NCBI GenBank assembly: GCA_027080995.1
Contig: JALWNT010000118.1
Location: 1-64,000 of the forward strand
DNA: 64,000 bases
Direction: 5' to 3'
From: Campylobacteraceae bacterium
GTDB taxonomy: Bacteria; Campylobacterota; Campylobacteria; Campylobacterales; Sulfurovaceae
Shown: positions 1 through 64,000 of the stretch, one piece after another
Layout of the letters: each line of letters begins with the position of its first letter
Numbering within the stretch: the first letter of the stretch is position 1
Position numbers and translations under genes: made by a program
The notes under the pieces: generated by a model
The model's database searches: none
What the model saw: the letters and a program-made list of their open reading frames with translations, nothing else
What the model was told of the DNA's origin: nothing

Positions 1-2
1 TC

Positions 3-227
3 GCCGCCTTCAACTCCTTTCATCTCCTCTCCCAGCCGCTTGTCGAGAAAATCAACGTCGCCGACACTTTCCTCTTGACGATGGCGATGACCGCGCTGGG
101 AATGCAGACCCGTTTCGCCAAATTCAAGGGCCTGGGTCTGGCCCCCCTCTATACGGCGCTGGGGATGTTCCTCTGGCTCGTCTTCGGCGGTTTTGTTGTC
201 GTCAAAGCCGTCACCGCCGTCTTATAA
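3..227 (+). CDS. C-terminal part of a YeiH/YadS-type putative sulfate exporter family membrane protein (truncated by window start)
   Basis: Open frame from base 3: AFNSFHLLSQPLVEKINVADTFLLTMAMTALGMQTRFAKFKGLGLAPLYTALGMFLWLVFGGFVVVKAVTAVL*; hydrophobic, MTALGMQT motif. Confidence 0.7.
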   Translation, partial: AAFNSFHLLSQPLVEKINVADTFLLTMAMTALGMQTRFAKFKGLGLAPLYTALGMFLWLVFGGFVVVKAVTAVL

Positions 228-242
228 ATCCTTTCGAGGCTT

Positions 243-1814
243 TCACTTTCTCCGACGGAAGCTCAAGGCTTCGAGGAGATGTCTTTTGCCGATCGACTCG
301 GCCCCGTCGAGATCGGCAATCGTGCGGGCGACCTTTTTGATGCTGACGATGGAGCGGTGCGAAAGGGCGAAACGCCCCACCGCCTGCTCGAGCACACCGG
401 CGGCTTCGTCGTCGAGACGGCAGTAGCGGTCGATCTCCGCTTCGCCGAGCTTGCCGTTGGGGGCGCTTTGGCCCCGCTCCTTCTGGCGGCGAAAAGCTTC
501 GATCACTTTGACATGCATCGACGCCGAATCCTCCCCGCTGCGATCGCCGCTTTCGACCTCCTGCATCGTCACGAAGAGATCGATGCGATCGAGAAACGGA
601 TCGGAGAGGCGGTTGCGGTAACGGAGGATCTCCCGTTCGTTGCATCGGCATCGACGGCTTTTGGAGAGGAGATTGCCGCAGGGGCAAGGGTTCATCGCGG
701 CGACAAACATAAAATCGGCTTCGTAACTTACCTTGCTATTGACCCGCGCGATATGGACCCGCCGATCCTGCATCGGCTCCCGCAACGCTTCGAGGACGTT
801 CTTCTGGAAATGGGGGAGCTCGTCAAAAAAGAGGATCCCCCGGTGGGCCAGGGCCACTTCACCGATACGGGCACTGTGGCTCCCTCCTCCGAAGATCGAC
901 GCGGAGGTGGCGGTATGGTGCGGGCTGCGAAAAGGGCGCCGGGGGCGAAAATCGGGCACTTGCCCGTCGAGAAACTGATGCTTGGCCACCGCCAACATCT
1001 CCGCCTCGCTCATCGGAGGCAGAATGTAAGGGAGTCGCTTGGCGATCATACTCTTCCCGCAGCCGGGGCTTCCCTCCATCAGATAGTTGTGCATCCCCGC
1101 CGCGGCGATCAGCGCTCCCCGTTTGGCCAGTTCCTGCCCCTTGACCTCTCGGAAATCCTCCGGATACTCCCCAAGCCAATAGTAGCGCTCGTCACCGATC
1201 TGCATCGACTCGGCCCGATACTCGAAGCGCTCCGTACGCGTCGCGGCCTCCTCGTCTCCTCCAAGGCGGGCGATCGCCTCCTCCAGGGTCTCCACCGGGA
1301 GGAAATCGACACCGGGAATGTGCCGCAGATACTCCATCGCCTCCGAGGGCACCATCGCCCGGCGGATCAGCCCCTGCTCCTTGAGGGAGAGGATGAGCGG
1401 GAAGAGGAGCGAACTGCTTTTGACCCTCCCATCAAGCCCCAACTCTCCGAAAATATAGAGATCTTCGCGTCGGATCTCCCGCCGGTGGAGCGCGATAAGC
1501 AGGGCGATGGGCAAGTCGAAATGGGTCCCGCTCTTCTTCAGATCGCTGGGAGCCAGATTGATGGTGATTTTCAGAGGGGGAAAGGTAAAGTCGTTGGTCT
1601 GCAGGGCGGCTTTGACCCGTTCCCGGGCTTCCTGGATATCGCTGCTGGCCAGGCCCACGACGCTAAAACCGGGCAAGCCTTTGGTAAAGGTCGCTTCGAC
1701 ATCGATGCGACGGGCCTGTACGCCCTCGAGCGTAGCGCAAGCGAGGGTGTTGACGATCGGATTTTGCTGAGCGTTTTGGGAGGGGTCGTTTTCTCGGGAG
1801 CTGTTCTCTTCCAT
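243..1814 (-). CDS. comM: YifB/ComM family Mg-chelatase-like AAA ATPase
   Basis: EGSPGCGKSMIAKRLPYILPPM Walker A, GEVALAHRGILFFDELPHF, NPCPCG. Confidence 0.92.
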   Translation of the reverse strand: MEENSSRENDPSQNAQQNPIVNTLACATLEGVQARRIDVEATFTKGLPGFSVVGLASSDIQEARERVKAALQTNDFTFPPLKITINLAPSDLKKSGTHFDLPIALLIALHRREIRREDLYIFGELGLDGRVKSSSLLFPLILSLKEQGLIRRAMVPSEAMEYLRHIPGVDFLPVETLEEAIARLGGDEEAATRTERFEYRAESMQIGDERYYWLGEYPEDFREVKGQELAKRGALIAAAGMHNYLMEGSPGCGKSMIAKRLPYILPPMSEAEMLAVAKHQFLDGQVPDFRPRRPFRSPHHTATSASIFGGGSHSARIGEVALAHRGILFFDELPHFQKNVLEALREPMQDRRVHIARVNSKVSYEADFMFVAAMNPCPCGNLLSKSRRCRCNEREILRYRNRLSDPFLDRIDLFVTMQEVESGDRSGEDSASMHVKVIEAFRRQKERGQSAPNGKLGEAEIDRYCRLDDEAAGVLEQAVGRFALSHRSIVSIKKVARTIADLDGAESIGKRHLLEALSFRRRK

Positions 1815-1872
1815 GGGCGTAGTATGCCATAAGCTTCAGGCACAGAATGACCGGGATGTCAGGATGACAGAT

Positions 1873-2406
1873 TCAGAGATTTTTCTTCTGCCGTTTTTTC
1901 CACTCTTTTTCGAACTTTTTGCGTTTGAGGATCGAGAGCTTCTCGATAAAGAGCCGGCCGTCGAGGTGATCCATCTCGTGTTGCAGCGCGATAGCGAGGA
2001 AGTCGTCGTCTTCGAGAATGATCTTCTCTCCGTGGCGGTTCTGGTATTCGATTTTGATCTTTTTGAAGCGCTCCACCTCTTCGAAATAGCCGGGAACGGA
2101 GAGGCACCCCTCCTGGTAGCGGGTCTTGCCGTCGGCTTCGAGGATGACGGGGTTGATCACCTCCAGAGTGTTCTCCTTGGGCTGCTGTACCCGCGGATCT
2201 TCCGAATCGGTCTCGACAGGGACATTGATGATCAAGACCCGCAGCGGCACCGCGATCTGGATGGCCGCTAGTCCCACGCCGTTGCCTTCGACCATCGTAT
2301 CGTACATATCGTCCAGCAGCGCATGAAGCTCCGCATCGAAACGCTCCACGGGCCGGGAGTGCTGTTTGAGCCGTTTGTCGGGATAGATGACGATGTCTCG
2401 TTTCAC
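1873..2406 (-). CDS. def: Peptide deformylase
   Basis: GVGLAAIQI, EGCLSVPGY, QHEMDHLDG motifs. Confidence 0.96.
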   Translation of the reverse strand: MKRDIVIYPDKRLKQHSRPVERFDAELHALLDDMYDTMVEGNGVGLAAIQIAVPLRVLIINVPVETDSEDPRVQQPKENTLEVINPVILEADGKTRYQEGCLSVPGYFEEVERFKKIKIEYQNRHGEKIILEDDDFLAIALQHEMDHLDGRLFIEKLSILKRKKFEKEWKKRQKKNL

Positions 2407-2425
2407 AGTTTCTCTCCCGTTGCGA

Positions 2426-3013
2426 TCAAGTGAAGCTCTTGGTAAGGACCTTGTCGATCAGTCCGTATTCCGCCGCCTCCTGCGCCGACATGAAGAAGTC
2501 CCGCTCGGTATCCTTCTCGATCTTTTTGACGCTCTTGCCTGTCTTCTCGGCGAGGATTTTGTTAAGATAGGTCTTGAGGCGGAGAATCTCCTGCGCCTGG
2601 ATGGCGATGTCGCTGGCCTGCCCCTGAGCACCTCCGAGGGGCTGATGGATCATAATCCGGGCACTCGGCAGGGCGTAGCGTTTGCCTTCGCTCCCGCACG
2701 CCAGCAAAAAGGCCCCCATGCTCGCGGCCTGTCCGATGCAGATGGTGACGATATCGGGCTTGATGTAGTTCATCGTATCGTAGATGGAAAACCCGCTGGT
2801 GATCACTCCGCCGGGGGAGTTGATGTAGAAGTAGATGTCTTTGTCGGGATCCTGGGCTTCGAGAAAAAGAAGTTGTGCGACGATGGTGGAAGCCACGGCG
2901 TCGTTGATTTCGCCGCTGAGCATGATGATGCGATCCTTCAGCAGTCGGGAGTAAATGTCGTAGCTGCGCTCTCCGCGTCCGGTCTGTTCGATAACGTAAG
3001 GGATATAACTCAT
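2426..3013 (-). CDS. clpP: ATP-dependent Clp protease proteolytic subunit
   Basis: [35 protein letters not shown]. Confidence 0.97.
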
Positions 3014-3105
3014 ACTTTTTGACCTTTTAGGATGGGATGAAATCAGGGGAGGAAAAAGCGGCGGGTACGGGCGCCGCCCTCCGCCTGCGGTTGTCGGGGA
3101 GAATA

Positions 3106-4407
3106 CTATTTCTTGCCGGCGTTGTCAAGATCGAGAAGCTTGGCGAAGAGCTTGTCCTCGATCATCCCCATTTTGACGGCGGGGAAGAGATTGTTTTTCT
3201 GATAATACTTCAGCAGCGCTTCGGGATCCTGTCCGGAGATCAGCGCTTCGTAGTAGAGCGCCTGGCTCACTTCCTGATCGCTGACGTCCACACCCGCGGC
3301 CCGAGCGACGGCATCGACGATGAAGGTCGCTTTGACACTGCGCTCGGCATCTTCACGGACCGATTCGCGCAGCTCTTCGATCTTCTCGGCGTTGCCCTGG
3401 ATCGCTTCGAGCTCCTCTTTGGAGAGGGACTGGGCTTTCTGGTTGGCGAGGTTGTCGATCTCCTGCTCGACGATGTTCTCGGGCAGATCGAACTCGTAGG
3501 CTTCGACCAGCACCTCGAGGAGCTTGGGCTTGAGCTCTTCGTTATAGAGTTTGCTCAGTTTCTCGGTCTGCAGCTGCTCTTTGATCTGCTCTTTGAGGGT
3601 CTCGAGAGTGGCGTCTTCTTTCTTGGTGACCGCCTTGGCCAATTCATCGTCGATCTTGGGCTCGGCTTTGACCTTGATATCTTTGAGGGTGATGTCGAAT
3701 TCGACCTCTTTGCCCTTGAGATTCTCCGCTTGATAATCTTCGGGGAAAGTAACCTTGATCCGCTTGCTCTCCCCTTTTTTCATTCCGACCATCTGCTCTT
3801 CGAAGCCGGGGATGAATTGCCCCGAACCGATCTGCAGCTCGAAATCCTGAGCGCTGCCGCCTTCGAAAGCCTCTCCTTCGAGGTAGCCGGTAAAGTCGAA
3901 GACCGCGGTATCCCCCTCCTGCAGAGGACGATCCTCCTCCAGGCTCACGAGAGGTGCGGACTGCTCCGCCAGGGTTTTGAGGCGCTCTTCGATCTCTTCG
4001 TCGCTCACCTCGGGGACTTCGTACTCGGGAACGAGCTTCTCGTACCCCTCCACGTCGATCTTGGGACGCAGGCAGACAAGGACTTCCGCCTCGACCGCCT
4101 CTTCACCCTTTTCATATTTCTTGAAAGCGGGATCGCCGATGATGTCGGCTGCCTCGATCCCCAGCTCTTTGTAGGCTTGCTCGAGCGCTTCTCGGATCGC
4201 CTCGGCTTCGGCGTCCTGGGCCAGCTGCTCACCGTGCATCTTTTTGACGATGCTGGGGGGCACTTTGCCCTTGCGGAATCCCGCGACGTTCATCTGCTTA
4301 CCGTACTGTTTGGCCAGTTTGTCGATCTTCTTCTCGATCGTTTCGTTGGGAATGGTGCTCTTGATCACCGCGTTGGCTTCGTTCTTCTTTTCGGTCGTAA
4401 TCTCCAC
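3106..4407 (-). CDS. tig: Trigger factor
   Basis: [20 protein letters not shown]-like [25 protein letters not shown] start placed at 4407 (VEITTEK). Confidence 0.95.
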
Positions 4408-4534
4408 GATTGCTGTCCTTTTTACGTAATAAATGGCGACGATTTTACCAAAAAGTCGATGGAAGCTTCCTTGGGGTGTCTCTTTCGGCAAAAAACGTTA
4501 TGATTGCGTCAACGAATCCATACGAGGAGATCCG

Positions 4535-5116
4535 ATGCAAAAGAAACGTGAAGCGATCGAAGCGGCCGTCAGGACGATCCTGCTCAACCTGGGAGAGGAC
4601 CCCGAGCGGGAGGGGTTGGTCAAAACGCCCCATCGGGTCGCCAAAGCCCTGGAGTTTCTCACCGAAGGCTACCACAAAGATCCGAAAGAGATCCTCGAAA
4701 AAGCCCTCTTTACCAGCAGCAACGATGAGATGGTTTTGGTAAGAGACATCGAGTTCTACTCCCTGTGCGAACATCATATGCTTCCCATCATCGGGCGGGC
4801 CCACGTCGCCTACATCCCCGACGGCAAGGTCGTCGGCCTCTCCAAGATCCCTCGGGTCGTCAATCTCTACGCCCGTCGCCTCCAGATCCAAGAGCAGATG
4901 ACCGAACAGATCGCCGACGCCATCAGTGACGTCATCCACCCCAAGGGGGTCGCCGTGGTCCTCCAGGCCCGCCATATGTGTATGGAGATGCGCGGCGTCG
5001 AAAAGATTAACTCCACGACCGTCACCTCCGCCTTGCGCGGCCTTTTCAAAAGCGATCTGCGCACCCGCAACGAATTTTACAACCTCATCAACGCCAACAC
5101 CCCTTCCAACTTCTAA
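4535..5116 (+). CDS. folE: GTP cyclohydrolase I
   Basis: [41 protein letters not shown]; start after GAGGAG at 4535. Confidence 0.96.
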
Positions 5117-5126
5117 GGCGCCCCCG

Positions 5127-6035
5127 CTATCGGAAAGCCCACTGCACCATCACGAAGAGATAGCCCAGAAAGATCAACGACGTCAAAAAAGTCAAAAACG
5201 CCACCTGGTCTGGCCGACAATCGTAGAGCGCGGCGAGATTGACGTTCATCACCGCCATCGGAACGATCAACTCCAGCAGCAGGACATTGAAAAGCAGCGG
5301 ATCGAGCCCCGCAAGCGGCAAAAGCCCCCAAGCCAGTAGCGGAATGACGACAAATTTCGCCCCCACGACAAAAAAAGCCAACTCCCTCCGCAGACGATGC
5401 AGCTTCACCGTAGCAAGGTAGATGCCGAAGATCATCAACTGCAACACCATCGTGCTGTAGGCCCCCATCGTCAGGGGCAACTCCAACGGCCGAGGCAGCG
5501 ACGCCCCCGAGAGATTGAAGGCGATCGCCCCCAGGCCGAACCAGATCGCCGGAAGCTTCAGGATATTGAGCAGGGATTCGCGCACCGAGAAGCTCCCCCG
5601 GGAGTAGAAATAAACCCCCACCGTATAAACCAGAAAAACGTTGGCGAGATTGATCATACTGGTGTAGAGTACCGACGCTTCTCCAAAGAGAGCGATCCCC
5701 AGGGGAATCCCCAGATTCCCGGTATTGCCGATGATGCTGGAGACGACGGCGATCGAGCGCTCTTTGGGATCGGCAAAGAAACGCCCGGCCAACGGGACCG
5801 CCAGGAGAAGAAAAAGCAGGATGAAGCCGACAAAGAGCAGCGGAGTCTCCACCGCCCCCCGGTCGATGGGCCGGCGGGTCAATCCCCAAAAGACAAGCAT
5901 CGGCTGGAGAAAATAGATGGAGAGCAGTACCAGAGTCGATTCGTGAATCCTCTCGGCGAAGTACCTTTTGGCCAAAAATCCCAGCAATATGAAGAGGTAA
6001 ATCCCCCCGATCGACAATGCTACATCCACCCCCAC
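5127..6035 (-). CDS. AEC (auxin efflux carrier) family transporter
   Basis: Multi-TM; IIGNTGNLGIPLGIALFGE. Confidence 0.8.
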   Translation of the reverse strand: MGVDVALSIGGIYLFILLGFLAKRYFAERIHESTLVLLSIYFLQPMLVFWGLTRRPIDRGAVETPLLFVGFILLFLLLAVPLAGRFFADPKERSIAVVSSIIGNTGNLGIPLGIALFGEASVLYTSMINLANVFLVYTVGVYFYSRGSFSVRESLLNILKLPAIWFGLGAIAFNLSGASLPRPLELPLTMGAYSTMVLQLMIFGIYLATVKLHRLRRELAFFVVGAKFVVIPLLAWGLLPLAGLDPLLFNVLLLELIVPMAVMNVNLAALYDCRPDQVAFLTFLTSLIFLGYLFVMVQWAFR

Positions 6036-6081
6036 CCCTCCTGTGCTATAATCCGCCGAATTTTATCCAAAAGGAGCGCCG

Positions 6082-6243
6082 ATGGCCGTCCCAGAAGACG
6101 TAGGATGCCGCAACGAAAGTTGCATCAAACACCCCGAATGCAACCGTGCGAAGATCGCCAAGGAGGGCAAAGCCCGAGAAGTCAAAAGCTTCGGCGGCAC
6201 CCCCGAAAAGGGCTGCGGAAAGTTTCTTCCGATCAAGGATTGA
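6082..6243 (+). CDS. 53-aa Cys-rich small protein
   Basis: AAAAGGAG SD then MAVPEDVGCRNESCIKHPECNRAKIAKEGKAREVKSFGGTPEKGCGKFLPIKD*; below the length cutoff of the ORF track. Confidence 0.65.
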   Translation: MAVPEDVGCRNESCIKHPECNRAKIAKEGKAREVKSFGGTPEKGCGKFLPIKD

Positions 6244-6322
6244 GCGATTTTTCTCTTTCGCCCGGTCTTTAATTGACATCGAAGAATACTTCGATTATAA
6301 TTGCAATCCTTTTTCGGGCGAC

Positions 6323-6399
6323 CGGAGTGTAGCGCAGCCTGGTAGCGCACCTGCTTTGGGAGCAGGGGGTCGAAGGTTCGAATCCTTTCACTCCGACCA
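6323..6399 (+). tRNA. tRNA-Pro (TGG)
   Basis: Full cloverleaf, anticodon loop CTTTGGGAG, encoded CCA. Confidence 0.95.
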
Positions 6400-6425
6400 G
6401 GCTACGGAGACTCTTCTTATCGATG

Positions 6426-6502
6426 GTGGGTATAGCTCAGTTGGTTAGAGCGCCAGATTGTGGCTCTGGAGGTCGTGGGTTCGAGACCCATTACCCACCC
6501 CA
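6426..6502 (+). tRNA. tRNA-His (GTG)
   Basis: GTGGGTA...CAGATTGTGGCTCTG...TACCCACCCCA. Confidence 0.95.
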
Positions 6503-6523
6503 TTCACACTTTTTCCGGAAGAC

Positions 6524-6600
6524 GCGCCAGTAGCTCAATTGGATAGAGCATCAGACTTCGGATCTGAGGGCTAGGGGTTCGACTCCTCTCTGGCGCACCA
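6524..6600 (+). tRNA. tRNA-Arg (TCG)
   Basis: GCGCCAG...TCAGACTTCGGATCTGA...CTGGCGCACCA. Confidence 0.94.
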
Positions 6601-6620
6601 CCCTTTTACCTTTCACCGAT

Positions 6621-6697
6621 GCGCTCGTAGCTCAGCTGGATAGAGCACTCGCCTTCTAAGCGAGCGGTCTCAGGTTCGAATCCTGACGGGCGTACCA
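6621..6697 (+). tRNA. tRNA-Arg (TCT)
   Basis: GCGCTCG...CTCGCCTTCTAAGCGAG...GGGCGTACCA. Confidence 0.92.
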
Positions 6698-6710
6698 CCC
6701 ATACCTATAT

Positions 6711-6793
6711 GCGGACGTGGTGGAATTGGTAGACACGCTGGATTTAGGATCCAGTGCTTCGGCGTGAGAGTTCGAGTCTCTCCGTCCGCACCA
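6711..6793 (+). tRNA. tRNA-Leu (TAG); contains attL of the integrative element
   Basis: GCGGACG...CTGGATTTAGGATCCAG...GAGAGTTCGAGTCTCTCCGTCCGCACCA. Confidence 0.95.
6739..6766 (+). repeat. attL core
   Basis: Identical to 15612-15639. Confidence 0.92.
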
Positions 6794-6856
6794 CAGCCCC
6801 GTAAAATCGAATCTCCTGAAGCATACTTAAACTAAATATTCTCTTTAAGCTTTCCC

Positions 6857-6886
6857 TGGGTAGCACTTTGGGTAGCACTTTTTAGC
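6857..6886 (+). repeat. 30-bp direct repeat, candidate integrase arm-type sites (left)
   Basis: TGGGTAGCACTTTGGGTAGCACTTTTTAGC, identical to 15485-15514. Confidence 0.85.
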
Positions 6887-6926
6887 AGGAAAACTGTCTC
6901 AATTTGTAGCAGGCTATAATAATCGT

Positions 6927-7217
6927 ATGAGACTTCTAACTTTTTTCTTCGATCTCTTTGCCATCTTCATAGGAGGGGTAGTTTTCATAGCGGGAGCGGG
7001 AGCGCTCACTATCTGGATAACGCAGAGTGATACGGCGGGCGTTTGGGCTATTGGGATCGCCGCCGTAGTATGGCTCTATACCCTCTTCCGGTATATCGTC
7101 GCCTGGGTTGATGAGGTGTCGCCGGAGGAGGAAGCGGGGATAGCGTTGATCCTGCTGGCGTTTGTCGCGGGGGCCATTATCGGTAACGTTGATTGTGACG
7201 CGGAAAAGGAAACCTAA
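6927..7217 (+). CDS. Small multi-TM membrane protein (element cargo)
   Basis: MRLLTFFFDLFAIFIGGVVFIAG..., about three hydrophobic segments; opposite orientation to the rest of the element. Confidence 0.65.
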   Translation: MRLLTFFFDLFAIFIGGVVFIAGAGALTIWITQSDTAGVWAIGIAAVVWLYTLFRYIVAWVDEVSPEEEAGIALILLAFVAGAIIGNVDCDAEKET

Positions 7218-7720
7218 TCCTCATCTTCAATGAGCGCGATAGTATCCTGAAGCAGCTCACTCCCAAAGGCGTGGCGGGCTGCTGCTTCTACGATCCGGTC
7301 ATGATATTCATCGGGTAACGTTCTCAAAAGTTCCAAAGCGAAAGCGGCCAGTGTCGCGTTAGCTGTGTTACAGGTTATGATCTCCTGCTTGACCTCTTTC
7401 AGATCGACGCCTTCCGGGATTGTGAATTGATCGACACTAAAATCAGCAGGGATCAGGTTCCAGACGTCCGGAAGTATGCGGACCTCTCCCCGGCGGCGGG
7501 CGTTAGCTTCCCTTTGAGCGTCACGGCTGGGGTCTCTGGCGTTGATGATTGCCTCTTTGACCTCATCGTAGATAAACATTTTGCGCTTTTTGCCGGGAAG
7601 CTTATGGAAAGGTACCACTCCATCACGTACCAGCTGCGAAAAGTAGCTTTGGGTGAAATCCGCAACCTTTCCCATTTTGAGGCGTCCAAGCACTTCACGG
7701 GCGTTTAAATATTCAGACAT
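7214..7720 (-). CDS. N-terminal HTH-like protein, possibly related to phage terminase small subunit (Nu1-like)
   Basis: MSEYLNAREVLGRLKMGKVADFTQSYFSQLVRDGVVPFHKLPGKKRKMFIYDEVKEAI; family assignment tentative. Confidence 0.6.
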   Translation of the reverse strand: MSEYLNAREVLGRLKMGKVADFTQSYFSQLVRDGVVPFHKLPGKKRKMFIYDEVKEAIINARDPSRDAQREANARRRGEVRILPDVWNLIPADFSVDQFTIPEGVDLKEVKQEIITCNTANATLAAFALELLRTLPDEYHDRIVEAAARHAFGSELLQDTIALIEDED

Positions 7721-7869
7721 AGTGTCTCCTTGAAATTCTGATACTTTGCCGCTACGCGGCACCTTGATAGCTCCGAAAGTTTTAGCAAGTTCCGAGATAG
7801 GAAACTACCTATTTTCCGCGGCTCGCAAGCCCCGCAGTCTGCTCTATCTCCAGAAGGACCCGCGGCCTT

Positions 7870-8151
7870 TCACTCAGCCAGCAGAATCCGACCATCCTCG
7901 ATCTCGACGACCTCAGTCCTGTCACCATTGACCGCGACCTCCAGAATCTTCGCCGCCTTCCCTTCGATCGCTTTCGCCAATTCCATCAGGGCGATTATCT
8001 TTTCATCGACGAGCTCGCCCTCTGCTGCAAGGAAGAAGATGGCCCGCGCCAGCCCGTCGATGCCGTAGGTAGCGTTCTCCACCTGTTCAGACGCTCCGTT
8101 TCTGAGGAGTACGCCGAAAGTCTTTTCTCCTTTGCCGGGCTGCTTACTCAT
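7870..8151 (-). CDS. Hypothetical protein of the element
   Basis: MSKQPGKGEKTFGVLLRNGASEQVENATYGIDGLARAIFFLAAEGELVDEK... Confidence 0.65.
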   Translation of the reverse strand: MSKQPGKGEKTFGVLLRNGASEQVENATYGIDGLARAIFFLAAEGELVDEKIIALMELAKAIEGKAAKILEVAVNGDRTEVVEIEDGRILLAE

Positions 8152-8440
8152 CACAACCTCCAAACGTTTCACAGAGAAAGTTCCATTCTTCATCGGTGAT
8201 CGACGGAGAGAGCAGCACCTCATCCGACAAGTCCGGGAGAGATACGGGCTTGAAGCCGTTGACGTCTATCTCCCGATCTCCGTTTTCATACTCGATCAAC
8301 TCATCCCCCATGAAGATTACATAGACGCCTTCATCGTCAGCCAGTCGAACTACCCCGAGCTCCCGGCTTCCAAGCTCCCGGGCCTCTTCATCGTTGAGGG
8401 CCGCACCTACTACGAGTTTCAAATCTTTGTTACTATTCAT
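8144..8440 (-). CDS. Hypothetical protein of the element
   Basis: 98-aa ORF in a minus-strand operon, overlapping the next start. Confidence 0.6.
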   Translation of the reverse strand: MNSNKDLKLVVGAALNDEEARELGSRELGVVRLADDEGVYVIFMGDELIEYENGDREIDVNGFKPVSLPDLSDEVLLSPSITDEEWNFLCETFGGCDE

Positions 8441-8500
8441 CTGTCAATCCTTTCCTGGGTTGATGAGGTCGGGGCCTGCTTCCACACATCCCCCGACCTT

Positions 8501-8701
8501 CTACTTTGGATCTTCGGCTTTGTATGCCTCGATCAACTCTTTCGCTTTCTCCAGTGTCACGCCCAACTCTGCCAATGTCTCTTCACAGTGATAACTCTGT
8601 TTGATCCGCTGATAGAGCTGAGGGCGTGTTTTCTTCCACCGGCTGAAAGTCACGGGGCCGATGCCGATCTCTTCGGCTATCTGTTTGTCGGTTTTTCCGA
8701 T
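8501..8701 (-). CDS. 66-aa HTH (Cro/phage regulator-like) protein, apparent ATC start
   Basis: AGGAGG-6nt-ATC; (M)GKTDKQIAEEIGIGPVTFSRWKKTRPQLYQRIKQSYHCEETLAELGVTLEKAKELIEAYKAEDPK*; no ATG/GTG/TTG available in frame before the HTH. Confidence 0.55.
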   Translation of the reverse strand: MGKTDKQIAEEIGIGPVTFSRWKKTRPQLYQRIKQSYHCEETLAELGVTLEKAKELIEAYKAEDPK

Positions 8702-8759
8702 TCTTCACCTCCTGTTCTGGGTTTGGGATAATCTCCCTTCAGGTATCATAGCACCAGGG

Positions 8760-9030
8760 CGGCTATAATGTCAAGGTTAAATTATCTATTTGATAACCTA
8801 TTCCCATTTTAATGGGATAGTATTATTATTTAGATAATTACTTTTCCCGTTTAAGGAAACGACTAAACCGCCATGATCCGCCCCCGAGTTATTCACATAT
8901 CGCTATCAAATTGGGAGATTTTCCCAAAAATCTTATCAATTTAAGGAAAGTTATTCACACCCCCCCAAATAGCGTTATCTAATTGATAATGACCCCCCTC
9001 TAATTGATAGAGTGGTTAACATAATGTAGA
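8760..9030. promoter_or_regulatory. AT-rich intergenic region with dyad repeats and DnaA-box-like motifs; candidate element origin/operator region
   Basis: TTATCTATTTGATAA (8782-8796), TTATCTAATTGATAA (8975-8989), TTATTCACA at 8889-8897 and 8951-8959. Confidence 0.5.
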
Positions 9031-9070
9031 TTCTCTCGAAAAGAAAAATCGAAACCTTAAACGACGGCCA

Positions 9071-10114
9071 TCACGCCCGCGCGGGGGCCGTCCGCAACTC
9101 TTCCGCCACGGCGTCCAGAGATCCGGGGTCCTCCAGCAGGCTGGCAATATCTTTCCCTGCCAGGGTTTTCACATACTCCAGGGCTTTGGAGCGCTTGACC
9201 TTCCGCCGGATGAGTTCCGCCGCCAGATGGGCCGACGGGTCGGGCTCCGGCGTTTCGCTCTCCTGCTGGCCAGAGGCAGCAGTCGCCGGCTCGATCAGCA
9301 GGGCGTTAAGGTCTTTGGGCGCCGACGCTTCAGGCTCCTGGACCGCTTCGGCCTCGATGATGACCGCCGACTTATTGAAGCGTTCATAGTCCGGGATACT
9401 CCCCTTCTCTACTACATCATCGATACTCAGGGCGACGGTAACGTCATGATCTCCCAGGGGTAGGCGCTTGATGTGGCGCTTGATGGCGGACTTGACCGCC
9501 ATAGCCTCGTACCACTCCCACCAGACGCCCGACGGTTTGCGGGGGTCCTTCTGGGTCTGGCTCTTCATTCGGATCTTCTCGATCTCCGCTTTCGTCATAA
9601 TCTGATAGAAGAGCTCCCCGTCTTTGGCCTTGACGATGGTCACCACCTTTTGAAGATTCTCGAAGGTCCAGGCGGGATCGGATTGCCGGGCGTCGAAGTC
9701 GGGCTTATAGTGCAGCCGCTCCTCCCATCCGTCCACCTCGAAGGAAAGCTCATCGGAGGAATAGACGGGGTAGGCTTTGATATGCCAGCCGATACGCTCC
9801 AGCATCGTGATAAAGCCCCGATAGCCTATCTGGAGTTGGCAGACGGTGGCGCCGTCCCTCCGTTTGAATGGAATGAGATAGGCCTGTCCCAAATTGGGAT
9901 CGGGCAGGAGCCGAAGCATAGCGGCGGCGATACCCGCCTCGATGATGCTTTGAGGGGTGCAGGCCGCCAGGTTGGGATTGAGGCCCGCCGCCAGCAGCGT
10001 GGCGGTGAACTTTTTCGCACGGGCGGGGTCGCCCATCAGAGACTCGATCATCTTGACCCGCGGGACCAGCAGCCTCCGGAGTTCTTTTTCTTTGGCCGGT
10101 AGGTGTTTCGTCAT
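9071..10114 (-). CDS. recT: RecT family single-strand annealing recombinase
   Basis: CTPQSIIEAGIAAAMLRLLPDPNLGQAYLIPFKRRDGATVCQLQIGYRGFITMLERIGW; WWEWYEAMAVKSAIKRHIKRLP. Confidence 0.92.
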   Translation of the reverse strand: MTKHLPAKEKELRRLLVPRVKMIESLMGDPARAKKFTATLLAAGLNPNLAACTPQSIIEAGIAAAMLRLLPDPNLGQAYLIPFKRRDGATVCQLQIGYRGFITMLERIGWHIKAYPVYSSDELSFEVDGWEERLHYKPDFDARQSDPAWTFENLQKVVTIVKAKDGELFYQIMTKAEIEKIRMKSQTQKDPRKPSGVWWEWYEAMAVKSAIKRHIKRLPLGDHDVTVALSIDDVVEKGSIPDYERFNKSAVIIEAEAVQEPEASAPKDLNALLIEPATAASGQQESETPEPDPSAHLAAELIRRKVKRSKALEYVKTLAGKDIASLLEDPGSLDAVAEELRTAPARA

Positions 10115-10219
10115 AGTGTGCTCCTTTCGATTCTGAGCGTTTTTTTTTGTGGTTGGGGCTAAAGAGAATATGCCCAAAGCTCTCTTTCGCCGTTTTTGCC
10201 CCCATTGCGGGCCGCTGTA

Positions 10220-11029
10220 CTAAGATGCTTCCGCTTCCTGCTGTCGCCAATACCACGCCGGGAGTGAAATCGGCTCCACCACGGCGGCGGCTCCCGTCGC
10301 GTTGAACTCCCGGAGGCGGCTGAGGTGGCGGCGGTAATCCTCCCGCCCCGCGGTGATGGCGTCGGGCTGGATCTCGAAGACTCTCACCAGGTGCGGCGTC
10401 GTCTTCTCCACCGCGACGACGACGAAGGTCTCAGCCGGGAATCCCGCCAGCCGGAGCGTATCGACGTACCAGGCGGCCTGACGGTGATAGCGGTAGTCGT
10501 AAATCGCCCGCTCAAACTCGTGGGGGTCCGTGCTCCGGGTCGTTTTGAGATCGATAACGGCACCTGCCTCCCGAAGGTAGTAATCCGGACGACATTTGCG
10601 AACGACGCCGAACTCATCATCGGGAACGAAAAAGCTGACTTCGGCCATTCCCTCCCGGAGAATGCCCCCGGCGATGGCCCGGACGTTTTCCGCCATCCGT
10701 TCCGCCGTTGCCCACTCATTGACGGGAACGACGGTCTTTCCCTTGCAGGACTCCAAAAAAGCCTCCCGGCCCTCTTTGTAGGCTTTGGAGTTCTTATTGG
10801 CGTCGCAGCCGGGGAAATCCTCTTTGATGAACTCTTCCCCCATCCGCTCCGGCTCCAGCACCATAGAGTGCAACAGCGTTCCGAAGTCGAAGGCTTTGCC
10901 CTCCAGCTTGAAGCGGTCGCGGTTGAGGTAGTGAAGCGGGCTCAGTTCCAGCAGGCGGAAATCGCTGGCGCTGATTCCCTCCGCCGCCCGGTAGGCTTCG
11001 TTACTCATCTGTCTCGGGTTTTTTTGCAT
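10220..11029 (-). CDS. PD-(D/E)XK nuclease, RecE/DUF3799-like
   Basis: ISASDFRLLELSPLHYLNRDRFKLEGKAFDFGTLLHSMVLEPE; CRPDYYLREAGAVIDLKTTRS. Confidence 0.85.
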   Translation of the reverse strand: MQKNPRQMSNEAYRAAEGISASDFRLLELSPLHYLNRDRFKLEGKAFDFGTLLHSMVLEPERMGEEFIKEDFPGCDANKNSKAYKEGREAFLESCKGKTVVPVNEWATAERMAENVRAIAGGILREGMAEVSFFVPDDEFGVVRKCRPDYYLREAGAVIDLKTTRSTDPHEFERAIYDYRYHRQAAWYVDTLRLAGFPAETFVVVAVEKTTPHLVRVFEIQPDAITAGREDYRRHLSRLREFNATGAAAVVEPISLPAWYWRQQEAEAS

Positions 11030-11090
11030 AAATGCTCCTTGTATGTCTGTTTTCCGCCGGCCGGACGGGTCTGAAGGCGCCGTGACGCCC

Positions 11091-11369
11091 TCAAATCAAC
11101 CCGGCTTTTATCAACCGCTCTCGGACCTCATCGACACCGTGGGCGACAAAAGCCACGCCGCCCGCCTCCTTGATCCTCTGGAGGTGATGAAGTTGGAGCG
11201 GCGTCGCCTCTTTCCCGGGCCGTTTGACCTCGATCCCTACGAATTTCCCACCGATACAGGCCAATATGTCCGGGGCTCCCGCACGGTTGGCAGCTATCAG
11301 TTTCACCGAGTAGGCTCCGACTTCCTCCAGGAATGCCAATATTCGCTTTTGGACTTTCTGCTCTATCAT
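11091..11369 (-). CDS. VRR-NUC domain nuclease
   Basis: GAPDILACIGGKFVGIEVKRPGKEATPLQLHHLQRIKEAGGVAFVA. Confidence 0.85.
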   Translation of the reverse strand: MIEQKVQKRILAFLEEVGAYSVKLIAANRAGAPDILACIGGKFVGIEVKRPGKEATPLQLHHLQRIKEAGGVAFVAHGVDEVRERLIKAGLI

Positions 11370-12025
11370 CTCTTCCTCCCTTCATCCACGCCCTTTTGAG
11401 CATTAAAAAACCTCCAAGCGTTATCTACCGTTAGAGGATCCCTTAGCTCCAATCCTCTCAAAACACTCTCCTTGTATCTGTCTATGTCTTCGATGTCCCG
11501 AATCTCTTCATAGGGTCTGAGTAGGGATCTCTTCACCCTCTCCCCCATAAGAAACTCTATGAACTCTTCAAAATGCTCTTTTGCATTGATGACGACTTTC
11601 TCAGCGGGGTCGCCGCCCTTCACGCGTGCGTGCGCGCGGTCGTCGTAGATTTGTTGTAGTTCTAATATTGTGTGTGCAATTTTTGCACTACCAACCCCCC
11701 TAAGCGGTGCAATTTTTGCACTACTTTTTGAGGGGGTTTTCCAGTGGCTCCCGATGGCGTATGAGTTGAACTTCCCGGGGCCGCCGCGCCGAACGGAAAT
11801 CATCTTTTTCCCCTGGAGCTTTTCAAGGGCGGTAATGACGGTGTGACGGCTGAGGCCGGTCGCCTTTTCAAACTGGCTGAGGCTGATCCCATCCCACTTT
11901 TTCCCGTAGCCGGTCGTCTGTCTGACGATGTGTAGCAGAATCCGAAACTCTGAGGGCGGTAGCGTGGGATCGTCCAGCATTTCGGCGGGGACTTTGATAT
12001 AATGCTCATTGTCTGTTTCCCGCAT
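11366..12025 (-). CDS. Phage-type replication protein (winged HTH, replisome organiser-like)
   Basis: EFRILLHIVRQTTGYGKKWDGISLSQFEKATGLSRHTVITALEKLQGKKMI. Confidence 0.7.
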   Translation of the reverse strand: MRETDNEHYIKVPAEMLDDPTLPPSEFRILLHIVRQTTGYGKKWDGISLSQFEKATGLSRHTVITALEKLQGKKMISVRRGGPGKFNSYAIGSHWKTPSKSSAKIAPLRGVGSAKIAHTILELQQIYDDRAHARVKGGDPAEKVVINAKEHFEEFIEFLMGERVKRSLLRPYEEIRDIEDIDRYKESVLRGLELRDPLTVDNAWRFFNAQKGVDEGRKR

Positions 12026-12029
12026 CTCA

Positions 12030-13217
12030 TCAGCTCGGTAACCGCTCGGTGAACATCCGGGCCTTGAAATCGATATGCTTGAGTGCCACCGCCTGATAAA
12101 CCGCTTCGCTCACTTGTCCCCTACTCATCAGAATGTGAACGTTTATCGGGCTCTTTCTCTGCTTTGACGCCTGGCGGGCGTTGCGCTGCTGAAAGCGGGC
12201 GGTGCTGTAATCCATGCTGGCGATGATGAGGTGTTCGACGTGGCTCAGCTCCACCCCTTCGGCGTGGGCGTGGCTGGAGAGGATCAGCGCTCTCTCGAAC
12301 TCCCGCTCCAGGATTTTCCGCTGTCCCACCCATCGGCACATGATGGCCACGTCTTCACTGTCGCCCCAGCGGGCCTTGATGTAGTTGACCAGCTCCCGCT
12401 CTCCCGTATCGATATACTCCCCTCCGATCTTCAGACAACCGCACTCCAATTGATAGCATCCGTTGACCAGCCCCATCGGGGTATCGGCGGCGAAGCTCCC
12501 CAATACCCTGTCACGTTTGAGCCGCTCGATATAGCTCAATGTCCGTGGCGAAAGTTCCACAGTGTGGGGAACGACTTTCGGGGCGTATTTGAAGCCCAGA
12601 TCTTCCCGCCGAATCTGGAGCAGATAGGGGCGGACGTGCTCCATTACCCGCTCGGTTTTCGCTTCCCGGTAATCGTTGACGATCCGGCCCATAACGTGGC
12701 GCTGTTTCCGGTTGACGTAGATCCGGGACCACTCGTAGAAGTTTTTGAACGCGCTGAAGGGATGGGCGGCGCTCATCCAGAGCGGGTGAAACCACTGGCT
12801 CGCACTCTCCGGGGCCGGGGTGGCACTGACCAGGATCATCGGGAGTTCCTTCCAGCGTTCCCGGATCAGCTTCGCTTTAGCCGGAGCCTTTGGGAAAGCG
12901 CTGATCGCATAGTGAAACTCATCGATGACGATGAGGTCGAAGTCTCCGGCCACTTTGTGGAGGCTTTCGTAGTTGACGACGGTGAAGGCTTTGGCGGTGC
13001 CGTGCTTCTCCCGGTCGCCCTCGATGCCGCCGATAGCCGCTTTCTTTGTGATCCATAGGACGCGGCGGACGTCGGGGAGCCCCTCGATGGCGTCGATGAC
13101 CGCCAGGGTCTTCCCGGATCGCTCCGGGGCGTGCAGGATCGCCAGCCCTTTGGACCTCAACCGTTCCCGCAAAGCGACGGAGAGCCGCTTTTGATGCTCA
13201 TAGAGCTCTATTGCCAT
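12030..13217 (-). CDS. Phage-type SNF2/DEAD-like helicase
   Basis: LHAPERSGKTLAVIDAIE, LIVIDEFHYAI, MILVSATPAPES, QQRNARQASKQRKSPINVHILMS. Confidence 0.85.
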   Translation of the reverse strand: MAIELYEHQKRLSVALRERLRSKGLAILHAPERSGKTLAVIDAIEGLPDVRRVLWITKKAAIGGIEGDREKHGTAKAFTVVNYESLHKVAGDFDLIVIDEFHYAISAFPKAPAKAKLIRERWKELPMILVSATPAPESASQWFHPLWMSAAHPFSAFKNFYEWSRIYVNRKQRHVMGRIVNDYREAKTERVMEHVRPYLLQIRREDLGFKYAPKVVPHTVELSPRTLSYIERLKRDRVLGSFAADTPMGLVNGCYQLECGCLKIGGEYIDTGERELVNYIKARWGDSEDVAIMCRWVGQRKILEREFERALILSSHAHAEGVELSHVEHLIIASMDYSTARFQQRNARQASKQRKSPINVHILMSRGQVSEAVYQAVALKHIDFKARMFTERLPS

Positions 13218-13227
13218 GCCGGGCCTC

Positions 13228-13509
13228 TCAGGGCTCTACGGTGCGGGCGGCAATAAAGGCCTCAATGTCTTTGCGGCGGAGTCGGACCGACTTTCCCATC
13301 TTGACGAAGGGGATTGAACGGTTATAAACCTGTTTCCTCCAAAAAGAAGCGGTTTGGCCATACTCCGTAGACGCTTCCGACACACTGAGTAATTCTTTAG
13401 GTTTTTGCGTCTTGACCTGAAGCCTCTGGAGCTTTTCGTCAATTGTTTTCTTTACACTTTCCTCGAATATTGATAGAAGTTGATTGATATCGATAAGTTG
13501 TGCTTCCAT
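13228..13509 (-). CDS. Excisionase/MerR-like HTH protein
   Basis: KELLSVSEASTEYGQTASFWRKQVYNRSIPFVKMGKSVRLRRKDIEAFI. Confidence 0.75.
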   Translation of the reverse strand: MEAQLIDINQLLSIFEESVKKTIDEKLQRLQVKTQKPKELLSVSEASTEYGQTASFWRKQVYNRSIPFVKMGKSVRLRRKDIEAFIAARTVEP

Positions 13510-13609
13510 ATCGTAGCCCCTTTTTGTGTGGTTTGATATGGAATATTATTGTTATGGGGGAATGTAAATATCGAAATTTTTTCTTAAAATATAAGAAATT
13601 TTCTGGAGG

Positions 13610-14308
13610 TTACTTGAATAGATTGAACATTTTGCAGATCTTATTAGCTCTTTCAGAACCTGTTTTACATTCGTCGATCAGCATTCTTTTTGTAAGATCC
13701 CGGCAGATATCTATCAGTGCTTTTCTGTCAAGGTATTTCACATCGTCTATGTAATCGAGAGATTCTAGTATTTTGTTCAGTTCTACACTCGATTTTTTCA
13801 GATATGGAGTAAGCTCCTCCAGATCCTTCTCTACTCTTTGGATCATTCTTTTCATTCGTGCATTTCTGTTCTTGTCACTGTCCAAAACTTTAAAGTTCGC
13901 AATGATCAACTTAGCTGTATGGACGACAACTGAAACTTCAACCGCCTCACAAATAGTTTTGATCTCGTCAAACCATTCTTCCGACGAGTCGATACCCAGT
14001 TCCAAAGCGGTAAGTTCATTAACCTCTGAGATAGCTTCGCTTTTACAGCCTTCCAGTCCATAGATGAGGAATGTTTCGTAAACAGTATAGTACGCAGCCA
14101 TTCTTGCCGTAATATTACCAATGGCCAATATAACTCTTAGATCGGATACGTCATCCTTCCCTATTAAACTTTCAAGTCGCTCAATAATGTAACCGTAGTA
14201 GGTTGTTTTGTTGTCGAGTTTTTCAGCTGCTTTGATATCGAACTGAACAGTTTTGACAATTTCCCACAGTTTCTTCAGTGAAGCTTCTTTCAGGTGCGCT
14301 CTGCTCAT
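13610..14308 (-). CDS. Uncharacterised largely helical 232-aa protein (candidate element cargo)
   Basis: Low-GC ORF overlapping the integrase start by ATGA; no recognised motif. Confidence 0.7.
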   Translation of the reverse strand: MSRAHLKEASLKKLWEIVKTVQFDIKAAEKLDNKTTYYGYIIERLESLIGKDDVSDLRVILAIGNITARMAAYYTVYETFLIYGLEGCKSEAISEVNELTALELGIDSSEEWFDEIKTICEAVEVSVVVHTAKLIIANFKVLDSDKNRNARMKRMIQRVEKDLEELTPYLKKSSVELNKILESLDYIDDVKYLDRKALIDICRDLTKRMLIDECKTGSERANKICKMFNLFK

Positions 14309-15453
14309 TCCCCGATCTTCCTCAGCAGTCGATCCGTTACCGCTTCAGCCGTCTTGAGCGATAGCGTTGAATAGCGGGCGGTCGTGGTAGCGTTGTTGTG
14401 TCCCAGCACCTTCCCGATGGCTTCCAGGGAAACGCCGTCATTGGCCATCAGGTAGCCGATGAGGTGGCGCGTGTCGTGGATCCGCATACCCAGCACCCGG
14501 GCGGTGGCGGTCACGCGTTCCCAGTGACGGCGAAGGGTCCCCCGGTTTATCTTCCCGCCGGTCGTCTTTGCCCGGAATACCAGTCCCCGATGATATTGCG
14601 GCTGCTGCTCCAGCACCTCCATGAGGTAGGAGGTCAACGGATAGGCCATAGTCCGCCGGGCTTTGTTGTATTCCGCCTCAATGATGTAAACGCTCTGCTC
14701 TCCTTTGATGTTCTGCCACTCCAGGCTCAGCACCTCATTTAGGCGGCGTCCGTGTATGAGGAAAACAAAGATCCCCCGATAAAGCGGGTCGGGGTAATCC
14801 AGTATCGCCCGGAACAGTCGGCGGGCGGAATCTACATCCATCTCGAAATAGCGCTTATTGTCAAACTTCGGGATGTTCAGTTTCGCGGCGGGGTTGTGGG
14901 AAACGATATTGAGGTCTATCGCGTAATTGAAAAAGGGCCTCATATAGTCCTGGATGTTCTTTGCCGTCCGAGGTTTGCCTCCGTTGGCCAGGATTCGATT
15001 GATGATCCCTTGAAGATCCCGCGCCGTGACCCTCTTGATCTGTTTGGAGCCGATATAGGGCTCGATATGCTTCCCGAATATCAGGCGTTGGATCTTGACG
15101 TTTTCAGGCGATAGGGAACTCTCTTTGAGCCGGAGGTAGTCTTCCCAAAGGGCCTTTAAAGTCTTTGTGCTCTCCTGGCTGATAGCCCCTTCCTTGAACT
15201 GCTGGAGCATCTTGACCCGTTCGGCGGCGGCCTTCTTGACCGCTCTTCCCATCGTCATGGCTTTGAAACTGAGTGTCTTGTGGGTCTGCCTGCCTGAGAC
15301 TTTCAACCTCAGCACCAGTTCGATGGTCTCCTCTTTGACTTTGCGGAAATCCGCTTCGGTAATGCTTCGCTTCTCAGGGAAACGGGAATAGAGGTCCTTG
15401 TAGTAAATGCCGGGGGACCCCTCCACCTTTTTCAGGTTGTCATAGAGCGCCAA
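14305..15453 (-). CDS. int: Tyrosine recombinase/integrase
   Basis: LIHGRRLNEVLSLEWQNIK, GMRIHDTRHLIGYLMANDGVSLEAIGKVLGHNNATTTARYSTL. Confidence 0.96.
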   Translation of the reverse strand: MALYDNLKKVEGSPGIYYKDLYSRFPEKRSITEADFRKVKEETIELVLRLKVSGRQTHKTLSFKAMTMGRAVKKAAAERVKMLQQFKEGAISQESTKTLKALWEDYLRLKESSLSPENVKIQRLIFGKHIEPYIGSKQIKRVTARDLQGIINRILANGGKPRTAKNIQDYMRPFFNYAIDLNIVSHNPAAKLNIPKFDNKRYFEMDVDSARRLFRAILDYPDPLYRGIFVFLIHGRRLNEVLSLEWQNIKGEQSVYIIEAEYNKARRTMAYPLTSYLMEVLEQQPQYHRGLVFRAKTTGGKINRGTLRRHWERVTATARVLGMRIHDTRHLIGYLMANDGVSLEAIGKVLGHNNATTTARYSTLSLKTAEAVTDRLLRKIGE

Positions 15454-15471
15454 TTCTGACTCCTTTTCCAG

Positions 15472-15514
15472 TGGGTAGCACCACTGGGTAGCACTTTGGG
15501 TAGCACTTTTTAGC
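15472..15514 (+). repeat. TGGGTAGCA repeats, candidate integrase arm-type sites (right)
   Basis: TGGGTAGCACCAC followed by TGGGTAGCACTTTGGGTAGCACTTTTTAGC (15485-15514, identical to 6857-6886). Confidence 0.85.
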
Positions 15515-15611
15515 GCTAAAACCGTGTTACATCATAGCAAGTTATAAAAAGAGTTTCCCTTAAAATGGGCATTTATGGGGGAGGATATCAATTCAGCGAA
15601 GGGGGGTTAAT

Positions 15612-15666
15612 TGGATTTAGGATCCAGTGCTTCGGCGTGGAGGTTCGACTCCTCTCGTCCGCACCA
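15612..15666 (+). repeat. attR plus displaced tRNA-Leu 3' end
   Basis: 28-bp core then GAGGTTCGACTCCTCTCGTCCGCACCA. Confidence 0.93.
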
Positions 15667-16383
15667 TCACTTCTGTTTCCGAAAAACATTCTTTCGATGA
15701 AACTCCAGATAAGGCAGATGCCTCTCGTCAATTCGTCGCAACTTCATGCCTTCATGTATTCCCATCTTATTCGCTTCTTTCCAATTCCATATCGGGCTGA
15801 TTTTCAAAACTCCATCGTTGTCGAAGGTGATGAAACCCTGGTCAAAAGCTCTATCCAGGGCCGTGTTGAGAAGCAGGGCGTTGTAGAGATCCAGTTTTTC
15901 GGCGGCGGTGTCGCACATACTCCAGGGTTTGATGTGGCTGGCGATAAGAAGTTCCGGAGTTTTGATCTCGGTGACGGCACATTGACCTTCCCAGTATTCC
16001 ATCAGACGTTCCCGAAGTTTTTCCTGGCCTCTGCGCTGTTTTACCAACGTTTCGACGTCGGTAGTCACGGCATCGGGTTCTTCGAAGGGAAGCTTGACAC
16101 TCTTTTTTAGCCAATAGAGCAGTTCGGAAAGCTCCAGGGCCATGGCATAGGGGAACCCGTGTGGTGTATCGTCGATTTGGACGAAATGGGCGTTTTCGAA
16201 GATGTTGAGCTGCATCGCCGTCGCTTCGGGTAGTGCCAAAATGGGTAGATCTGCGATTTTCAGTGCGACACTGTGGCGGTAATAGGAGGAGGTTCCTACG
16301 ATCCAGTCATCCCGAAGTTCATGCCGGTCGTAGCCGGCATCGGTAAGAAGTTTTTCCAGGTAGATGGCCGTCACTTGATTCAT
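15667..16383 (-). CDS. HNH endonuclease
   Basis: QCAVTEIKTPELLIASHIKPWSMCDTAAEKLDLYNALLLNTALDRAFDQGFITFD (HNH_2-like). Confidence 0.85.
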   Translation of the reverse strand: MNQVTAIYLEKLLTDAGYDRHELRDDWIVGTSSYYRHSVALKIADLPILALPEATAMQLNIFENAHFVQIDDTPHGFPYAMALELSELLYWLKKSVKLPFEEPDAVTTDVETLVKQRRGQEKLRERLMEYWEGQCAVTEIKTPELLIASHIKPWSMCDTAAEKLDLYNALLLNTALDRAFDQGFITFDNDGVLKISPIWNWKEANKMGIHEGMKLRRIDERHLPYLEFHRKNVFRKQK

Positions 16384-16395
16384 AGGAAAGTCCCT

Positions 16396-17319
16396 TCAAC
16401 CGGTTTGCAAGATTTTCGATAGCTTTGCCACGGCTTCGGCTCTTTTTTCCGGGGGCATTTTGTCGAGATTCAGCATTTTCCAACGCACGGAGGGGAGACT
16501 TTCAACCCTTTCGAACGGAAGCAGATCCCACCGAGGCTCTCCCCGTTTGAATCCCATCAAAAACTCCTTGTGCTCCATTGTCATTTTCTTGTGGATGATC
16601 CCAAGGAACTCTTCCCGTGTTTGCAGCAACGTTTCCAAAGAGACGGGGGAGACTGTCATGCCGGAAAACTGCTGTTCGTAGATCTCTCTCATGTCATGAA
16701 AATTGGGCTGAAGCAGTTTGGCGATACTCTGATTGGAACTGACAAGATAGACGATGAACGCATTCATCAGTTCACTATCGATTCCTTCATTGTCAAGCAG
16801 ATTCCTGATATCAAAAAGATCCCGCGGATGTTGACGGTCGAGTGCCGCACACATTTTCCCGGCATAGAGATCGTTCATTTGGACGATTTGACACTCGACA
16901 AAGCCGAACTCCTCTTCGACCGCATCCGAAACCTTTCTCGTATCGGCTTCATAGAGCGTTCCTCTCATAACCGGCGACGTTTCGATCTTGATGCGCACAT
17001 CCGATCGTTCGACCTGGAGTTTCGAAAGCGTTTCATCCTCATGCTGCCCAATACGATGAACTTTCGAACCTCTTATGCCACGCTCGACCCGTTCGGCGAT
17101 TCGCGTGAAGGCTTCGGCGATATGCGTAAGAGAGGTGTCGCGATCTTCAATCGGCAGATAGGCCAGATCGATATCGACAGAAAGCCTCGGCATATCCCGT
17201 ATGAACATATTGATGGCCGTTCCGCCTTTGAGCGCAAAACTCTCTTCCTCCGCCACATAGGGCAGAACACTTATCAGCAGTTGCACCTGCCGGTAATAGA
17301 TGCTCGTTCTATCCAGCAT
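16396..17319 (-). CDS. abiEii: AbiEii/AbiGii-type nucleotidyltransferase toxin
   Basis: FALKGGTAINMFIRDMPRLSVDIDLAYLP. Confidence 0.9.
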   Translation of the reverse strand: MLDRTSIYYRQVQLLISVLPYVAEEESFALKGGTAINMFIRDMPRLSVDIDLAYLPIEDRDTSLTHIAEAFTRIAERVERGIRGSKVHRIGQHEDETLSKLQVERSDVRIKIETSPVMRGTLYEADTRKVSDAVEEEFGFVECQIVQMNDLYAGKMCAALDRQHPRDLFDIRNLLDNEGIDSELMNAFIVYLVSSNQSIAKLLQPNFHDMREIYEQQFSGMTVSPVSLETLLQTREEFLGIIHKKMTMEHKEFLMGFKRGEPRWDLLPFERVESLPSVRWKMLNLDKMPPEKRAEAVAKLSKILQTG

Positions 17320-18082
17320 CGTTTTGAGCCCTCGGAACGGTAATCAGATAGGTTCTGTCCAGCTTCCCGTTTTTTGCGATCTGCATTTTTCCTGTACCGA
17401 TTTCAACGGCATCTTTTTCAATATATTTCGACCATGGATGATTATAACGATCACAAAAATAGAGAAAGAGTCGTTTGACTTTGACACTTTCACAATTTTG
17501 CAGCAATTTGTTCAGCAAACCGGGACGCAGTGATGTGAGATTTTCAAAAATCTCCGCCACAAAGGTAAAGGTAACTCCCTCTTTTTCCACGAGATAGAGC
17601 AGTTCCAAAATGGCTCTTTCGGGTGAAGATATTTGAATCTCGTAATCCCTGATGCCGCTTGGATAATCTTTGAGTCCCAGGTCGCCGAACCACGGTTTTT
17701 TGTAAAACTCGAATTGGAATGTTGAGGCAATGTTTTTCAACCATGCCGGGGGATTCTTTTGGCTATAGAGTGCAATGCGCTCCTTGCGGGAGAGTGGAAG
17801 ATAGTGCGCGAACCCCTGCAGGTTCAAAGCACTCAATCCCCCCACGTAAACCGCAAGGCCGGCGAATTGTTGTACACCCACCATCACACCTTTCCAGTTG
17901 GGCTCCACTTCGGATCGGGCATAGAGCCCCCGTCCGAGTTTTTGCAATATCCCCTGTGTGACATATTTGCTGATCAGTTGTGTGGAATACCCCTGTTCTC
18001 TCAACCAACTGCTGGGAACAGCCACTTTTTCGGGTAAAGTCCTGTACAGCAGTTTCAATTTTCCATTTTTTTGCAAACTCAT
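17309..18082 (-). CDS. abiEi: AbiEi-type antitoxin/regulator
   Basis: SKYVTQGILQKLGRGLYARSE; GGLSALNLQGFAHYLPLS; ISSPERAILELLYLV; overlaps abiEii. Confidence 0.85.
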   Translation of the reverse strand: MSLQKNGKLKLLYRTLPEKVAVPSSWLREQGYSTQLISKYVTQGILQKLGRGLYARSEVEPNWKGVMVGVQQFAGLAVYVGGLSALNLQGFAHYLPLSRKERIALYSQKNPPAWLKNIASTFQFEFYKKPWFGDLGLKDYPSGIRDYEIQISSPERAILELLYLVEKEGVTFTFVAEIFENLTSLRPGLLNKLLQNCESVKVKRLFLYFCDRYNHPWSKYIEKDAVEIGTGKMQIAKNGKLDRTYLITVPRAQNDAG

Positions 18083-18125
18083 AGTTTGTATTTTAGCTTT
18101 TTATGAAACCAAAAGCAATCTTGAT

Positions 18126-18191
18126 TAGAAAATCGCCGTCGTATCCGATATTGGTAAGGAGTTTTTCCAGGCAAATGGTCGAGTGGTTCAT
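18126..18191 (-). pseudogene. Relic of the 5' end of an HNH gene paralogous to 15667-16383
   Basis: MNHSTICLEKLLTNIGYDGDFLI vs MNQVTAIYLEKLLTDAGYDRHEL, with visible nucleotide similarity. Confidence 0.65.
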
Positions 18192-18442
18192 GCTCCTACA
18201 TTTTATCTGGCTCTTTCAAGCTTGGCCCCCCATCTCTTGATAAACTGCGATACTAGATAAAGCCATAATTTTGGGATTTTCATCAGCTTGGCCTCTAACT
18301 TGGCCCCCATCTTGGCCCCCTGGGATTTTCGCCTGAATCAGCAATATATATCCAGCTGAAAATCTCCCTGGAGGTATCGGCAAAGGCTGAAATCTTCTTC
18401 CATACCGAGTTTTCATCGGTTTGGATAAGGTTTTCTATCTGT

Positions 18443-20239
18443 TCATAGGTCATCATCATTCGGATAACTCTTCTTTCCCATAGCTTTTTCGATAAGTGCA
18501 AGCAGTCTTTGACGCCGATCTTCGATGAACTCATCGAATCTGTTTTCTCTTAACAATTTGGCCGAGAGCGCGTGACTTTCAAGTAGTTTATCCATCTCCT
18601 CGTCACTTAATTGCACCTGTTTTTCATGTTGGATTTTCGGTAAATAGACAGATGGAGCGTCCCCGCCGATTTTACGATTCGCTTTATACGAAATCGAAGT
18701 TTTGTTTAATATAGAGTCATACCTTTCCCGTGGAATGCCTTGTTTGATACACCAATCCTTTGGAAAAATATGATGGATATCCAGAGCGATTTCGTTGGCA
18801 TCGAGCTCTCGAATTGTCGCTTTCCAAAACCAATCTTTCGCGCCTTCCCGAAGAATCAAAACATTGATCCCCTTATATGCTGCACTGAGGCGCGAACGCA
18901 ACGTATCGAAACGCTCCTGCTGAAAGAAGGCATCTTTGACCGTCCGAGGGACCATTGCATCATCTTCGAACCATTGCAGCAGTTCTTCATAGTCGTTGGC
19001 CATCCGCGTTTCCACGGCTCCACCATACAGCTCACCCAACACTCCGCACCAGTACCATCTGCTTAATTTGTCGTAAATGCGAGGCTCGAGCCATCGATCC
19101 TGCAAGCGGGCCATAACCGCAGCGAGCGGAATAAGTTGTGTCGAATAGGGAAGTTCTTTACGCGCGTAGAAAGCCTCTTTTTTTAAAAATTTAGCCGCCT
19201 GTATGAAGCCTCTTTCCACTTCCGGTGCCCATTGTTTCCAGGATTCCAGAGGCAGTTGCAGGACGTCTCCTCTCTTTGCACTGACGGGTTTTGCCTGTTT
19301 GCCTGTTTTGCCTGCCTCGATATCGGCTTTTTTCAATTCGTGGGTATGAAGCAGGGTCACGGCCTGCAAAAACTCCGGTGCTTCAATACCTTTGAGCATC
19401 GGTTCTTTTTCGAGTCGCTCTTTGCGTGATTCGACATGGCGTATTTCCGAACCGAACCAGTCATCTCTCAAATTGTATCCGTCTGCGGCATAGCTTGCCG
19501 TAATAAGTTCAAAGACAGAAAGTGAAACACCTCCGGTATTGACTTTTTCAAACACCAGACACACCGCTTCTTTCGAAGTCTCCTTTTTCAATTCGATGAC
19601 AGGAATTTGATAGTTTCGAAAAGCGCTTAAAATCGTTTTTCGAAAATCCATATAAAGTTTTATCTTTTCCGGTGAAATTTCATAAAATATCTCTTCCCAT
19701 TCATCGGAATTCATCACCTGATCACATGGAAAATAGAGCTGCGCACATTCCAATTCCCGCGTAGAAAGATCCAAAACAACATCCCGTCCAAAATTGGTGC
19801 GGATCTGTCGATTTTCGTCGACCGCCACGATCGCTTCATCCAGTGCGTGGGGTGATTCCAACGCCTTTTGAATGTCAAAGTAATAGTGCCGTTTGATCGC
19901 TTTGCCCTTGTTGGTCCGGGTATTGACGGGCGAAGTGAGGTAGATAGCCTGAGTCAGTGTTGTTAGACGTTGTTGACCATCGAGAATGAGTTTTTCCGGG
20001 ACGGTATCAGGAGAGATCTCATGCTCCAACCCTTCCACGGGACGGGTTTGAAACCGAACTTCACCACCGGACTCAAGCAGCATCACCGCCCCGACTGGAA
20101 AGGAGCGTGCCACACTGACAAGCAAATCTTTGATATGGTCATCATCCCACACCCAACCCCGCTGAAAATCGGGAAGTTGAATTTTTCCGCTTTTGATATC
20201 TTTACAGAAGATCGGAAAGTAGAATTTTCGTACTGTCAA
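18443..20239 (-). CDS. DUF262 + C-terminal HNH-like (DUF1524) protein, GmrSD-type candidate defence nuclease
   Basis: IQLPDFQRGWVWDDDHIKDLLVSVARSFPVGAVMLL; KLILDGQQRLTTLTQ; IALDIHHIFPKDW. Confidence 0.85.
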   Translation of the reverse strand: MTVRKFYFPIFCKDIKSGKIQLPDFQRGWVWDDDHIKDLLVSVARSFPVGAVMLLESGGEVRFQTRPVEGLEHEISPDTVPEKLILDGQQRLTTLTQAIYLTSPVNTRTNKGKAIKRHYYFDIQKALESPHALDEAIVAVDENRQIRTNFGRDVVLDLSTRELECAQLYFPCDQVMNSDEWEEIFYEISPEKIKLYMDFRKTILSAFRNYQIPVIELKKETSKEAVCLVFEKVNTGGVSLSVFELITASYAADGYNLRDDWFGSEIRHVESRKERLEKEPMLKGIEAPEFLQAVTLLHTHELKKADIEAGKTGKQAKPVSAKRGDVLQLPLESWKQWAPEVERGFIQAAKFLKKEAFYARKELPYSTQLIPLAAVMARLQDRWLEPRIYDKLSRWYWCGVLGELYGGAVETRMANDYEELLQWFEDDAMVPRTVKDAFFQQERFDTLRSRLSAAYKGINVLILREGAKDWFWKATIRELDANEIALDIHHIFPKDWCIKQGIPRERYDSILNKTSISYKANRKIGGDAPSVYLPKIQHEKQVQLSDEEMDKLLESHALSAKLLRENRFDEFIEDRRQRLLALIEKAMGKKSYPNDDDL

Positions 20240-20343
20240 ACATTGTCATTTGTCATTTTTCTCCCTTGTCGATCTATCGTACTCCTCCGACACTAACTTT
20301 CGCGTCCTATTCTCTCCAGATTTTTATGACGGAAAAGAAAGGG

Positions 20344-21066
20344 TCAAAAAACGCCGGGATGGCTGGCATTGTTTTCGGTAGCTACGGCTGCAGCGGGAGC
20401 CGGCATATGCGGTTGGATCGGGACCATTTTTTTGAGATAGGCTTTGATGTGTGCCGGAGTCTTTTTGTTGACCCGGTATCCCACCTTTTGCAGATCGTAG
20501 TAGACGAAGGGAAGGTAATGCTCCCGGGTAACCACCACCTTGGTCTTGTGCGTCGCCCATTTGAACATCGTATTGGCCCCCTTTTCGCCTACGTGGATGC
20601 ATCCGTGGCTCATCGCGTTGGTGTTGCCCATATGGATGGCGTGTCCGCGGTTGGTGAAGAAGAGGGAGAAGTCCATATTATTGATCCCCTTGGGGTCCGG
20701 GTGGGCTTTGGACATATAATAGCGCTCTTTGCGCAGGACGCGGAAGATCCCCGAGGGGGTTTCGTGCCCCTCGGCCCCCGAGGAGATGGAGGCGGCCCAC
20801 CAGACCACCCCGTCACGATCGACGGCATACGCGGCTCCGTCGGCTCCTTTTTCCCGTAGAGAGACAACGATGAAATCCTTGCCTTTTAAATCGACTTTTT
20901 TCTCTTTCCCGTGATCGTCGATGACGGCAAACTCCGTTTTGCTCAACGGAATGACCCGACTACGGGTATTTTTGCTTTTGTCAACTTTGGCATTTGCCGC
21001 CGCCAGCGGTAAAAACATCAACGCTGTTGTCACTATCGTCAACCCTATCGTTTTCCAATTCCTCAC
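20344..21066 (-). CDS. L,D-transpeptidase (YkuD)
   Basis: HAIHMGNTNAMSHGCIHVG; signal peptide if GTG at 21066 is used. Confidence 0.85.
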   Translation of the reverse strand: MRNWKTIGLTIVTTALMFLPLAAANAKVDKSKNTRSRVIPLSKTEFAVIDDHGKEKKVDLKGKDFIVVSLREKGADGAAYAVDRDGVVWWAASISSGAEGHETPSGIFRVLRKERYYMSKAHPDPKGINNMDFSLFFTNRGHAIHMGNTNAMSHGCIHVGEKGANTMFKWATHKTKVVVTREHYLPFVYYDLQKVGYRVNKKTPAHIKAYLKKMVPIQPHMPAPAAAVATENNASHPGVF

Positions 21067-21169
21067 AAGCAAACTCCACTTTTTTTTGATTATAACGTCA
21101 AAGCCCTTCACGGTCAACTTACGATACAATCGATGCAGAAAAATCAGTGGACAGACAAGGAGCAATATA

Positions 21170-21430
21170 ATGAACAAAATATATCTAAGTACAGCAATCG
21201 TCATCGCCCTTTCATTGACGGGTTGCGGGATCAATACTTGGTACAATCCCGCCCCCACCGCCCCTGCCTCCAATGGCCTTTCACAAAAAAGCCCCGCCTA
21301 TCAGGAGGGCTACAAAGCAGGCTGCAAAACCGCCCAGGGAGAGTACACCAAAAGTTCCGAACGCTTCAACAATGACAGTGAATACCACGAGGGATGGTTC
21401 GCAGGCCGCAGTAGCTGCCAGGCACAGTAA
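21170..21430 (+). CDS. Small lipoprotein
   Basis: MNKIYLSTAIVIALSLTGCGINTWYNP, lipobox LTGC. Confidence 0.75.
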   Translation: MNKIYLSTAIVIALSLTGCGINTWYNPAPTAPASNGLSQKSPAYQEGYKAGCKTAQGEYTKSSERFNNDSEYHEGWFAGRSSCQAQ

Positions 21431-21465
21431 ACGGCCTGTCAAGCATATGAAAAACCGAAACGCGA

Positions 21466-22683
21466 ATGCAGTATAAATACAGGGGAATCGACCAAAGCGG
21501 TAAAAAAGTCAAAGGGCGCATCACCGCGCTGACTCTTGAAGAGGCCAAGCAGAAACTCCGCACTCAGGGAGTCTATTATGAAACGCTCAAGCCGGTAAGA
21601 GAATGGGGCTTTCGCTCTCTGATGGTGCGGAAGATGCCCGGATCGCTGCTTAGCGGCTTTTCCAGAGAGCTTTCAAGCTACCTCGGTTCGGGGATGACTG
21701 TCCTGACCGCTTTGAAACTGATGGAAAACCAGCATCGGGATGAAAAACACTACGCCGCCTTTCTCGGAGAAGTCCGCCGAGGAGTCGAAGAGGGGCAATC
21801 CCTCTACAAAGCACTTGCCAACCAGGATATCTATCTTCTGCCCGACTTTTTCCTTCAAAGCCTCAATGTCGCGGGCCAGAGCGGGAAAATGGTCGAAGTT
21901 CTCAGCAACATGGGCAACTTTTTCTCCATTCAGAGCAAAGTCCGCAAACAGGTGGCCAACGCAATGGCCTATCCGATCTTCATCTTCGTCGTGGCGATGG
22001 GGATGACGGGCTTTCTTATCTCCTACGTCGTTCCCAAGATCACGGGGATTTTCGAAGACACGGGGCAGGAGCTTCCCAAAATCACCCGGTTCGTGTTGGG
22101 ACTCAGCGATTTTCTCTCTCACCATTACCTCGGGCTGATTCTGGGCCTTCTTGGCATCGTTATCGCTCTCAAACTCTCCTACAGTCATTGGCAGGGCTTC
22201 AAACGTTTCATCGATGCGCTCCTGCTCAAAACACCTGTCATCGGCCCACTGATTCAAAACCACGAACTCGCCCGCTTCAGCTACATCCTCTCCCTGATGC
22301 TCGACTCGGGAGTCTCCTACGCGCAGGCGGTGCAGTTGGCCGGCACGACCTTCGGCAACGCCGCTTTGCAGGATCTCTTCGACCAGGCGGCGCAGAAGGT
22401 GGTCGAAGGAAACAAGCTCTCCAACGCTCTGTATCTAAGCAAAGGCGTCAAACTCAAACGAAACTTCATGCAATCACTGGCCCTGGGCGAAGAGTCCAGC
22501 GAAGTCGCTTCCGTCATGCTCAATCTCTCCAAACTCTACAGCGAGGAGAACGAAGACCGGCTCAAAATACTTCTAAGCCTGATGGAGCCTCTGATGATGC
22601 TCCTCATCGGCGGCATTGTCGGTGTGATAGTTATGGCAATGCTTTTGCCGATCTTCAGTATGAACCTGGGGGCGAAGATTTGA
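21466..22683 (+). CDS. gspF: Type II secretion system inner membrane protein GspF
   Basis: MQYKYRGIDQSGKKVKGRI; SRELSSYLGSGMTVLTALKLM; paired GspF domains. Confidence 0.93.
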   Translation: MQYKYRGIDQSGKKVKGRITALTLEEAKQKLRTQGVYYETLKPVREWGFRSLMVRKMPGSLLSGFSRELSSYLGSGMTVLTALKLMENQHRDEKHYAAFLGEVRRGVEEGQSLYKALANQDIYLLPDFFLQSLNVAGQSGKMVEVLSNMGNFFSIQSKVRKQVANAMAYPIFIFVVAMGMTGFLISYVVPKITGIFEDTGQELPKITRFVLGLSDFLSHHYLGLILGLLGIVIALKLSYSHWQGFKRFIDALLLKTPVIGPLIQNHELARFSYILSLMLDSGVSYAQAVQLAGTTFGNAALQDLFDQAAQKVVEGNKLSNALYLSKGVKLKRNFMQSLALGEESSEVASVMLNLSKLYSEENEDRLKILLSLMEPLMMLLIGGIVGVIVMAMLLPIFSMNLGAKI

Positions 22684-22883
22684 TCATGGCGCCTTTGGCA
22701 CCGTTATTGGTTATTGGTATATTGGGGAGTGTTTTTAAACACAGGATGGTTGATTGACACAAACAGACTCTGTTGACACTTCTTCTTTGTAAAGATAATG
22801 TGGAACCAGAGCCGCCGATTCTGGATTTTTGGAGCGGACAGACTCTGCGTTAATTCTTTTCCATTACCTTGTTTATTGTCAGT

Positions 22884-25259
22884 TTACTGACAACCGACGC
22901 ACTCCATACTCCGGTCTTCGACGCCCTCTTCGGCGGCGGCGGCTTCGGGGGATTGGCTGCGGAGGTAATAGGTAGACTTCAGGCCGAATTTCCACGCCTC
23001 CATATAAATCTCGTTGAGGTAGCGGCCGCTCGCTTTGTCGAGGCGGATGAAGATATTGAGACTCTGCCCCTGATCGATCCACTTCTGACGGATCGCCCCG
23101 GCACGCACCAGCAGCCGCTGATCGAGATCGTAGCTCGGGGTGTAGTAGGCCCAGGTATCGGGATTGAGATTGGGGACGACAACGGGGATCATCCCCGAGA
23201 GGTTCTCTTCGTACCATTTGCGCTTGTAGACCGGTTCGATCGCCTGGGTCGTCCCGGTGAGGATCGAAATGGAGCTTGTCGGAGCGATCGCCATCAGGTA
23301 GCCGTTGCGCATTCCATCCTTTTTGACTTTTTCCTTGAGCGCCAGCCAATCGTGGGTATAGCCAAAAAGCCCTCCCCTATCCACCAGCTTGCACGCTTCG
23401 GGATTGGCTTTGTCGATGGGGAAGATCCCCTTGGACCAGTCGGAGCCTTCGAAGTTCGGATAGGTCCCCTTCTCCAGCGCGAGATCGCTCGAGGCGCGAA
23501 TTGCATAATAGCTGATCGATTCCATCACTTCGTCGATCTTGTGGAAATGCTCGTCACTGCCCCACTCGATTCCCGCTTCGGCCAGCATCTGTGCTTCGCC
23601 CATCACCCCCAAGCCGATGGAACGGCTTTTTTGATTGGTCTTTTTGACCTTGGCCAGGGGGTAGAAATTGAGATCGATGACATTGTCGAGCATACGAATC
23701 GCTGTCGGAACAACCCGGGCGATATCTTCGACACTGTTGATCTTGGAGAGGTTGATGGAAGCGAGGTTACAAACCGCGGTCTCCCCGTCGATCGCTTCCT
23801 TCTCCACCATCCAGATCTTCCGACCGTCGAGTGTATCGAGCGCGGTGATCTTCTTGGCGGGTTTCGTCACACCGCTGTCAACCGTCACCACCTCTTCCTC
23901 TTCGAAATAGGTTGTCGACTGATCCTCGAAGATGACTTTGACACGGTAGTGGTTGGGAGAAGTGTTTTGAAAGATCTCGGTGCAGAGGTTGGAGCTGCGG
24001 ATCACTCCCGCATGACGATTGGGGTTGGCACGGTTGGCGGCATCTTTGAAGCAGAGAAAAGGATTGCCGGTTTCGAAATAGCTGCGCAACACCTCTTTCC
24101 AGAGCTGCTTGGCGGAGACGACCTCTTTTGTCAAGCTCTCATCCTTCTCCAGCTCTTCATAGCGCCGTTCAAACTCTTCACCGTAAAGCTCTGTCAACTC
24201 CCGAACCTCGTAAGGATCAAAGAGTGTCCAGATCGCATCCTCCTGCACCCGTTTCATAAAGAGGTCGTTGATCCATAGAGCCGGGAAGAGATCATGTGCC
24301 CGGCGGCGCTCCTCCCCCGAGTTTTTCTTCAGATCCAGAAATTCGCGAATGTCGATGTGCCAGGGCTCGATGTAGACGGCGATGGCTCCTTTGCGGGTGC
24401 CGAGTTGATCGACGGCGATGGCGACATCGTTGGCGATCTTGAGGAAGGGGACGATCCCGCCGGCGGCGTGTTTGTGGCCGTCGATGTAAGAGCCCATTCC
24501 CCGCACCTGCGTCCAGTCCCAGCCGATCCCGCCTCCGAATTTGGACAGCAGCGCCATCTCTTTGTAACCGTCGAAGATCCCCTCGATGTTGTCGGGAGTC
24601 GAGCCGATATAGCAGGAGCTGAGCTGATGGCGGGTCGTCCGGGCATTGGAGAGGGTGGGTGTAGCGGCCATCACCTCGAATTTGCTGAGAATATCGTAGA
24701 ACTTCTTCGCCCAGGTCTGGCAGTCGAACTCGTTCTGAGCCAGGAACATCGCCACGGCCATAAAAAGATGCTGGGGTAGCTCGATGGGTTTGCCCTCCCG
24801 ATCCTTGAGCAGATAGCGATCGTAGAGCGTCCGGATTCCCAGGTAGGTAAATTGAAGATCCCGTTCGGGCTTGATGTAGTCGTTGAGATCGTCGAGGTCG
24901 TACTTTTCCTTGAGCCCCAAAAGGATACGTCCCTCCTTTTCACCCCGCTCGAAATACTCCCGCAGATGGATATACCCGGTATAGCCGGAGACCTTGTGAT
25001 AGATATCGTAGAGGAAGAGCCGTGCCGCGACATAGGTCCAGTTGGGACGGTCGATATCGATCTTGTCGACGGCGGTTTTGATGAGAGCGAGCTGGATCTC
25101 TTCGGTCTTCATCATATCTTGAAACTGAAGCTTGGCATCAACCTCCAGTTCGCTCTGGCTGACCCCTTCGAGACCCTCGACGGCGGCGGAAGTGTATTTC
25201 TGAATCTTGCTGACGTCCAGACTTTCAACGCGGCCGTTTCGCTTGACTACTCGGATCAT
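22884..25259 (-). CDS. nrdA: Ribonucleoside-diphosphate reductase alpha subunit
   Basis: ATP cone MIRVVKRNGRVESLDVSKI; SSCYIGSTPDNIEG; AVCNLASINLSKI; APTSSISILTGTTQAIEPVY; C-terminal ECVGCQ. Confidence 0.95.
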   Translation of the reverse strand: MIRVVKRNGRVESLDVSKIQKYTSAAVEGLEGVSQSELEVDAKLQFQDMMKTEEIQLALIKTAVDKIDIDRPNWTYVAARLFLYDIYHKVSGYTGYIHLREYFERGEKEGRILLGLKEKYDLDDLNDYIKPERDLQFTYLGIRTLYDRYLLKDREGKPIELPQHLFMAVAMFLAQNEFDCQTWAKKFYDILSKFEVMAATPTLSNARTTRHQLSSCYIGSTPDNIEGIFDGYKEMALLSKFGGGIGWDWTQVRGMGSYIDGHKHAAGGIVPFLKIANDVAIAVDQLGTRKGAIAVYIEPWHIDIREFLDLKKNSGEERRRAHDLFPALWINDLFMKRVQEDAIWTLFDPYEVRELTELYGEEFERRYEELEKDESLTKEVVSAKQLWKEVLRSYFETGNPFLCFKDAANRANPNRHAGVIRSSNLCTEIFQNTSPNHYRVKVIFEDQSTTYFEEEEVVTVDSGVTKPAKKITALDTLDGRKIWMVEKEAIDGETAVCNLASINLSKINSVEDIARVVPTAIRMLDNVIDLNFYPLAKVKKTNQKSRSIGLGVMGEAQMLAEAGIEWGSDEHFHKIDEVMESISYYAIRASSDLALEKGTYPNFEGSDWSKGIFPIDKANPEACKLVDRGGLFGYTHDWLALKEKVKKDGMRNGYLMAIAPTSSISILTGTTQAIEPVYKRKWYEENLSGMIPVVVPNLNPDTWAYYTPSYDLDQRLLVRAGAIRQKWIDQGQSLNIFIRLDKASGRYLNEIYMEAWKFGLKSTYYLRSQSPEAAAAEEGVEDRSMECVGCQ

Positions 25260-25473
25260 TCTGGCTCCTGGAATCGGAATTCTTCCCGTACGACACACCC
25301 CGGAATTCCGACAGATTTTTTTGAAAAATGGACAGATTTATCACTGGGTGATCGTGGGTATAAAGGAGATAGATTTTACTGAAAAATTGATAAGAAAGAG
25401 AAGAAAATAAAGCTGAAATTTTATTGAAAATAATCTAATGAAATCCAAGAGCCCCCAAAGAGCTCTCAGTTGA

Positions 25474-26802
25474 TCAACCGAAGACCCTTTCGAAAATTTT
25501 ATCGACGTTTTTGGTGTAGTAGCTGTAGTCGAAAGCCTCTCGGATCTGCGCTTCGCTCAGCTTGCTGCGCAACTCTTCATCAGCCAGGAGGTATTGCAGG
25601 AAGAGGCTCTCCCCTTTTTCGTTGACCGGAGGCTTGCCCTGCTGCAATGCCTCCCAGACTTTCATGGCGTTACGCTGGACGATCTTGTAAGCCTGTTCTC
25701 GGCTGACACCAGCCTTGGGCAGCTCCAGCAGGATTCGCTGACTAAAGACCAGGCCACCGGTGAGATTGAGGTTTTTAAGCATATTCTCGGGCATTACCGT
25801 CAAATTGGCAATGACATTGTTGAAACGATACAGCATAAAGTCGGAAGTGACGAAACTGTCGGGAAGCCAAAAACGCTCGGTGGAACTGTGAGAGATATCC
25901 CGCTCGTGCCAGAGAGCGACATTCTCCATCGCAGGAACGACATAGGCCCGGATGATCCGTGCCAGGCCGGTGATGTTCTCCGTCAGGATCGGGTTGCGCT
26001 TGTGGGGCATGGCCGAAGATCCCTTCTGCCCCTTGGCGAAATACTCCTCGGCTTCGTAGACCTCGGTCCGCTGCCAGTGGCGCACCTGCACGGCAAACTT
26101 CTCGATAGAGCTGGCCAGCAGCGCCAACGCCGAAGCCAAGCGGGCGTAGCGGTCTCGCTGGATCACTTGATTGCTCACCGGAGCCGGCTTGAGCCCCAAC
26201 TCTTCACAGGCGATCTCTTCGAGTTCCAGAGGGGCGTGGGCGAAGTTGCCCATCGCGCCGCTGATCTGTCCGACGGCGATCACCTCCATGGTCTGCTCCA
26301 GATTTTCCAGATGCCGCCGCAACTCGTCGTACCATACCGCCAAGACAAGACCGAAAGTGATGGGCTCGCCGTGAATCCCGTGGCTGCGTCCGACCATCAG
26401 AGTATATTTGTGCTCCATCGCCCGCTTTTTGACCGACTCCATCACCATTTTGACATCTTCGATGATCAGCTCCAGGGAATCCCGCATCTGGAGTGCCACG
26501 GCGGTATCCACGGTGTCGGAGCTGGTCATTCCGTAGTGAAACCAACGGCTCTCCTCTCCCAGGCTCTCGGCAACGCTGGTGGTAAAAGCGATCAGGTCAT
26601 GACGTGTCTCCGCCTCGATCTCGTCGATCCTCTCTACAGAGAACGTGGCGTTCTCGACGATCTTCTTCGCATCCTCATCCGGGATAAGCCCCAACTTGTT
26701 CCAGGCTTTGACCACCGCCTTTTCCACTTCAAGCCAGGCGGCATAGCGCGCCTCCTGGGTCCACTTCTCTTTCATCTCTTTGCGTGCGTATCTTTCTACC
26801 AC
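25474..26802 (-). CDS. purB: Adenylosuccinate lyase
   Basis: GSSAMPHKRNPILTENITGLAR. Confidence 0.96.
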   Translation of the reverse strand: MVERYARKEMKEKWTQEARYAAWLEVEKAVVKAWNKLGLIPDEDAKKIVENATFSVERIDEIEAETRHDLIAFTTSVAESLGEESRWFHYGMTSSDTVDTAVALQMRDSLELIIEDVKMVMESVKKRAMEHKYTLMVGRSHGIHGEPITFGLVLAVWYDELRRHLENLEQTMEVIAVGQISGAMGNFAHAPLELEEIACEELGLKPAPVSNQVIQRDRYARLASALALLASSIEKFAVQVRHWQRTEVYEAEEYFAKGQKGSSAMPHKRNPILTENITGLARIIRAYVVPAMENVALWHERDISHSSTERFWLPDSFVTSDFMLYRFNNVIANLTVMPENMLKNLNLTGGLVFSQRILLELPKAGVSREQAYKIVQRNAMKVWEALQQGKPPVNEKGESLFLQYLLADEELRSKLSEAQIREAFDYSYYTKNVDKIFERVFG

Positions 26803-26925
26803 TTACTTCCCTTTCACGGTGTATCTTCCCAGGCAACTTCCAGCCCAATAGACCAATAACCAATACACCAATAACAAAATAAAATTGGCTACTATTCTAC
26901 TCAAAAGCCCGTGAAGGAGTCCTGA

Positions 26926-27900
26926 TTGCCTTTCGTTCTCAAGCGTTTTGAACTAAAAGAAGAGACTCTCGCATTCGTCTGGCTGATGCGCACCTTCGGA
27001 ATCACCCAGGGGGAAGCTCAGCGGATCATCGACCGGGGTCGCCTGCTCTGTCGCGGAGAGACCCTGCCGGACAAATCGGCCCGGATCTCCGGCGAGGTCG
27101 AGGTGGTTTATTTCGAAGCGCAAAGCCGGGGCAATCTGCCGATCCTGACCACTCCGGACTTCTATCTTTTCGACAAACCCAGCGGCGTGCTGGTCCACCC
27201 CAAAAAGATGACGACCCCCTACTCCATGCTCGATGAAGTCCGCCATTTCGGCGGACAACACGCCAATGCCGTCCATCGGATCGACAAAGAGACCTCAGGC
27301 CTGCTCCTGGCCAGCCGCCACAAAGAGGCGGAGCGTTTTCTCAAAGGGGCTTTTGAGCGCAAAGCGATCCAAAAGAGCTATCGTGCCTGGGTCCAGGGCA
27401 GAGTCGAGAAACCTTTCAGCGTCGACGCTCCGATCCTCCTCAACAATGACTATGGACCGACTAAACACAAGGTCTTCATACACCGTTCAGGCAAAAGGGC
27501 TTACACCACTTTTCATCCTATCCAATACGATAAAACCCTCGACGCCACCCTGCTCGAGTGCATCCCCCATACCGGTCGTACCCATCAAATTCGCATTCAT
27601 TTGTTTCACGTGAAACATCCCATCTTGGGCGATCCCATCTACGGAACAAGCTACGAAGTAGCCGAAGCCTATTTGGAAGAGCGTTTAAGCCCTGAAGAAC
27701 GACAACGACACACTGGAGCAGATCGCCTAATGCTGCACGCTTATTCTGTGGAATTCGATTACAAACAACACTGGAGGCTCTTTAGCCGCAACGACTTTTC
27801 TCAGGAAAAAACAGCGATTACCCCACCCGGTAAGAGAGAATTCAATTTGACGAACGGGTGGAAAATAGAAAGCGAAAAGCCTGAAGAGGTTTTGTCTTGA
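26926..27900 (+). CDS. RluA-family pseudouridine synthase
   Basis: VHRIDKETSGLLLASR; TGRTHQIRIHLFHVKHPILGDPIYG; TTG start after AAGGAG. Confidence 0.92.
   Translation: MPFVLKRFELKEETLAFVWLMRTFGITQGEAQRIIDRGRLLCRGETLPDKSARISGEVEVVYFEAQSRGNLPILTTPDFYLFDKPSGVLVHPKKMTTPYSMLDEVRHFGGQHANAVHRIDKETSGLLLASRHKEAERFLKGAFERKAIQKSYRAWVQGRVEKPFSVDAPILLNNDYGPTKHKVFIHRSGKRAYTTFHPIQYDKTLDATLLECIPHTGRTHQIRIHLFHVKHPILGDPIYGTSYEVAEAYLEERLSPEERQRHTGADRLMLHAYSVEFDYKQHWRLFSRNDFSQEKTAITPPGKREFNLTNGWKIESEKPEEVLS
27602..27617. promoter_or_regulatory. parS (ParB-binding) site
   Basis: TGTTTCACGTGAAACA, perfect 16-bp palindrome. Confidence 0.92.
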
Positions 27901-27907
27901 AATGCTT

Positions 27908-28179
27908 TATTACCGCACCAACTATATACCTCAAACATTGAGAGAATGAGACGAGGGAAGATGTGCGTAAAGAAATCTGAAGGACTACCCGTAGGTAATT
28001 CAATGATTTATTTGCGTGCAGATTGCCTCGTATCGTTCTCCCCGAAGGGTGAGGCACTTTCGCCCATAGGCTGCGTTGGATTTTCTTGAATTCGCTTAGG
28101 CGAGTCCTGCAAAAATCCGCCTTGCCTATGAACGAAATTGCCTCATCAATGTTTGAGGTATATAATTGGTGCGGTAATA
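27908..28179. repeat. ~272-bp MITE-like element with 34-bp terminal inverted repeats
   Basis: TATTACCGCACCAACTATATACCTCAAACATTGA at 27908-27941; its reverse complement at 28146-28179 matches 33/34. Confidence 0.85.
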
Positions 28180-28190
28180 TCTATGAGGCG

Positions 28191-28409
28191 ATTGAGCCCT
28201 CTGGATAATGTACAAGAGAGGTTTCATTCGATGGCGACAAAGGAGCACTCAACTCGAGAAAGGTGTGGGCGTCTTCGATGCATTCGGCATAGACGAAGCG
28301 CCGTTCAAAGCGGGCAACATCAAGCAGTTGATGTTGCCTTGTTCGCTTCTCCTGTTTGCGACTGCCTTTAGCTTCGAATGAAACCGGAGGTTTTTCAGAA
28401 CACTCGATT
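28191..28409. repeat. Repeat family M2, copy 1
   Basis: ATTGAGCCCTCTGGATAATG...CAAGAGAGGTTTCA..CGATGGCGACAAAGGAGCACTCAAC..., related to 53040-53177. Confidence 0.8.
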
Positions 28410-28435
28410 GTTATTTGTTGTCATTGGAGAGAAAG

Positions 28436-28610
28436 TTAAACCCAAATTTTGCAGTAGAAAGTGCGTCAGATGTGTCGATGCTCGGTGAGCAGGGGTGTTC
28501 GGCCGAAACGTAGGCGCACCTGGAAGGTGCGTCGAGGCTTTGGACGAATCGCCCATGCCGCCGATGATCGATACAGATGGCGTGCTGGCTAATGCAATTT
28601 TTGGGTTAAA
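28436..28610. repeat. Palindromic repeat family M3, copy 1
   Basis: TTAAACCCAAATTTTGCA...TGCAATTTTTGGGTTAAA; homologous to 52861-53036. Confidence 0.85.
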
Positions 28611-28620
28611 ATTTCTTCCC

Positions 28621-28648
28621 AATGACTAATGACCAATGACTAGTGACT
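28621..28648. repeat. Heptad tandem repeat AATGACT AATGACC AATGACT AGTGACT
   Basis: Four consecutive 7-bp units. Confidence 0.8.
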
Positions 28649-28652
28649 CTTG

Positions 28653-28748
28653 TTATTTATCGCTTCGTATTACGATAATAAACCCGATCACCCCTACAAG
28701 CACTACCCCGGCGATAATAATATAAAGCGCCAAATCTACCGGTGTCAT
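28653..28748 (-). CDS. 31-aa predicted single-TM microprotein coupled to rlmN
   Basis: ATGA overlap with the rlmN stop; [31 protein letters not shown]. Confidence 0.5.
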
Positions 28749-29821
28749 TTTCCGACTCCTTCATTGAGTTTCTGTTCTCTGAGTTGGCCGCAGGCAGCGG
28801 AGATATCCAATCCCTTGGATTCACGGATCGTACAGAGCACCCCTTTGTTCAAAAGATACTCCTGGAATCGGCGCACATCTGCGGGATCGGGTCGTTGAAA
28901 ATCCGTCTCTGGATAAGGATTGAAATAGATTAGATTGACCTTAGCTTTGATCCCGTTGAGCAACTTGACAAGTTTCTTCGCCGACTCCAGATCATCGTTG
29001 ACATCTTTGATGACAAGATACTCGAAGAGGACTTTCTTTCTCTGGTTGACAGGAAAGTTCTTGACCGCCTCGATAATCGAAGCAATGTTGTAGGCCTTGT
29101 TGATCGGCATCAGACGTTGGCGCAAAGCATCGTCTACAGCATGGAGGCTGATAGCAAGATTGATCCCTAGATCCATTTTTCCAAGCCGCTCGATCTTACT
29201 GCTAAGCCCCGAAGTCGAAATCGTCTGGCGGTTTGGTGAGATGCTCATCCCATCCATATCGGAAAATATCCTGACAGCCTTGGCCACATTGTCCAGGTTG
29301 TCGAGAGGTTCTCCCATCCCCATGTAAACGAGATTGACCCGATGGTTGGAGGGAATCCCCTGATCCTTGTAAATCTCTAGCACTTGACTGACAATCTCTC
29401 CGGCACTCAGATCCCGGACAAAACCGCCTTTGGCTGTCAAACAGAATGCACAGCCGACTTTACAACCTACCTGTGAAGAGATGCAGACGGTATAACGCCG
29501 ATGGTGCTTGAGGGTCCCATCCTCGTGATATTGAGCTTCTTTCATCAGCAAGAGTACCGCTTCGACCGTATGGCCGTCGTGCAGACGAAAAAGATATTTG
29601 ATACTTCCATCCCGACTCTCCTGTTTGGAGACCCGCTCCAGTGGATGGAGTTCAAACTCTTGGGCGAGTCTCTTTCTCAAATCTTTGGGGAGATTGGCCA
29701 TCTCGTCGAAAGAGTCGGCATGCTTATGATAGATCCAACTGTAAAGCTGTTTGGCCCGGAAAGAGGGTTTAATCTCTTCGGACAACTCCTCTTTGGTATA
29801 GTCGTGAATGATTTTTTTCAT
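28745..29821 (-). CDS. rlmN: 23S rRNA (adenine2503-C2)-methyltransferase RlmN
   Basis: [34 protein letters not shown]. Confidence 0.95.
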
Positions 29822-29870
29822 TTTAAATCTTTTTTATGGAGAATGATCGAATATTCCACAGCGAAAAAAT

Positions 29871-30404
29871 TCACTTCAATGTTCCTTTATCTCTCAGATA
29901 CTCTTCAAGCCGCTTCATTGCTTCTGCTTGATTTTTCAGAAAATCTTCGTGAGCACTTTCGTTGCAATAGTTTGTCACACAAAAGACTCCTCCGGCGGGG
30001 ATTCCGAAACTCTTCGCGACGGCGAGGACAGAAAAAAATTCCATATTTTCCAACTCCAATCTCTTCTCGAGAAAGCGCTTGGCCATCTCTTCGCTTGTCG
30101 TAATATAATTGGAAGAATTGACGATTGTTTCACGTGAAACATCCTCCGCAGCCGAAACGACATTGTTGATCGGAGTATAGGCGGTACCTGTCAAAAAAGC
30201 CTGCTCGACGTTGGCGGCGGTTTTCGACTCCACAATCTCAAAGATATCACGGTTTCCATAGCTTCCCGCCGTTCCGACGAAAAGCAGGAATTCGGGAGCC
30301 TCCATCGCCGCCAACCGTGTCAGATTGATCGCGGCTTCCACCAATCCTACTCCAATAGGAAGTGCGAAATCGAAACTTTCGCTATTACCGGCACAAAGAA
30401 ACAT
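29871..30404 (-). CDS. PNP/UDP phosphorylase family nucleoside phosphorylase
   Basis: LLFVGTAGSYG, ENMEFFSVLAVAKSFGIPAGGVFCVTN. Confidence 0.75.
   Translation of the reverse strand: MFLCAGNSESFDFALPIGVGLVEAAINLTRLAAMEAPEFLLFVGTAGSYGNRDIFEIVESKTAANVEQAFLTGTAYTPINNVVSAAEDVSRETIVNSSNYITTSEEMAKRFLEKRLELENMEFFSVLAVAKSFGIPAGGVFCVTNYCNESAHEDFLKNQAEAMKRLEEYLRDKGTLK
30126..30141. promoter_or_regulatory. parS (ParB-binding) site
   Basis: TGTTTCACGTGAAACA, perfect. Confidence 0.92.
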
Positions 30405-30405
30405 C

Positions 30406-31173
30406 TCAGAGCCTCACCGGAATATTTCGAGACTTCAGATAATGTTTCAGATCCATGATATCGATCTCTTTGAAATGAAAAATGCTCGCGGCCAGTGCGG
30501 CATCGGCCTGACCGACCGTGAAAGCCTCTTCGATATGCTTCATCGTCCCTGCGCCGCCGCTGGCTATGATGGGAATCGGAGCGACTTCGCCGATACGGCG
30601 GTTGAGTTCATTGTCGAAGCCTGCCTTGGTACCGTCGGCATCCATTGAGGTGACCAGCAGTTCCCCCGCTCCTCTTTCGTAGGCTTCCCGGGCCCACTCG
30701 ACGGCATCGATCCCGGTATCCTTTCGGCCACCGTGGGTGAAGATATTCCATTTGCCCTCCCCCACCCGTTTGGCGTCGATAGCGACGACGATACACTGCG
30801 AACCAAATCGTTTGGCGCCTTCTTCGATAAACGCAGGTCTGCGGATCGCCGCGGAATTGATACTGACTTTGTCGCATCCGGCATCCAAAAGCCGATAGAT
30901 ATCCTCCAGCTTTCGGATCCCCCCTCCGACAGTCAGAGGGATGAAGACTTCCCTTGCCACCTGACGTACCACCTCGACGATCGTCCCCCGATCTTCATGC
31001 GTCGCCGTGATATCCAAGAAGGTAATCTCATCGGCCCCCTCTTCGTTATACCGTCGGGCTACCTCCACCGGATCACCGGCATCTCGAAGGTCTACGAAAT
31101 TGACCCCCTTGACGACCCGGCCGGCGTTGACATCGAGGCATGGTATAATCCGTTTCGCAAAAGTTTCCATCAT
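30406..31173 (-). CDS. hisF: Imidazole glycerol phosphate synthase subunit HisF
   Basis: [42 protein letters not shown]. Confidence 0.97.
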
Positions 31174-31305
31174 CTCTCTTGATTTTGAAGTTTTTCAATC
31201 GTTTCGGATTATAACCAATTGAATGTTTCCGGAAGAAAAAGCTTCAGAAAAATCATAGATGATTCTTTACAAAGAAACAAAGAACTATTGCAATTTTTAA
31301 ACAAT

Positions 31306-32166
31306 ATGAGTATAATGAATAATTATAGACCAAACGCTTCCGATATCGCTGATAAGAAATTCGGTCAGAATTTTTTGGAAGATCGGAGTATTGTAGAAAA
31401 AATCATCGAAGCGATGCCCGAAGACGATCTGCCGATCGTAGAGATCGGGCCTGGCTTAGGTGATTTGACCCAAGAGCTCGTCCGCGTACGCTCGGTAACG
31501 GCGTTCGAGGTAGACAAGCGGCTGTGCGGCTATCTGGAAAAGCGATTTTCCGGAGCGATCGCCGACGGCAGACTCCGACTGGAGTGCGGAGACGTTCTGA
31601 AACGATGGGAGGGAGGAAGCCTGCTCGAGCAGCCCTATCGGCTGGTCGCCAATCTTCCCTACTACATCGCTACGACGATTCTCCTGAAAGCTCTAAGGGA
31701 CCCCCATTGTCGATCCACACTCACAATGGTCCAAAAAGAGGTCGCCGAAAAATTCGCCGCCTGTGAAGGTGATCGGAATTTTTCAGCCCTCTCGGTCCTG
31801 GCGGGCAGTGTCGGGGAAGCGACCGTTCGTTTCCTTGTCCCTCCCGAAGCCTTCAATCCGCCTCCGAAAGTCGATTCCGCCGTTTTGGAGATCCGCAAAG
31901 AGCACAGTCTGAATGACGAGGCTTTCGAAGCGTTTCTGCGTGTCGCCTTCAAGCAACCGCGGAAAACCCTGATGAAAAACCTCTCCTCTGTCTACCCGAA
32001 AGCCGTTTTGACCTCTTTGTTCGAGGAGGTCGGACTGCAGCAGACACTTAGGCCCCACCAGGTCGGGACGTCGCTCTATCGTCGAATCTATCAAGCATTG
32101 ACAAAGGAATCCGACCATGGAAAAAAATCAGAATCAGAATGCGGAGCGACAAAACCGAAGCGATAA
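31306..32166 (+). CDS. rsmA: 16S rRNA dimethyladenosine transferase
   Basis: KKFGQNFLEDRSIVEKI, VEIGPGLGDLTQEL, VANLPYYIATTIL. Confidence 0.95.
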   Translation: MSIMNNYRPNASDIADKKFGQNFLEDRSIVEKIIEAMPEDDLPIVEIGPGLGDLTQELVRVRSVTAFEVDKRLCGYLEKRFSGAIADGRLRLECGDVLKRWEGGSLLEQPYRLVANLPYYIATTILLKALRDPHCRSTLTMVQKEVAEKFAACEGDRNFSALSVLAGSVGEATVRFLVPPEAFNPPPKVDSAVLEIRKEHSLNDEAFEAFLRVAFKQPRKTLMKNLSSVYPKAVLTSLFEEVGLQQTLRPHQVGTSLYRRIYQALTKESDHGKKSESECGATKPKR

Positions 32167-34186
32167 CGAATCAAACAACAATCGAAACGGCCGAAGACGA
32201 TCAAACCCCTTCCGCAACGGCAATAAACAGAAAACGGAAAACACCCAAACACGAAACAGCGGTGAAAAACAGCAGGAGAATTCGAAGAACTCTTCCGGAA
32301 ACTCCCGAAACGACAACCGGAGAAACAGCGGGAACAACAACCGCAATCGCAACCAGAACAACCGCAATCAAAACCGCAGCGGTAGCGGCGGCGGAGGGCG
32401 CAGTCGCGGCGGACGCCGTCCCAAGATCGACACCACCGTTCCTGCGGATATGAAAGCGGCGATCCTCGAGAACGAGCGGGTCCAGCAGGAGAGGATGAAC
32501 CCGTGGAAACAAATAGACCTCGGTGCCAAAGGCAAACTCCGTTTCACCCCCCTCGGAGGCCTGGGTGAGATCGGCGGCAATATCGCCGTTTTGGAGAGCG
32601 AAAAAGACGCCATCATCATCGACGTGGGGATGAGTTTCCCCGACGAGACGATGCATGGCGTGGACATCCTGGTCCCCGATTTCAGCTATCTGCACGCCAT
32701 CAAGGACAAAATCCGCGCCATCGTCATCACCCACGCTCACGAAGACCACATCGGGGCTGTCCCCTATCTCTTCAAAGAGCTCAAATTCCCGATCTACGGC
32801 ACCCCGCTGGCCCTGGCGATGATCGGCAACAAATTCGATGAGCATGGCCTGCAGGCGGACAAAAAGTATTTCAACTACATCATCAAGCGCAAGATCTATG
32901 AGCTGGGTGAGTTCAAAGTGGAATTTATGCATATGACTCACTCCATCATCGACGCCTGCTCTCTGGCGATCCAGACTCCCATCGGGACCCTGATCCATAC
33001 GGCGGACTTCAAGATCGACCATACCCCCATCGACGGCTATACCGCCGATCTGCACCGCTTCGCCCATTACGGAGCTCAGGGGGTTCTTTGCCTCTTCTCC
33101 GACTCCACCAACAGCCACAACCCCGGCTTTACCAAAAGCGAGTCGGTCGTCGGCAAAACCTTCGACAACCTCTTCGAGATGGCCAAAGGAAGGGTGATTA
33201 TGTCCACCTTCTCTTCCAACGCCCACCGGATCTTCCAGGCGATCGAACGCGGTGTCAGACATGGGCGCAAAGTCTGCGTCATCGGCCGCTCGATGGAGCG
33301 CAACATCGAGACGGTCCGTCGCCTCGGCTACATCGAGGTCGACGACAGACACTTCATCGACGCACATGAAGTCAACAAATACAAAGACAGCGAAGTCCTC
33401 GTCGTCACCACCGGCAGCCAGGGGGAGACCATGGCCGCCCTCTCCCGGATGGCCACCGACGAGCACCGCCACATCAAGCTCAAACCCACCGACACCGTCA
33501 TCATCTCCGCCAGCGCCATCCCCGGTAACGAAGCGAGCGTCTCCAAACTCCTCAACCTCCTCCTCAAAGCCGGCGTCACCGTCCGCTACAAGGAGTGCAG
33601 TGATATCCACGTCTCCGGCCACGCGTCTCAGGAGGAGCAGAAGCTGATTCTGCGCCTGGTGCAGCCCAAATTCTTCCTGCCGGTCCACGGCGAATACAAC
33701 CACATCGCCGCACATGCCCGTACCGCCGTCAGCTGCGGCGTGGACGAGCGCAATATCCTGCTGATGAGTGACGGCGATCAGATCGAGATCACCCCCAAAT
33801 ACATCAAGAAGGTCAAAACGGTCAAAACCGGCAAGCGCTACATCGACAACCAAAACAACAAAGAGATCTACGCCGACGTGGTGGACGATCGGCAAAAGCT
33901 CTCCACCGAGGGAATCGTCAATATCGTCGCTCAGATCTCATCCCAGACGGGGAAAATCGTCGACAAGCCGGTCGTCACCTCCCACGGCCTGGTCCCCGAC
34001 CGGGAAGACAAGCAGTTCGCCAAAGAGATCGAACAGTTGCTCGAAAGCCATCTGCTCCACTCCAAGATCGACCCCTCAACCAGTCCCAAGGTGATCGAAG
34101 ACGATATCCGCGGAGCCGTGCGTAAACATATTCTCAAACGTTACAAAAAATATCCCATCATCATCCCCACGGTCTTTCTCGTCTGA
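32117..34186 (+). CDS. rnj: Ribonuclease J with long N/R/G/S-rich N-terminal extension
   Basis: ITHAHEDHIGAVPYLF, VSGHASQEEQKLILRLVQPKFFLPVHGEY. Confidence 0.95.
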   Translation: MEKNQNQNAERQNRSDNESNNNRNGRRRSNPFRNGNKQKTENTQTRNSGEKQQENSKNSSGNSRNDNRRNSGNNNRNRNQNNRNQNRSGSGGGGRSRGGRRPKIDTTVPADMKAAILENERVQQERMNPWKQIDLGAKGKLRFTPLGGLGEIGGNIAVLESEKDAIIIDVGMSFPDETMHGVDILVPDFSYLHAIKDKIRAIVITHAHEDHIGAVPYLFKELKFPIYGTPLALAMIGNKFDEHGLQADKKYFNYIIKRKIYELGEFKVEFMHMTHSIIDACSLAIQTPIGTLIHTADFKIDHTPIDGYTADLHRFAHYGAQGVLCLFSDSTNSHNPGFTKSESVVGKTFDNLFEMAKGRVIMSTFSSNAHRIFQAIERGVRHGRKVCVIGRSMERNIETVRRLGYIEVDDRHFIDAHEVNKYKDSEVLVVTTGSQGETMAALSRMATDEHRHIKLKPTDTVIISASAIPGNEASVSKLLNLLLKAGVTVRYKECSDIHVSGHASQEEQKLILRLVQPKFFLPVHGEYNHIAAHARTAVSCGVDERNILLMSDGDQIEITPKYIKKVKTVKTGKRYIDNQNNKEIYADVVDDRQKLSTEGIVNIVAQISSQTGKIVDKPVVTSHGLVPDREDKQFAKEIEQLLESHLLHSKIDPSTSPKVIEDDIRGAVRKHILKRYKKYPIIIPTVFLV

Positions 34187-34258
34187 TCCCTCTGCACTCT
34201 TGGACCTGAACGGGGAAGAGAGGGCTTCTTCGTCGGAAACCCGGTATAATCCACTACA

Positions 34259-35254
34259 ATGAATTCCCAAAAACTATCTAAAAACTCTTTGATAGAGAGT
34301 GCCCGAGAAACGCTGAAGATCGAAGCCGAGGCTCTTCGTAATGCCGAAAAACGAATCGGCTCCTCCTTTTTGGAAGCGGTGGAGACGATCTATCATCTAC
34401 GGGGCAAGCTCATCGTCACAGGCATCGGAAAATCCGGCCTGGTTGGTGCCAAGATCGCCGCGACGTTGGCCAGCACCGGAACATCGAGCTTTTTCCTTCA
34501 TCCCAGTGAAGCGCTTCATGGGGATCTGGGGATGATCGGCCCCGAAGACGGCCTCCTGGCGATCAGCTACAGCGGAGAGAGCGAAGAGCTCTCCAACATC
34601 CTCCCCCACGTCCGGCGCTTCGGGGTGCCGCTGCTTGCGATGACCGCGGATGGAAAGTCGACGTTGGCGCTCTACGCCGATACGGTGTTGGACATCTCCG
34701 TAGAGCGTGAGGCTTGCCCTCTCGGTGCCGCTCCGACAGCCAGCACAACACTGACGATGGCGATGGGCGATGCACTGGCCGTCGCCCTGATGAAAAAACG
34801 GAATTTCAAAAAAGAGGATTTCGCCTCTTTTCACCCCGGCGGATCTCTGGGGCGACGGCTTTTTGTCAAAGTCGAAGATCTGATGCGTACGGAAGGACTT
34901 CCCATCGTGGAAGCGAACACCCCGCTCAAAGAGGCGATCGTCGTAATGAGCGAAGGGAAACTCGGCAACGTCCTCGTCACCCGGGAAGGAGCTTTGGAGG
35001 GAATTATGAGCGACGGGGATCTGCGGCGAGCATTGATGCGCAAAGATTTCGATCTGGAGCGACCCGTGCTCGACTACGCCACCCGCAATCCCCGGGCCAT
35101 CGAGGAGAGCGGTCTTCTCGCCAGCGACGCTCTGGCAATCATCGAAGCCTCCAAAGTCCAGGTCCTGCCCATCCTCGATGAAAAAAGAAAAATCCGCGGC
35201 GTCATCCATCTGCACGACCTTGTCAGTGCCGGCATCAAATCGGAGAAAGTATGA
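34259..35254 (+). CDS. kdsD: KpsF/GutQ family arabinose-5-phosphate isomerase
   Basis: GKLIVTGIGKSGLVGAKIAATLASTGTSSFFLHPSEALHGDLGM plus CBS domains. Confidence 0.93.
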   Translation: MNSQKLSKNSLIESARETLKIEAEALRNAEKRIGSSFLEAVETIYHLRGKLIVTGIGKSGLVGAKIAATLASTGTSSFFLHPSEALHGDLGMIGPEDGLLAISYSGESEELSNILPHVRRFGVPLLAMTADGKSTLALYADTVLDISVEREACPLGAAPTASTTLTMAMGDALAVALMKKRNFKKEDFASFHPGGSLGRRLFVKVEDLMRTEGLPIVEANTPLKEAIVVMSEGKLGNVLVTREGALEGIMSDGDLRRALMRKDFDLERPVLDYATRNPRAIEESGLLASDALAIIEASKVQVLPILDEKRKIRGVIHLHDLVSAGIKSEKV

Positions 35255-36051
35255 AAAAAACGGAAGAAGAGGGCATCCGCCTCAACAAATACATCGCCCA
35301 CAACAGCAAATACTCCCGCCGGGAGGCTGACCGCCTCATCGAAGAGGGGCAGGTGACGATCAACCGTCTCCCGGTAAAAGAGCACGGCCTCTTGGTCCGC
35401 CCCGACGACAAAGTCGCGGTAAAAGGCCGGCCCATCCATCCCCGGAAACGCGGCGAAGTGACAATGGTCGTCTACAACAAACCCCGGGGAGTTCTCGTCA
35501 CCAAACGCGACGACCGCGGACGGGCGACGATCTACCACAAACTGCCCGGAAAATTCCGCCATTTCATCCCCGTAGGCCGGCTGGATTACGCCAGCGAAGG
35601 CCTGCTGCTGCTGACAGACAATCCCGAAGTCGCGGAAACGTTGATGCGTAGCAAGCTTCCGAGGAGCTACAACATCAAAATCGACAAAGCGCTCAGCGAA
35701 GAGATGCTCAAAGCGATGAGAGAGGGGCTCGTCCTCGAAGACGCCAGAGAGGGAGGACACGCCGCCAGCAACATTACACGGATGGAATTCGCCCCTTTTC
35801 TCGAAGCGGTCGTCCGGGGAGAAGGCAGTCGCTACACCAAACTCCGCGTCACCATCACCGAAGGGAAAAACCGTGAACTGCGACGCTTTTTCGCCCACTT
35901 CGGCGCCAAAGTCCTGGATCTGAAGCGGGTCGCTTTCGGCTGGGTCGAGCTCAACAACCTTCCCGAAAACAAAACCCGCTATTTCAGCCGTCAGGAGTAC
36001 GAAACTCTGCATAAATTTCTCAAGGAGGCACGCAAGAATGACGACGATTGA
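35251..36051 (+). CDS. RsuA/RluB family pseudouridine synthase
   Basis: S4 domain IRLNKYIAHNSKYSRREADRLI; VGRLDYASEGLLLLTDN. Confidence 0.92.
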   Translation: MKKTEEEGIRLNKYIAHNSKYSRREADRLIEEGQVTINRLPVKEHGLLVRPDDKVAVKGRPIHPRKRGEVTMVVYNKPRGVLVTKRDDRGRATIYHKLPGKFRHFIPVGRLDYASEGLLLLTDNPEVAETLMRSKLPRSYNIKIDKALSEEMLKAMREGLVLEDAREGGHAASNITRMEFAPFLEAVVRGEGSRYTKLRVTITEGKNRELRRFFAHFGAKVLDLKRVAFGWVELNNLPENKTRYFSRQEYETLHKFLKEARKNDDD

Positions 36052-36433
36052 ACTCGCCAGCAACTACAAAACCGAAATGATCGATATCACCGAAGCGGTG
36101 GCTCACGAAGTGATGAAGCTGGGAATCCGTGACGGTCTGTGCACCGTTTTTACCCCCCATACGACCGCTTCGGTGGTTCTTTTCGAAAAGACCGATCCCA
36201 AACTGCGCCGTGATTTTCTCGCTTCGCTGAGCCGCATCGCTCCGGCGGAGATGGATTACGAAAGCGAAGGGGACAACACTCCCGCGCATATCAAATCGAC
36301 ACTCTGCGGCCCCCGAGTCGTCGTCCCCGTCAAAGACGGCCAACTCCTCCTGGGAGAGTGGCAGGCGATTTTCTTCTGCGAATTCGACGGACCCAGGGAG
36401 AATAGGGAATACATCGTGCAAGTGATTCAATAA
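36038..36433 (+). CDS. YjbQ family secondary thiamine-phosphate synthase
   Basis: GLCTVFTPHTTASVVLFE; GDNTPAHIKSTLCGPRVVVPVKDGQLLLGEWQAIFFCEFDGP. Confidence 0.9.
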   Translation: MTTIELASNYKTEMIDITEAVAHEVMKLGIRDGLCTVFTPHTTASVVLFEKTDPKLRRDFLASLSRIAPAEMDYESEGDNTPAHIKSTLCGPRVVVPVKDGQLLLGEWQAIFFCEFDGPRENREYIVQVIQ

Positions 36434-36514
36434 TCTGGTGTATTGGTATATTGGTTATTGGTGTATTGAGGGAAAACGAGCTATGTGCTATGTGTTAAGT
36501 GCTAAGCGTTGGGA
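36434..36514. repeat. 7/8-bp-period repeats (TATTGGT-like, then GCTATGT/GCTAAGC heptads)
   Basis: TGTATTGGTATATTGGTTATTGGTGTATTG; GCTATGT GCTATGT GTTAAGT GCTAAGC (36480-36507). Confidence 0.65.
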
Positions 36515-36775
36515 GCACAACCTGCCATCCTTTGCTTCACCGCTAAAATCTTTCTCGGTGCTCTCATTCAAATTCCTTCATGCTCCATTCTCAATCGAGT
36601 TTTCTGAAAAACCGAAAGGATACGCTTCCGTCATCCTGAACTTGATTCAGGATCCATGGTTTCATAGATATTGGTACCTTTTGATTCCGGATCAAGTCTG
36701 GAACGCCATGGATTTATCAGCAGATCCAATCCTCAATTTCCGCCATCTGCCTGACGGGCTGAAAGAACACCGTCT

Positions 36776-37963
36776 ATGATATCGCTCGCTCTGAAATATC
36801 GGCCCAAAACCCTCGATGAGATGGTGGGGCAGGAGCACCTGCTTGCACCCGAAGCTCCCTTTCGAAAGTTGGTGGAGGCCGACGCCCTACCCCACTCTCT
36901 GCTTTTCGGCCCTCCCGGCTGCGGCAAAACCACCCTGGCCAGGATCCTGGCAACCCAGCTGGGACGCCCCTTTCATGAGTTCAACGCCACGACCCTCAAG
37001 ATCGACGAATTGCGCAAGCTTTTTCGGGATTATGCCAACGCCCTGCAAAAGCCGCTGGTCTTCATCGACGAAGTCCACCGCCTGAGCAAGACCCAGCAGG
37101 AGGTGCTGCTGCCCTATATGGAGGAGCAGCGGGCCCTGATCATCGGAGCATCGACGCAGAACCCCTACTACGCCCTCACCGCCGCCATTCGTTCCCGCAG
37201 CCATCTTTTCGAACTCAAAGCGATCGACGATGCAGCGATGCGCCGGATGCTCGAACGGGTCCTGAAAGAAGAGGGAATCGCCGTCGAAGCGGAGGCCGCC
37301 GAATACCTGATCCACTCCAGCAGCGGGGATCTGCGGGCGATGCTGGGGCTGCTTGAGAGTGCCGCGGCCGTCGAACGGCCCGTGACCTTGCCTACTCTGC
37401 GCTCTTTGCGCTCCCAGGCGATCCGGGCCGGCTCCGCCGAAGCCGACAGCCATTACGATCTTGCCTCGGCAATGATCAAAAGCATCCGAGGCAGTGACGT
37501 GGATGCCGGGCTCTATTGGCTGGCCCGACTCATCGAGGGAGGCGAACCCCCCGAGTTCCTGGCCAGACGTCTGGCGATCCTGGCCGCCGAAGATATCGGC
37601 AATGCCAATCCCAACGCTCTGAATCTCGCCGCTTCCACTCTCACCATCGTCGAACACATCGGCTATCCCGAGGCGCGTATCCCTCTGGCCCAGTTGGTCA
37701 TCTACCTCGCCTCCTCTCCCAAATCCAACAGTGCCTACAAAGCCGTCAATCGGGCACAGAAGGCGATCCGAGAAGGCACCCTCCTTCCGATCCCTCCTCA
37801 GATCAAAACCCACAGCAAAAGCTATTGCTACCCCCACGATCACGGAGGCTGGGTTGCGCAGGAGTATCTGCCCAAAAAAATGAAATTTTACGAAAGTAAG
37901 GGAATCGGTTTCGAAAAACGCCTGATGGAGTGGCAGCAGAAGATTCGGACAGAAAAGTCCTAA
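36776..37963 (+). CDS. rarA: RarA/MgsA replication-associated recombination ATPase
   Basis: RPKTLDEMVGQEHLL, LLFGPPGCGKTTLARILA, FIDEVHRLSKTQQEVLL. Confidence 0.93.
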   Translation: MISLALKYRPKTLDEMVGQEHLLAPEAPFRKLVEADALPHSLLFGPPGCGKTTLARILATQLGRPFHEFNATTLKIDELRKLFRDYANALQKPLVFIDEVHRLSKTQQEVLLPYMEEQRALIIGASTQNPYYALTAAIRSRSHLFELKAIDDAAMRRMLERVLKEEGIAVEAEAAEYLIHSSSGDLRAMLGLLESAAAVERPVTLPTLRSLRSQAIRAGSAEADSHYDLASAMIKSIRGSDVDAGLYWLARLIEGGEPPEFLARRLAILAAEDIGNANPNALNLAASTLTIVEHIGYPEARIPLAQLVIYLASSPKSNSAYKAVNRAQKAIREGTLLPIPPQIKTHSKSYCYPHDHGGWVAQEYLPKKMKFYESKGIGFEKRLMEWQQKIRTEKS

Positions 37964-38373
37964 AGAGCAAAGAGCCTCTCTTTTGCTTGATTAGCATCGA
38001 TGAGACCCGCTTGGAAATCTCCAGAAATTTTATCAATATTTTTCAAAAGATAGTCCCGAAACGGCGACGGAGACAAGCGGTTTTCCGCAAAAGAGCGTAT
38101 GGCTTCAAAATCCGGAAACTGGGAAAGCATCTCCTTCCGTAGGGGACTTTGTCTCCAGATAAGTTTCGCTTTTTTCAACGGGACATCTTTTAGGACGAGA
38201 ATCGGTTCTCCCAGAACATCTTTGGCATAGTATTTTTTCCAATCAATATTTTCCGCATATCCTGAAGTTCCGGCATCCGAAGAGACATTCACCCCGCTTT
38301 TGTTGACCAGGAAAAGTACCGCATACAAAAAGGCCGCTCCCACCACCAACAGAATAATCAGCCCTTTAAACAT
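37960..38373 (-). CDS. Hypothetical protein with N-terminal TM helix
   Basis: MFKGLIILLVVGAAFLYAVLFLVNKSG. Confidence 0.65.
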   Translation of the reverse strand: MFKGLIILLVVGAAFLYAVLFLVNKSGVNVSSDAGTSGYAENIDWKKYYAKDVLGEPILVLKDVPLKKAKLIWRQSPLRKEMLSQFPDFEAIRSFAENRLSPSPFRDYLLKNIDKISGDFQAGLIDANQAKERLFAL

Positions 38374-38470
38374 CTATTCCCTCTCTTCTTTCCAATTTTT
38401 ATTGAATACCTCAACGACAATTTCTCATGATTATAACACAGAGAGTTTCTTGATTTCCAAGGAAAGAGTC

Positions 38471-38860
38471 TCAAAATATACGGAAAAATTTTGCGCTATG
38501 CTCTCCTCTAAGATAAACACTTCGAAGCATAACGGGAAACGAAAGTCCGGGAATCTGCAGAGGAGGCCCCAGCTCGATTTCCCGTTCAATAGAGTGCAGA
38601 ATCTCCCGCGAAGCCCTCTTTCGAATATTCATAGAAGTCAAAGGAGTCAAGGCATCCACTCTTTTTCCGTCGAATCGAGCGATCTCATCTCCCAAAAAGA
38701 GGGAGTTCGCCCAGGCTCCTTCGATCTGTTCTTCCAAATAACGGGTCGCGCGAACGTTTTGCTCCCGTATTTTCAAAATCCCCATGACAACAATCGCAAT
38801 CAGCATTACGGACACTAGAATTTCAATCAGAGTAAAGGCGTGGCGCGGACTTTTCATCAA
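38471..38860 (-). CDS. Type II secretion pseudopilin (GspI/H-like)
   Basis: MMKSPRHAFTLIEILVSVMLIAIVVMGIL. Confidence 0.8.
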   Translation of the reverse strand: MMKSPRHAFTLIEILVSVMLIAIVVMGILKIREQNVRATRYLEEQIEGAWANSLFLGDEIARFDGKRVDALTPLTSMNIRKRASREILHSIEREIELGPPLQIPGLSFPVMLRSVYLRGEHSAKFFRIF

Positions 38861-39402
38861 TAATAATTCCCCGAATCGTGCAAATCATCACTGTCTCTTT
38901 CCCACCGTTGAACCGCCTCCTGCAGAGTTGCATAGCGCACGGTATTCCCGAAATAGGTCGGTAGGTAATAGAAAGTACCGTCCGTTTCCACAATCATCCG
39001 ATCACTGCTTCCGTCGGGATAATAGTTGTAGCGAAAACAGACAGGTTGATCGTGGAAACGTCCGAAATCGATGCGTTGAGGGTTTGAAAATTGATCGACA
39101 AGATAGGCTTTGAGTTTGTGAAGTCCCACATTCAATTTTTGAAACTTCTCTCTTCCCTCGCTGACATAGCATTCCGAGCAATCTTTGAGGCACACAAGTG
39201 TCCGGCGAGCCGGAGATGCCTCAGCGTAGAGCCCCTTGATACTTTCAATATCAAAACGTTTCGTTTTCGCTCCTCCTCCCGAAAAGGAGCGGATAAGGAC
39301 CACATAAACAAGAGAGAGCAACATCACAACAATCAAAAGCTCCAGCAGCGTAAAAGCCGTCGTCACCTTTTTTTCAGAATGAGAATCACCTATTTTTGGC
39401 AT
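38857..39402 (-). CDS. Type II secretion pseudopilin
   Basis: KKVTTAFTLLELLIVVMLLSLVYVVLI. Confidence 0.78.
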   Translation of the reverse strand: MPKIGDSHSEKKVTTAFTLLELLIVVMLLSLVYVVLIRSFSGGGAKTKRFDIESIKGLYAEASPARRTLVCLKDCSECYVSEGREKFQKLNVGLHKLKAYLVDQFSNPQRIDFGRFHDQPVCFRYNYYPDGSSDRMIVETDGTFYYLPTYFGNTVRYATLQEAVQRWERDSDDLHDSGNYY

Positions 39403-39803
39403 CGACTGTAATAGATATCGGCTCCTTCTCCTTCTCCACCCTCTTTCCGATCGGCTCCGAAGCTGATCAGATCGAAAGAGTCGCCTTTTTTGACATAGAG
39501 GAAAGGTTGACGCCATGAATCTTTGGGAAGCTTTTCGAGGTAGGGCTTGGACGAGTAGTTTGGATACTTTTCCGCATCGGGATTGTGCAGCAGAGCCTCA
39601 AGCCCCTCTTCGGTGTCCGGATAGGTTCCGTTGTCCAGTTTGAACATTTTTAATGCCTGGGAAATGCTGCTCATCTGGGTACAGACCAGATCACGTTTCG
39701 CTTTTTCTCCCGCACCGATGAGGTTCGGAGCCACAAACGCAGCCAAAATTCCCAAAATCAGGATTACCACCAATAATTCCAAGAGACTGAACGCTTTTTT
39801 CAT
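39390..39803 (-). CDS. gspG: Type II secretion major pseudopilin GspG
   Basis: MKKAFSLLELLVVILILGILAAFVAPNL; LDNGTYPDTEEGLEALL. Confidence 0.92.
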   Translation of the reverse strand: MKKAFSLLELLVVILILGILAAFVAPNLIGAGEKAKRDLVCTQMSSISQALKMFKLDNGTYPDTEEGLEALLHNPDAEKYPNYSSKPYLEKLPKDSWRQPFLYVKKGDSFDLISFGADRKEGGEGEGADIYYSRCQK

Positions 39804-39888
39804 TTTGTTAATTCACTCCTTCGTTTGTCGAGCCGTAGAACTTATGTAGCTATAATAGCACAAAGAGTGCAAACGAAAAGGGTGGAGG

Positions 39889-40803
39889 ATGGACGGAGTA
39901 AAAAAGCGCAAAGGGGTGACATTGTTGATCACTCTCTCCGTCATTGCCGCGATGTTGGCTCTAGTGGGCATTCTGATGGGGACTCTCTCTTCCGCCCGAG
40001 CCCATGCAGCTCACAATTCCGCCCTTTTGCAGGCTGATCTGTTAAGAAACGATCTCTCCCGACTGTTGGAGCGTTATCTGAAAGGTCATCCTTCGAAAGA
40101 GACACTCAGCACTATTTACTCCACACCGTTGACCCTCGCAAGCAAAGAGGGAGACTTCACTTTGACAGCGAACTGCAAGCCCTTTTACGACCGAATCCCT
40201 CTACAATGGCTTGCGGGAAACCGTGAAGATCCGAAACAGAGGCGGCGGGTTCTTCTCGCCCTTGATCTTTACCAACGTCTCACCGATGAGGCGCAGATCA
40301 AGGATCCGGATCTGTTGCTGGAGATGCTGCGGAGAACTCTTTCGGGGCGACATGAACGTTTCGGGATTTCCGACGGATTCCAAAGGAAAGAAAATCAAGG
40401 CATCGACCGACGTTCTTTTCAAAACCTGCTCGATGATTATCGATTTTCCGCGGACGATCCCAACGTCTACCGGATAGAATGGGAGCGCTATTTCCGTCTG
40501 CGGAGCCTCGGGAAAGAGACCGTGGGACTCGACAGCGAATATGTCGCTCCTGAACTCGTCGCCTATCTTTACGATCTCGACAGCAACGTAGTCAAAGAGG
40601 AGTATATTCCCGGTAAGCTGAAAGACTTTCTCAAGACCCTTGGCGAAGAGACGCGACGTTACCGATGGCTCTTTTCGCCCGCTCCCCCCAAAACCACCAT
40701 GAATTGCCGGATGAGTTACGGTTTCAGAGAGGGGAGGTATAATGTGGATTTTCTATACGTAAACCGAAGGATTGAAGATTTTGACGTTCAAGCGATCCCC
40801 TAG
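39889..40803 (+). CDS. GspK-like type II secretion component
   Basis: RKGVTLLITLSVIAAMLALVGILMG prepilin-like N-terminus, locus context. Confidence 0.6.
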   Translation: MDGVKKRKGVTLLITLSVIAAMLALVGILMGTLSSARAHAAHNSALLQADLLRNDLSRLLERYLKGHPSKETLSTIYSTPLTLASKEGDFTLTANCKPFYDRIPLQWLAGNREDPKQRRRVLLALDLYQRLTDEAQIKDPDLLLEMLRRTLSGRHERFGISDGFQRKENQGIDRRSFQNLLDDYRFSADDPNVYRIEWERYFRLRSLGKETVGLDSEYVAPELVAYLYDLDSNVVKEEYIPGKLKDFLKTLGEETRRYRWLFSPAPPKTTMNCRMSYGFREGRYNVDFLYVNRRIEDFDVQAIP

Positions 40804-41713
40804 ACGAAAGATTTGGCTCTATCCTCAGATGCCCAAGCTCTCGGTAGAGGGAGAATACGATGCCGTTTTGGGACCTCAGCTCTACCTGCTCCACCGTGTC
40901 GACTTTCCGATTCGCTTCGCCCATCAGGCGCGGAAAATCGCCCCCTCGATCATGGAAGAGTTCGGAGCCAAACCCGACTGGATCTTCGAAGCGTATCAGG
41001 AGAAGGAGAGGTGGATCTTTCTCGCCTACGATCCCCGACAGATTCTGCATCAGTTCGAGGCGGCCTCGTTGAATCCTCGCAAAGTCAAACGTCTCTTTTT
41101 CGCCCAACAATTCGCCGAACATCTCTCCCGTCCCGTCAGTCTGGGGGAGAGGGAGATTTTGACGAACGTGAGAGGGACCGTGACGGTGCTTCCGGCGGAG
41201 TTTATCGACGAAGCCGTCGATGAAGAAGAACGACTCTCCACGCTTCCCGAACCTGCGAAAAGTTTTCCTTTCCGGGCACTGGAAGAGAACCGTGCGAAAT
41301 GGAAGACTCGTGATCTCGCACTGCTCACCCTCGCGGCACTGCTCTTTGCCGGAGCCTGGATCGCCGAAGGCATCCGCGCCCATTCCGAACGGGTGCACCT
41401 GGAGAGAGAACTGCAAGAAAGCGCGCATGGCGATATGACATTGATCAGTTCCATCACTCGGCACAACATTTACGAGCGTTACGCTTTGATCGATCACAGA
41501 CAACGTAACATCCGTCAGATATTGAAACGCCTCGGCAAACTGGTAAGCAAAGAATCAAAACTCACGTCCGTGCAAATCTCTCCTGAAGGCTACAATGCCG
41601 TCTTCGATGTCAAAAGCGACAAAATTCCTGCTCTTAAGCAGTTGGCGCTCTCTTATGAATTGCATCCGATCGTTCAGGGAGATCGTCTGATCGTGAAAGG
41701 CCGATGGAAATGA
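40772..41713 (+). CDS. GspL-like type II secretion component
   Basis: Cytoplasmic domain plus a single TM segment (LALLTLAALLFAGAWIAEG), locus order. Confidence 0.5.
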   Translation: MKILTFKRSPRRKIWLYPQMPKLSVEGEYDAVLGPQLYLLHRVDFPIRFAHQARKIAPSIMEEFGAKPDWIFEAYQEKERWIFLAYDPRQILHQFEAASLNPRKVKRLFFAQQFAEHLSRPVSLGEREILTNVRGTVTVLPAEFIDEAVDEEERLSTLPEPAKSFPFRALEENRAKWKTRDLALLTLAALLFAGAWIAEGIRAHSERVHLERELQESAHGDMTLISSITRHNIYERYALIDHRQRNIRQILKRLGKLVSKESKLTSVQISPEGYNAVFDVKSDKIPALKQLALSYELHPIVQGDRLIVKGRWK

Positions 41714-42108
41714 GACCTCTACATCAGAAAATCCTCCTACTCGGACTGTTCGCTCTGCTGATGGGGGCCTGGATCTATCGGACTTCCCAGCAGAGACAGC
41801 TTGAGCGCAGTCGTGAAGAGATCGGAAAAGCCCGACAGGAGATTCGGGAAATTTCTCAGATGAAAGCCCTCTGGGACCGAAAGGATCTTGGGAAAAAACT
41901 CGATCATCTTGTCCATACTCTGCCCGAAAGCACTCTCAAACGTTATGAAAAAAAACGCCACCGTGCCGATCTGGCACTGGAACATCTTGAGGGGAAAAGG
42001 CTCAATACCTTTTTACGCGGACTCTCGGTTCTACCTATTCAGATCGTTTCACTCAGCATCGCCCGGGAGGGGAAAGTTTATCGTCTGGAGTGCCGATGCA
42101 AATGGTAA
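41704..42108 (+). CDS. GspM-like type II secretion component
   Basis: Short TM plus coiled coil, locus order. Confidence 0.45.
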   Translation: MEMRPLHQKILLLGLFALLMGAWIYRTSQQRQLERSREEIGKARQEIREISQMKALWDRKDLGKKLDHLVHTLPESTLKRYEKKRHRADLALEHLEGKRLNTFLRGLSVLPIQIVSLSIAREGKVYRLECRCKW

Positions 42109-42611
42109 AAAAAATATTCGTGATTCTTGTAGCTTTTTGGATCGCGACGATCCTCCTCGCTCCCAAGCGGGATCTCTATTTCTTCGCCCAGAAAAAACTG
42201 CAGGAATCCGAAATTCTCCTCAAAGCCGAAACGATAGAAGAGACCCCTTTCGGAGTGACACTGGAGAAGCTCCGCCTCTCTTACAACGGCCTGACTCTCG
42301 GAACATGGAAAGAGGTGCGTATTTGGTCCCTGATCTTCTACAGTGAAATCGATGCAAAAGATTTTATCCCTTCTGCGATGCTTCAGTACCTTTTCGACGG
42401 AAAGATTGGAAAGATGCGTTTGCGTTACAGCCTCCTCCATCCGAAAAGAATCACGCTCATTCTCTCCGGAACTCTCGGGACGGCAAGGGGATGGATCGAT
42501 GTGAAAAAAAGGATAATCTTTCTGCAATGGACAAAAATCGGGAAACTCGGCTCCCTGCAAAAATATATGAAACGCGACAAGAGAGGATGGTATTATGAGC
42601 GACGGTTCTAA
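42090..42611 (+). CDS. GspN-like/uncharacterised type II secretion component
   Basis: N-terminal TM, locus context. Confidence 0.4.
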   Translation: MPMQMVKKIFVILVAFWIATILLAPKRDLYFFAQKKLQESEILLKAETIEETPFGVTLEKLRLSYNGLTLGTWKEVRIWSLIFYSEIDAKDFIPSAMLQYLFDGKIGKMRLRYSLLHPKRITLILSGTLGTARGWIDVKKRIIFLQWTKIGKLGSLQKYMKRDKRGWYYERRF

Positions 42612-43431
42612 GCACAGTGCTCTTTGGTCTCTCACCCTTACGATTCTGATCGTTTTCGCTCTTGTCAAAGCTGGATGGACAGTGGTCGATTTCTTTTTTC
42701 TACCCGACAGTGAGACGGGAAGTGTTTCCCGAAGTTCCATCCGATCTCTACCCCACAATTTTCGTGTCGTCTCCAACGAAGCCCTTCCCAAACCCGCGCT
42801 CAAGAAAAAACCGAAAATCCGCGCTTCGATCCGGGATCTGAAACTGTTGGCCGTTTACCGGGGCGAGGGCCAAAGTCTCGCCGTGATCCAAAAAGCCTCC
42901 CGGGCACTCGTTGTCAGAAAGGGAGAGAGAGTCTTCGGCTATCTTTTGAACGAAATCGACGACCGTTCCGTCCTGCTTGAGCGCAACGGCAAAGAGTACC
43001 GTTTGGCGATCGAGACACCCAAAGTGGGTTCTCACGCGAAATTGATGCCCCTTTCTACACCACATGGTCCCTCCAAGCCTCCCGGAAATCCTCAGGAGAT
43101 CCGTAAAGAGGGTGAAACCCTCGTCGTCCCGAAACGTCTGCTTTCGGAATATGCCAGAAATATCGATAAAATATGGTCCAACATAGGAATCGATCCGGTA
43201 CAGAAAAACGGAAACCTTCAAGGATTTAAAGTTCGCTATATCAGACGGCGAAGTGTCTTCGCGAAACTGGGACTCAAACGGGGAGATCTCATCATCGGAA
43301 TCAACGGAGAACCGATCGAAGATTTCGGAACCGTACAGGATCTGTTTCGCGAAGCGCAGGATCTTGATTCCCTGACTTTGACGATAAAACGTGGCCAAAA
43401 AGAGATGGAATTAGACTATGAAATTCGTTAG
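42595..43431 (+). CDS. GspC-like PDZ protein
   Basis: VFAKLGLKRGDLIIGINGEPIEDFGTVQDLF. Confidence 0.75.
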   Translation: MSDGSKHSALWSLTLTILIVFALVKAGWTVVDFFFLPDSETGSVSRSSIRSLPHNFRVVSNEALPKPALKKKPKIRASIRDLKLLAVYRGEGQSLAVIQKASRALVVRKGERVFGYLLNEIDDRSVLLERNGKEYRLAIETPKVGSHAKLMPLSTPHGPSKPPGNPQEIRKEGETLVVPKRLLSEYARNIDKIWSNIGIDPVQKNGNLQGFKVRYIRRRSVFAKLGLKRGDLIIGINGEPIEDFGTVQDLFREAQDLDSLTLTIKRGQKEMELDYEIR

Positions 43432-45409
43432 ATATTTTTTGATCGTACTGCTCGTCTTTTCGCTCGGGACCGGGGCTGCCCCCTCTGCCGACGAAGGGAT
43501 CAAACTGAACATCCGAAACATGGGTATCCAACAGTTTGTAGAAATGATCGGGAAGATCACCGGCAAAAACATCCTGATCAACGGACAGTTGAAAGGAAAG
43601 ATCAACTTCATCGCCAACCGCCCTATCAAAAAGGGCTCTTTGTTCTCTTTGGCCAACTCGATCCTCGCCAGCAAAGGATACGCCCTGATCGATCACGGCG
43701 ACTTCATGGAGGTCGTCAAAGCCTCGGAAGCGGCGGGCATGGGGCTCCAAGTCGGCAAAAGCGTCAAAGGGGAGACCATGAAGACGGTCCTCTTCCCGCT
43801 CAAACACAGCAACGCCGCCGTCATTCGTGCAAAAATCAGGCCGCTTCTCAACCGCAACGCCAAAGTCCTCTCTTTCAAAGAGAACAACCTCCTCGCCGTT
43901 ACCGCCTATCCCAAAACGCTCCAATCGATCAAACAACTGATCCAGGCGATCGAAGAGTCGGGTCACCGCGGATCGATGGTCATCAAACTCAAACACGCCT
44001 CGGTCAATGACGTCTATACCAATGCTCTGAATATGTCAAAGCAGCTTTTCCCTCAGACGATCCCGGGTGAAAAAGTCGGTATTTACAAGGATCAGGCAAG
44101 CAATTCGATTATCCTGGTCGGCAAAAAGGAAAACGTCGACCAGATGGCCAAATATATCCGACAGCTGGATCGAAAAGGGGAGAGTGTCAGCCAGAAAATG
44201 TACGTTATCCCTCTGAAGAACTCCAACGTCGAGGATATGGAGAAAATTCTGGGCAAACTGATCAACCAGATGAACAATATGTCCACCCGCAGAACTCCGA
44301 CGGCCAAAGGTTCAAAAAGTATCGGCAAAGCGATGGTTGTCGCCGACGTCGAACGCAATTCCCTGATCGTGCTGGCCACGGGAGAACAATACCGCAACAT
44401 CATGCAGGTCGTCCGCCGAATCGACGTCGAAAAGCCGCAAGTCTTCATCAAAGCCCGCATCGTAGAGATCAACAGCAAACTGGCCCAGGCCATCGGAGCC
44501 AAATACGGCATCACCGGCGGCTGGCTCACCTCCCACGGACTGATCTCCGTCAACGGGAATATGGGCGGACAGGCCGTCAACTTCTCCCAGCAGCTTTTGA
44601 GCCTGATGAACAATTCAGACGGCAACTCCAGCTCGGGCTTCTCCTTCGGCGACGTCAAATCCCTCTTTGCCCTGGGGATCAACATCGATCTTCTCCAGCA
44701 GGACGGCGCCGCCCATGTCCTGAGCGAACCCTCGATTCTTTGCTCCAACAATATGGAATCCGAACTCTTCGTTGGTGAAACCCGCTCGATCCTCACCAGC
44801 TCCTCCAGCGGCGACAACAAAGACGACCTGGTCCGCAACAATTGGACCCGCGAAGATATCGGTCTGACCCTCAAAGTCAAACCCCGCCTCTCCAGCAACA
44901 ACAAAGTCGCCCTCAAGGTCGACGCCATCATCGAAGACGTCGACGACAGCAGCGGGTACAACAGCCCCACTCCGACGACAACCAAACGCACCATCACCAC
45001 CAACGCCACCGTTCGCAACGGTCAGACCGTCATCCTCGGCGGCTTGATCAAGAACCTGGCCGGGACCGCCAACAGCAAGGTGCCTTTCTTTGGAGACATT
45101 CCGATCATCGGACGCCTTTTTCAAGATACGGGCAAAGCCCAACGCAAAGTCGATCTCGTCATCTACCTGACCCCCTACATCGTCCGGCGGAGTCAGGATC
45201 TGACCCGCCTGAGAAAATTTCTCTCCGAGTTGGAATCGATCCAGAAACGCTACACCCGTTTCATCCATCAACAGTTGCAAAAAGGGGATGTCGGCTACGA
45301 CCGGGAACCGGGAGAGAACATCGTACGAGGTTCAAAATCCCACGCCGGAAAAGCCGCAGGTTCCGGGCGAGCTCCCCGTCCCTTGGACATCCTCAACTCC
45401 AGGCCCTAA
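43418..45409 (+). CDS. gspD: Type II secretion secretin GspD
   Basis: IKLNIRNMGIQQFVEMIGKITGKNILIN; VFIKARIVEINSKLAQAIG; GLIKNLAGTANSKVPFFGDIPIIGRLFQ. Confidence 0.95.
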   Translation: MKFVRYFLIVLLVFSLGTGAAPSADEGIKLNIRNMGIQQFVEMIGKITGKNILINGQLKGKINFIANRPIKKGSLFSLANSILASKGYALIDHGDFMEVVKASEAAGMGLQVGKSVKGETMKTVLFPLKHSNAAVIRAKIRPLLNRNAKVLSFKENNLLAVTAYPKTLQSIKQLIQAIEESGHRGSMVIKLKHASVNDVYTNALNMSKQLFPQTIPGEKVGIYKDQASNSIILVGKKENVDQMAKYIRQLDRKGESVSQKMYVIPLKNSNVEDMEKILGKLINQMNNMSTRRTPTAKGSKSIGKAMVVADVERNSLIVLATGEQYRNIMQVVRRIDVEKPQVFIKARIVEINSKLAQAIGAKYGITGGWLTSHGLISVNGNMGGQAVNFSQQLLSLMNNSDGNSSSGFSFGDVKSLFALGINIDLLQQDGAAHVLSEPSILCSNNMESELFVGETRSILTSSSSGDNKDDLVRNNWTREDIGLTLKVKPRLSSNNKVALKVDAIIEDVDDSSGYNSPTPTTTKRTITTNATVRNGQTVILGGLIKNLAGTANSKVPFFGDIPIIGRLFQDTGKAQRKVDLVIYLTPYIVRRSQDLTRLRKFLSELESIQKRYTRFIHQQLQKGDVGYDREPGENIVRGSKSHAGKAAGSGRAPRPLDILNSRP

Positions 45410-45410
45410 A

Positions 45411-46934
45411 ATGTCACAGACGATGAAAATTCCCCGTCTCGAAGCGTTGGATCTCGAACCTTTCTGGGACGAGACGATCGACCACAAAACAGCCCTAAAA
45501 CATCATCTTCTCTTTGCGAAATACAACGGAAAGACCATTGCGGTTCTCCATCCGGAGCATCTTCCCGAAGGCTTAAACCAGTTGGCACGGCTCCGACTCG
45601 ATTATCCGATCTATCAGGCCGATGAAGAGAGTTACGAGCGACTGAAAAACAAATTTCTCGAGCTTCAGACCGGCAGCGAATTTGAAAAGATGGAGAGTAC
45701 CTCGGAGGAGTTGATCGAAGCGGAATCCGATCTTCTCGAATTCATCCAAAACGCCCAGGATCTTCTCTCCAGCGAAGCCTCGGCACCGGTCATCAAACTC
45801 GTCAATTCCCTCTTTTTTCAAGCAATCAAAAAAGAGGCGAGCGATATCCATATCGAATCGCACGAACGCAAGGGAGAGGTGCGCCTCCGCATCGACGGTG
45901 CCCTAAAAAAACACCTTGACCTGGATCGACGGATCACCCAACTCGTCATCAACCGGATCAAAGTCATCTCCAGCCTCGACATTTCGGAAAAAAGGATCCC
46001 CCAGGACGGTCGGACCCAGGTGAGCATTTCGGGCAAGACCCTTGACGTACGGGTTTCCGTACTTCCTACCTACCACGGAGAGCGGGTGGTGATGAGGATT
46101 TTGATGCAAAGCGAGCATATTCCCAGTCTCGAAGAGCTCGGTTTCGATCGGGAAATCACCGGCGCGTTCTACCGACTGCTGGCCCACTCCCACGGAATGC
46201 TCCTGGTGACCGGTCCTACCGGTTCGGGGAAATCCACCACACTGCACGCTTTTTTGCAGTACATCAACTCCCCCGACAAAAATATCCTCACCATCGAAGA
46301 TCCGGTGGAGTACAATGCCGACAACATTAACCAGATCCAAGTCAACGAAAAGGTGGGACTCACCTTCGCCGCGGGGCTGCGCTCCATCCTGCGCCAGGAT
46401 CCAGACGTCGTAATGGTCGGGGAGATCCGCGACCACGAAACAGCCGAGATCGCCGTACAGGCTTCCCTCACCGGGCATCTGATGCTCTCGACGCTGCACA
46501 CCAACGATTCGACCTCCGCCCTGACACGCCTGAGCGATATGGGGATCGAAAAATATCTTCTCTCTTCCACACTGCTCGGCGTCCTTGCCCAGCGTCTGGC
46601 CCGGAAACTCTGTGAACACTGCAAAGCTCCTGTCCGTCTCGACGAAGCAAAATGCGAAGAGGCGGACCTCGACTGTTCACGGAGCTATTACCGGGCCGTC
46701 GGGTGCCGGGAGTGCGATTACACCGGTTACAAAGGCCGCCAGGCCGTCGGCGAACTTTTCATCCTGGACGACGATGTCAAACGCATGATGGATCAGGGAC
46801 TCAACGATCATGAGATCCGCGACCGACTGAAACGGGCGGGAATGCTCACCATCTCCGACCGTCTTCGCCGGATGATCATCGAGGGAAAAACCAGCTATGA
46901 GGAAGCCCTGCGTGTCGGCCTGATGGATGGATGA
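45411..46934 (+). CDS. gspE: Type II secretion ATPase GspE
   Basis: LVTGPTGSGKSTTLHAFL; TIEDPVEYNADNINQIQVNEKVGLTFAAGLRSILRQDPDVVMVGEIRD; LSTLHTNDS. Confidence 0.96.
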   Translation: MSQTMKIPRLEALDLEPFWDETIDHKTALKHHLLFAKYNGKTIAVLHPEHLPEGLNQLARLRLDYPIYQADEESYERLKNKFLELQTGSEFEKMESTSEELIEAESDLLEFIQNAQDLLSSEASAPVIKLVNSLFFQAIKKEASDIHIESHERKGEVRLRIDGALKKHLDLDRRITQLVINRIKVISSLDISEKRIPQDGRTQVSISGKTLDVRVSVLPTYHGERVVMRILMQSEHIPSLEELGFDREITGAFYRLLAHSHGMLLVTGPTGSGKSTTLHAFLQYINSPDKNILTIEDPVEYNADNINQIQVNEKVGLTFAAGLRSILRQDPDVVMVGEIRDHETAEIAVQASLTGHLMLSTLHTNDSTSALTRLSDMGIEKYLLSSTLLGVLAQRLARKLCEHCKAPVRLDEAKCEEADLDCSRSYYRAVGCRECDYTGYKGRQAVGELFILDDDVKRMMDQGLNDHEIRDRLKRAGMLTISDRLRRMIIEGKTSYEEALRVGLMDG

Positions 46935-47508
46935 GATGCTACGTCGCTCCGCGTTTACTCTGATCGAAGTTCTCGTCTCCATCGCACTGATTTCACTCAT
47001 CCTCCTCGGTCTCTATCGAAGCCTCGATATCCAGCGGGATTCCAACCGGCGAATCCGGGAACATCTGCAAACAGCGCTGCAAGCCAATCGCTCCGTCAAA
47101 GCTCTTTATCTCGATCTACTCGAAAGCGACGGAAACCTCACAATTCATCAGGGAGATTTCGATCGTCTCTGCATCGAAAAAACTTCCCATTCTCTCTACC
47201 AACTCTATCGTCCAAAGGTCTGCTGGCTCATTACCAAAAGGGATCGGAATCTCCTTCGGGTCGAGGGACTCGATTTTTCGCTTCCCCTCAAAGAAAATTC
47301 TACAGTTGCCGTAGATCGCGTCATGCAAGGAATGACACTCTTCGATCTTTATCGTCAAAAGGGGAAGATCCTTGTGCTTTTGCAACGTGGAAATCGCAAG
47401 CCCATCGCTTTCATGGTTCAGGGACTCGAAAAAGCAAAGATGACAAAAAAGAAAAAATCCAAGCCTAAAAAAGAGGATGCAAGCAAAAAAGGAGGAGGAA
47501 CAAAATAA
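46927..47508 (+). CDS. Pseudopilin (GspJ-like) with lysine-rich C-terminal tail
   Basis: RSAFTLIEVLVSIALISLILLGLYR; C-terminus KKKKSKPKKEDASKKGGGTK. Confidence 0.7.
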   Translation: MDEMLRRSAFTLIEVLVSIALISLILLGLYRSLDIQRDSNRRIREHLQTALQANRSVKALYLDLLESDGNLTIHQGDFDRLCIEKTSHSLYQLYRPKVCWLITKRDRNLLRVEGLDFSLPLKENSTVAVDRVMQGMTLFDLYRQKGKILVLLQRGNRKPIAFMVQGLEKAKMTKKKKSKPKKEDASKKGGGTK

Positions 47509-49862
47509 TGAAAATCGAAAAAAGCATCTACGAAAAAGCGGGGCTCTTCTATCTTGGGAAAGATGTCGACCCCCAAACCCTCGAAGCCACGGAACTTCTG
47601 ACCCTGCTCAAAAGCAAAGACTTCACCACGCATGCCGCCATCATCGGAATGACCGGCAGCGGTAAGACGGGTCTGGGAATCGATCTGCTGGAAGAGGCGG
47701 CCATCGACCGGATTCCGGCGATTGTCATCGATCCCAAAGGTGACATGGGCAATCTCCTACTCACCGATCCCCAGTTCCGTCCCGAACGTTTCCGCCCCTG
47801 GATCGAGGCCGAAGCCCGCAGCAAGGGCGAAGAGCCCGAAACCCTGGCCAAACAGGTGGCCCGCACCTGGAAAGAGGGGATCGAAAGCTGGGGACAAGAC
47901 AGCGAAAGAGTCGCGCGGTTTCATGCCGTTCCCAAAGTCATCTACACCCCGGGCAGCCAAGCGGGCATTCCCATCAATTTGGCCGGTACCCTGCGTCGAC
48001 CACCCGAAGCGATCCTTACCGACAGCGACGACCTGGCCGCCTATCTTCAAAGCACCGTCGCGGGGCTGCTGGCACTGCTGGGCATCGAAGCCGATCCTCT
48101 TGAGTCCAAAGAGTTCATCCTCCTCTCTCAGATTCTCAGCCGCGCCTGGAGCGCCGGGGAGGATTTGGATATCGGCACGCTGGTAGGCCGCATCGTCCAG
48201 CCCCCCTTTCAAAAAATCGGCGTGCTGCCGCTGGAGAGTTTCTATCCCGAAAAGGAGCGCTTTCGCTTCGCCACCCGCTTCAACGCCGTCATCGCCTCCC
48301 CCAACTTCGTCAATTGGCTCAGCGGCGAAAGCCTGCAGATCGAGCGGCTCCTTTACGACGAGGCGGGCAACGCCAAAATCTCCATCTTTAGCATCGCCCA
48401 CCTCAGCGATAAAGAGCGGATGTTTTTCGTCACCCTGCTGCTCAATCGTCTCATCGCCTGGATGCGGACCCAAAGCGGTACGAACCGGCTGAGGACGCTT
48501 CTTTATATGGACGAAATCTACGGCTACTTCCCTCCGGTGAAAAACCCGCCCTCCAAAGAGTCCATGATTACTCTGCTCAAACAGGCCCGCGCCTACGGCC
48601 TTGGGGTGGTGCTGAGCACCCAAAACCCTGTGGATTTGGATTACAAAGGGCTCTCCAATATCGGCACCTGGTGTATCGGACGGCTCCAAACCCGCCAAGA
48701 CATCGAACGGGTCATCGACGGACTGGGAGGTAAGGCCGACGAGCAGCTCAGTCGCGAAACAATCGCCCGGACCCTGGCCAATCTGCCCAAACGGACTTTC
48801 TTTCTCAAAAGCGCCCATCTGCAAGGGATTAGGCTCTTTACCACCCGCTGGGTTATGAGCTACCTCAAAGGCCCCCTGAGCAAAGAGGAGATCGCCCGCC
48901 TCATGGCTCCGCTAAAGTCGAAAGCATCGGCACAGAGCGCCCCCTCCAAGACCGCCGATGTCGCCCCCTCGGGCGAAGAGGGCGCTCCGGTTTTGGATCC
49001 CTCCATCCCTCAGCGTTTCGAACCCGATCCCGCCGGTGCGCGCCGGTATCGTCCCTGCTTGGCGGCCCATGCCCGGGTGGCCTTTCATGATGCCCGACGA
49101 GGAATCGACGAAAGCGTGGAACACCGTCTCTTTTTGCCGCTTGATCCCGAGACGGAGCGGCCCGACTGGTCCCAAAGCGAAGAGGAGGATCTGCCCTTCG
49201 AGCGCTGGCCCGCCAACCCTCCTTCCCGTGCCCGCTTTTTGCCTCTACCCTTCTTTGTCACCCAAGACCGGGAGCTCAAAAAAAGCACGAGATCCCTGAA
49301 AGAGACCCTCTACCGTAACGAACGGCTCACTCTTTATCGTTGCCGCAAACTCAAGATGGAATCCGAGCCCAACGAGGAGGAGACCCACTTCCGCCTCCGC
49401 ATCGAGGATCGCCTCCGCGAACTCAAAGAGGAGGCGATCGAAAAACTCAAAGAGCGCTACGCCGCCAAAGAGGCCCGACTCCAGGAGCGTCTGCAACGGG
49501 CGCGGGAACGGGTCGAAAAGGAGCAAGAAGATCAAACCAGCTCCCTTATCAGCGTAGGCGCCTCGATCCTGGGGGCGCTTTTCGGCGGACGGGGACCCAC
49601 CGCCGGCAAAATCGGCACCGCCATCAACCGCAGCGGCCGGGTGCTCAAAGAGCGTGGAGATCTGAGTCGGGCCCAACAACGCCTCGAGGAGCTCCAAGAA
49701 GAGATTGAAGCTCTGGCCGAAGAACTGGAGGAGAAGATCGACGCCATCGACGAGAAATACTCTTCCGACAACTACCCCGTCGAATCCTTCCTCCTGCGCC
49801 CCCGCAAAAGCGACATCACCGTCGACACGCTCGTTCTGGCCTGGAGACCGGAAATGTTTTGA
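47508..49862 (+). CDS. HerA/DUF87-like ATPase with C-terminal coiled coil
   Basis: HAAIIGMTGSGKTGLGIDLLEE; VLSTQNPVDLDYKGLSNIGTWCIGRLQT; long charged coiled coil after ~580. Confidence 0.8.
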   Translation: MKIEKSIYEKAGLFYLGKDVDPQTLEATELLTLLKSKDFTTHAAIIGMTGSGKTGLGIDLLEEAAIDRIPAIVIDPKGDMGNLLLTDPQFRPERFRPWIEAEARSKGEEPETLAKQVARTWKEGIESWGQDSERVARFHAVPKVIYTPGSQAGIPINLAGTLRRPPEAILTDSDDLAAYLQSTVAGLLALLGIEADPLESKEFILLSQILSRAWSAGEDLDIGTLVGRIVQPPFQKIGVLPLESFYPEKERFRFATRFNAVIASPNFVNWLSGESLQIERLLYDEAGNAKISIFSIAHLSDKERMFFVTLLLNRLIAWMRTQSGTNRLRTLLYMDEIYGYFPPVKNPPSKESMITLLKQARAYGLGVVLSTQNPVDLDYKGLSNIGTWCIGRLQTRQDIERVIDGLGGKADEQLSRETIARTLANLPKRTFFLKSAHLQGIRLFTTRWVMSYLKGPLSKEEIARLMAPLKSKASAQSAPSKTADVAPSGEEGAPVLDPSIPQRFEPDPAGARRYRPCLAAHARVAFHDARRGIDESVEHRLFLPLDPETERPDWSQSEEEDLPFERWPANPPSRARFLPLPFFVTQDRELKKSTRSLKETLYRNERLTLYRCRKLKMESEPNEEETHFRLRIEDRLRELKEEAIEKLKERYAAKEARLQERLQRARERVEKEQEDQTSSLISVGASILGALFGGRGPTAGKIGTAINRSGRVLKERGDLSRAQQRLEELQEEIEALAEELEEKIDAIDEKYSSDNYPVESFLLRPRKSDITVDTLVLAWRPEMF

Positions 49863-49904
49863 AATTTTCAATAAGGAAAATATGTGGGAAAATCGTCCAT
49901 CTTA

Positions 49905-49970
49905 CCGATGATCGATGCAAATGAGGTACTGGCGCCCATTCAAATTACAAGTGCAATTTTTGGGTTTAAA
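49905..49970. repeat. Degenerate right end of repeat family M3
   Basis: CCGATGATCGATGCAAATG...GTGCAATTTTTGGGTTTAAA. Confidence 0.6.
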
Positions 49971-50220
49971 GTCCGCAGCTTCCACCCTCGACACTGAAGC
50001 TGTTTTGATAGCCGCATTCCAGACAACGATAGGTCAAGAGCTTCGGACCGCACCCTCCTCCTCTCTGATCGCTAAGAACGATGCTTTTGGAGCGGCATCG
50101 GGGACATTCTCCTTTTTCTATTATCTTCAACTGTTCGTTTTTGTCACGCAGATAGTAGACATACCCGGCCACACTGCCGCCGCCTACGATCAAAAAAAAG
50201 AGTAGAAGATAGGGGTCGAT
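49966..50220 (-). CDS. Small TM protein with zinc-ribbon-like Cys pairs; apparent ATC start
   Basis: TAAGAGGAGTTTTCC-ATC; (M)DPYLLLFFLIVGGGSVAGYVYYLRDKNEQLK...CPRC...CGPKLLTYRCLECG. Confidence 0.55.
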   Translation of the reverse strand: MDPYLLLFFLIVGGGSVAGYVYYLRDKNEQLKIIEKGECPRCRSKSIVLSDQRGGGCGPKLLTYRCLECGYQNSFSVEGGSCGL

Positions 50221-50237
50221 GGAAAACTCCTCTTACT

Positions 50238-50741
50238 TTAGTCTTCGATTTTTTTCAAAATCTTCTCTTCACTCAGCTTGACGAGATCTTCCGAGAGATT
50301 TTTTCCCAGTTTCTCTTTGACATCGGGGTCGATGCGCTCGAGGAGTTCTTTGTTGTGCTCAGAAGGAAAGGCGAGATGCCATCTTTTCGGATTTTCATTT
50401 CGCACGATACGCATCACTTCATCCGCAATCTCTTTGAGAAGACGATGCTCAATCTCCAGACGTATGTTGTGAGGTTCTCCGCTCTCTCCCGCCCCGTGAG
50501 GAGCTTTCTTCCGTCCGACTTTGTCGGTCAACTCTTCCGAAAGTTTCCGATGTGCCTCTACGAAATCGACCGCCGTTACAAGTTTCATCCGCAACGCATC
50601 GATCAGTGTTCCTTTGTTGTGCTTATGACTGGTATGGGCATCGTCTTTGGGATTGATCACCAACTCCTCTTCGACACGATATGCTTTGAGCTCTCCCATA
50701 TCTCCGACGATGATCAAACTCTCCAGTAACTCTTTTTTCAT
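50238..50741 (-). CDS. Host attachment protein family (PF10116-like)
   Basis: LIIVGDMGELKAYRVEEE; LAFPSEHNKELLERIDPDVKEKLGKNLSEDLVKLS. Confidence 0.7.
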   Translation of the reverse strand: MKKELLESLIIVGDMGELKAYRVEEELVINPKDDAHTSHKHNKGTLIDALRMKLVTAVDFVEAHRKLSEELTDKVGRKKAPHGAGESGEPHNIRLEIEHRLLKEIADEVMRIVRNENPKRWHLAFPSEHNKELLERIDPDVKEKLGKNLSEDLVKLSEEKILKKIED

Positions 50742-50944
50742 TCACGACCTCCTGTTTCTGTTTTTTTCTTTTTGTATATCTAAGTATAACATCATTGCTG
50801 CGGTGACAAAGGAAAGGAAAAGGGTAAGAGTCAAAAAGATAAAAAATATTATCGGGAGAATTTATAAGAAGAGATGAGATAACGCAGGATTGTCGAATCG
50901 ATCGGACTATTGATCTCTCCTCCCGCAGGAGGAGTTTACGCCGA

Positions 50945-51592
50945 TCAGTCGGCGAGGATCTCTTCGAGGGTGATGTAGTCTCCGACCCGGCCGGTCATCG
51001 GCTCGACGTCGGTATTGACAGGCAGAGTCTTCTTACCGGGTCTCCAGCCTGCGGGGCAGACTTCGCCGGTTTTGTAGGCGTGCTGATGCGCCTGGATCTG
51101 GCGGATGAACTCGTTGACGTTCCGGCCGACCGGGGGAGCCTGGACTTCCTGGGCGACGATGACACCGTCAGGGTTGATCAGGAAGCGGCCGCGCAACGCG
51201 ATACCGGCATCCTCGATCAGTACGCCGAATTTGCGGCTCATTTCGTGAGTAGGATCGGCCGCGATGGTCAGTTTGAGGCCTTCGAGCAAGGGCTCAGTCT
51301 CCGCGAAGCGCTTGTGGCTGAACTTGGTGTCGGTGGAGACCGCCAGGACTTCACAGCCCAGCTCTCCTTTGATGGTATCCAGGTGGGCGTTCATCGCCGC
51401 GATCTCGGTCGGACAGACGAAAGTGAAATCTGCAGGGTAAAAGCAGACGACCGTCCACTTTCCTTTATAATCCTCGCTGCTCACCTCGGTGTAGTGTCCG
51501 GTCTCGGCGTTGTAAGCCTCGGCCTTGAATTCGGGCATATTTTTCAGGACCAGGACACCTGCCTGAGTCGCTACGTTAACGTTTTCGTTCAT
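50945..51592 (-). CDS. ahpC: Peroxiredoxin AhpC (2-Cys)
   Basis: VCFYPADFTFVCPTEIAAMN; EVCPAGWRPGKKTL. Confidence 0.95.
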   Translation of the reverse strand: MNENVNVATQAGVLVLKNMPEFKAEAYNAETGHYTEVSSEDYKGKWTVVCFYPADFTFVCPTEIAAMNAHLDTIKGELGCEVLAVSTDTKFSHKRFAETEPLLEGLKLTIAADPTHEMSRKFGVLIEDAGIALRGRFLINPDGVIVAQEVQAPPVGRNVNEFIRQIQAHQHAYKTGEVCPAGWRPGKKTLPVNTDVEPMTGRVGDYITLEEILAD

Positions 51593-51700
51593 TTTGTTTT
51601 CCTCCTGTGTTTGGGTTTTGTCGGCTTCGTTCGAAGCGGTAGGTTGATCGCATGCCATATTCGGCTCCTTAACTTAGGATGGCGAAAGTTTAACACAAAG

Positions 51701-51713
51701 GATAATTATTATC
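51701..51713. promoter_or_regulatory. Candidate PerR/Fur-type box upstream of ahpC
   Basis: Perfect palindrome GATAATTATTATC. Confidence 0.4.
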
Positions 51714-51873
51714 AAGTACTTTTAACTATCCTCAAAACTTTTTCTCGCACCGTCATTATGACAAAGCCTGGAAAACAAATTGTAAACAGGCGACTCAACT
51801 TTTCTCCAATTTTTTAGCTTTTTACACGATGCGGTACTATATCGCTTTAATTTCGTCGAAAAGGAAAAAAACT

Positions 51874-52122
51874 ATGGCTGTAGACCTCTCCCCCGATGCG
51901 ATCGCCGCACTCCACCGCAAAGCCCGACGCCAAAATGACGACCTCTACACCTTTTTGAAGAGAGAACTCCCCGATCTTGGCGTCGAGGAGAGGTTGCAGA
52001 CTCTTGCTGCGGTTTTGAACGACCATCTCGAGGAGTATCGCTGGGAAGATGACGACGAACTCAGAGACGAAGGTTATATCGTCAAACGCTTCTACCCCCT
52101 TCCGGAATCCAACGATGCCTAG
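51874..52122 (+). CDS. Conserved-looking hypothetical protein, 82 aa
   Basis: MAVDLSPDAIAALHRKARRQNDDLYTFLKRELPDLGVEERLQ. Confidence 0.6.
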   Translation: MAVDLSPDAIAALHRKARRQNDDLYTFLKRELPDLGVEERLQTLAAVLNDHLEEYRWEDDDELRDEGYIVKRFYPLPESNDA

Positions 52123-52456
52123 AGAAAACGCAGACCTAGGAAGCGCCCTGCGACGCTATCGGGCGCTGATGCTCGAGGGGGCATACTTCGAAGCGCACGA
52201 AGTCCTCGAAGAGGCGTGGCACCCTCTACGTCGCGCCGACGACCCCCGCCGCCATCTGGCCAAGGGACTCATCAACGCCGCCATCGCCCTCGAGCATCTC
52301 CGGCGCAACCGCTCCAAATCCCGCCGGGTCGCCCTCAAGGCGATGCAAGCCTACGATCGGAGAAAAGCTCCGCTTCCCTCATCCACGGAGTGTCGTGAAG
52401 AGTTTCGAATCTGCTGCGATACGGTCGAAGAGTTGCGAGGAGAGTGGGGGATTTAA
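52115..52456 (+). CDS. DUF309-like protein
   Basis: RYRALMLEGAYFEAHEVLEEAWHPLR...HLAKGLINAAIALEHLRR. Confidence 0.75.
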   Translation: MPRENADLGSALRRYRALMLEGAYFEAHEVLEEAWHPLRRADDPRRHLAKGLINAAIALEHLRRNRSKSRRVALKAMQAYDRRKAPLPSSTECREEFRICCDTVEELRGEWGI

Positions 52457-52493
52457 AGATCAGTCGCAAGTCGCAGGCACGGAGCTTCGCTCC

Positions 52494-52829
52494 TCAATCC
52501 CGAAAGCAGAAGCCTTCGGCTTGCAATGCCTCTTTCAACCGTTCGACGATGTCTCCCTGAAACTCCAGGGTCTCTTCCCGGATTGTCCCGCCGGTGCCAA
52601 GGCGCGATTTGAGCCGTTTGAGCAGTGCACGGATCTCCTGCGCAGATAAAGCGAAGGGCCCGGAGAGCGTCACCCATTTCCCCCGGCGTTTCTCCCGCCG
52701 AAACCGTAGACGATGTTTTTCGGGAGCCCGGGTCTCACCGGAGGACTCTTTTCCCTTCGGCTTCTTATTGTCCGCGTGCCACCCTTCGTCGAATTTCGCT
52801 CCCATTTCGAAAAGTTTCTCTCTCATCAT
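52494..52829 (-). CDS. SUI1/YciH family translation initiation factor-like
   Basis: EIRALLKRLKSRLGTGGTIREETLEFQGDIVERLKEALQAEGF. Confidence 0.85.
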   Translation of the reverse strand: MMREKLFEMGAKFDEGWHADNKKPKGKESSGETRAPEKHRLRFRREKRRGKWVTLSGPFALSAQEIRALLKRLKSRLGTGGTIREETLEFQGDIVERLKEALQAEGFCFRD

Positions 52830-52860
52830 TCTCTCCTCTTATCTTGTCGTGAATAAAAAG

Positions 52861-53036
52861 TTTTAACCCAAATTATGCAGTAGAAAGTGCGCCAGATGTG
52901 TCGATGCTCGGTGTGTAGGGGTGCACAGCCAAAACGTAGGCGCACCCGGAGGGTGCGTCGAGGCTTTGGATGTGTCGCCCATGCCGCCGATGATCGATGC
53001 AGATGGCGTGCCGGCTAATGCATAGTTTGGGTTTAA
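52861..53036. repeat. Palindromic repeat family M3, copy 2
   Basis: TTTAACCCAAATTATGCA...TGCATAGTTTGGGTTTAA; strongly similar to 28436-28610. Confidence 0.85.
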
Positions 53037-53039
53037 TCA

Positions 53040-53177
53040 ATTAAGCCCTCTGAATAACGTGCAAGAGAGGTTTCACACGATGGCGACAAAGGAGCACTCA
53101 ACCCGTGAAGCGGGCGCTCGCGTTTGCGACTGCCAGAGTCATCGAGTGAAACCGGAGTTTTTTCGGAACACTCAATT
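53040..53177. repeat. Repeat family M2, copy 2 (shorter)
   Basis: ATTAAGCCCTCTGAATAACGTGCAAGAGAGGTTTCACACGATGGCGACAAAGGAGCACTCAACCCG. Confidence 0.8.
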
Positions 53178-53264
53178 TCTATCGAAAAGAATCCCCAGTA
53201 TCACTTCCAGGAAAAGCAGGATCACCATCGTCCAGTAGAGCATCCTCCAGCTCGGCCAGCGCAT
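53172..53264 (-). CDS. 30-aa predicted single-TM microprotein coupled to yaaA
   Basis: TGATG overlap with the yaaA stop; MRWPSWRMLYWTMVILLFLEVILGILFDRN*. Confidence 0.45.
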   Translation of the reverse strand: MRWPSWRMLYWTMVILLFLEVILGILFDRN

Positions 53265-54001
53265 CACTCCACCTCGTAGATCACTTCCCGCTTCTTCCCC
53301 TTCTCCTGGATCTCCAGCAGATGCATCCCCTCCAGAGGAAGCGCGAGGACCTCATCAAGATTTGTCGCCTTCGCCAGAGCGATTTCCCGGACCATTCTCC
53401 CTCGCCACATTTTGGCCCAGTGGCTGACCACTTTGCCGTTTTTGAGGAATTTCATCGTCGTAAAAGCTCGGGAAGGTTTGTAAAAGCGATCGTAGAATCC
53501 CGCCCGCAGATCGAGGATCTCCTCTTCGGCCAGCCAGGCATCCAACAAAGCGGAGGCGGCTTCACGATAACGCTTCTCCGGAGCTATCCCCGCGATCGCG
53601 GCTCCCTGCTTCACCCGATAGTCCGGGATCCGATCCGCAGCCCTCAGCGGGCCGAAAAGGTTGGAGAAAATCACGAGATTGCCGTCCAGAAAACTTTGGG
53701 CTTCCGGCGGCAACGACGGGTAGTCCAGCGCATCGAAAGCCACACCGTCGTAGCGAAGTACCGCCTTCATCACCGGAGCCTTGCAGGGATGGAGCCGGGC
53801 GTATCGGGCGATCTGATCAGGCTTTTTCAGGCCGAAAAGCTCTTGCAACTCCTTCGGATCTCCCCGTTCGAGAATCCCTTCGTAGAGATCCAAAAGCTCC
53901 TCTCGCAGCGGACAGAGCGTATCGAACAGCAGCGCACAGGGATCGAAACACCCCTCTCCCCCGCTGCGTTTTCCTTCGCTGGGCGCCAGAAGAATCTTCA
54001 C
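53264..54001 (-). CDS. yaaA: YaaA family peroxide stress protein
   Basis: MKILLAPSEGKRSGG; FSNLFGPLRAADRIPDYRVKQG. Confidence 0.88.
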   Translation of the reverse strand: MKILLAPSEGKRSGGEGCFDPCALLFDTLCPLREELLDLYEGILERGDPKELQELFGLKKPDQIARYARLHPCKAPVMKAVLRYDGVAFDALDYPSLPPEAQSFLDGNLVIFSNLFGPLRAADRIPDYRVKQGAAIAGIAPEKRYREAASALLDAWLAEEEILDLRAGFYDRFYKPSRAFTTMKFLKNGKVVSHWAKMWRGRMVREIALAKATNLDEVLALPLEGMHLLEIQEKGKKREVIYEVE

Positions 54002-54008
54002 GTCAGCC

Positions 54009-54395
54009 TCAGGAGAGGATCCACTCTCTGGCCGCTTCGATGTCGGTGAAAAAACGCATCTCCCCCCGGGCGAAATGTCGGAAAAGCTCTACAGAAATTT
54101 CTTCCCACTTTTTCGTCCCGACGACGGCAATCTTCTTGAACTTGTCCTTGATCTCAAGACCGAAGCGCATATCGTCCAGCGCCGCCTCGAAACTCCACCC
54201 CTCGAAATTCCGCATATCGACAAGAAGATCGAGCTCTTTCTCTCCCGCGGCTTCGATGGCCCGCTCGATGACAGGGATCATCACCTGATAATCTCTGTGG
54301 TGTAATTTGCCCTGCATCCGAAGCTCCAGATACTCCCGCTCTCCTTCGGCACGAATTACAATACTTACTCCCCGGGTATCGATCTCTATGGACAT
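54009..54395 (-). CDS. SpoIIAA-like STAS domain protein
   Basis: LELRMQGKLHHRDYQVMIPVIERAI...VDMRNFEGWSFEAALDDMRFGLE. Confidence 0.8.
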   Translation of the reverse strand: MSIEIDTRGVSIVIRAEGEREYLELRMQGKLHHRDYQVMIPVIERAIEAAGEKELDLLVDMRNFEGWSFEAALDDMRFGLEIKDKFKKIAVVGTKKWEEISVELFRHFARGEMRFFTDIEAAREWILS

Positions 54396-54521
54396 AGTAC
54401 ACTCCTTTGAAACGGTTTTTCAAGAAATTATAACCCACTCTCCGATTTACCCCGGATTAAGGCTTTGTGAAGTAGTATCGATATAATTCTGATAAATTTT
54501 ATCCGCATTAAGGAGATGCCT

Positions 54522-55703
54522 ATGCAGGTCTATTTGGACAACAACCGCCTCACGCAGGTCGATCCCCAGGTCCTCGGCGCGATGGAACCTTTCTTGAAAG
54601 AGCCCTACGGAGACCTTCACGCGCTCCACGCCCGGGGGGCCTCCAGCCGCAAAGAGTTTCTCAAAGCGTTGGAAAAACTCTACGCCGGCCTCCACGCTCC
54701 CGAAGAGAGCGACATCTTTTTCAGCTCGGGGAGCGCCGAAAACCACAGCACTCTGCTGATGGGGATCTACAGCGGCCTGATCCTCACCGGCCGCAAAAAC
54801 AACCTCATCATCAGTGAACGCAGTGATGAGGCGATGATGGAGGGGGCCGGCTTTCTCGAGAGCCAGGGGTGCAAAGTCCACAAACTTCCCGTCAACAAAG
54901 AGGGGATCGTCGATCCCGAAAGCCTCTACGACTACCTCACTCCCCACACGGCACTGGTCTCGGTCCCGATGGTCGATCCGGAGAGCGGGGCGATCAATCC
55001 GGTCGAAGAGATCGCCGAAATTTGCCGACGCTACGAGGTTCCTTTCCATACCGACGCGACTCACGCTCTCGGCAAAATCCCCATAGACGTGCAGGCTTTC
55101 GATCCCGATCTTTTGAGCTTCGGAGGAGAAGCGATCCACGCCCCCGCCGGAATCGGCGCCGTGTATCTCAAGGATTCTTTCGAATGGATGCCGACGATTT
55201 TCGGTGCCCGCAATCCCTGGGAACGCTACCGCGGCGGCCCCCTCAACCTCGCCGGGGCCGTCGGCCTGGGCAAAGCGATCGAACTCGCCAGCGATGCCCT
55301 GGAGTTCGAGATGGAAGATACCCGGGATCTGCGTGACCGCCTCGAAGAGGAGCTGCGCACTCTTCCCGGCGTCACACCGCTGGTCGCCTGGGCCCTGCGG
55401 GTCCCCAATACCGTCCTCTTCGCCGTCGAAGGGCTCGAGAGCGAACTGATGCTCTACGAACTCGACCGCGGCGGTGTCGAAGCGTACGCCTGTACCGTGC
55501 AACCCTTCGGCAACTGGCAACGGCGCCCCGTCACCGACGCTCTGGGACTCGACCCCCGGCTCAAGCACAGCACCGTCGGTTTCGCCCTCAGCCGCTTCAC
55601 GACGGAAGAGGAGATCGACCATACAATCAAAACATTCAAAGAGATGCTGGAGTATCTTCGCAGCTTCTCCACTTTCAAGGAGCTTTCTTATGAGCAAAAG
55701 TGA
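54522..55703 (+). CDS. NifS/cysteine desulfurase-like protein lacking the PLP lysine
   Basis: MQVYLDNNRLTQVDPQVLGAMEPFL; HTDATHALGKIPIDV; SFGGEAIHAPAGIGAVYL at the position of SxGHKxHAPKGxG. Confidence 0.85.
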   Translation: MQVYLDNNRLTQVDPQVLGAMEPFLKEPYGDLHALHARGASSRKEFLKALEKLYAGLHAPEESDIFFSSGSAENHSTLLMGIYSGLILTGRKNNLIISERSDEAMMEGAGFLESQGCKVHKLPVNKEGIVDPESLYDYLTPHTALVSVPMVDPESGAINPVEEIAEICRRYEVPFHTDATHALGKIPIDVQAFDPDLLSFGGEAIHAPAGIGAVYLKDSFEWMPTIFGARNPWERYRGGPLNLAGAVGLGKAIELASDALEFEMEDTRDLRDRLEEELRTLPGVTPLVAWALRVPNTVLFAVEGLESELMLYELDRGGVEAYACTVQPFGNWQRRPVTDALGLDPRLKHSTVGFALSRFTTEEEIDHTIKTFKEMLEYLRSFSTFKELSYEQK

Positions 55704-56652
55704 AACCCTGCGCAATCCCTTCTGGGAAGATTTCCGCTTCAAGGTCCAGATGCTGATCGAGCGTCCGAAAAACAAAGGAGTCTTGAGCGAGGAGGAGGCC
55801 CAACAACTTCAGGCCGATCTGGCAGTTCACGACTACGGGCGTCCGGAGGAGGGGATGCAGCTTCGTTGGTACTGGGCTATCGACCGCGAGAACGGCCGCG
55901 TCGTTGCTTGCCGCTATACCCTTTTCGGCCCTCCGGTCCTGCTCGCCATCGCCGATATGGCCGCCCTGCTGGTACGCAACAAAACCCTCGAGGAGATCGA
56001 AAAGATCAACTACAAATCTCTGGAGTACTTCCTCAGAGACAATCCCGTCGATCCCGCCCTGCCGCCTGAACGGCGCTTCGCTCTGACCTTCGTCCTGCGC
56101 TCACTCGCCTCGGCCGTCGCCGCTCAGCGGGGAGAGAGGCCGGAGGCATCCCCTCTGGTCTGCGAATGCGCCGGCATCGACAAAGCGACCGTCGAAGCGG
56201 TGATCCGTGATTTCGACCTCCAAAGTGTCGAAGAGATTACGGATTACACCCGAGCCGGTGCCTTTTGCAAAGAGTGCATCGCCCCGGGCTTGAGCCCGAA
56301 ACCTAGGGAGTATACGCTAAGCGATCTGCTCAAAGCCACGCGCCAGGAGATGGAGGAGGAGCGATCCACCCAGTCCTCGGTCCCCGAAAAACCTTTCAAG
56401 GAGATGAGCCTCGACGAAAAACGGGCGGCCATCACCGCTGTCATCGATCGCTACATCCGGGATATGCTCGTGATGGACGGCGGAGATATGGAGATCCTCG
56501 ACGTCAAAGAGAACGGAGAGCATACCGACCTCTACATCCGCTACCTCGGAGCCTGCAGCGGCTGCGCCAGTGCGAGCACCGGTACCCTTTTTGCCATCGA
56601 AGGGATCCTCAAACAAAAACTCGACCCCAATCTCCGCGTCCTCCCCCTTTGA
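55690..56652 (+). CDS. NifU-like three-domain protein with degenerate IscU domain
   Basis: BFD-like LVCECAGIDKATVEAVIRDFDLQSVEEITDYTRAGAFCKECIAPG; Nfu-like YLGACSGCASASTGTLFAIEGILKQKL. Confidence 0.85.
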   Translation: MSKSETLRNPFWEDFRFKVQMLIERPKNKGVLSEEEAQQLQADLAVHDYGRPEEGMQLRWYWAIDRENGRVVACRYTLFGPPVLLAIADMAALLVRNKTLEEIEKINYKSLEYFLRDNPVDPALPPERRFALTFVLRSLASAVAAQRGERPEASPLVCECAGIDKATVEAVIRDFDLQSVEEITDYTRAGAFCKECIAPGLSPKPREYTLSDLLKATRQEMEEERSTQSSVPEKPFKEMSLDEKRAAITAVIDRYIRDMLVMDGGDMEILDVKENGEHTDLYIRYLGACSGCASASTGTLFAIEGILKQKLDPNLRVLPL

Positions 56653-56674
56653 TCCGGCGGTTGTCAAGCCGGAT
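56652..56674 (+). terminator. Hairpin after the NifU-like gene (weak terminator candidate)
   Basis: ATCCGGC ...GCCGGAT 7-bp stem; no strong U-tract. Confidence 0.3.
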
Positions 56675-56829
56675 TTGAGGCTAAAGCCTTCGATTCTAGA
56701 GTTTCTGTGTAAACAATCCTGTCAACATCCGTAAATCAATACCGACAAGCAAGACAGACACACTTTCACCAATCTGCTTTCCCAAACGGAAACGCTTGGA
56801 AGCCCCAATCCGACGACAGTTCTTTGCGT

Positions 56830-56885
56830 TTTCTTTTTCTTTGTTTCGTTTCTCTTTTCTTTGTCGCAAAACAAAGAAAAAGAAA
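56830..56885. repeat. Perfect 17-bp inverted repeat, pyrimidine/purine-rich
   Basis: TTTCTTTTTCTTTGTTT (56830-56846) / AAACAAAGAAAAAGAAA (56869-56885). Confidence 0.75.
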
Positions 56886-56999
56886 TGAAAGAGAGAAAGA
56901 TCAAAATTCAAGGATGGATAAAAAAGAAAAGATTAGAAAACTATGGTGAAGAGGTGAAAAAATGGACGGCCTCAAACGGCCATCCGAAGAGAGCCTGCC

Positions 57000-57608
57000 T
57001 TACTTTCCTGCAGGAGGAGTAGGCTTGGGGATGAAGAGCTCGGGCTGGAACTTGTAGGTCCAGGGCAGGCCGGCATTCTTCCATCCGTTGAGATCACGAC
57101 GATGAGTCTTTTTATTCATATCCCCTTCGAAACCGGTAGTGATGGTGTAGGCTTTCTTGTAACCGGCTTTGTAAAGTGCGGTCGCAGTCATTCCGGAACG
57201 GTCACCGGAGCGGCAAATGACGATGACGGGATCCTCTTTGCTCAAGCCTTTGGCTTTGAGAGCGGCATCAAACTCCTGAACCAGCTGGGGATTTTTCCAG
57301 CTGGCGAACTTCTTATGCCCTTTTTTGGTCATAATGAATTTGGAGTAGTCGATGTATTTGAAAGGAATGTTTTTGTCCAATCCTGCGGCATGACCGACGA
57401 AGAGAACTTCCGCAGGCGTCCGTACATCGACAAAGAGGACTTTGGAAGGATTGGCTTTGATCATATCGAAAGCCTCTTTGGGTGTCAGGTAGAGCCCTTG
57501 GGGAGTTTGCTTGGCTTTCTTGGTAGGCTTTTCAGCAGCATAGAGGCCTGTGACGAAGGCACTCATCAGACCGAAGATCATCAGAAGAGACATCAGTTTT
57601 TTTGTCAT
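57000..57608 (-). CDS. Exported rhodanese-like domain protein
   Basis: Signal peptide; VLFVDVRTPAEVLFVGHAAG; VIVICRSGDRSGMTATALYKAGY. Confidence 0.85.
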   Translation of the reverse strand: MTKKLMSLLMIFGLMSAFVTGLYAAEKPTKKAKQTPQGLYLTPKEAFDMIKANPSKVLFVDVRTPAEVLFVGHAAGLDKNIPFKYIDYSKFIMTKKGHKKFASWKNPQLVQEFDAALKAKGLSKEDPVIVICRSGDRSGMTATALYKAGYKKAYTITTGFEGDMNKKTHRRDLNGWKNAGLPWTYKFQPELFIPKPTPPAGK

Positions 57609-57710
57609 TACGACTCCTTATCAATAAATTGAACTGAATGCTATCACAAGAAATATTAAATGAACATTAAAAAATATAATATTTCTATCTTTACCTACAA
57701 CTTTAGTCTC

Positions 57711-59291
57711 TCAATGAAGAATCTCTTCTATGAGTAATTGCAAGGTACTCCGCCCATTGAAACGGTTCTCACCGAGTGTGCAGATCAGGTCGATCGACTC
57801 TCCCGAACGATACTCCCCTTGCGTCCGAAAGGCGATCCCTTCCACGGTCCCTGCTCCAGCCTCGAAAAGAAATTTCAGATGCTCTCCCTCCGCTCCCAGC
57901 TTCCGGACATTTGCGATTCGTGCATCGCGGACGATGAATTTGGGGCGGGGATTTCCGTGGCCGAAGGGTTCGAAGGCTTCCATCGCCCGGTAGAGCTCCC
58001 AATCGATCTCCTCCAGAGGCAGAATCCCCAAAAGATCGGGATCACGATATTCGGCACGGCGACACTTCTCACCCGAGTGCTCCAATGCCCGCCGAAAAGG
58101 TTCCAGCGCTTCAGCACGGAGTGAAAGCCCCACCGCCGCTTTGTGTCCGCCGAATTTGTCCAGGTACTCCCGCGCTCCGTCGACCAGAGCGAAAAGATCG
58201 CAATCACCGAAGCTCCGTCCGCTCCCCTTGTAGCCGTTTTCCGTCGCGGTCAGGACCAGCGCGGGACGACGATAGTGACGCGCCAGACGGGCCGCGACGA
58301 TCCCGAGCACTCCCTCGTGCCAATCCTCCCCCGCCGCGACGATTACCGCCGGATCCCCTTGGACGGTAGCCATCGCCTCTTCGGTGATTTCCCGCTCCAT
58401 CGATTTGCGCCGCTCGTTGAAGCCCTGCAGCGTCGTCAGAAGCGATCGCGCCTCATAGATATTCGGCGCACAGAGATAATCGCAGGCGATCGACGCATCC
58501 TCCATCCGTCCGGCGCTGTTGAGGATCGGCGCCAAGCCGAAGGCGATCTCTTCGGCGGAAAAAGACTCTTTGCCCGTCGCTTCACGATAGGCACGGACGT
58601 AGGGGCGCCGACTGCGGGCAAGCTGCCGCAGGCCGCTTTCCACCATCGCCCGGTTGATGTGCTGCAGCGGCATGATGTCGGCGATCACCGCCAAAGCGAC
58701 ATACTCCAAGTAAGCGCGCATATCGACCTTCGCTCCCAGTTCCCGGCGAAGCGCGGCACAGAGATACCACGCAATCTGCGCTCCACAGACCTCCTCGTGG
58801 GGGAAGGTACACTCAGGCTGCTTCTGATCGACGATGGCGTAGGCATCGGGCGGAGTCTCGGGGACGATATGGTGGTCGGTGATGATGAGGTCGATCCCGC
58901 GCTCGCGACAGATCCTCGCCGCATCAAGCGCGGAAATCCCATTGTCGACGGTGAGGATCAAATCCGCCGAATCGATACGTTCGAGCAAGGTAGGGGAAAG
59001 TCCGTAACCGTCCCGAAAGCGGTTGGGGATGATCCACTCCAGCGATGATCCGATTTCGTCGAAAAAGAGCCGCATCACCGAGGTGGCCACCACTCCGTCG
59101 ACGTCGTAATCTCCGATCAAAACGATCCTCTCCCGCTTTCTAATCGCCCGGACAATCCGCTCGACCGCACGATCCATATCTTTGAAAGCGGAAGGGTCGG
59201 GCAGATCACCCAAACCGAGAAGAGGGGAATCGAAACGTTCACGCAGCAGACGCAGAAGCGTCTCGCGATTCAAAAGAGGGTAAGTACGCAT
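57711..59291 (-). CDS. recJ: Single-stranded-DNA-specific exonuclease RecJ
   Basis: IGDYDVDGVVATSVM; LIITDHHIVPETPPDAYAIVDQKQPEC; FGGHKAAVGLSL. Confidence 0.95.
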   Translation of the reverse strand: MRTYPLLNRETLLRLLRERFDSPLLGLGDLPDPSAFKDMDRAVERIVRAIRKRERIVLIGDYDVDGVVATSVMRLFFDEIGSSLEWIIPNRFRDGYGLSPTLLERIDSADLILTVDNGISALDAARICRERGIDLIITDHHIVPETPPDAYAIVDQKQPECTFPHEEVCGAQIAWYLCAALRRELGAKVDMRAYLEYVALAVIADIMPLQHINRAMVESGLRQLARSRRPYVRAYREATGKESFSAEEIAFGLAPILNSAGRMEDASIACDYLCAPNIYEARSLLTTLQGFNERRKSMEREITEEAMATVQGDPAVIVAAGEDWHEGVLGIVAARLARHYRRPALVLTATENGYKGSGRSFGDCDLFALVDGAREYLDKFGGHKAAVGLSLRAEALEPFRRALEHSGEKCRRAEYRDPDLLGILPLEEIDWELYRAMEAFEPFGHGNPRPKFIVRDARIANVRKLGAEGEHLKFLFEAGAGTVEGIAFRTQGEYRSGESIDLICTLGENRFNGRSTLQLLIEEILH

Positions 59292-60923
59292 CTACTCCCG
59301 AGACTCCGAAGCCGCCCGGATAAAGGCGAGAATCGCGGGATTGGGATGCTGGAGACGTGAAGTGAATTCGGGGTGGAACTGTACCCCGAGGAACCAGGGA
59401 TGATCGGCCACTTCCACCGCTTCGATCAAGCCCTGGGACTCTCCGCTGACGATCATCCCGGCTTTTTCGAGCTCTTCACGATAGGCGGGGTTGGCTTCGT
59501 AGCGGTGGCGGTGACGTTCGAAAATCGTCTCACTGCCGTAAGCTTCGGCGAGTTTGCTTCCCGGCTTGACGTCGCAACGGTATTCGCCCAGGCGCATCGT
59601 CCCCCCCAGAGGCGAAGTGGTCGTACGTACCTGCCGGGTTCCCGAAGCGTCGATGAATTCGTCGATGAGATAGACGAGGGGGTGGCGGGTGTTCTCATCG
59701 AACTCCATCGAATTGGCGTCTTCGTATCCCAGGACATTGCGGGCGTACTCGACGAGACTGAGCTGCATCCCCAGACAGATTCCGAGGAAGGGAATCTTTT
59801 GCTCCCTGGCGTAGCGGATCGCTTCGATCTTGCCTTCGACGCCCCGTTGACCGAAGCCGCCGGCGACGAGGATCCCCTCGACGCCGCTGAGAAACTTTTC
59901 GCTGCCTTCTTCTTCGATCTTTTCGCTGTCGACCCAACGGATTTTGACACGGCTGTCCAGATGGGCCCCGGCATGGATCAACGCTTCGGTCAAGGATTTG
60001 TAGGACTCTTTGAGATCCAGATATTTCCCGACGAAAGCGATGGTCACTTCGCCGGAGGGAGCGATGATCCGGTTAACCAGAGAGTTCCACTCATCCATTT
60101 TGGGAGAGAGTTCTCCCAACTGCAGCTGCTGCGATATGGGAGTGAGGACATCCTGACGCAGGAAGCTGATAGGCACCTGGTAGATCGTCGCGGCATCGAT
60201 CGCTTCGATGACGCTGCGCTCGTCGACGTCACAGGAGTAGGCGATCTTGCGTTTGAGATCCTGGGGGACGGGCTGCTCGGCGCGCAGGATGATCATATGC
60301 GGGGCGATCCCGATGCGTCGAAGCTCCTGGACCGAATGTTGGGTCGGTTTGGTCTTGAGCTCTCCGGCAACTTTGATATAGGGAAGGAGCGTGACGTGGA
60401 TATTCATCACGTTGCTGCGTCCGAGCTCGTGTTTCATTTGACGGAAAGTTTCGAGGAAGGGAAGCCCCTCGATGTCTCCGGTGGTTCCCCCCAACTCGAC
60501 GATGAGAATCTCCTTGCCTTCTCCCGCCAATTTGATCCGATCTTTGATTTCATTGACGATGTGCGGAACTACCTGAATAGTTTTGCCCAGGTATTCGCCT
60601 TTGCGTTCCTTTTCGATGACCGATTTGTAAATCTGCCCGGTGGTGAAATTGTTGGCTTTGGTCAAGGAGGTATCGAGAAAACGTTCGTAGTGTCCCAGAT
60701 CGAGGTCGGTCTCCGCACCGTCTTTGGTGACGAAGACTTCGCCATGCTCCAGGGGAGACATCGTCCCGGGGTCGACATTGATGTAGGGGTCGAGTTTCAG
60801 GACTCCGACGCGGAAGCCCGAGGCTTTGAGCAAAGTCCCAATGCTGGCGGCGGTGATTCCCTTGCCGAGTGAACTGAGCACGCCTCCGGTGATGAAGATA
60901 TATTTGGTTGCTTGATCCTGCAT
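59292..60923 (-). CDS. pyrG: CTP synthase
   Basis: [45 protein letters not shown]. Confidence 0.98.
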
Positions 60924-60937
60924 GGTTTTTTGCGCTC

Positions 60938-62005
60938 CTACGCGATAATGGGCATGATGATGGTGATGAAATTTTCGTCTTTGACGAGGAAAGGTAGCGT
61001 TGATTCATTCAATCCCATTGTAAACTGATCATGATCGATTTGTGCGAGAAAATCAAGAAGATATTTGCTGTTGAAAGAGATTTCAAACTTGTCGCTAATC
61101 CCTGTATGCAATTCAATCTCTGTTTTTGCTTCTACATTGTCGGATGAGAGTGAATTGAAAAGTACGACATCAGAGAGGAAAGTGATTCGAATGTCGTGAG
61201 AGATGGTTGTGATCATCCGAATGGCATCAAGCATTTCCCGTTTGGGAAGGGTGATTTGATATTTGAGGCTTTGGGGAATGATTCGTTCGTAGTCGGGGAA
61301 TTTTCCATTGATCAGTCGGGTAAAAAAGAAATAATTTTCATTTTTGACGATGAGGGTGGTTTCATCGTAATACATCTCTATGCGATCGAGAAAAAGCTTT
61401 TGGATTTCCAGAATGGCTTTTTTGGGAAGAATCAAGGAGAGTTCTTCGGGAGAATCGTTGGGGATGGTAGCGATGGCCAAACGCCGGGTATCGGTTCCTA
61501 CCAGATCGGTATGGTCTCTTTTGATATTGACAAGAGCTCCGTTGAGTTCATATTTGGGGTTGTTGGTATCGATGGCAGGAGTGATCTTTTTGAGATTTTT
61601 GATGAGATTGAGAGAATCCAGGGTAATTCGAGGCTTTTCATCAATCGTTGGGAAATGTGGATAGCTTTGGGGATCGAAGACGGGGAGTTTGAATTTGGAG
61701 TGTTTCTGTTTGATAAGAAGGAAATTGTCAAAAAGTTCAAGGATGATCTCTTCCTCTTTGAGAATTCGGATAATATCGAGAAGTTTACGACCGTTTGCGG
61801 TAAAAGAACCGGGATGATCGATTTGGAATTGATCGGTAACAATTTCAAGACCGATTTCCTGATCCGTTCCTCGAACGATGCACTTTTCTTCCGTAGTCTC
61901 AAAGTAGATGTGGGAAGTGATTTGACTGGCGTCTTTCTTTTCAAGAAAGGGTTGGAGGTTGATAAGAATAGATTCGATTATCTGTTTATCTGCTCGGATT
62001 TTCAT
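60938..62005 (-). CDS. dnaN: DNA polymerase III sliding clamp (beta)
   Basis: Clamp architecture; position between dnaA and pyr[14 protein letters not shown]. Confidence 0.93.
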
Positions 62006-62172
62006 GAACGGTCCTTACCCTCTTTAATTTTTAGTTATAAAACCGTAGTAGCAGTCGGAGAGCTTTTTATGTGAAAAGGAGCACCAACTGCCCATTTTTC
62101 GGACTATCTCCCTGCCCTAAACTTTTTAGGGATCTTCACATTTATTCACGGTGAAAATTATATCTTGTCTTT
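62006..62172. other. dnaA-dnaN intergenic region with DnaA-box-like motif; candidate origin part
   Basis: TTATTCAC at 62142-62149. Confidence 0.4.
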
Positions 62173-63507
62173 TTACTCAGTTTCCTTGGATTCGGAGCCT
62201 ATCTTATTGGAGAGCTCTTCGAGAAGAACTTTGAAATTTTCGTCGTTGTCAACGATTTCGTTGATTTTTTTCATTGCGTGGCTGATGGCTGTGTGGTCTT
62301 TCATTCCGAAGTATAGAGCGATCTGGGGCATGGAATTCGGAGTGAGATTTCTGGCGAGGTAGATAACGATACGTCGGGCATTGACAACGTTGCGGGTCCG
62401 TTTTTTGGATTTGATATCGGAGGGTTTGACGTTGAGTTCCCGAGAGACGATTCGGACAATGTCGTCGATGTTGACGTTTTCTTGTTTTTCTTTGATTTGA
62501 TCCTTGATGGCATTTTTGGCAAATTCGAGAGTAATGGGCTGGTTGAGCATAGCGCTCATGGCGTTGAGTTTGATGATAGTTCCTTCGATTTCGCGGATGT
62601 TGTCTCCCATGTGGGTAGCGATGTAGTGGACGATTTCCTTGTCGAGGCGGATACCGTCGAGTTCACACTTTTTTTGGATGATGGCGATTTTGGTTTCGAG
62701 TTCGGGAGGTTGGATATCAGCCATGAGCCCCCACTCGAATCGACTTCGGAGGCGATCGACCAGACCGGCGATTTTCTTGGGCTGTCGATCGGAGGTCATG
62801 ACGATCTGCTTGCCGGCATTGTGCAGTTCATTAAAGGTATGAAAAAATTCTTCTTGGGTTTGTTCCTTGCGACTGAGAAATTGGATATCATCGATCAGAA
62901 GCAGATCGCACTGGCGGAAATGCTCCCGAAAACGATCCATTGTCCCGGTTTTGACCTGTGAAATGAATTTGTTCATAAATTGTTCAAGAGTGGTATAGAT
63001 GATACGGTCACCGAATCCGAGACGATAGTTTCCGATGGCTTGAAGCAGATGGGTTTTCCCGAGACCCACGCCTCCATAGATAAAGAGGGGGTTGTATTGT
63101 TTTCCCGGTTTTTCGGCCACGCTTCGGGCCGTAGTATAAGCGAACTGGTTCGAGCTGCCGACGATGAAGCTGTCGAAAGTGAAAGAGGGGTTGAGGTGGG
63201 CGTTTTTGGAGCTTTTGGTGCTGTCGGCTCCCTGGGAGGCCTGTGCGGGAGTAGCGGGGCGACGGTTACCGATACGGATATCGATTTTGGGTTTGATACC
63301 GCTTTCGAGTTCGAAGAGATGTGCGAGGGTTTCGGCATAGTTGGTCCTGATCCAGCGAGCCGTGAATATATTGGGGGCATGAAAGCAGGCACGATCGCTT
63401 CGGGAGAGTTCGGGGTCGTAGACAAGGTTGCGAATGTAATGGCGGTATTCGTCCTCTCCGATCTCCCTGCGTAGGATGGAAAGAACTTTTTCCCCGATGT
63501 TCATCAA
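62173..63507 (-). CDS. dnaA: Chromosomal replication initiator DnaA
   Basis: NPLFIYGGVGLGKTHLLQAIGN; LLIDDIQFLSRKEQTQEEFFHTFNEL; KDHTAISHAMKKI. Confidence 0.98.
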   Translation of the reverse strand: MMNIGEKVLSILRREIGEDEYRHYIRNLVYDPELSRSDRACFHAPNIFTARWIRTNYAETLAHLFELESGIKPKIDIRIGNRRPATPAQASQGADSTKSSKNAHLNPSFTFDSFIVGSSNQFAYTTARSVAEKPGKQYNPLFIYGGVGLGKTHLLQAIGNYRLGFGDRIIYTTLEQFMNKFISQVKTGTMDRFREHFRQCDLLLIDDIQFLSRKEQTQEEFFHTFNELHNAGKQIVMTSDRQPKKIAGLVDRLRSRFEWGLMADIQPPELETKIAIIQKKCELDGIRLDKEIVHYIATHMGDNIREIEGTIIKLNAMSAMLNQPITLEFAKNAIKDQIKEKQENVNIDDIVRIVSRELNVKPSDIKSKKRTRNVVNARRIVIYLARNLTPNSMPQIALYFGMKDHTAISHAMKKINEIVDNDENFKVLLEELSNKIGSESKETE

Positions 63508-63653
63508 AAAATTCCTTGGAGTCTCCGTCGGACGGAGCTTTTTTTGTTCACATCAGGTATGTGAACAATTTGTGGGATTTTAACGAAAATGGGCTAAAAT
63601 AGGATCTTATTTAGAGGTGAATAAGTAGATATTATCGATGTGAAAGAGTGTGA
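63508..63653. promoter_or_regulatory. dnaA-ruvC divergent region with clustered DnaA-box-like motifs
   Basis: TGTTCACAT-CAGGT-ATGTGAACA (63545-63567), GTGAATAA (63617-63624). Confidence 0.5.
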
Positions 63654-64000
63654 ATGGTTGTTTTGGGGATCGATCCGGGGACGAGAAATCTCGGCTATTG
63701 TCTGCTTCGAACGGAAGGAAATGAAATGGAGTTGATTGAGGCCGGTCTTGTGAAAATTCCTCAAGCAGAATTGCAGGAACAGATCGTATATCTGGCGGAG
63801 GGGATCGATCTGATTTTAAAGCAACATCCGGTCGATGAAGTGGCGATCGAGGATATTTTTTATGCGTTCAATCCCAAAACCGTTTTGAAACTGGCGCAAT
63901 TTCGCGGGGCTTTGAGTCTTAAAATTCTTCAGGAGCTCGGAAATTTCCACGAATACACTCCTTTGCAGGTCAAAAAGGCTTTAACCGGTCACGGGAAAGC
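63654..64000 (+). CDS. ruvC: Holliday junction resolvase RuvC (truncated by window end)
   Basis: [44 protein letters not shown]. Confidence 0.93.

Follow-up and report, generated by a model that had tools for sequence, protein, structure and literature searches.

A precedent for a cos-type phage satellite in Gram-negative bacteria comes from the phage-inducible chromosomal islands (PICIs) of E. coli, with their Rpp and cosN (PMC6739421, PMC6092414). PICIs of the EcCICFT073 type resemble the element described below in size class and carry a tyrosine integrase, an HTH regulator or excisionase and their own replication genes, with no virion genes (PMC6092414). Those with Rpp have a cosN identical to that of a phage and a TerS DNA-binding domain placed on another C-terminus (PMC6092414, PMC6739421). 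A literature search (open-licence PMC text) returned no papers on phage satellites in Campylobacterota.

We analyzed a 64,000-nucleotide stretch of DNA (the window) from a Nitratifractor genome, in which an 8.9 kb element at 6739–15666 has all of the EcCICFT073-type features listed above. Judged from its sequence, it is very probably an integrated and still intact phage satellite of the cos type, with Nitratifractor as its host and a way of working like that of PICIs in Gram-negative bacteria. Unlike the EcCICFT073-type islands, it has a lambda O-like initiator, a helicase and a RecE/RecT module, not Pri-Rep, its terminase system is the phrog_57/phrog_15 type of Campylobacterota prophages, and its TerS-like protein has no detectable sequence similarity to Rpp. 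The PICMIs of Vibrionaceae are likewise small satellites that lack capsid-remodelling genes and are packaged as concatemers (PMC10803314), as the element may be; they differ in integrating next to fis and in their int/alpA/prim core, and no cos or TerS has been found in them (PMC10803314). The initial annotation had guessed at a phage satellite in a Campylobacterota-like host. The guess about the host was right, and the satellite reading is now supported by a recurring core gene order, intact genes, and a cos site and TerS-type protein common to a Nitratifractor prophage.

Integration site, gene content and relatives

The features of the element are listed by window coordinates; percentages are identities to the copies in sister genome G039 and in the complete Nitratifractor genome G037, unless stated otherwise.

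6711–6793, plus strand: tRNA-Leu(TAG), the target gene (ARAGORN); attL core 6739–6766
6856–6922, no strand: arm-type repeats GGGTAGCACTTT, left end; probable integrase arm sites, conserved in G039
6927–7217, plus strand: small membrane protein, 96 aa, cargo; 78% in G039, absent from the G037 element; dN/dS 0.28
7214–7720, minus strand: predicted TerS-like packaging protein (168 aa, start codon ATG at 7720); N-terminus (1–81) a winged HTH of the TerS type, C-terminus unrelated, Rpp-like arrangement
7812–7861, minus strand: predicted cos site, with a GGGTCCTTCT box and a cosN-like dyad, GCGGGGCTTGCGAGCCGCGGAAAA (7812–7835)
7870–8223, minus strand: orphan, 117 aa, conserved part C-terminal; 45% in G039, 34% in G037
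8144–8440, minus strand: orphan, 98 aa; no family match (Pfam, PHROGs)
8501–8704, minus strand: small HTH protein, 67 aa, ATC start after AGGAGG; 97% in G039, 78% in G037; dN/dS 0.05
8705–9070, minus strand: conserved non-coding control region; promoter, DnaA-box-like and repeat motifs
9071–10117, minus strand: RecT single-strand annealing protein (Pfam RecT 1.7e-27; phrog_148)
10220–11029, minus strand: PD-(D/E)XK exonuclease, DUF3799/RecE-like (Pfam; phrog_412 1.6e-67)
11091–11369, minus strand: VRR-NUC nuclease (phrog_93 5.9e-22)
11366–12025, minus strand: lambda O-like replication initiator (Phage_rep_O 9.9e-9; phrog_678 5.8e-14)
11674–11721, no strand: two palindromic iterons GTGCA-N5-TGCAC (11674–11688, 11707–11721) inside the O gene; candidate origin
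12030–13217, minus strand: SF2 helicase (phrog_62 3.1e-30)
13228–13509, minus strand: HTH_17 protein, excisionase/AlpA-like regulator (HTH_17 6.8e-7; phrog_66, phrog_1840)
13610–14308, minus strand: orphan all-helical protein, 232 aa, in an accessory slot beside int; 66% in G039; dN/dS 0.23
14305–15453, minus strand: tyrosine integrase, HxxR, H and Y motifs intact (Pfam 1.2e-19; phrog_1 6.5e-47); 94% in G039
15484–15550, no strand: arm-type repeats, right end; pair with 6856–6922
15612–15666, plus strand: attR, a copy of the 3′ part of tRNA-Leu that retains the T-arm and flank of the original host; matches element-free genome G043

The att copies that flank the element share an exact 28-nt core (6739–6766 = 15612–15639) and an exact last 11 nt, while the T-arm between these parts differs by compensated changes, giving 47/55 identical nucleotides (85%) overall. 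The element had been described as bracketed by exact att repeats in tRNA-Leu; its ends and the tRNA stand, and the exactness is confined to the core and the last 11 nt. Zero chance copies of the repeat were expected in a shuffle test, and in G039 the two copies are identical to each other (55/55). Comparison of tRNA-Leu alleles in 13 genomes showed that the right copy in the window agrees in its T-arm and downstream bases (GGAGGTTCGACTCCTCTC...ACCATCACTT) with G043, which has no element. The tRNA 3′ half on the left was therefore brought in by the element, and the old host end is the copy on the right. At the level of sequence, this pattern of left and right alleles is that expected of site-specific integration. 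The att sites are intact, the left and right arm-type repeats form an 81% repeat pair, and no prophage occupies the tRNA-Leu site in the genomes read. The element thus has the integrase and attachment sites of an integrated satellite.

Pfam and PHROGs searches bore out the earlier assignment of an integrase, an excisionase-like HTH protein, a helicase, a Rep-O protein, VRR-NUC and PD-(D/E)XK nucleases and RecT, and equally the absence of capsid, portal, large terminase, tail and lysis genes from the element. In the same searches, none of its ORFs was identified as a relaxase or other conjugation gene, as a capsid or packaging gene of its own like those of cfPICIs, or as a PICI-type Pri-Rep gene, in whose place stand the O-like initiator and SF2 helicase. 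The regulator at 13228–13509 matches HTH_17 and phrog_66 (‘excisionase and transcriptional regulator’), with no match to the AlpA Pfam family at E ≤ 0.1. Two iterons are present in each of the three elements found (see below), and there are 0 elsewhere in the window. The control region has a sigma70-like promoter, TTGACA-18-TATGAT, at 8774–8745, together with two DnaA-box-like TTATTCACA and repeated ATCAATTNGAT motifs, and the non-canonical ATC start of the small HTH gene next to it is conserved. For the 232-aa orphan, no confident family or fold emerged (AlphaFold model pLDDT 42), and PADLOC found no defense families among the orphans of the element.

A search of related genomes for this gene order, as had been proposed, found a near-identical element in the same tRNA of Nitratifractor sp. 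S013_45. A third element, with the same core order and a different integrase, occupies the tmRNA gene of G037, and a fourth genome retains a left-end scar. The gene order thus recurs at two attachment sites, tRNA-Leu and the tmRNA gene, with different integrases. Frameshifted genes, named beforehand as the sign of a dead element, were not found in it: all genes are intact, and 10/10 compared with the sister copy are under purifying selection (dN/dS 0.05–0.28). Nor did we find a complete prophage with a close homologue of the whole element, which is a unit conserved independently of prophages. Its nearest phage relatives match single modules only, at about 31–55% identity: the helicase (38%) and VRR-NUC (55%) of NrS-1 and the RecT of NrS-4/5 (31%). 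These Nitratiruptor phages differ from the element in being complete; a primase and virion genes are present in NrS-1. Relatives of the helicase elsewhere in the family were considered as further satellites and set aside, as the larger two contigs (L018, L019) resemble virulent-phage DNA by eye and the rest are too short to judge.

The cos site and the TerS-like protein

In G037, island and prophage have 24/24 nt of cosN in common, which lies some 100 nt ahead of terS in each case. This is the longest word they share, against a maximum of 17 nt in 60 Markov-model shuffles. A GGGTCCTYCT box before terS is another feature that the prophage has in common with the island. Among 13 genomes, the cos pattern occurs only in three islands and one prophage, at a length of 41 nt in all of them, and among 400 genomes of the order only in such islands and at terS-proximal sites of two prophages. 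The prophage cos region gave a single, chance-level match in a phage collection. The Sulfurimonas phage SNW-1, a complete 37 kb phage, encodes the TerL nearest to the helper type among phage records (36%) and has a GGGTCCTTCT box just before terS. Like PICIs, the element has a phage-like cos sequence, a packaging signal common to it and a phage.

The last gene of the element, 7214–7720, encodes the TerS-like protein. Its homologues (E 2.7e-15, 1.8e-16, 6.6e-9 and 8.4e-9) are TerS proteins of phrog_57 in four prophages (G037, G346, G367 and G202), whose genes lie directly before TerL genes and overlap them; in G037, terS has TerL (phrog_15) and portal (phrog_21) genes as neighbors. Alignment with prophage TerS using hhalign (E 1.4e-25) covers columns 1–81 only, and the N-terminus is 40% identical to that of the G037 prophage TerS. 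The C-terminal half, helical in a low-confidence fold model, shows no detectable similarity to the TerS proteins of cos phages with the same cos, and the TerS C-terminus is missing in 3/3 elements. This is the Rpp-type layout, in which a DNA-binding domain like that of TerS is joined to a C-terminus of another kind. The protein alone had no convincing PHROG or Pfam match, a search of PDB sequences returned nothing significant and no similarity to Rpp (6HLK, 6HN7), and a fold search of the PDB with the low-confidence model (mean pLDDT 60) gave no significant match, 6hn7_B appearing at E 2.2 only. The suggestion of a possible TerS-like protein thus fits 7214–7720, with its homologues directly before TerL, and fails for the small HTH protein at 8501–8704, whose PHROG matches cover the HTH only and mix TerS with regulators.

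Winged helices of the TerS, Xis and MerR types are alike, and a similar DNA-binding domain would by itself be weak evidence if synteny and the cos match did not accompany it. Taken together, the cos site and the TerS-type DNA-binding protein, both in common with a prophage of Nitratifractor, link the element, on sequence grounds, to phage packaging. That prophage (G037, 1763–1802 kb, estimated at ~38.5 kb) represents the candidate helper type. It differs from the element in being a whole phage, with head and portal genes as well as TerL, another TerS C-terminus and other replication genes. No TerL or prophage of this terminase type was found in the window's own genome or in G039. NrS-1-like phages were rejected as helper, as the cos pattern is missing from NrS-1.

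Alternative explanations and a proposed mechanism

Could the element be what is left of a lambdoid phage, an early region kept by chance after its virion genes were deleted? Its replication, recombination and cos/terS parts are all of phage origin, and the helicase, VRR-NUC and RecT have Nitratiruptor phage relatives. However, recurrence of the core in three elements, at two sites and beside different integrases, the unbroken genes under purifying selection and the intact att sites make a decayed prophage highly improbable, and loss of the TerS C-terminus in every copy points to specialization, not random loss. Spread without any phage, by conjugation or transformation of an integrative element or plasmid with phage-derived replication genes, would suit a host genome lacking a helper prophage of this type; we regard it as very unlikely given that no conjugation gene was detected and that the cos site and TerS-like gene are positioned as in cos phages.

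Other alternatives accept a satellite. Membership in a known PICI lineage, with the same gene families and previously unnoticed, would agree with the size, integrase, HTH_17 regulator, own replication, cos and TerS-like DNA-binding domain, but is improbable in view of the O/helicase-type replication, a regulator without a match to the AlpA family at E ≤ 0.1, and a TerS-like protein without sequence similarity to Rpp among solved structures. More thought is due to the idea of the TerS-like protein as a complete TerS recruiting the helper TerL, or a mere blocker of helper packaging, instead of an Rpp-type partner. It joins a DNA-binding domain to a C-terminal half modeled as helical, and pac SaPIs carry their own TerS (SaPI TerS + Ppi, PMC6739421). 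This remains doubtful, as lambda TerS binds TerL through its C-terminus (PMC6739421), the very part in which the protein is unlike TerS of phages with the same cos.

Our best call is therefore a cos satellite resembling PICIs, of a kind that is apparently new to Campylobacterota, that probably travels by hijacking the packaging machine of a phage. The sequence supports its insertion at tRNA-Leu by the tyrosine integrase, through recombination in the 28-nt core, and the O-like initiator with its iterons, SF2 helicase, VRR-NUC, RecE-like exonuclease and RecT form its own replication and recombination module. Its predicted cos is of the type found before terS in GpA-terminase prophages of relatives, and its putative packaging protein joins the TerS DNA-binding domain to a different C-terminus. 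Packaging, which we infer to be phage-dependent, would begin with replication of a helper phage of that cos type and excision of the island, the HTH_17 protein serving as Xis or activator. The excised island would replicate to concatemers, which helper TerL would cut at the island cosN. The TerS-like protein may form a mixed complex with helper TerS and direct it to the island's own cosB, as with Rpp in E. coli PICIs. Island multimers could then fill helper heads, four copies amounting to about 35 kb against the estimated ~38.5 kb of the candidate helper.

It is an even chance that the elements form a separate Campylobacterota satellite family, assembled from lambdoid-type early genes, in which a phage TerS was independently made into an Rpp-like redirector by keeping the DNA-binding half and replacing the rest. 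If true, the Rpp strategy would have an independent example in the TerS-like protein, which would offer a test of whether taking cosN and half of TerS is a general route to satellite life. With an island and a candidate helper in one complete Nitratifractor genome, the biology of cos satellites would be directly testable in this lineage.

Boundaries, relatives and gene content of the island

The initial annotation had proposed an element bounded at 6739-15666 within tRNA-Leu, and this agrees with the tRNA found by ARAGORN and the copy of its 3' part at the far end, which does not recur elsewhere in the window. Features used below are:

6711-6793, tRNA-Leu(TAG), last of five tRNAs
7214-7720, minus strand, TerS-like protein (168 aa)
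7812-7861, minus strand, putative cos site
8501-8704, minus strand, small HTH gene
15612-15666, second copy of the tRNA-Leu 3' part

The att repeats, originally described as exact, match perfectly across 28 nt and again in the final 11 nt, while the T-arms between them differ, with compensated changes. An element-free genome (G043) has the T-arm of the right copy and the same bases after CCA, so the element brought in the left tRNA half, and the right copy is the host end that it displaced. Repeats of GGGTAGCACTTT lie just inside both element ends, as would be expected of integrase arm sites.

The nearest record to the window's genome (assembly of 1.97 Mb) is Nitratifractor sp. S013_45 (G039), which carries the same island at the same tRNA-Leu, with att copies matching at 55/55 positions. 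Its proteins are mostly 66-97% identical to those of the window (45% for a 117-aa orphan). The G039 island is spread across two contigs overlapping by exactly 151 nt; the break (L050 end/L016 start) falls within the HTH_17 gene, a possible sign of strain variants or of a second copy there. In G037, a complete Nitratifractor genome of 2.10 Mb (probably N. salsuginis), the tmRNA gene has at its 3' end a relative of 8.2 kb that encodes a different integrase. The window and G037 islands share a core order of helicase, Rep-O, VRR-NUC, exonuclease, RecT, small HTH and TerS-like genes. A search through 176 genomes of the family revealed no further close relatives. In G038, ~76 bp of the island left end follow tRNA-Leu before the normal chromosomal flank (L051 4094-4172), and the island was therefore probably once present there and lost.

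Pfam and PHROGs support the gene calls made from sequence alone: integrase, HTH_17 (xis/AlpA-like), SF2 helicase, a lambda O-like initiator, VRR-NUC, a RecE-like PD-(D/E)XK nuclease and RecT. The same searches found no virion, lysis, TerL or relaxase genes in the element, consistent with the original reading of no virion genes. Compared with G039, ten genes are intact, with dN/dS of 0.05-0.28. In all three islands the O gene, the sole place in the window with such sequences, contains two GTGCA-N5-TGCAC palindromes with symmetrical changes; the lambda origin is laid out in this way. Ahead of the small HTH gene, a conserved non-coding region includes a sigma70 match (11/12) and DnaA-box-like sites. 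The small HTH gene itself has no ATG/GTG/TTG start. Its conserved ATC codon is preceded at 5-6 nt by AGGAGG/GGGAGG in all three islands, suggesting a rare AUC start, and the reading frame is supported by its dN/dS of 0.05.

Directly outside attR, 15667-20346 (4.7 kb) encodes an HNH endonuclease, an AbiEii/AbiEi toxin-antitoxin and a GmrSD-like gene. This stretch, which has no third att copy, is missing after tRNA-Leu in five relatives (G038, G043, G045, G047 and G037), and thus looks like a defence insertion separate from the island. Further along, 27908-28180 is a 273-bp MITE-like repeat (terminal inverted repeats of ~34 bp, fold energy -140 kcal/mol). The genome has ~10 copies of it, complete or partial, and G038 has an empty site.

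The TerS-like protein and a putative cos site

Searched alone, the 7214-7720 protein gave no convincing family match, and its fold model was weak. Across 398 genomes of the class, relatives turned up at four other places; at each, the gene overlaps the beginning of a large terminase gene, and portal and head genes come next (annotations read by eye). PHROGs confirm the terminase-region identity for the G037 prophage and TerS genes for the other three loci. Using hhalign, the island proteins aligned with phage TerS (E 1.4e-25) over residues 1-81 only; the C-terminal halves of the two have no similarity.

TTTTCCGGGGTTCGCGAGCCCCGC occurs without mismatch in both the G037 island and the G037 prophage, in each case ahead of terS and ~100 nt before the TerS-like gene. 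It is the longest word common to the two (60 Markov shuffles of the island gave a maximum of 17), is near-palindromic (16/20), and has GGGTCCTYCT ahead of it at a constant spacing. The copy in the window departs from it at a few positions. Among 13 genomes, the pattern matched the prophage and all three islands. Across 400 genomes of the order, a sample that did not include G039, its matches were two islands and two sites close to terS in prophages, with no others. Sulfurimonas phage SNW-1 has GGGTCCTTCT just before terS. From its position, dyad symmetry and exclusivity, we call the shared element a putative cos.

Packaging, helper and classification

In E. coli PICIs, Rpp associates with the helper TerS and diverts it to the island cosB, with the TerS C-terminus contacting TerL (PMC6739421, PMC6092414). 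Three features resemble this strategy: a cosN of the same sequence as in a phage, distinct DNA separating cosN from terS, and a foreign C-terminus on a TerS DNA-binding domain (PMC6739421, PMC6092414). Given this match, and the TerS C-terminus as the TerL contact, we favour an Rpp-like role by analogy over a stand-alone TerS; the protein would join the helper TerS and steer it to the island cosB.

The window's own genome has no phrog_15 (TerL) terminase, and among 13 genomes only G037 has a TerL of the helper type. The helper, whose identity we infer, must therefore come by infection or lysogeny. For the G037 island, the candidate is the apparently complete G037 prophage beside selB (L072/L073, G037:C1; about 1763.3-1801.7 kb, ~38.5 kb; coordinates and tail genes read by eye), whose genes include integrase, tape measure and baseplate.

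The initial annotation had read the element as a satellite. A prophage that has decayed is an unlikely alternative to that reading, since the genes are intact and the island is conserved repeatedly, in two integrase/site contexts. We do not claim membership of the known PICI lineage: unlike known PICIs, the element lacks Pri-Rep, and its regulator and TerS-like protein have no family-level match. By analogy, the satellite appears to work like a cos PICI.
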